From an uncultured Bacteroidales bacterium (GTDB lineage: Bacteria > Bacteroidota > Bacteroidia > Bacteroidales > UBA932), in assembly GCA_927798505.1 (NCBI GenBank), contig CAKMNE010000020.1:1-14101 (forward strand): 14,101 nucleotides of DNA, in the 5' to 3' direction. Of this stretch, positions 1 through 14,101 are shown one piece after another. Made by a program: the position numbers and the translations under genes. Position 1 is the first letter of the stretch; the number at the start of each line of letters is the position of its first letter. Under the pieces are notes generated by a model that saw nothing but the letters and a program-made list of their open reading frames with translations, was not told the DNA's origin and searched no databases.

Positions 1-2797
1 AGGTAAATCCGTACTGCAGGCTTGCAAGGCTGTTTCCGAGGATTTCCCTGTCTCCAGGATCTTCTGCAGTATTTTTTCCGATGCCGAGCTTCTTGTCAAC
101 ATCGAGGTCAAGATACTTGAGGTCTCCGGCCATCACACCACCGCGCATACGTGATGTGCCGATGTATGAAAGCTGGTCGCAGACATTGGTGTTGTAATCT
201 AAAGCCTCCTCATCGGTTGCGAAGAATCCGTCAACCCTGAATCCCCAGATGTCGCCAACCCTCTGGCCTACATAGTAGTCACCGAGCAGGTGCTCAGGGT
301 TGTTGTCATATCTGGTCACATAGGTTGCGTAGTCACTGAGGGTTCCGCGCAGAGAGTAGCTGAAGCGTTCGCCCGCAAGCTCGAAGGAATCCCTCCAGCT
401 GAGTGCAAGCTCGTAACCCTTGGTTGAAAGGTCAGCAGAATTCTCCTTAGGTGCGTCTGCGCCGTAGATTGCAGGAATCTTGCTTCCCTTTACGAGCATA
501 TTGAGAGTGTTGCGCACATAAACATCCCCGGTAAACTCGAGTTTGTTGCCGAACAGGGCAATATCCACACCGAGGTCAAGCTGCTCTGCGGTTTCCCAGG
601 TCAGGTTGGCATTTACAGGAGCGGAGAGGGAGGCGTATTTGCCGTTGATGGAACTCTCGCCGAAACTGTAATTGTAATGTCCTGATGTATTGAAATCGTA
701 GAAGGATACTTCCTGGAGATAAGCGAAATCAGCGACTTCCTGGTTGCCGAGGCGGCCGAAGGAAGCTCTGAGCTTGAAGTTATTGACCATATCCTTGATG
801 TCCTCGAAGAACGGCTCTTCGCTGATACGCCAGCCGGCGGATGCTGAAGGGAAGAATCCCCAGCGATGACCCGGAGCAAAGCGTGAAGAACCGTCATAGC
901 GGCCTGAAAGCTCGAGCAGATAACGGCCCTTGTAGTCGTAGTTGGCACGGGCGAAGAAACCGAGCAGGGCATTGCTGGTTGCACCTCCTGAAGCGCTGGT
1001 CACTACCTGTCCGTTGGCATCGGTTGCGATGAGGTTGAGGTCGTTGAGATATGGGGTGGAGATGTTCTGACCGGAAGCGGAAATCGACTTCCTGTGATAG
1101 GTCTCGGCATTCATACCTGCAGTGAGGGTGAAGTGATGGGCGTCAGCGAAGGTATCCTCGTAAGTAGCGAAAACATTGGCCGACTGCCTTACATAAGTAG
1201 CAACACTCTCCGTGAGTTCATTCAGACCTGCACCGGATGAGTAGGACTCCAGTGCTGAATCAGGATATCTGCGGTAGGTCATAGGATAGAGCCTTCCGGT
1301 ATCCCTGTTCTGATAGAGTCTGTAGGTGTAGTTTCCGACAATGGATAGCTGCTCTACAGGCTTGATTGTCAGCTGGGTGGTGTTGGAGAAGTCAGTGCGC
1401 CGCCTGGTGTTCTTGTCTATGCCGTCTCCGAAGATAATGTGACGGCCGTTGGCAATATTGTAACCACCGGCAATCATAGGAGTACCGTAGGTCCATGTTC
1501 CGTCAGGGTTCTTGAGAGGGAAGCTGGCAAGTGCGTGGCGGCTCGCATAAGCGAAAGAGTCCTCGACATCTCCTGCTCCGATCCAGTCGTAGGTGGATGA
1601 ATAGAAGGAGGTGTTGTTGGAAAGCCTTGAATACTTGTTGATCTTGAAATCGAGTTTGCTGCGCAGGTTGTATTTCTGGAATACATCAGGGTTGACCTTG
1701 ACCACACCGGTCTGACGGTCATAACCGCCGGAGATGTAGTACTTCACATCCTTGTTGCCTCCGCTGATGGAAACCGAGTGGGAGGTGACAGGGTGCTGGT
1801 CATTGTAGAGTTCGTGATACCAGTCGGTATTGCAGTAGTAAACCCACTGGTTGCGGCCCTTGCGGAAATCTTCCACTATCCAGGGACGTGCAGGGTTCTC
1901 GGTCACATCGTTGATACGGGCGAGGAGCTGAATCATATCCTCGTCAGTGTAGGTGGTGTACTTGTTGCCGCTGTCCGCCATCCAGAACTTATCCACAGTA
2001 AAGGCAGACCAGTAACCGCGGGTCTCGTAGTCGGTAGAGGTGGTAGGCTCTTCCCAGCCCCAGCGTCCGCTGTAACGGACTGTGGCCTTGCCGTCATCCC
2101 TCTTGGAATCCTTGGTTGTCACGAGCACAACACCGTATGCACCACGCGCACCGTAAACGGCAGCTGCGGAAGCATCCTTAATAACGGAAATGCTGGCAAC
2201 ATCGGCAGGATTAACGCGGTCGATATCTCCCGGCACACCATCGATGAGCACGAGCGGACCGGCTTTATTGATGGAAGTGGTACCGCGGATATTCAAGGTT
2301 CCGGTAGAGCCAGGATTACCCGATGAAGTTGAAATGTTAAAGCCGGCAACTGAACCCTGCAACATAGTTGAAAGGTTGTGGGACACACGGTCTTCAAGAT
2401 CTTTGGCCTCGACTGCCGTTACCGCACCGGTGAGGTTGACCTTTTTCTGGGTACCATAACCCACGACAACAGTCTCCTCAAGCACGGTAGTATCCTCGGA
2501 GAGGACTACAGTTACAGTCTTTGTTCCAGCAGGGATGCTCATCGTCTTGGACACATAGCCCAGAGAAGTGATTTCCAAAGTAACGTCTCCGCCAGAGACC
2601 TGGAGCGCAAAGGAGCCGTCCAGATCCGTCACAGTACCGTTGCTTGTCCCCTGTTGAATCACTGCCACTCCCATAAGGGCTTCTCCGGCTTGGTCCACAA
2701 CCTTACCGGTGACGGTACGGTTCTGGGCAACTGCGACGAAGCAGCCGAGTGAAAGCAGCAATGTCAAACTAAGAATGTGAAATACTTTCTTAAACAT
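1..2797 (-). CDS. SusC-family TonB-dependent outer-membrane receptor (partial, C-terminus outside the window)
   Basis: I translated the minus strand from the ATG at 2797 and found an uninterrupted frame of 932 codons to the window edge. Residues 1-24 form a signal peptide ending AVA before Q25. Residues 27-105 form a carboxypeptidase-regulatory-like beta domain. The Bacteroidota TonB-box-like segment VVVGYGTQKK lies at 110-119. The plug follows, with GSTGTLNIRGTTSI at about 163-176 and the SusC hallmark VIKDASAAAVYGARGAYG at 205-222. The rest, rich in aromatic and polar beta strands, fits the 22-strand barrel. SusC proteins usually have about 1000-1100 residues, so roughly the last 100 or so are missing. 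Family knowledge: SusC works with a SusD surface lipoprotein to import oligosaccharides across the outer membrane using TonB energy. SusD normally follows susC and would lie left of the window. The gene starts 39 bp after the phosphoesterase stop, so cotranscription is likely. There is no N-terminal STN domain, so anti-sigma signalling is not expected. The substrate is unknown; the GH13 neighbour suggests an alpha-glucan. Confidence 0.95.
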   Translation of the reverse strand, partial: MFKKVFHILSLTLLLSLGCFVAVAQNRTVTGKVVDQAGEALMGVAVIQQGTSNGTVTDLDGSFALQVSGGDVTLEITSLGYVSKTMSIPAGTKTVTVVLSEDTTVLEETVVVGYGTQKKVNLTGAVTAVEAKDLEDRVSHNLSTMLQGSVAGFNISTSSGNPGSTGTLNIRGTTSINKAGPLVLIDGVPGDIDRVNPADVASISVIKDASAAAVYGARGAYGVVLVTTKDSKRDDGKATVRYSGRWGWEEPTTSTDYETRGYWSAFTVDKFWMADSGNKYTTYTDEDMIQLLARINDVTENPARPWIVEDFRKGRNQWVYYCNTDWYHELYNDQHPVTSHSVSISGGNKDVKYYISGGYDRQTGVVKVNPDVFQKYNLRSKLDFKINKYSRLSNNTSFYSSTYDWIGAGDVEDSFAYASRHALASFPLKNPDGTWTYGTPMIAGGYNIANGRHIIFGDGIDKNTRRRTDFSNTTQLTIKPVEQLSIVGNYTYRLYQNRDTGRLYPMTYRRYPDSALESYSSGAGLNELTESVATYVRQSANVFATYEDTFADAHHFTLTAGMNAETYHRKSISASGQNISTPYLNDLNLIATDANGQVVTSASGGATSNALLGFFARANYDYKGRYLLELSGRYDGSSRFAPGHRWGFFPSASAGWRISEEPFFEDIKDMVNNFKLRASFGRLGNQEVADFAYLQEVSFYDFNTSGHYNYSFGESSINGKYASLSAPVNANLTWETAEQLDLGVDIALFGNKLEFTGDVYVRNTLNMLVKGSKIPAIYGADAPKENSADLSTKGYELALSWRDSFELAGERFSYSLRGTLSDYATYVTRYDNNPEHLLGDYYVGQRVGDIWGFRVDGFFATDEEALDYNTNVCDQLSYIGTSRMRGGVMAGDLKYLDLDVDKKLGIGKNTAEDPGDREILGNSLASLQYGFT

Positions 2798-2836
2798 GAC
2801 TAGTACTTTTGGTTAATAATTATTGTGATTAATATC

Positions 2837-4774
2837 CTATTTGTATGAATCTGCTTTGAAAGCAAGAGGTCTTGACATTGTCTGAGTATAGACGCGGCCC
2901 TCATCATCGGTAACCTTGATTTCCACGCTTGAAGTGGCAGAAGCCGCCTTCGCCTTGAACAGGTGGTTGGTCTTGCTGGAATGCCAGCTCACGCCATTGT
3001 TTTCCAGCAGCCTAGGAATGGTGTAGGCAATCAGGAAAGCCGGGTCGTAGCTGCCGCTCATCTGACTGACGGTAAGCGCCTTGCCATTCTCGAACATCTC
3101 CACCTTCCAGGACGGGTCCCAATCCCAGACATTGACAATCACCTCGTTGGCGCTGCTCGCAGTGCGATATGAACCGTAATCCTCCTCAAAAAGGATGGAC
3201 TCCCTTTCCTGCAGCACGCCGTAGTTAGCCGCATTGATGCAAATGGAGTTGCGGTCGTAGGCGCGGAACTGGTAGCTATCGGGGCGTCCGACGGCTTTAA
3301 ACAGGCTGGTCTGCTCCTTGCCGTTTACCGAAGTGATGCGGTATCCGTTCGGAGCGCCGTCGGTTCCTATGTTGAATGTAGGGTTATACTTCCCTGCCCA
3401 CCACCAGGCGGCGCAGATGGCACCGTTGTTATGTTCCACATAATTGCTCTTGACCACATTGTAAAGCACGTGGCTGTGGCCGGATACTATTGTGGTATTG
3501 TAATCGTATATCAGGCTGAGGAATACCGCATTGTTGCCCAGATTTGCATTTCCGTTCCTGTCGTGGACCGGAGCGTGGAGAGCAACCACCAGCGGCGTGG
3601 TCTTGGGCACGAAGGAAAGGTCCTTCTTCAGCCAGGCAAGCATCTCGGAGGTGAGATTGTTCTTGTAGGACCTTACGCTGCCGTCAGTCGTAGAGGCGGA
3701 AGCATTGGTGCACTCGATATCGTCCAGAACCACATAGTGGATGTCGCCCACGTTGAACGAGTAGTAGTTAGGGCAGAGTTTCTCCCTGAACCTGGCGGCC
3801 GTATAGAAGTCGCCGGTCGCATTCATATCGTGGTCGTGGTTTCCTATGGTATGGAAAACCTGAAGTCCCTCGATGACGTTTATGTCTTTCAGATACTCGT
3901 CAAAGCTGTAAGCATTGGAGTACCAGTACAGGTCCCAGGTCATATCTCCGAGAGTAAGGGCATAGATCTTTGCTCCCGGATTGGCTTTCATATACTCATT
4001 GATTTCGGAAGTGAATCTTAGGAACTGGCTCCTGTCCTTGGTGCGGTTGGCCATATGCATATCCCCGAAATAGAGCATAGTGTGTTTGGTCTGATCTCCG
4101 CTTTCATAGACAATGAAATCCACTCTCTCGCACACATATGAAGATTTTGTGAGCTGTTTGTGGAGCTGGGGCAGGACTCCTATGGAGGCTGCTTCATAGC
4201 CGCTAGGAACGGAAATGAACACATAGCCTATTTCTTTTTTGGATGCCATCTGATAGACACCCCTGGAGTCGGTGACAACGACCTCCACGCCATCGGACAC
4301 GACCACTCCCGGGATACCCTTGCCGTCACAACTTACAAGACCCCATACGGTGCTTCCTTCCTCCGGCCCAATAGGCTGGTCCTCCGAGCCCTGGGAGCCT
4401 TCAAGGACATAGGTCACCTTTCCGAAACCTCTCAGAGCCCCGTCCCTTCGAAGGCAGAAACTGTAGGTATCGAAATCGAATTGCTTCGGAAGTGTATAAG
4501 AGAAGGAAGTCTGCTCAACAGACTTTATCGGCAACACGACGTCGTCCATAGACTCTCGTCTGAGAACGATTTCGTCAGTTGCCAAAGGGCCATAACCCGA
4601 GATGAAGGAGCAACTCAGAGTTTGGCCGCCTTTACACTCAATAGGAGACTTCAGATTGAGTTTTACTTGGCTGAGTTGTACCCCCTCCTGTTGCTCATCG
4701 GCACTCTTGCTGGTGCAGCACAGACAGCAGCACATCAGCAAGGCGACGGTTGGGATTAGCAGATTAGATTTCAT
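2837..4774 (-). CDS. Lipoprotein calcineurin-like metallophosphoesterase
   Basis: This 645-residue protein carries every metal-ligand block of the calcineurin-like phosphoesterase fold: GDMH (237-240), GDMTWD (276-281), GNHDHD (311-316), the histidine of VALHAP (H400) and GHSH (432-435). It should therefore be a two-metal phosphomonoesterase or phosphodiesterase. The N-terminus is a short hydrophobic segment ending in a Cys cluster (C15-C20), then TSKSADEQQE. This fits a lipoprotein signal, probably with lipidation at C20, although the lipobox is not canonical. The acidic stretch after the Cys resembles surface-export signals of Bacteroidota lipoproteins (inference). Residues of about 30-135 and 140-225 form beta-rich domains; the second resembles the N-terminal domain often fused to these enzymes. 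About 150 residues after the catalytic core form a C-terminal beta domain. The gene sits 50 bp after the GH13 gene and 39 bp before susC, so it probably belongs to the same transcript. The substrate is not determinable; a phosphorylated glycan or phosphodiester-linked polymer is possible. Confidence 0.9.
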   Translation of the reverse strand: MKSNLLIPTVALLMCCCLCCTSKSADEQQEGVQLSQVKLNLKSPIECKGGQTLSCSFISGYGPLATDEIVLRRESMDDVVLPIKSVEQTSFSYTLPKQFDFDTYSFCLRRDGALRGFGKVTYVLEGSQGSEDQPIGPEEGSTVWGLVSCDGKGIPGVVVSDGVEVVVTDSRGVYQMASKKEIGYVFISVPSGYEAASIGVLPQLHKQLTKSSYVCERVDFIVYESGDQTKHTMLYFGDMHMANRTKDRSQFLRFTSEINEYMKANPGAKIYALTLGDMTWDLYWYSNAYSFDEYLKDINVIEGLQVFHTIGNHDHDMNATGDFYTAARFREKLCPNYYSFNVGDIHYVVLDDIECTNASASTTDGSVRSYKNNLTSEMLAWLKKDLSFVPKTTPLVVALHAPVHDRNGNANLGNNAVFLSLIYDYNTTIVSGHSHVLYNVVKSNYVEHNNGAICAAWWWAGKYNPTFNIGTDGAPNGYRITSVNGKEQTSLFKAVGRPDSYQFRAYDRNSICINAANYGVLQERESILFEEDYGSYRTASSANEVIVNVWDWDPSWKVEMFENGKALTVSQMSGSYDPAFLIAYTIPRLLENNGVSWHSSKTNHLFKAKAASATSSVEIKVTDDEGRVYTQTMSRPLAFKADSYK

Positions 4775-4786
4775 ATTATTTCAGAT

Positions 4787-4808
4787 ATTGTTCAAAATTT
4801 GAAACAAT
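4787..4808. repeat. A/T-rich inverted repeat between the GH13 and phosphoesterase genes
   Basis: The 50-bp gap holds arms ATTGTT and AACAAT (6 bp) continued inward by CAA/TTG with one unpaired base, giving a hairpin with a tiny loop. It is A/T-rich and no T-run follows on the minus strand, so it is unlikely to be an efficient terminator. It could be an RNA processing or stability element, or a protein-binding dyad. It may also be chance in an A/T-rich gap. Confidence 0.35.
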
Positions 4809-4824
4809 GATGCGTTGCCTGCGA

Positions 4825-6759
4825 TCACAGGTCCTCTGCAGGAGCATCAGCCACGCCGGAGAGCTTGACGATCAGGACCGAAACAGGGCCCATAGAAATC
4901 ACATCCCCCTTAGGGCTGAGCTTGTAGGAAGCCTTTCCGGAAGACATAACGGTGCTGAGCACCTTGCGGTCGGCACAAGCCGGAATCACGACCTTCCGGG
5001 AGGAAGAAGTAGGGTTGAGTGCTACCAGATAGTTCTGCTTCCCGTCGGAACGCTTGTAAACCATAGGATAAGGCTGGCCCTTGGTAATCACAGGCTCCCA
5101 AGTGCTGCTTCCCCAGAAGGCAGGAGTGCTCTTGCGAAGGGCAATCAGCTGCCTTGTCCAGTTGAGAAGCGAAGAAGGGTCGGCATCCTGACTCTCGACG
5201 GTAATCATTCCCCTGGAGGTAGGATTCTTTGCACCGTCCGCCTTCCACTGCTTGTACAAAGGCCAGGAAGTCGCAGGAGTCCATTCTGGACATATAGGGA
5301 GATAGAGCTGATCTTCAGGGCAGGTGCTGAAGCCGGCATTTGCGGAAGAATCCCACTGCATAGGGGTTCGGGCGCCGGACCTCTCCTTGCCGTTATGGTT
5401 CGCACCCTCCACATTCGGAAGGTCTGCGAGGCTGCGCATACCAATTTCATCTCCATAATACAGAATAGGAAGCTGCTGGGTAAGCACCCAGGCCATCATC
5501 ACCTTGAGCTGGTCGGCACTGTTGCGCGCTCCCGTATTGAGACGCAGATGGTCGTGGTTACCGGTAATGGTAGCGAAGTAGCCCCAATCCCTGGTCCAGT
5601 CGATGCTCTGGGAGTAGCTGTCATAATACTTGAGCAGCATTGCCTCGGCATCCATACTCCTGTCGATTTTGTCCTCCGGCCAAGGATTGCCGTAAAGGTC
5701 CTTGAGAGACTCCTTGCCTCCGTTGAGGGAGAAATATACGCCTCCGTCTGCCTGATGCTTCCTATCGAAGTACATACGGCGGTTGCTGGAGCCCTGGGAG
5801 TTCAGGTACATATCCACATTGAAGCCGGCAGCCAGACAGTAGCGCGGATTGTTCCACTCGGCCATCAGCATCCTGTCCGGATAGTTCTCATCCATCCAGC
5901 CGCGGATTTCCCGCCAGAAGGCGATGATTGCGCTCTTGTCCTTGTCATTCTTGATGATGCTGCTTGCCATATCCACGCGGAAGCCGTCCACTCCCTTGCT
6001 GAACCAGAAGGCAAGTATGTCTTTGAGTTCCTGCTTCACGGCAAGCGGACCCGGATCGTTTACTCCCTGCTCCCAAGGATGGTTGGGGTCAGGATTAGCA
6101 AAGCCGAAGTTCAGTGAAGGCTGGCAGGCGTAGAAATTCTTCATATAGTATTTCGCGCGCACTGCGCCGGGAACCTCGGAGGCGAGCATCCACTTTCCTC
6201 TGGTATCCTGAAAAGGATTTTCTGACGCAAGCATCTTCTTCAGGTCCTTTTCGGCCTTCTCGTCAGGAAGCACATCACTCCAGATAAAGTAATCGGAGTA
6301 CTGTTGATTGGCATCCTTCTGCATACTCTGCTTGAACCAGGGATGATCCATAGAGGTATGGCCGGGAACAAGGTCCAGCAGAACCTTGATGCCGCGCTTG
6401 TGGCATTCGTCTATGAGGGTCACGAGGTCGGTGTTGGTACCGAAACGCTTGTCCACCTTGTAATAGTCCAGGATGTCGTAGCCTCCGTCGATCCAACCGG
6501 ATTCGAACAGAGGGTTGAACCATACGACATTCACTCCCAGACTCTCTATGTAGTCAAGTTTGGAAAGCACACCGGGGATGTCGCCGATGCCATTACCGTC
6601 AGAATCCTTGAAAGAGGAAGGATAGACCTGATAAATGACCGCATTCTCCAGCCACTGAGGTCCCTTATGCCAGGTCTGTTCGAAAGAACCCGGTTTAGGC
6701 TGCGCAAATACAGAGAAAACAAGCAGGAGCGACAGGGATGTCGCCAATAATCGTTTCAT
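4825..6759 (-). CDS. Secreted GH13 alpha-glucosidase/alpha-amylase-family enzyme
   Basis: The 644-residue product has a signal peptide (1-19, cleaved near VFA before Q20) and then a GH13 (beta/alpha)8 barrel. Visible motifs: a Ca-binding-type loop DSDGNGIGD (52-60); region I DLVPGH (129-134); QPSLNF (213-218), the region that classes GH13 specificities; region II DGFRVD (258-263) with nucleophile D263; region III MAEWN with acid/base E301; region IV TGNHD (399-403) with stabiliser D403; and GARTPMQWD (462-470). The Ca loop and the last motif are typical of oligo-1,6-glucosidase, trehalose-hydrolase and sucrose-hydrolase-like subfamilies, so exo-alpha-glucosidase activity on short oligosaccharides fits better than endo-amylase. 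A C-terminal beta domain follows from about residue 560. Region I has Gly where Asn is usual before His. Its ATG overlaps the stop of a 31-codon ORF (ATGA), implying translational coupling. The phosphoesterase and susC genes lie directly downstream. Probable location is the periplasm. Exact specificity is unresolved. Confidence 0.93.
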   Translation of the reverse strand: MKRLLATSLSLLLVFSVFAQPKPGSFEQTWHKGPQWLENAVIYQVYPSSFKDSDGNGIGDIPGVLSKLDYIESLGVNVVWFNPLFESGWIDGGYDILDYYKVDKRFGTNTDLVTLIDECHKRGIKVLLDLVPGHTSMDHPWFKQSMQKDANQQYSDYFIWSDVLPDEKAEKDLKKMLASENPFQDTRGKWMLASEVPGAVRAKYYMKNFYACQPSLNFGFANPDPNHPWEQGVNDPGPLAVKQELKDILAFWFSKGVDGFRVDMASSIIKNDKDKSAIIAFWREIRGWMDENYPDRMLMAEWNNPRYCLAAGFNVDMYLNSQGSSNRRMYFDRKHQADGGVYFSLNGGKESLKDLYGNPWPEDKIDRSMDAEAMLLKYYDSYSQSIDWTRDWGYFATITGNHDHLRLNTGARNSADQLKVMMAWVLTQQLPILYYGDEIGMRSLADLPNVEGANHNGKERSGARTPMQWDSSANAGFSTCPEDQLYLPICPEWTPATSWPLYKQWKADGAKNPTSRGMITVESQDADPSSLLNWTRQLIALRKSTPAFWGSSTWEPVITKGQPYPMVYKRSDGKQNYLVALNPTSSSRKVVIPACADRKVLSTVMSSGKASYKLSPKGDVISMGPVSVLIVKLSGVADAPAEDL

Positions 6760-6851
6760 AAGTCTTCTGTCGAGTTATCAGTTTCTTTCACTTGGGTAAA
6801 ACAAAACATAAGCACGGCCAAAGCCGCGCAGAAAGCTATCAGGTTCTTCAT
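6756..6851 (-). CDS. 31-residue hydrophobic micro-ORF overlapping the GH13 start
   Basis: Reading the minus strand from ATG at 6851 gives 31 codons and TGA at 6758-6756. The stop shares ATGA with the GH13 start codon, the usual arrangement of translationally coupled genes. The peptide begins MKNLIAFCAALAVLMFCF, a positively charged N-terminus and a hydrophobic stretch long enough to span a membrane, and ends in a polar acidic tail (QVKETDNSTEDL). It resembles a signal peptide or a single-pass membrane peptide. C17 is preceded by Phe, so a lipobox is unlikely. The bases before the ATG are A-rich (GAAATA), as is common for Bacteroidota starts. I do not recognise a family. It may be a small membrane protein, an upstream ORF that feeds ribosomes to the GH13 gene, or a remnant of an older secreted gene. 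Coding status is inferred from position, overlap and composition only. Confidence 0.5.
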   Translation of the reverse strand: MKNLIAFCAALAVLMFCFTQVKETDNSTEDL

Positions 6852-6994
6852 TATTTCGTGGCTATCAAAAGACGAATGTAGTGTTTTAGCACTAAAGAAA
6901 CAAGTTTTTGAGCAAAATATTTACATATCAGGCCGGTTCTCAACTCCAGCCCCGCCAGCACGCTAACAGTCCGGACAAACGCCGACCAAAAGCC
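6852..6994 (-). promoter_or_regulatory. Probable promoter/operator gap upstream of the GH13-phosphoesterase-susC genes
   Basis: This 143-bp gap lies between the nitroreductase stop and the micro-ORF. Its half nearest the micro-ORF is A/T-rich, the other half GC-rich. On the minus strand there are TTTG boxes at 6916-6913 and in CTTTTG near 6870-6865, but no pair matches the TTTG-N19-21-TAnnTTTG consensus well. A short dyad, TTTAG-CA-CTAAA, lies at 6885-6896 and could be an operator half-site. I see no convincing terminator for the nitroreductase, so readthrough from upstream is also possible. Confidence 0.3.
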
Positions 6995-7516
6995 CTATTC
7001 AGCCCAGATGACATAGTCCTCCTTGCGCGGCTTCGGTGCCGGTATAGGTTTGGTCGTGTACCCCAGGGCAGCGTGCCCGACGCCCACGTAATCGCCCTCG
7101 ATGCCCAGTTCCCGCAGGATAGCCTTGCCTTCTTCGGAATCGAATTCTTCCTTCGCCCTGTTGATCCAGCACGAATTGACACCGAGCGACTCGGCAGCGA
7201 GCATAATGTTTTCCATAACGCAGGCTCCGTCGCAATCGGAGTTCCGCCAGCGCTTTACGAGAACTATGAGCATACAGGGAGCGCCGTAGAACGGATCGGA
7301 CTCGGTGCCCAGTATGGCGGCATTCATACGGCTGATCCTGTCCCTGAGTTCGCGGTTGGTCACTGCAATTATGATAGGATACTGGTATCCCTTGCCCGTA
7401 GGGGCCCAGGTGCCGGCTTCTGCAATCTGTCGTATCACCTCCCTTGGAGGCATCCTGTCCGGGTCGAAGCTGCGACAGCTCCGGCGTGCCATTATGTTTG
7501 CTATGACTTCGTTCAT
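6995..7516 (-). CDS. Nitroreductase-family FMN oxidoreductase
   Basis: This 173-residue protein is the compact single-domain size of the nitroreductase family. The FMN-phosphate-binding segment is RRSCRSF at 11-17. APTGKGYQ (38-45) occupies the place of the common APSA-x-N-x-Q loop. MENIMLAAESLGV (101-113) is the conserved core helix, and GHAALGY (147-153) is the late flavin-contacting turn. These enzymes reduce nitro compounds, quinones or other acceptors with NAD(P)H, usually as cytoplasmic dimers; the physiological substrate here cannot be told. There is no signal peptide. Its ATG lies 4 bp after the stop of the tandem esterase gene, so the two form an operon. The functional link is unclear: one enzyme is exported, the other cytoplasmic. 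Confidence 0.9.
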   Translation of the reverse strand: MNEVIANIMARRSCRSFDPDRMPPREVIRQIAEAGTWAPTGKGYQYPIIIAVTNRELRDRISRMNAAILGTESDPFYGAPCMLIVLVKRWRNSDCDGACVMENIMLAAESLGVNSCWINRAKEEFDSEEGKAILRELGIEGDYVGVGHAALGYTTKPIPAPKPRKEDYVIWAE

Positions 7517-7520
7517 ATCA

Positions 7521-9257
7521 TTATTTGTTAAATCCTTTCCTTGTCAGGAAGTCCCAAACCTGGTCCAGATATGTGTAGCTTCCGGTCCCCGGCGAGCTGT
7601 ACTGCTGGAAACAGTGCTTGCGGGTCGCAAGCGTGTGCAGGTCGCACTGAATGCCCATACTGCGCATTTTTTCCCAGCACTTGACCGAATTCATCGCTGC
7701 CCAGCCGTCCGCATCGCCGTGGAAGAACACCATAGGAGCAGTGTCCATGTCGAAAGAGAATTCGGGAGCGAGAACGGCATCGTCCTCGTTGCCTCCCTGC
7801 TTGTTCGGGGCGTTGAGCCCGTCGGTGAGTGCGTATGCCGGGTAGATTCCGACGCCCCACTGCACATTGCAAGGAAGGTCGTCGATTTTGTCTATTGGCC
7901 AGTATGAGCGGTGTCTTGCGCTTGTGGTTCCCATCAGGGTGAGGTGACCGCCGGCGGAGCAGCCCATAATGCCTATGCGATTCGGGTCGAGTCCGCGCTC
8001 AGCCGCCTCGCTGCGAACCAGGCGGATGGCCCTCTGGAGGTCCTGCCAAGCGGTGGTATGCTTGGCGAGCCCGCTCTGCGGAGCCGGACGCGGAGTGCGG
8101 TACTTGAGTGTCACGACTGTCATTCCCTTATCGTTGAAATATCTGCGTGCAGGCACGACCTCAAATCCGTCAGGGTTGTTTCCGGTATAGCTTCCGCCCG
8201 AGTAGATTATCTGTATTGCCTTGGTAGTCAGATTCTTAGGTAAGTGCCATTCGATGTATGGCTCGCACTGTTTAGGCTGGACGTCAGGCATCTTGCCTTC
8301 CGGCCAGATGCTTTCCTTGATCACTTCAGCCCTTGAGTCATCGGTTCCCCTGTCCATATTGTACTGCTCAGGCTCGAGAGGACCCATATAGCCCATCTGG
8401 CGCATAAACTCGACTCCCCTTTCAAAACCGAAAGCACCGTGACCCTTGTCGGCATAGAGATGAAGTTCTGCAGGAATGCCCATTCTGCGCAACTGCCTGT
8501 AAACCAAGGTGGAAGTCTCAGGTGCATATACATCGCGCGCTCCGTGGTGCAGACTCATAGGGCAGGTCTTTTCGTCAAATTTAAAGACACTGCTGAGTTT
8601 GACGTCAACTCCGTAACCCATTCGGGTCGCAGGGGTTCCGTTCTCCGCATCGGTGGTGCCGTAAGCAGGTGCGTTTACAATTGCCCAGTTGATATGGCAA
8701 GGCAGTTCGTCAATTTTGTCAATCGGTGCGTATGATGCTGTCTGTGAGCTTGTTGCGAGCAGCAGAGCCAGATGCGAGCCGGCAGACATGGAGATGGTTC
8801 CTATCTTTTCCGGATCAAATCCGCGCTTCTCGGCATCGTTGCGCACAAGTCTTACTGCCCTCTGTCCATCCTCCCAGGCGCTCTGATAGATTGGAAGTCC
8901 CTCGGGTCTCGGGGTCCTGTAAACCAGATTCACGCACTGGAATCCGAGCTCGGTGAGTTTTTCGGACCATTCCTTTATGAGATTGACGTCGCAGCAACTG
9001 GTGTAACTGCCTCCGGAAATGAGAATCATACAGCAGCCGTTGCGCCTGGAGGCCTCTGGAGCGTCATACCACTCTATATAAGGATTGCGATGCTTTTCCG
9101 GCCTGAATCCTTCCTTTCTTGACACATCGGTCATAGCTCCGATCTGATGTTCCTGATAATCAGGCATCTTGCCCTTAGGCCACAGATTCACCCTCTCATT
9201 GGCAAACGCACATACTGAAAGAAGTATGCTCAAACTGATAAGGAATGTTCTTTTCAT
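7521..9257 (-). CDS. Secreted tandem-domain alpha/beta hydrolase (probable carbohydrate esterase)
   Basis: I place the start at the ATG at 9257, giving 578 residues that begin directly with a signal peptide (MKRTFLISLSILLSVCAFA, 1-19); an in-frame TTG at 9266 is less likely. The mature protein is an internal duplication of about 270-residue alpha/beta-hydrolase domains. Domain 1 (about 21-300) has SGGSY (81-85), nucleophile S158 in SMSAG, D242 in HGARD and H273 in KGHGAF. Domain 2 (about 316-578) has SGGSY (353-357), S434 in GCSAG, D517 in HGDAD and H548 in RKHCF. The shared phrases WP-GKMPD, PYIEW, YRTPRP, RLVR and PIDKID mark the duplication. Both triads look complete. Related Bacteroidota enzymes are acetyl-xylan or feruloyl esterase-like and act on plant polysaccharides; specificity here is inference. 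It is the first gene of an operon with the nitroreductase and is transcribed divergently from asnB. Confidence 0.88.
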   Translation of the reverse strand: MKRTFLISLSILLSVCAFANERVNLWPKGKMPDYQEHQIGAMTDVSRKEGFRPEKHRNPYIEWYDAPEASRRNGCCMILISGGSYTSCCDVNLIKEWSEKLTELGFQCVNLVYRTPRPEGLPIYQSAWEDGQRAVRLVRNDAEKRGFDPEKIGTISMSAGSHLALLLATSSQTASYAPIDKIDELPCHINWAIVNAPAYGTTDAENGTPATRMGYGVDVKLSSVFKFDEKTCPMSLHHGARDVYAPETSTLVYRQLRRMGIPAELHLYADKGHGAFGFERGVEFMRQMGYMGPLEPEQYNMDRGTDDSRAEVIKESIWPEGKMPDVQPKQCEPYIEWHLPKNLTTKAIQIIYSGGSYTGNNPDGFEVVPARRYFNDKGMTVVTLKYRTPRPAPQSGLAKHTTAWQDLQRAIRLVRSEAAERGLDPNRIGIMGCSAGGHLTLMGTTSARHRSYWPIDKIDDLPCNVQWGVGIYPAYALTDGLNAPNKQGGNEDDAVLAPEFSFDMDTAPMVFFHGDADGWAAMNSVKCWEKMRSMGIQCDLHTLATRKHCFQQYSSPGTGSYTYLDQVWDFLTRKGFNK

Positions 9258-9285
9258 CGTGTTCAATTTTTATGTAGTTGCAGCA

Positions 9286-9293
9286 CAAAATTA
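9286..9293 (-). promoter_or_regulatory. Candidate -7 promoter element for the esterase operon
   Basis: On the minus strand this reads TAATTTTG, a full match to the Bacteroides -7 consensus TAnnTTTG, about 29 bp before the esterase ATG. That would give a 5' UTR of roughly 20 nt. The expected TTTG at -33 is not clearly present. Confidence 0.4.
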
Positions 9294-9311
9294 GTAAAAA
9301 AATTCTCCATT

Positions 9312-9434
9312 ATGATTAGAACGATATTTGATTTATTAAAAGTTTTGACTAATATTGCAAACAGAATGAAGCAGAACAATAATAATAACGGTAATCTCAA
9401 TCTTTCCGGTAATAATCGGAATCTTTCGTTGTGA
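9312..9434 (+). CDS. Asparagine-rich leader peptide of asnB
   Basis: The ATG at 9312 opens 40 codons ending in TGA at 9432-9434, 106 bp before asnB. Twelve codons are Asn: residues 14, 17, 22-26, 28, 30, 34, 35 and 37. The core reads QNNNNNGNLN and continues SGNNRNLSL to the stop. An in-frame ATG at 9366 would give a 22-residue peptide with 10 Asn; the best promoter match (9327-9357) favours this shorter form, which is also closer in length to known leader peptides. Known principle: leader peptides rich in the amino acid made by the downstream enzyme (as in trp, his, leu, thr and ilv operons) sense the charged tRNA by ribosome stalling. The next gene makes asparagine, and an intrinsic terminator lies between. 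I infer that charged tRNA-Asn is sensed. The peptide itself probably has no other function. Which start is used is open. Confidence 0.65.
   Translation: MIRTIFDLLKVLTNIANRMKQNNNNNGNLNLSGNNRNLSL
9327..9357 (+). promoter_or_regulatory. Candidate promoter of the asnB leader
   Basis: TTTG at 9327-9330, a 19-base spacer, then TAATATTG at 9350-9357 matches the Bacteroides TTTG-N19-21-TAnnTTTG pattern at 9 of 10 fixed positions. The predicted transcript would start near 9361-9365, just before the ATG at 9366. If true, the leader peptide is the 22-residue form on an almost leaderless RNA; if not, a weaker promoter further left serves the 40-codon form. Confidence 0.4.
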
Positions 9435-9499
9435 GCTGCCGGCATTTGAGTTTCGCGCTTTGTTGAAGTGTTCCGGCCCCGAAAAGGACCGGTTTTTTT
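9406..9499 (+). promoter_or_regulatory. asnB transcription attenuator (alternative RNA hairpins)
   Basis: Four CCGG-containing segments can pair in mutually exclusive ways. Segment 1 is CCGGTA (9406-9411, inside the leader ORF). Segment 2 is TGCCGG (9437-9442, just after the leader stop). Segment 3 is CCGGC (9473-9477). Segment 4 is CCGG (9489-9492). Pairing 1:2 gives 6 bp including one G-U. Pairing 2:3 gives a 5-bp GC stem that blocks the terminator. Pairing 3:4 is the terminator. A ribosome stalled on the Asn codons would mask segment 1 and allow 2:3, so asnB is read. A ribosome that reaches the stop codon would cover segment 2 and leave 3:4, so transcription stops. Pairings were found by eye, without energy calculation. 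Confidence 0.6.
9473..9499 (+). terminator. Intrinsic terminator in the asnB leader
   Basis: CCGG (9473-9476) pairs with CCGG (9489-9492), and CC (9478-9479) pairs with GG (9486-9487) across one C-A mismatch, closing a small A-rich loop. Seven consecutive T follow (9493-9499). It lies 41 bp before the asnB start, inside the leader, where it would act only as an attenuator. Confidence 0.65.
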
Positions 9500-9540
9500 G
9501 TTGAAAATGTAGTGTAACCAAATAAAACAGCTCAAAAAAA

Positions 9541-11217
9541 ATGTGTGGATTTGTAGGAATCTTCGGAATGAAGGATTGTTCAGTTGACTGGAGAACAAAA
9601 GCTCTTAAGATGTCGGCAAAGATCAGACACCGCGGACCGGACTGGAGCGGTATCTATGCCGGAAAGAATTGCATTCTCGCTCACGAGAGACTGGCAATCG
9701 TGGACCCGCTTTCCGGAGGGCAGCCGCTGTATTCTCCCGACCGCAGCAAGGTGCTGGCAGTCAACGGAGAGATTTATAACCATCAGGCAATAAGGGATGA
9801 ACTTGCAGGCCAGTACTCTTTCAGCACGGGTTCGGACTGCGAAGTCATTCTGGCTCTTTACGAAAAGAAGGGTCTGGACTTTCTCGAGGACATAAACGGA
9901 ATCTATGCATTCGCCCTTTATGACAGCGAAAAGGACGCTTTCCTGGTCGCCCGCGACCCTATCGGAGTTATCCCTCTTTATATTGGTCACGACGCTGACG
10001 GAACCGTTTACGTTGCCAGCGAGCTCAAGGCTCTGGAAGGATTCTGCGACAGCTACGAGCCTTTCCTTCCGGGTCATTACTACTGGAGCAAGGACGGAGA
10101 GATGAAGCGCTGGTACAAGCGCGACTGGTTCGAGTATGACGCGGTCAAGGACAATCCTGCTGACGTGCAGGAGCTTCGCGAAGCCCTCATTGCGGCGGTC
10201 AAGCGCCAGCTTATGTCGGACGTGCCTTACGGAGTGCTGCTCAGTGGAGGTCTAGACTCTTCGATTACCAGCGCAATCGCCGCCCGCTTCGCCCAGAACC
10301 GCGTTGAAGACGACAGCCGCACCGAGGCCTGGTGGCCGAGGCTGCACAGCTTCGCGGTGGGTCTCAAGGGGGCTCCGGACCTCGCGAAGGCAAAGGAGAT
10401 GGCAGAATTTCTCGGAACCGTCCACCACGAAGTGAACTATACCGTCCAGGAAGGACTGGACGCCATTAGGGACGTAATCTATCATATTGAAACATACGAC
10501 GTTACAACCATCAGGGCATCGACGCCTATGTACCTGCTCGCCCGCGTAATCAAGAGTATGGGAATCAAGATGGTCCTGTCCGGCGAGGGTTCTGACGAAA
10601 TCTTCGGCGGCTACCTGTACTTCCATAAGGCACCGTCCGCGCGCGACCTGCACGAGGAAACCGTCCGCAAGCTGGGCAAGCTCTACCAGTACGACTGCCT
10701 GCGCGCCAACAAGTCGCTCGCCGCATGGGGAGTCGAGGGCAGGGTCCCTTTCCTCGATAAAGAATTCCTCGACGTGGCAATGAGGCTCAATCCTCAGGCA
10801 AAGATGTGCCCGGGTTCCGTAATCGAGAAGAAGATACTCCGTGAGGCCTTTGAAGATATGCTGCTGCCGTCCGTTGCCTGGAGGCAGAAGGAACAATTCT
10901 CCGACGGAGTCGGATACAGCTGGATAGACTCGCTCAAGGCGGTTGCAGAGTCTTCGGTAAGCGACGAGCAGATGGCGCACGCTGCCGAGCGCTTCCCTAT
11001 CAACCCTCCGATGAACAAGGAAGAGTATTGTTACAGAAGCATTTTCGAAGAGCATTTCCCGAGCGAATCCGCCGCACGCAGCGTACCGAGCGTACCGAGC
11101 GTCGCCTGCTCGTCAGCGGTTGCTCTCGAATGGGATGCGTCATTCAAGAATCTCAACGATCCGAGCGGCCGCGCCGTCGCAGGAGTCCACAACGAAGCCT
11201 ACGTTTCCGCCGAATAG
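9541..11217 (+). CDS. asnB: Asparagine synthetase B (glutamine-hydrolysing)
   Basis: This 558-residue protein is almost the length of E. coli AsnB (554). Met-Cys at the start leaves C2 as the N-terminal nucleophile of the class II glutaminase domain. Other glutaminase residues are present: R50 in HERLAIVD, NGEIYNH (75-81) and GSD (97-99). The synthetase domain has the ATP-pyrophosphatase loop SGGLDSS (235-241) and GEGSDE (348-353), followed by GVEGRVPFLD (397-406). The C-terminal PSVACSS and DPSGRAV segments are also kept. It makes asparagine from aspartate, glutamine and ATP in the cytoplasm. The bases before the ATG are a run of A with no Shine-Dalgarno sequence. No other gene shares its transcript. 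Upstream lies an Asn-rich leader with an attenuator, so expression is probably switched on when asparaginyl-tRNA is scarce. A 9-bp tandem duplication adds one SVP unit near residues 514-519. Confidence 0.97.
   Translation: MCGFVGIFGMKDCSVDWRTKALKMSAKIRHRGPDWSGIYAGKNCILAHERLAIVDPLSGGQPLYSPDRSKVLAVNGEIYNHQAIRDELAGQYSFSTGSDCEVILALYEKKGLDFLEDINGIYAFALYDSEKDAFLVARDPIGVIPLYIGHDADGTVYVASELKALEGFCDSYEPFLPGHYYWSKDGEMKRWYKRDWFEYDAVKDNPADVQELREALIAAVKRQLMSDVPYGVLLSGGLDSSITSAIAARFAQNRVEDDSRTEAWWPRLHSFAVGLKGAPDLAKAKEMAEFLGTVHHEVNYTVQEGLDAIRDVIYHIETYDVTTIRASTPMYLLARVIKSMGIKMVLSGEGSDEIFGGYLYFHKAPSARDLHEETVRKLGKLYQYDCLRANKSLAAWGVEGRVPFLDKEFLDVAMRLNPQAKMCPGSVIEKKILREAFEDMLLPSVAWRQKEQFSDGVGYSWIDSLKAVAESSVSDEQMAHAAERFPINPPMNKEEYCYRSIFEEHFPSESAARSVPSVPSVACSSAVALEWDASFKNLNDPSGRAVAGVHNEAYVSAE
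11080..11102 (+). repeat. 9-bp tandem repeat inside asnB
   Basis: AGCGTACCG occurs twice in a row and begins a third time (AGCGT). It encodes SVP-SVP-SV just before the conserved ACSS of the AsnB C-terminus. It keeps the frame and looks like slippage in a tolerant surface segment. Confidence 0.8.
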
Positions 11218-11225
11218 ACAACACT

Positions 11226-11263
11226 TAATGAGGATGGCCACAATGGTCATCCTCATTATTTTT
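11226..11263 (+). terminator. Intrinsic terminator after asnB
   Basis: Nine bases after the asnB stop, arms of 15 bases (11226-11240 and 11244-11258) pair with a single G-U wobble around a 3-base loop CAA. A T-rich tail (ATTTTT) follows. On the opposite strand no T-run follows the hairpin, so it serves mainly asnB, although the stem may also slow transcripts from the converging gene. Confidence 0.9.
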
Positions 11264-11289
11264 CAAGTCTGGCAGGCCGGAAAAACCCG

Positions 11290-12423
11290 TTATTTGCCGA
11301 GCAGCTGTTTTATGAACTTGACATCGGGGAAGAAGCGGCCGGCTATAACACGGATTACGGTGTAGGCCGGGATGGCGGCAACCATTCCGAACATACCGCC
11401 AAGGTTGCCGGCAAGCAGCATCACGATGAAAATCTCAAGCGGAGTAGCCTGGATCGAGGTCGAGTAGATGAATGGCTGGAGGAAGAAATTGTCAACCATC
11501 TGGGCGACGACGAATATGGCTATGAGTATGATGACAAAGACCCAGAAGTTCACGTCAAGACCGAGCGAACCGCCGCTGCAGTAGCGGAGGGTGACACCCA
11601 TCACCGTTCCGACAACGCCGCCGATGATAGGACCGAGATAAGGAATGACATTGAGCAGGCCTGCAAGGAAGCCCACGCCTATCGCTGTCTCGAAGTCAAG
11701 TCTGGCCACGGCCCAAAGTCCCAGAAAATCAATGAGTCCGACACAGCTCATCTCGATGAATAGTCCGATGAAGTAACGCGAGAGCAGGTGCTCTACGTCC
11801 CCTATCGCAGACGTAACTTTCTCTTCCATACGGTCAGGCGAGAGAGCCTTTACAATACGGGTAAACAAGCTCTCGTCCTTGATAAAGAAGAAGGAGATGA
11901 ACACGACGGAGAATATGCCCACGCCGGCATTTGCCACGACAGATGCAAGCGAGCCTATCCAGTTGCCGAACTTGCCAAAGTCAAAGATATTGCGGAGCTG
12001 CTCGATAAGAATCTGCTCAAGTTTGAATCCCGGGGCAAGGTTGAACTTGTCGATAAGGAAACGGTTGATGTTAGCAAGGCTCGTGGAGATGGTTCCGAGC
12101 GATGTTCCGCTGGCAAGGGCGCTGACTTCCCGCACGACTTCGCTGATTAGAGGCACTATACCGGAAACGGCAGCTGCAAGAATGAGCAGGAGTATGAATA
12201 TGGTAATGACCGCAAGCAGCCAGTCCGGTGCTCGGTGACCCTTGACAGTTATCTTTCTGAGCAGTCTCATCACAGGCTGTGAAATAAGGCTGAGCACACC
12301 GGACAATATAATATAGATCAGCACGTTGCTGAAATATCTGCAGACCACGAACAGTATTGCGGCAATCGCGCCGTAGTATAGCAGACGGGACAGTTTTTCA
12401 GTATAGTTGTTGCTTTTCTCCAT
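11290..12423 (-). CDS. AI-2E/PerM-family membrane transporter
   Basis: This 377-residue protein has the hydrophobic pattern of the AI-2E transporter (PerM/YdbI) family. Two membrane segments lie in residues 15-55, one at about 68-92, then a polar helical region (93-160). A block of segments follows: about 160-181, 217-240 and 244-275, 292-316 and 328-360. The family signatures GLLNVIPYLGP (255-265) and DNFFLQPFIYSTSIQATPLE (311-330) are clear. Members of the family have been linked to export of signalling molecules or to Na+/H+ antiport; substrate cannot be assigned from sequence, and the AI-2 name should not be taken as function. The gene converges with asnB and is divergent from the POT transporter, with 101 bp between the two start codons. 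It appears to be a single-gene unit. Confidence 0.9.
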   Translation of the reverse strand: MEKSNNYTEKLSRLLYYGAIAAILFVVCRYFSNVLIYIILSGVLSLISQPVMRLLRKITVKGHRAPDWLLAVITIFILLLILAAAVSGIVPLISEVVREVSALASGTSLGTISTSLANINRFLIDKFNLAPGFKLEQILIEQLRNIFDFGKFGNWIGSLASVVANAGVGIFSVVFISFFFIKDESLFTRIVKALSPDRMEEKVTSAIGDVEHLLSRYFIGLFIEMSCVGLIDFLGLWAVARLDFETAIGVGFLAGLLNVIPYLGPIIGGVVGTVMGVTLRYCSGGSLGLDVNFWVFVIILIAIFVVAQMVDNFFLQPFIYSTSIQATPLEIFIVMLLAGNLGGMFGMVAAIPAYTVIRVIAGRFFPDVKFIKQLLGK

Positions 12424-12443
12424 CGTATATATGAATTGGTGGT

Positions 12444-12451
12444 CAAAAATA
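12444..12451 (-). promoter_or_regulatory. Candidate -7 element for the AI-2E-family gene
   Basis: The minus strand reads TATTTTTG, matching TAnnTTTG, 21 bp before the ATG at 12423. No clear TTTG is seen at -33, so support is limited. Confidence 0.3.
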
Positions 12452-12464
12452 CATAAATTTTTAT

Positions 12465-12471
12465 TATCTTG
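12465..12471 (+). promoter_or_regulatory. Candidate -7 element for the POT transporter
   Basis: The plus strand reads TATCTTG, one base shorter than TAnnTTTG, about 53 bp before the transporter ATG, which would give a 5' UTR of roughly 45 nt. No convincing -33 box is present. The two divergent genes share this A/T-rich 101-bp region. Confidence 0.25.
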
Positions 12472-12524
12472 CAGGATATTCCGTAAAAGTGTGAACTGAT
12501 TCCAATATCAAAAACCAATACGAA

Positions 12525-14090
12525 ATGTTTAAAGGACATCCAAAAGGACTTGTAGCCGCCGCCCTGAGCAATATGGGCGAAAGGTTTGGCTACTACATCA
12601 TGAACGCGGTCCTGCTGCTCTTCCTTTGTTCCAAGTTCGGTCTTAGTGACAGCACTGCAGGCGTAATCTACTCCATCTTCTACAGCGGCATCTATGTATT
12701 GTCACTTGTCGGAGGTATAATCGCCGACCGCACAAGCAATTACAAAGGTACCATCATGACCGGCCTCATCGTAATGGCAGTCGGTTACCTGGCTCTCGCA
12801 TTCCCTATTATGGCGACCTCCGAGAACCACACGATGCTGCTTGTATTTACCTGCTTCGCACTGCTTCTCATCGCCATCGGCAACGGTCTGTTCAAGGGCA
12901 ACCTCCAGGTAATCGTAGGCCAGATGTATGACAATCTCGAGGCTGAGGCAGCCAAGAAGGGAGAAAAGGAACTTCAGCTCGCAAAGAGCAAGCGTGACTC
13001 CGGTTTCCAGATCTTCTACGTATTTATCAACATCGGTGGACTCCTTGCTCCGTTCGTTGCTCCTATGCTCCGCAGCTGGTGGCTCAGGGTACACGATATG
13101 GTGTACAATGCGCAGCTCCCTGCCCTCTGCCACAAGTTCCTCAACACCGGAGAAATAGACGCCAACCTCGGAACGCTCATCGCCTCTTCCAATACCGGAG
13201 CAGCGGTGGATATGGCAAACCTCGATGCCGTGGGACAGTTCTGCACCAGCTACCTTGACGTATTCAACACAGGTATCCATTACTCCTTCTTCGCCAGCGT
13301 TGCTGCGATGGCTATCTCTCTAATAATCTTCTTCCTCTGCAAGAAGGGCTTCCCTAATCCTGCAAAGAAAGAAGTTGCCGCAGTACAGGGATACACCGCC
13401 GAGGAAAAGGTAACCATGGGCAAGGAAATCAAGCAGCGCATGCTCGCCCTCTTCGCAGTGCTCGGCATCGCCGTATTCTTCTGGCTCTCATTCCATCAGA
13501 ACGGACAGTCGCTGTCAGTGTTTGCCCGCGACTTCATCAACACCTCTTCAATTGCTCCGGAAATCTGGCAGGCTGTCAATCCGTTCTTCGTGATTGTGCT
13601 CACCCCTATCATCATGGCCATCTTCGGCGCTCTCGCCAACAAGGGCAAGGTCATCTCCACCCCTCGCAAGATTGCCATCGGTATGGGAATTGCCGGCTGC
13701 GCATACCTCTTCCTGACCATCTTCTCAGCCGTTATGGGCTATCCTTCAGGTGAAGAATTCCGCGCTCTCGACGAGGCTACCCGCCAGGGTATGCTTGCAG
13801 GTCCTTGGGTTCTCATCGTGACATATTTCTTCCTGACCGTAGCGGAGCTCTTCATCTCACCTCTCGGACTCTCGTTCGTTTCCAAGGTGGCTCCTAAGAG
13901 CATGCTCGGTCTCTGCCAGGGACTTTGGCTCGGCGCCACCGCACTCGGAAACCTGCTCATCTGGCTTGGTCCAGTGATGTACAATGCCTGGGACATCCAG
14001 TACTGCTGGCTCGTATTCCTTGTCATCTGCCTCATTTCAATGGGCGTGATGCTCGGTATGGTCAAGTGGCTCGAAAAAGTTACCGGCTAG
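12525..14090 (+). CDS. POT-family (proton-dependent oligopeptide) transporter
   Basis: This 521-residue MFS-fold protein belongs to the POT/PTR2 family. Signatures seen: NMGERFGYY (16-24) in the first helix, in place of ExxERFxYY; DRTSNYKG (68-75) in the loop after helix 2; GNGLFKGN (119-126); FYVFINIGG (164-172), the second PTR2 signature, in helix 5; and FWLSFHQNGQSL (318-329) in helix 7. Family members import di- and tripeptides with protons across the inner membrane. Two oddities: the first Glu of ExxER is Asn16, and about 70 residues (181-250) lie between helices 5 and 6, a loop normally short and predicted here to face the periplasm. A charged stretch (138-158) also enlarges the helix 4-5 loop. 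The stop is 11 bp from the window end, so downstream neighbours are not visible. Peptide import is likely, but the substrate and coupling are not certain. Confidence 0.92.
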   Translation: MFKGHPKGLVAAALSNMGERFGYYIMNAVLLLFLCSKFGLSDSTAGVIYSIFYSGIYVLSLVGGIIADRTSNYKGTIMTGLIVMAVGYLALAFPIMATSENHTMLLVFTCFALLLIAIGNGLFKGNLQVIVGQMYDNLEAEAAKKGEKELQLAKSKRDSGFQIFYVFINIGGLLAPFVAPMLRSWWLRVHDMVYNAQLPALCHKFLNTGEIDANLGTLIASSNTGAAVDMANLDAVGQFCTSYLDVFNTGIHYSFFASVAAMAISLIIFFLCKKGFPNPAKKEVAAVQGYTAEEKVTMGKEIKQRMLALFAVLGIAVFFWLSFHQNGQSLSVFARDFINTSSIAPEIWQAVNPFFVIVLTPIIMAIFGALANKGKVISTPRKIAIGMGIAGCAYLFLTIFSAVMGYPSGEEFRALDEATRQGMLAGPWVLIVTYFFLTVAELFISPLGLSFVSKVAPKSMLGLCQGLWLGATALGNLLIWLGPVMYNAWDIQYCWLVFLVICLISMGVMLGMVKWLEKVTG

Positions 14091-14101
14091 GCTTAGCCCC
14101 A

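Follow-up and report, generated by a model that had tools for sequence, protein, structure and literature searches.

A probable asparagine-sensing, ribosome-mediated attenuator upstream of asnB in an uncultured Bacteroidales bacterium, with patchy recurrence in relatives

The window (the whole stretch of 14,101 nucleotides analysed here, contig C20) belongs to a draft genome of 1.26 Mb, which is available in 143 contigs and is 65% complete. The genes that frame the region under study are the following:

9541 to 11217, plus strand: asnB, glutamine-hydrolysing asparagine synthetase, 558 aa (NF006949, PF00733, PF13537, PDB 1ct9)
7521 to 9266, minus strand: esterase-like gene, divergent from asnB (profile match, PF20434)
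12525 to 14090, plus strand: oligopeptide:H+ symporter near asnB (profile match, TIGR00924)

In the profile search, the asnB product scored 914.3 bits against NF006949 (asparagine synthase B; cut-off 499), with domain matches to PF00733 and PF13537 and an E-value of 6.7e-257 against the asparagine synthetase B of PDB 1ct9. By the NF006949 match, the gene downstream of the element described below makes the amino acid that this element would sense. The symporter is separated from asnB by a minus-strand gene at 11290-12423, which has a single match, far under the family cut-off. The intergenic gap between the esterase-like gene and asnB amounts to 274 bases and holds a short leader ORF and a hairpin, with the following features:

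9327 to 9357, plus strand: promoter-like site, with -33 TTTG at 9327-9330, a 19-nt spacer and the -7 box TAATATTG at 9350-9357 (consensus match)
9366 to 9434, plus strand: leader peptide ORF MKQNNNNNGNLNLSGNNRNLSL, 10 Asn in 22 codons (8 AAT, 2 AAC), with counterparts followed by terminators at 18 further loci
9404 to 9421, plus strand: hairpin TTCCGGT-AATA-ATCGGAA within the Asn codons (terminator scan, folding)
9438 to 9442, plus strand: putative antiterminator arm (region 2), GCCGG, just 3' of the leader stop (complementarity, folding)
9473 to 9477, plus strand: region 3, CCGGC, with two alternative pairing partners, 9438-9442 (antiterminator) and the 3' arm of the terminator (complementarity, folding)
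9473 to 9499, plus strand: intrinsic terminator, hairpin 9473-9492 followed by T7 at 9493-9499 (sequence, folding)

The initial annotation had described an Asn-rich ORF at 9312-9434 on the plus strand (12 Asn in 40 codons, and 10 in 22 from the ATG at 9366, with five in a row), ending 106 nt before the asnB start codon (ATG 9541), and both the composition and the distance were confirmed. The complete frame translates as MIRTIFDLLKVLTNIANRMKQNNNNNGNLNLSGNNRNLSL. Its start at 9312, however, was not upheld: since the promoter-like site at 9327-9357 falls inside this frame, that start is unlikely, and leader translation probably begins at the ATG at 9366. The site was called by its agreement with TTTG-N19-21-TAnnTTTG, which we take to be the Bacteroides promoter consensus, and 1% of base shuffles score equally well; transcription would probably start at about 9361-9366. 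The leader ORF lies between this promoter, recognised by consensus, and the structural gene, and it is short and has many codons for the end product, the Asn content of its 22 codons having a binomial p of 6.6e-8 against the local base composition. In 1.26 Mb of the genome, both strands included, runs of five AAY codons occur at two sites only, of which one is the leader and the other overlaps the start codon of another ORF and is not a leader.

A GC hairpin followed by seven T had also been noted between the ORF and asnB, and it is present at 9473-9499. The hairpin itself (CCGGCCCCGAAAAGGACCGG, 9473-9492) has a folding energy of -7.4 kcal/mol with one internal C-A mismatch, and it was not among the sites listed by a simple terminator scan of the window. 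The gene upstream lies on the minus strand and is divergent, and thus there is no annotated plus-strand gene nearby for the terminator to serve. What the simple scan did list was 9404-9421 (one site, versus 1.1 in shuffles), a hairpin that might act as a pause or protector element; hairpins inside the Asn codons were also seen in the folds of L021, L022, L023 and L025. Overall, leader folding was not more stable than that of shuffled sequences (z -0.20, and -0.33, +0.74, -0.56 and -0.39).

The recurrence of this arrangement was surveyed in 242 asnB upstream regions (227 non-redundant), comprising 90 from the genus of the window, 72 from the rest of the order and 80 from named contigs, the last partly overlapping the others. 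AsnB was found in 101 of 400 genomes of the genus and in 80 of 295 genomes in the rest-of-order search. Excluded from the set were 13 of the 103 AsnB places of the genus, in which the match did not reach residue 1 (L018 among them), and the rest-of-order places G624, G661, G470 and G676; L019 and L020 (52-54% AsnB) lie outside the 242. A region was counted when an ATG ORF of 10-60 codons, whose end lay 20-200 nt from the gene on its 5' side, contained 6 or more Asn within 22 codons and had, 3' of it, a hairpin of -7 kcal/mol or better followed by a U-run. The initial annotation had proposed to look upstream of asnB for conserved Asn runs and a terminator that persist as the DNA diverges, and the outcome was positive, 19 of the 242 regions satisfying the rule (15 from the genus, 2 from the rest of the order and 2 named). 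Without redundancy the count is 17 of 227, since L093 repeats L011 and L135 repeats L035, and by our own grouping the positive loci are 12 lineages, one of them in another family. In a set of 19 leader loci studied in detail, the window included, an intrinsic terminator lies between leader and gene. The weaker leader cases are L062, L065 and L002; L002, which has 5 Asn and in which the rule detects no terminator, was kept out of the leader-plus-terminator count, and so was L271, which lacks a terminator as well.

Across these relatives, leader peptides and DNA diverge, while Asn-richness and the terminator are kept. The leader peptide reads MILSNNNAANLNQINNNLINNLLCSGR in L021, MRNVNNINNYGIRINNNLDNAYMHIRR in L022, MMKLNNINVNNSWINNINSANSLVQ in L023, MMFRANNNNNNYMQNNNYILPLYCVVLPAGHTK in L029, MFLFNQQNNQNNNQNQQVLIASVYYSPVGNMM in L035 (same contig as Bacteroidales bacterium Horse_feces75), MTGFSWNKQNNNNQNQNQNQVLGLLCSIHQS in L009, MARILAYTANNNQNNQQNQNQNNNQVRMVTSFGQRES in L179 (Bacteroidaceae bacterium RGIG6538) and MYLLNNNNLFNYNPFQW in L232, which belongs to another family; in that family all three genomes examined have an Asn-rich short ORF before asnB (L232, L238 and L335). 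In the detailed set of 19 leader loci, the hairpins located 3' of the leader range from -7.4 to -23.4 kcal/mol and are accompanied by U-runs, the leader-to-asnB distance is 67-153 nt, and the Asn codons are a mixture of AAT and AAC interspersed with other residues. When the enrichment of each residue was scored over the 227 loci at p<1e-4, Asn was enriched at 7 loci, Ala at 2 and Glu, Ser, Trp and Phe at 1 each, and no locus was Asn-enriched at this threshold in 20 dinucleotide-shuffled sets. Elsewhere in the Bacteroidota, 28 of 33 additional long asnB places were scanned, 10 second and more distant copies being excluded; L341 and L362 have Asn-rich short ORFs with no hairpin by eye and were not counted. 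Their ORFs (MKVLIHICTRINNNNRLNTL and MIFTFNNNNSNCLFAS) stand close before asnB and may reflect chance or a different mode of control.

Other genes served as controls. The rule that found Asn leaders at asnB found none upstream of asnA (0/30) or hisG (0/28). The best ORF before asnA had 5 Asn in 22 codons (30 of 58 asnA places scanned), and no ORF before asnS exceeded 4 Asn in 22 codons (30 of 54 asnS places scanned). In hisG of the same genus (L276-L303, 28 genomes), a short ORF with HHH or HHxHH was present in 23 of 28 regions, an example being MKRNLVSIHHHHHIFRIG, and 21 of these 23 were followed by a hairpin and a U-run beginning 50-72 nt after the leader stop. Such His-run ORFs were absent from all 242 asnB and all 30 asnA regions; ORFs with NNN were found in 13 of the 242 asnB regions and in none of the 30 asnA or 28 hisG regions. 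With His runs before hisG and Asn runs before asnB, leader and terminator match the amino acid made downstream in both cases. The hisG loci of the genus point to a histidine attenuator, apparently widespread.

A promoter-like site was detected in 18 of the 19 leader loci, its -7 box ending 4-27 nt 5' of the leader ATG (19 nt in L098, taking the ATG at -203), and base shuffles matched the score of the site in at most 5% of cases at 17 of the 18 loci and in 10% at L232. For L238 the scan found no such site; a TACATTTG box lies 20 nt 5' of the ATG in its sequence. The box-to-ATG distance is 4-8 nt in L001, L021, L022, L023 and L025, which make up the window's closest group, and their message would therefore be leaderless or nearly so. 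As to whether the leader is translated, the close pairs L023/L025, L009/L066, L057/L060 and L062/L065 differ by 15 substitutions, of which 9 are synonymous against about 18% expected (p 3e-4). Between L009 and L057 none of 10 substitutions is synonymous, with two Asn codons lost and one gained; pooling the four close pairs with this one gives 9 of 25 (p 0.025, the comparisons not being independent). Taken from substitutions, the evidence for leader translation is moderate.

The competing antiterminator was modelled at the 19 loci by placing a ribosome on an Asn codon and folding the transcript as far as the last base of the terminator 5' arm. In 15 of the 19, at least half of this arm paired upstream. 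The partner lay around the leader stop in 10 loci (L001, L021, L022, L023, L025, L062, L065, L098, L232 and L238); in 5 others (L009, L035, L057, L060 and L066) it lay within the codon tract or beside it, 31-50 nt 5' of the stop. The modelled antiterminator covered less than half of the arm in L029, L030, L179 and L011. When the ribosome was placed at the stop codon instead, all 19 folds contained the terminator. The codon tract of L009, L057, L060 and L066 pairs with the terminator 5' arm, and a dual coding and structural role is possible there.

The best ungapped complements to the terminator arm gave 13 different arm pairs in 18 loci: GCCGG/CCGGC (window), GGCCGG/CCGGCC, GTCGGT/ACCGAC, GTCGGC/GCCGGC, CCAGTC/GGCTGG, ACCAG/CTGGT, ATCAGTC/GGCTGAT, TGGCCAG/CTGGTCA, ACCAGTC/GGCTGGT, GCCGGTC/GACCGGT, GGGAAG/CTTTCC, GGGGGG/CTTTCC and GCCAGTCT/GGACTGGC. 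The search was bounded by the terminator on one side and by a point 33 nt 5' of the stop on the other (75 nt for L030, for which the stretch was enlarged following the shuffle test), and since each arm was picked as the best complement in this stretch, the place and existence of the arms are partly by construction. Against base shuffles, the duplex energies gave a Fisher p of 1.3e-5 over 13 lineages, of which 5 fall below 0.05 singly; for the window, whose antiterminator is 5 bp, 35% of shuffles pair equally well. When own and swapped terminator arms were compared, the permutation p was a modest 0.025, the own arm ranking 2nd to 7th of 13 and never first because the arms share motifs. An antiterminator that would exclude the terminator under the governance of the leader ribosome is thus supported across lineages, and not by the 5-bp arm of the window alone.

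From these features, we consider it very probable that the element is a ribosome-mediated transcription attenuator, which senses charged tRNA-Asn and controls asnB. As leader Asn codons and terminator recur together in diverged relatives, asparagine production is probably switched on by ribosomes stalling for asparagine. The same had been suggested on first inspection of the locus, and the comparison with relatives lends it support, with a corrected start and a patchy distribution. In this mechanism, transcription would begin a few bases 5' of the ATG at 9366, and the leader would be translated as RNA polymerase advances. With ample Asn-tRNA, the ribosome would get to the stop codon and mask the arm at 9438-9442, upon which the hairpin at 9473-9492 would form and transcription would stop at the T-run near 9499. 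With scarce Asn-tRNA, the ribosome would stall on the Asn codons and leave 9438-9442 unmasked; the free arm could then pair with 9473-9477, so that the terminator would be blocked and asnB transcribed.

Three other explanations were weighed. The leader might be a translated upstream ORF for translational coupling or reinitiation, or might report a general slowing of ribosomes, with the hairpin as an ordinary terminator by which the transcript is trimmed constitutively. Short leader ORFs have indeed been proposed to aid reinitiation, Bacteroidetes included, in the passages of PMC4833913 that bear on the subject, and the leader stop of the window stands 106 nt 5' of asnB. Nevertheless, the leader-to-gene distances given for Bacteroidetes in the same passages peak at 11-14 bp, against the 67-153 nt of the loci studied here. 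Furthermore, the explanation accounts neither for the Asn-richness nor for its absence before the scanned asnA, asnS and hisG genes, and we regard it as very improbable.

The element might also read Gln along with Asn, in which case ribosomes would stall whenever either the product or the substrate of AsnB ran short. At least 6 Gln in 22 codons together with a terminator occur in 5 of the 242 loci, namely L009, L035, L066, L135 and L179 (L135 being on the same contig as L035), all of them also Asn-rich, and Asn-Gln repeats form the leaders of L009, L035, L066 and L179. The leader of the window, however, has one Gln, and in the folds of L009, L057, L060 and L066 the CAG-AAY codons are base-paired to the terminator arm, and this pairing could account for the Gln codons with no sensing involved; as a description of the element, joint reading of the two is highly improbable. 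A narrower version, confined to part of the clade, is unlikely but deserves mention: an Asn-Gln leader would there report on Asn, which AsnB makes, as well as on Gln, from which AsnB takes its nitrogen, the codon repeat of this leader serving also as the antiterminator arm, and the nearly Gln-free leader of the window would be the one-input form.

Hardly credible, finally, is that AAT/AAC repeats of low complexity in A+T-rich intergenic DNA read as Asn by chance, with terminator and promoter belonging to an unrelated small RNA: A+T-rich DNA does favour AAY repeats, and of the two AAYx5 sites in the genome one is no leader, but the Asn excess in the window survives correction for composition (p 6.6e-8), 7 loci are Asn-enriched against 0 in the dinucleotide shuffles, AAT and AAC are mixed with the Asn codons scattered among other residues, Asn is kept at similar positions before asnB while the DNA changes, and leaders with terminators stand at 19 of 242 asnB genes against none at asnA and hisG and at most 4 Asn in 22 codons at asnS (n=30).

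Among known systems, the attenuator reading brings the element closest to the ribosome-mediated attenuators of amino-acid operons, that is, to the leader peptides of his, trp, leu, thr, ilv and phe. It shares with them a leader ORF enriched in codons for the amino acid that the pathway makes, an intrinsic terminator before the gene and an upstream arm able to form an antiterminator; it differs in its asparagine specificity and its asnB target, as well as in its Bacteroidales-type promoter and, in L001, L021, L022, L023 and L025, its very short 5' UTR. The hisG leaders of the same genus are likewise short ORFs carrying a run of the amino acid made downstream, and in 21 of 23 a hairpin with a U-run follows, but they concern histidine and are present at 23 of 28 loci, whereas the Asn leader is found at 18 of the 90 asnB loci of the genus. 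The tRNA-Asn T-boxes of Firmicutes also sense Asn-tRNA and steer Asn genes through a choice between terminator and antiterminator; they bind uncharged tRNA directly and have no leader peptide. At the gathering threshold, Rfam had no match at the leader in the window or in 13 further loci, which speaks against a T-box: the window gave 0 matches, and the 13 relatives gave 2 (a tRNA, and the SRP RNA of L023), neither at the leader.

At E-values up to 1, Rfam matched only Arrc14 and CRISPR-DR22 in the region 9260-9545. The match to Arrc14 (RF02860, an Actinobacillus sRNA) is full-length, at 9343-9506, and reaches 30.1 bits against a gathering threshold of 99 (E 0.0078); it was taken as chance. Arrc14, which is treated as a trans-acting sRNA in the relevant part of PMC4986893, likewise ends in a hairpin and a U-run, which raises the question whether Arrc14 might be a leader RNA.

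In the literature, clues for leader-peptide attenuation before amino-acid operons have come from the transcriptome of Flavobacterium psychrophilum (PMC9723704), a case of the same phylum and mechanism class in whose main text the word asparagine does not appear. A 2010 survey of premature terminators knew leader peptides from Proteobacteria and Actinobacteria only, ermC aside, and added Firmicutes (PMC2965389); its main text likewise lacks the word asparagine. In the searchable text of PMC5864092, PMC12421871 and PMC11282234 asparagine is used in other senses, in that of PMC5009743 the topic is tRNA discrimination against Asn codons, and in that of PMC1262725 the word is absent. No asparagine leader peptide came up in searches of open-access papers; Lopatovskaya et al. 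(2010) and Vitreschak et al. (2004) could contain such a prediction. The asparagine specificity and the asnB target of the candidate are filed here as new within the known ribosome-mediated attenuators. If the reading is true, asparagine would join the amino acids that are gauged by leader-peptide ribosome stalling, in the Bacteroidota and outside the classical examples. Moreover, arms and peptides being replaced within an unchanged logic, it would become possible to study directly how an amino-acid sensor is gained, lost and rewired.

The evolution of such a switch would be visible in its distribution, the leader occurring mainly where asnB stands alone and rarely where a co-directional gene is close. 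The 18 regions of the genus that have the leader, the weaker cases included, comprise 15 of the 25 in which no co-directional ORF was found upstream of asnB, 1 with a co-directional ORF more than 150 nt upstream and 2 of the 63 whose co-directional ORF lies no farther than 150 nt away; a single region was too short. Of the 72 regions from the rest of the order, 2 have the leader, and both belong to the 41 in which a co-directional ORF is absent; in the named set the leader is present in L179 and L135, of 80. Ten leader-less regions of the genus had no co-directional ORF called, and in four of these (L046, L047, L070 and L097) a co-directional gene seems, by eye, to extend as far as asnB. The genes preceding asnB often resemble, again by eye, ammonium-transporter, PII-type or glutamate-synthase small-subunit genes. 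Eight loci encode an AsnB with 86-90% identity to that of the window; of these, the leader is present in L021, L022, L023 and L025, and no Asn leader was found in L024, L026, L027 and L028. The box TAATATTG is kept in L024 and L026, which both lack the Asn leader, and in L026 a terminator follows right after it, an arrangement that looks like loss of the switch.
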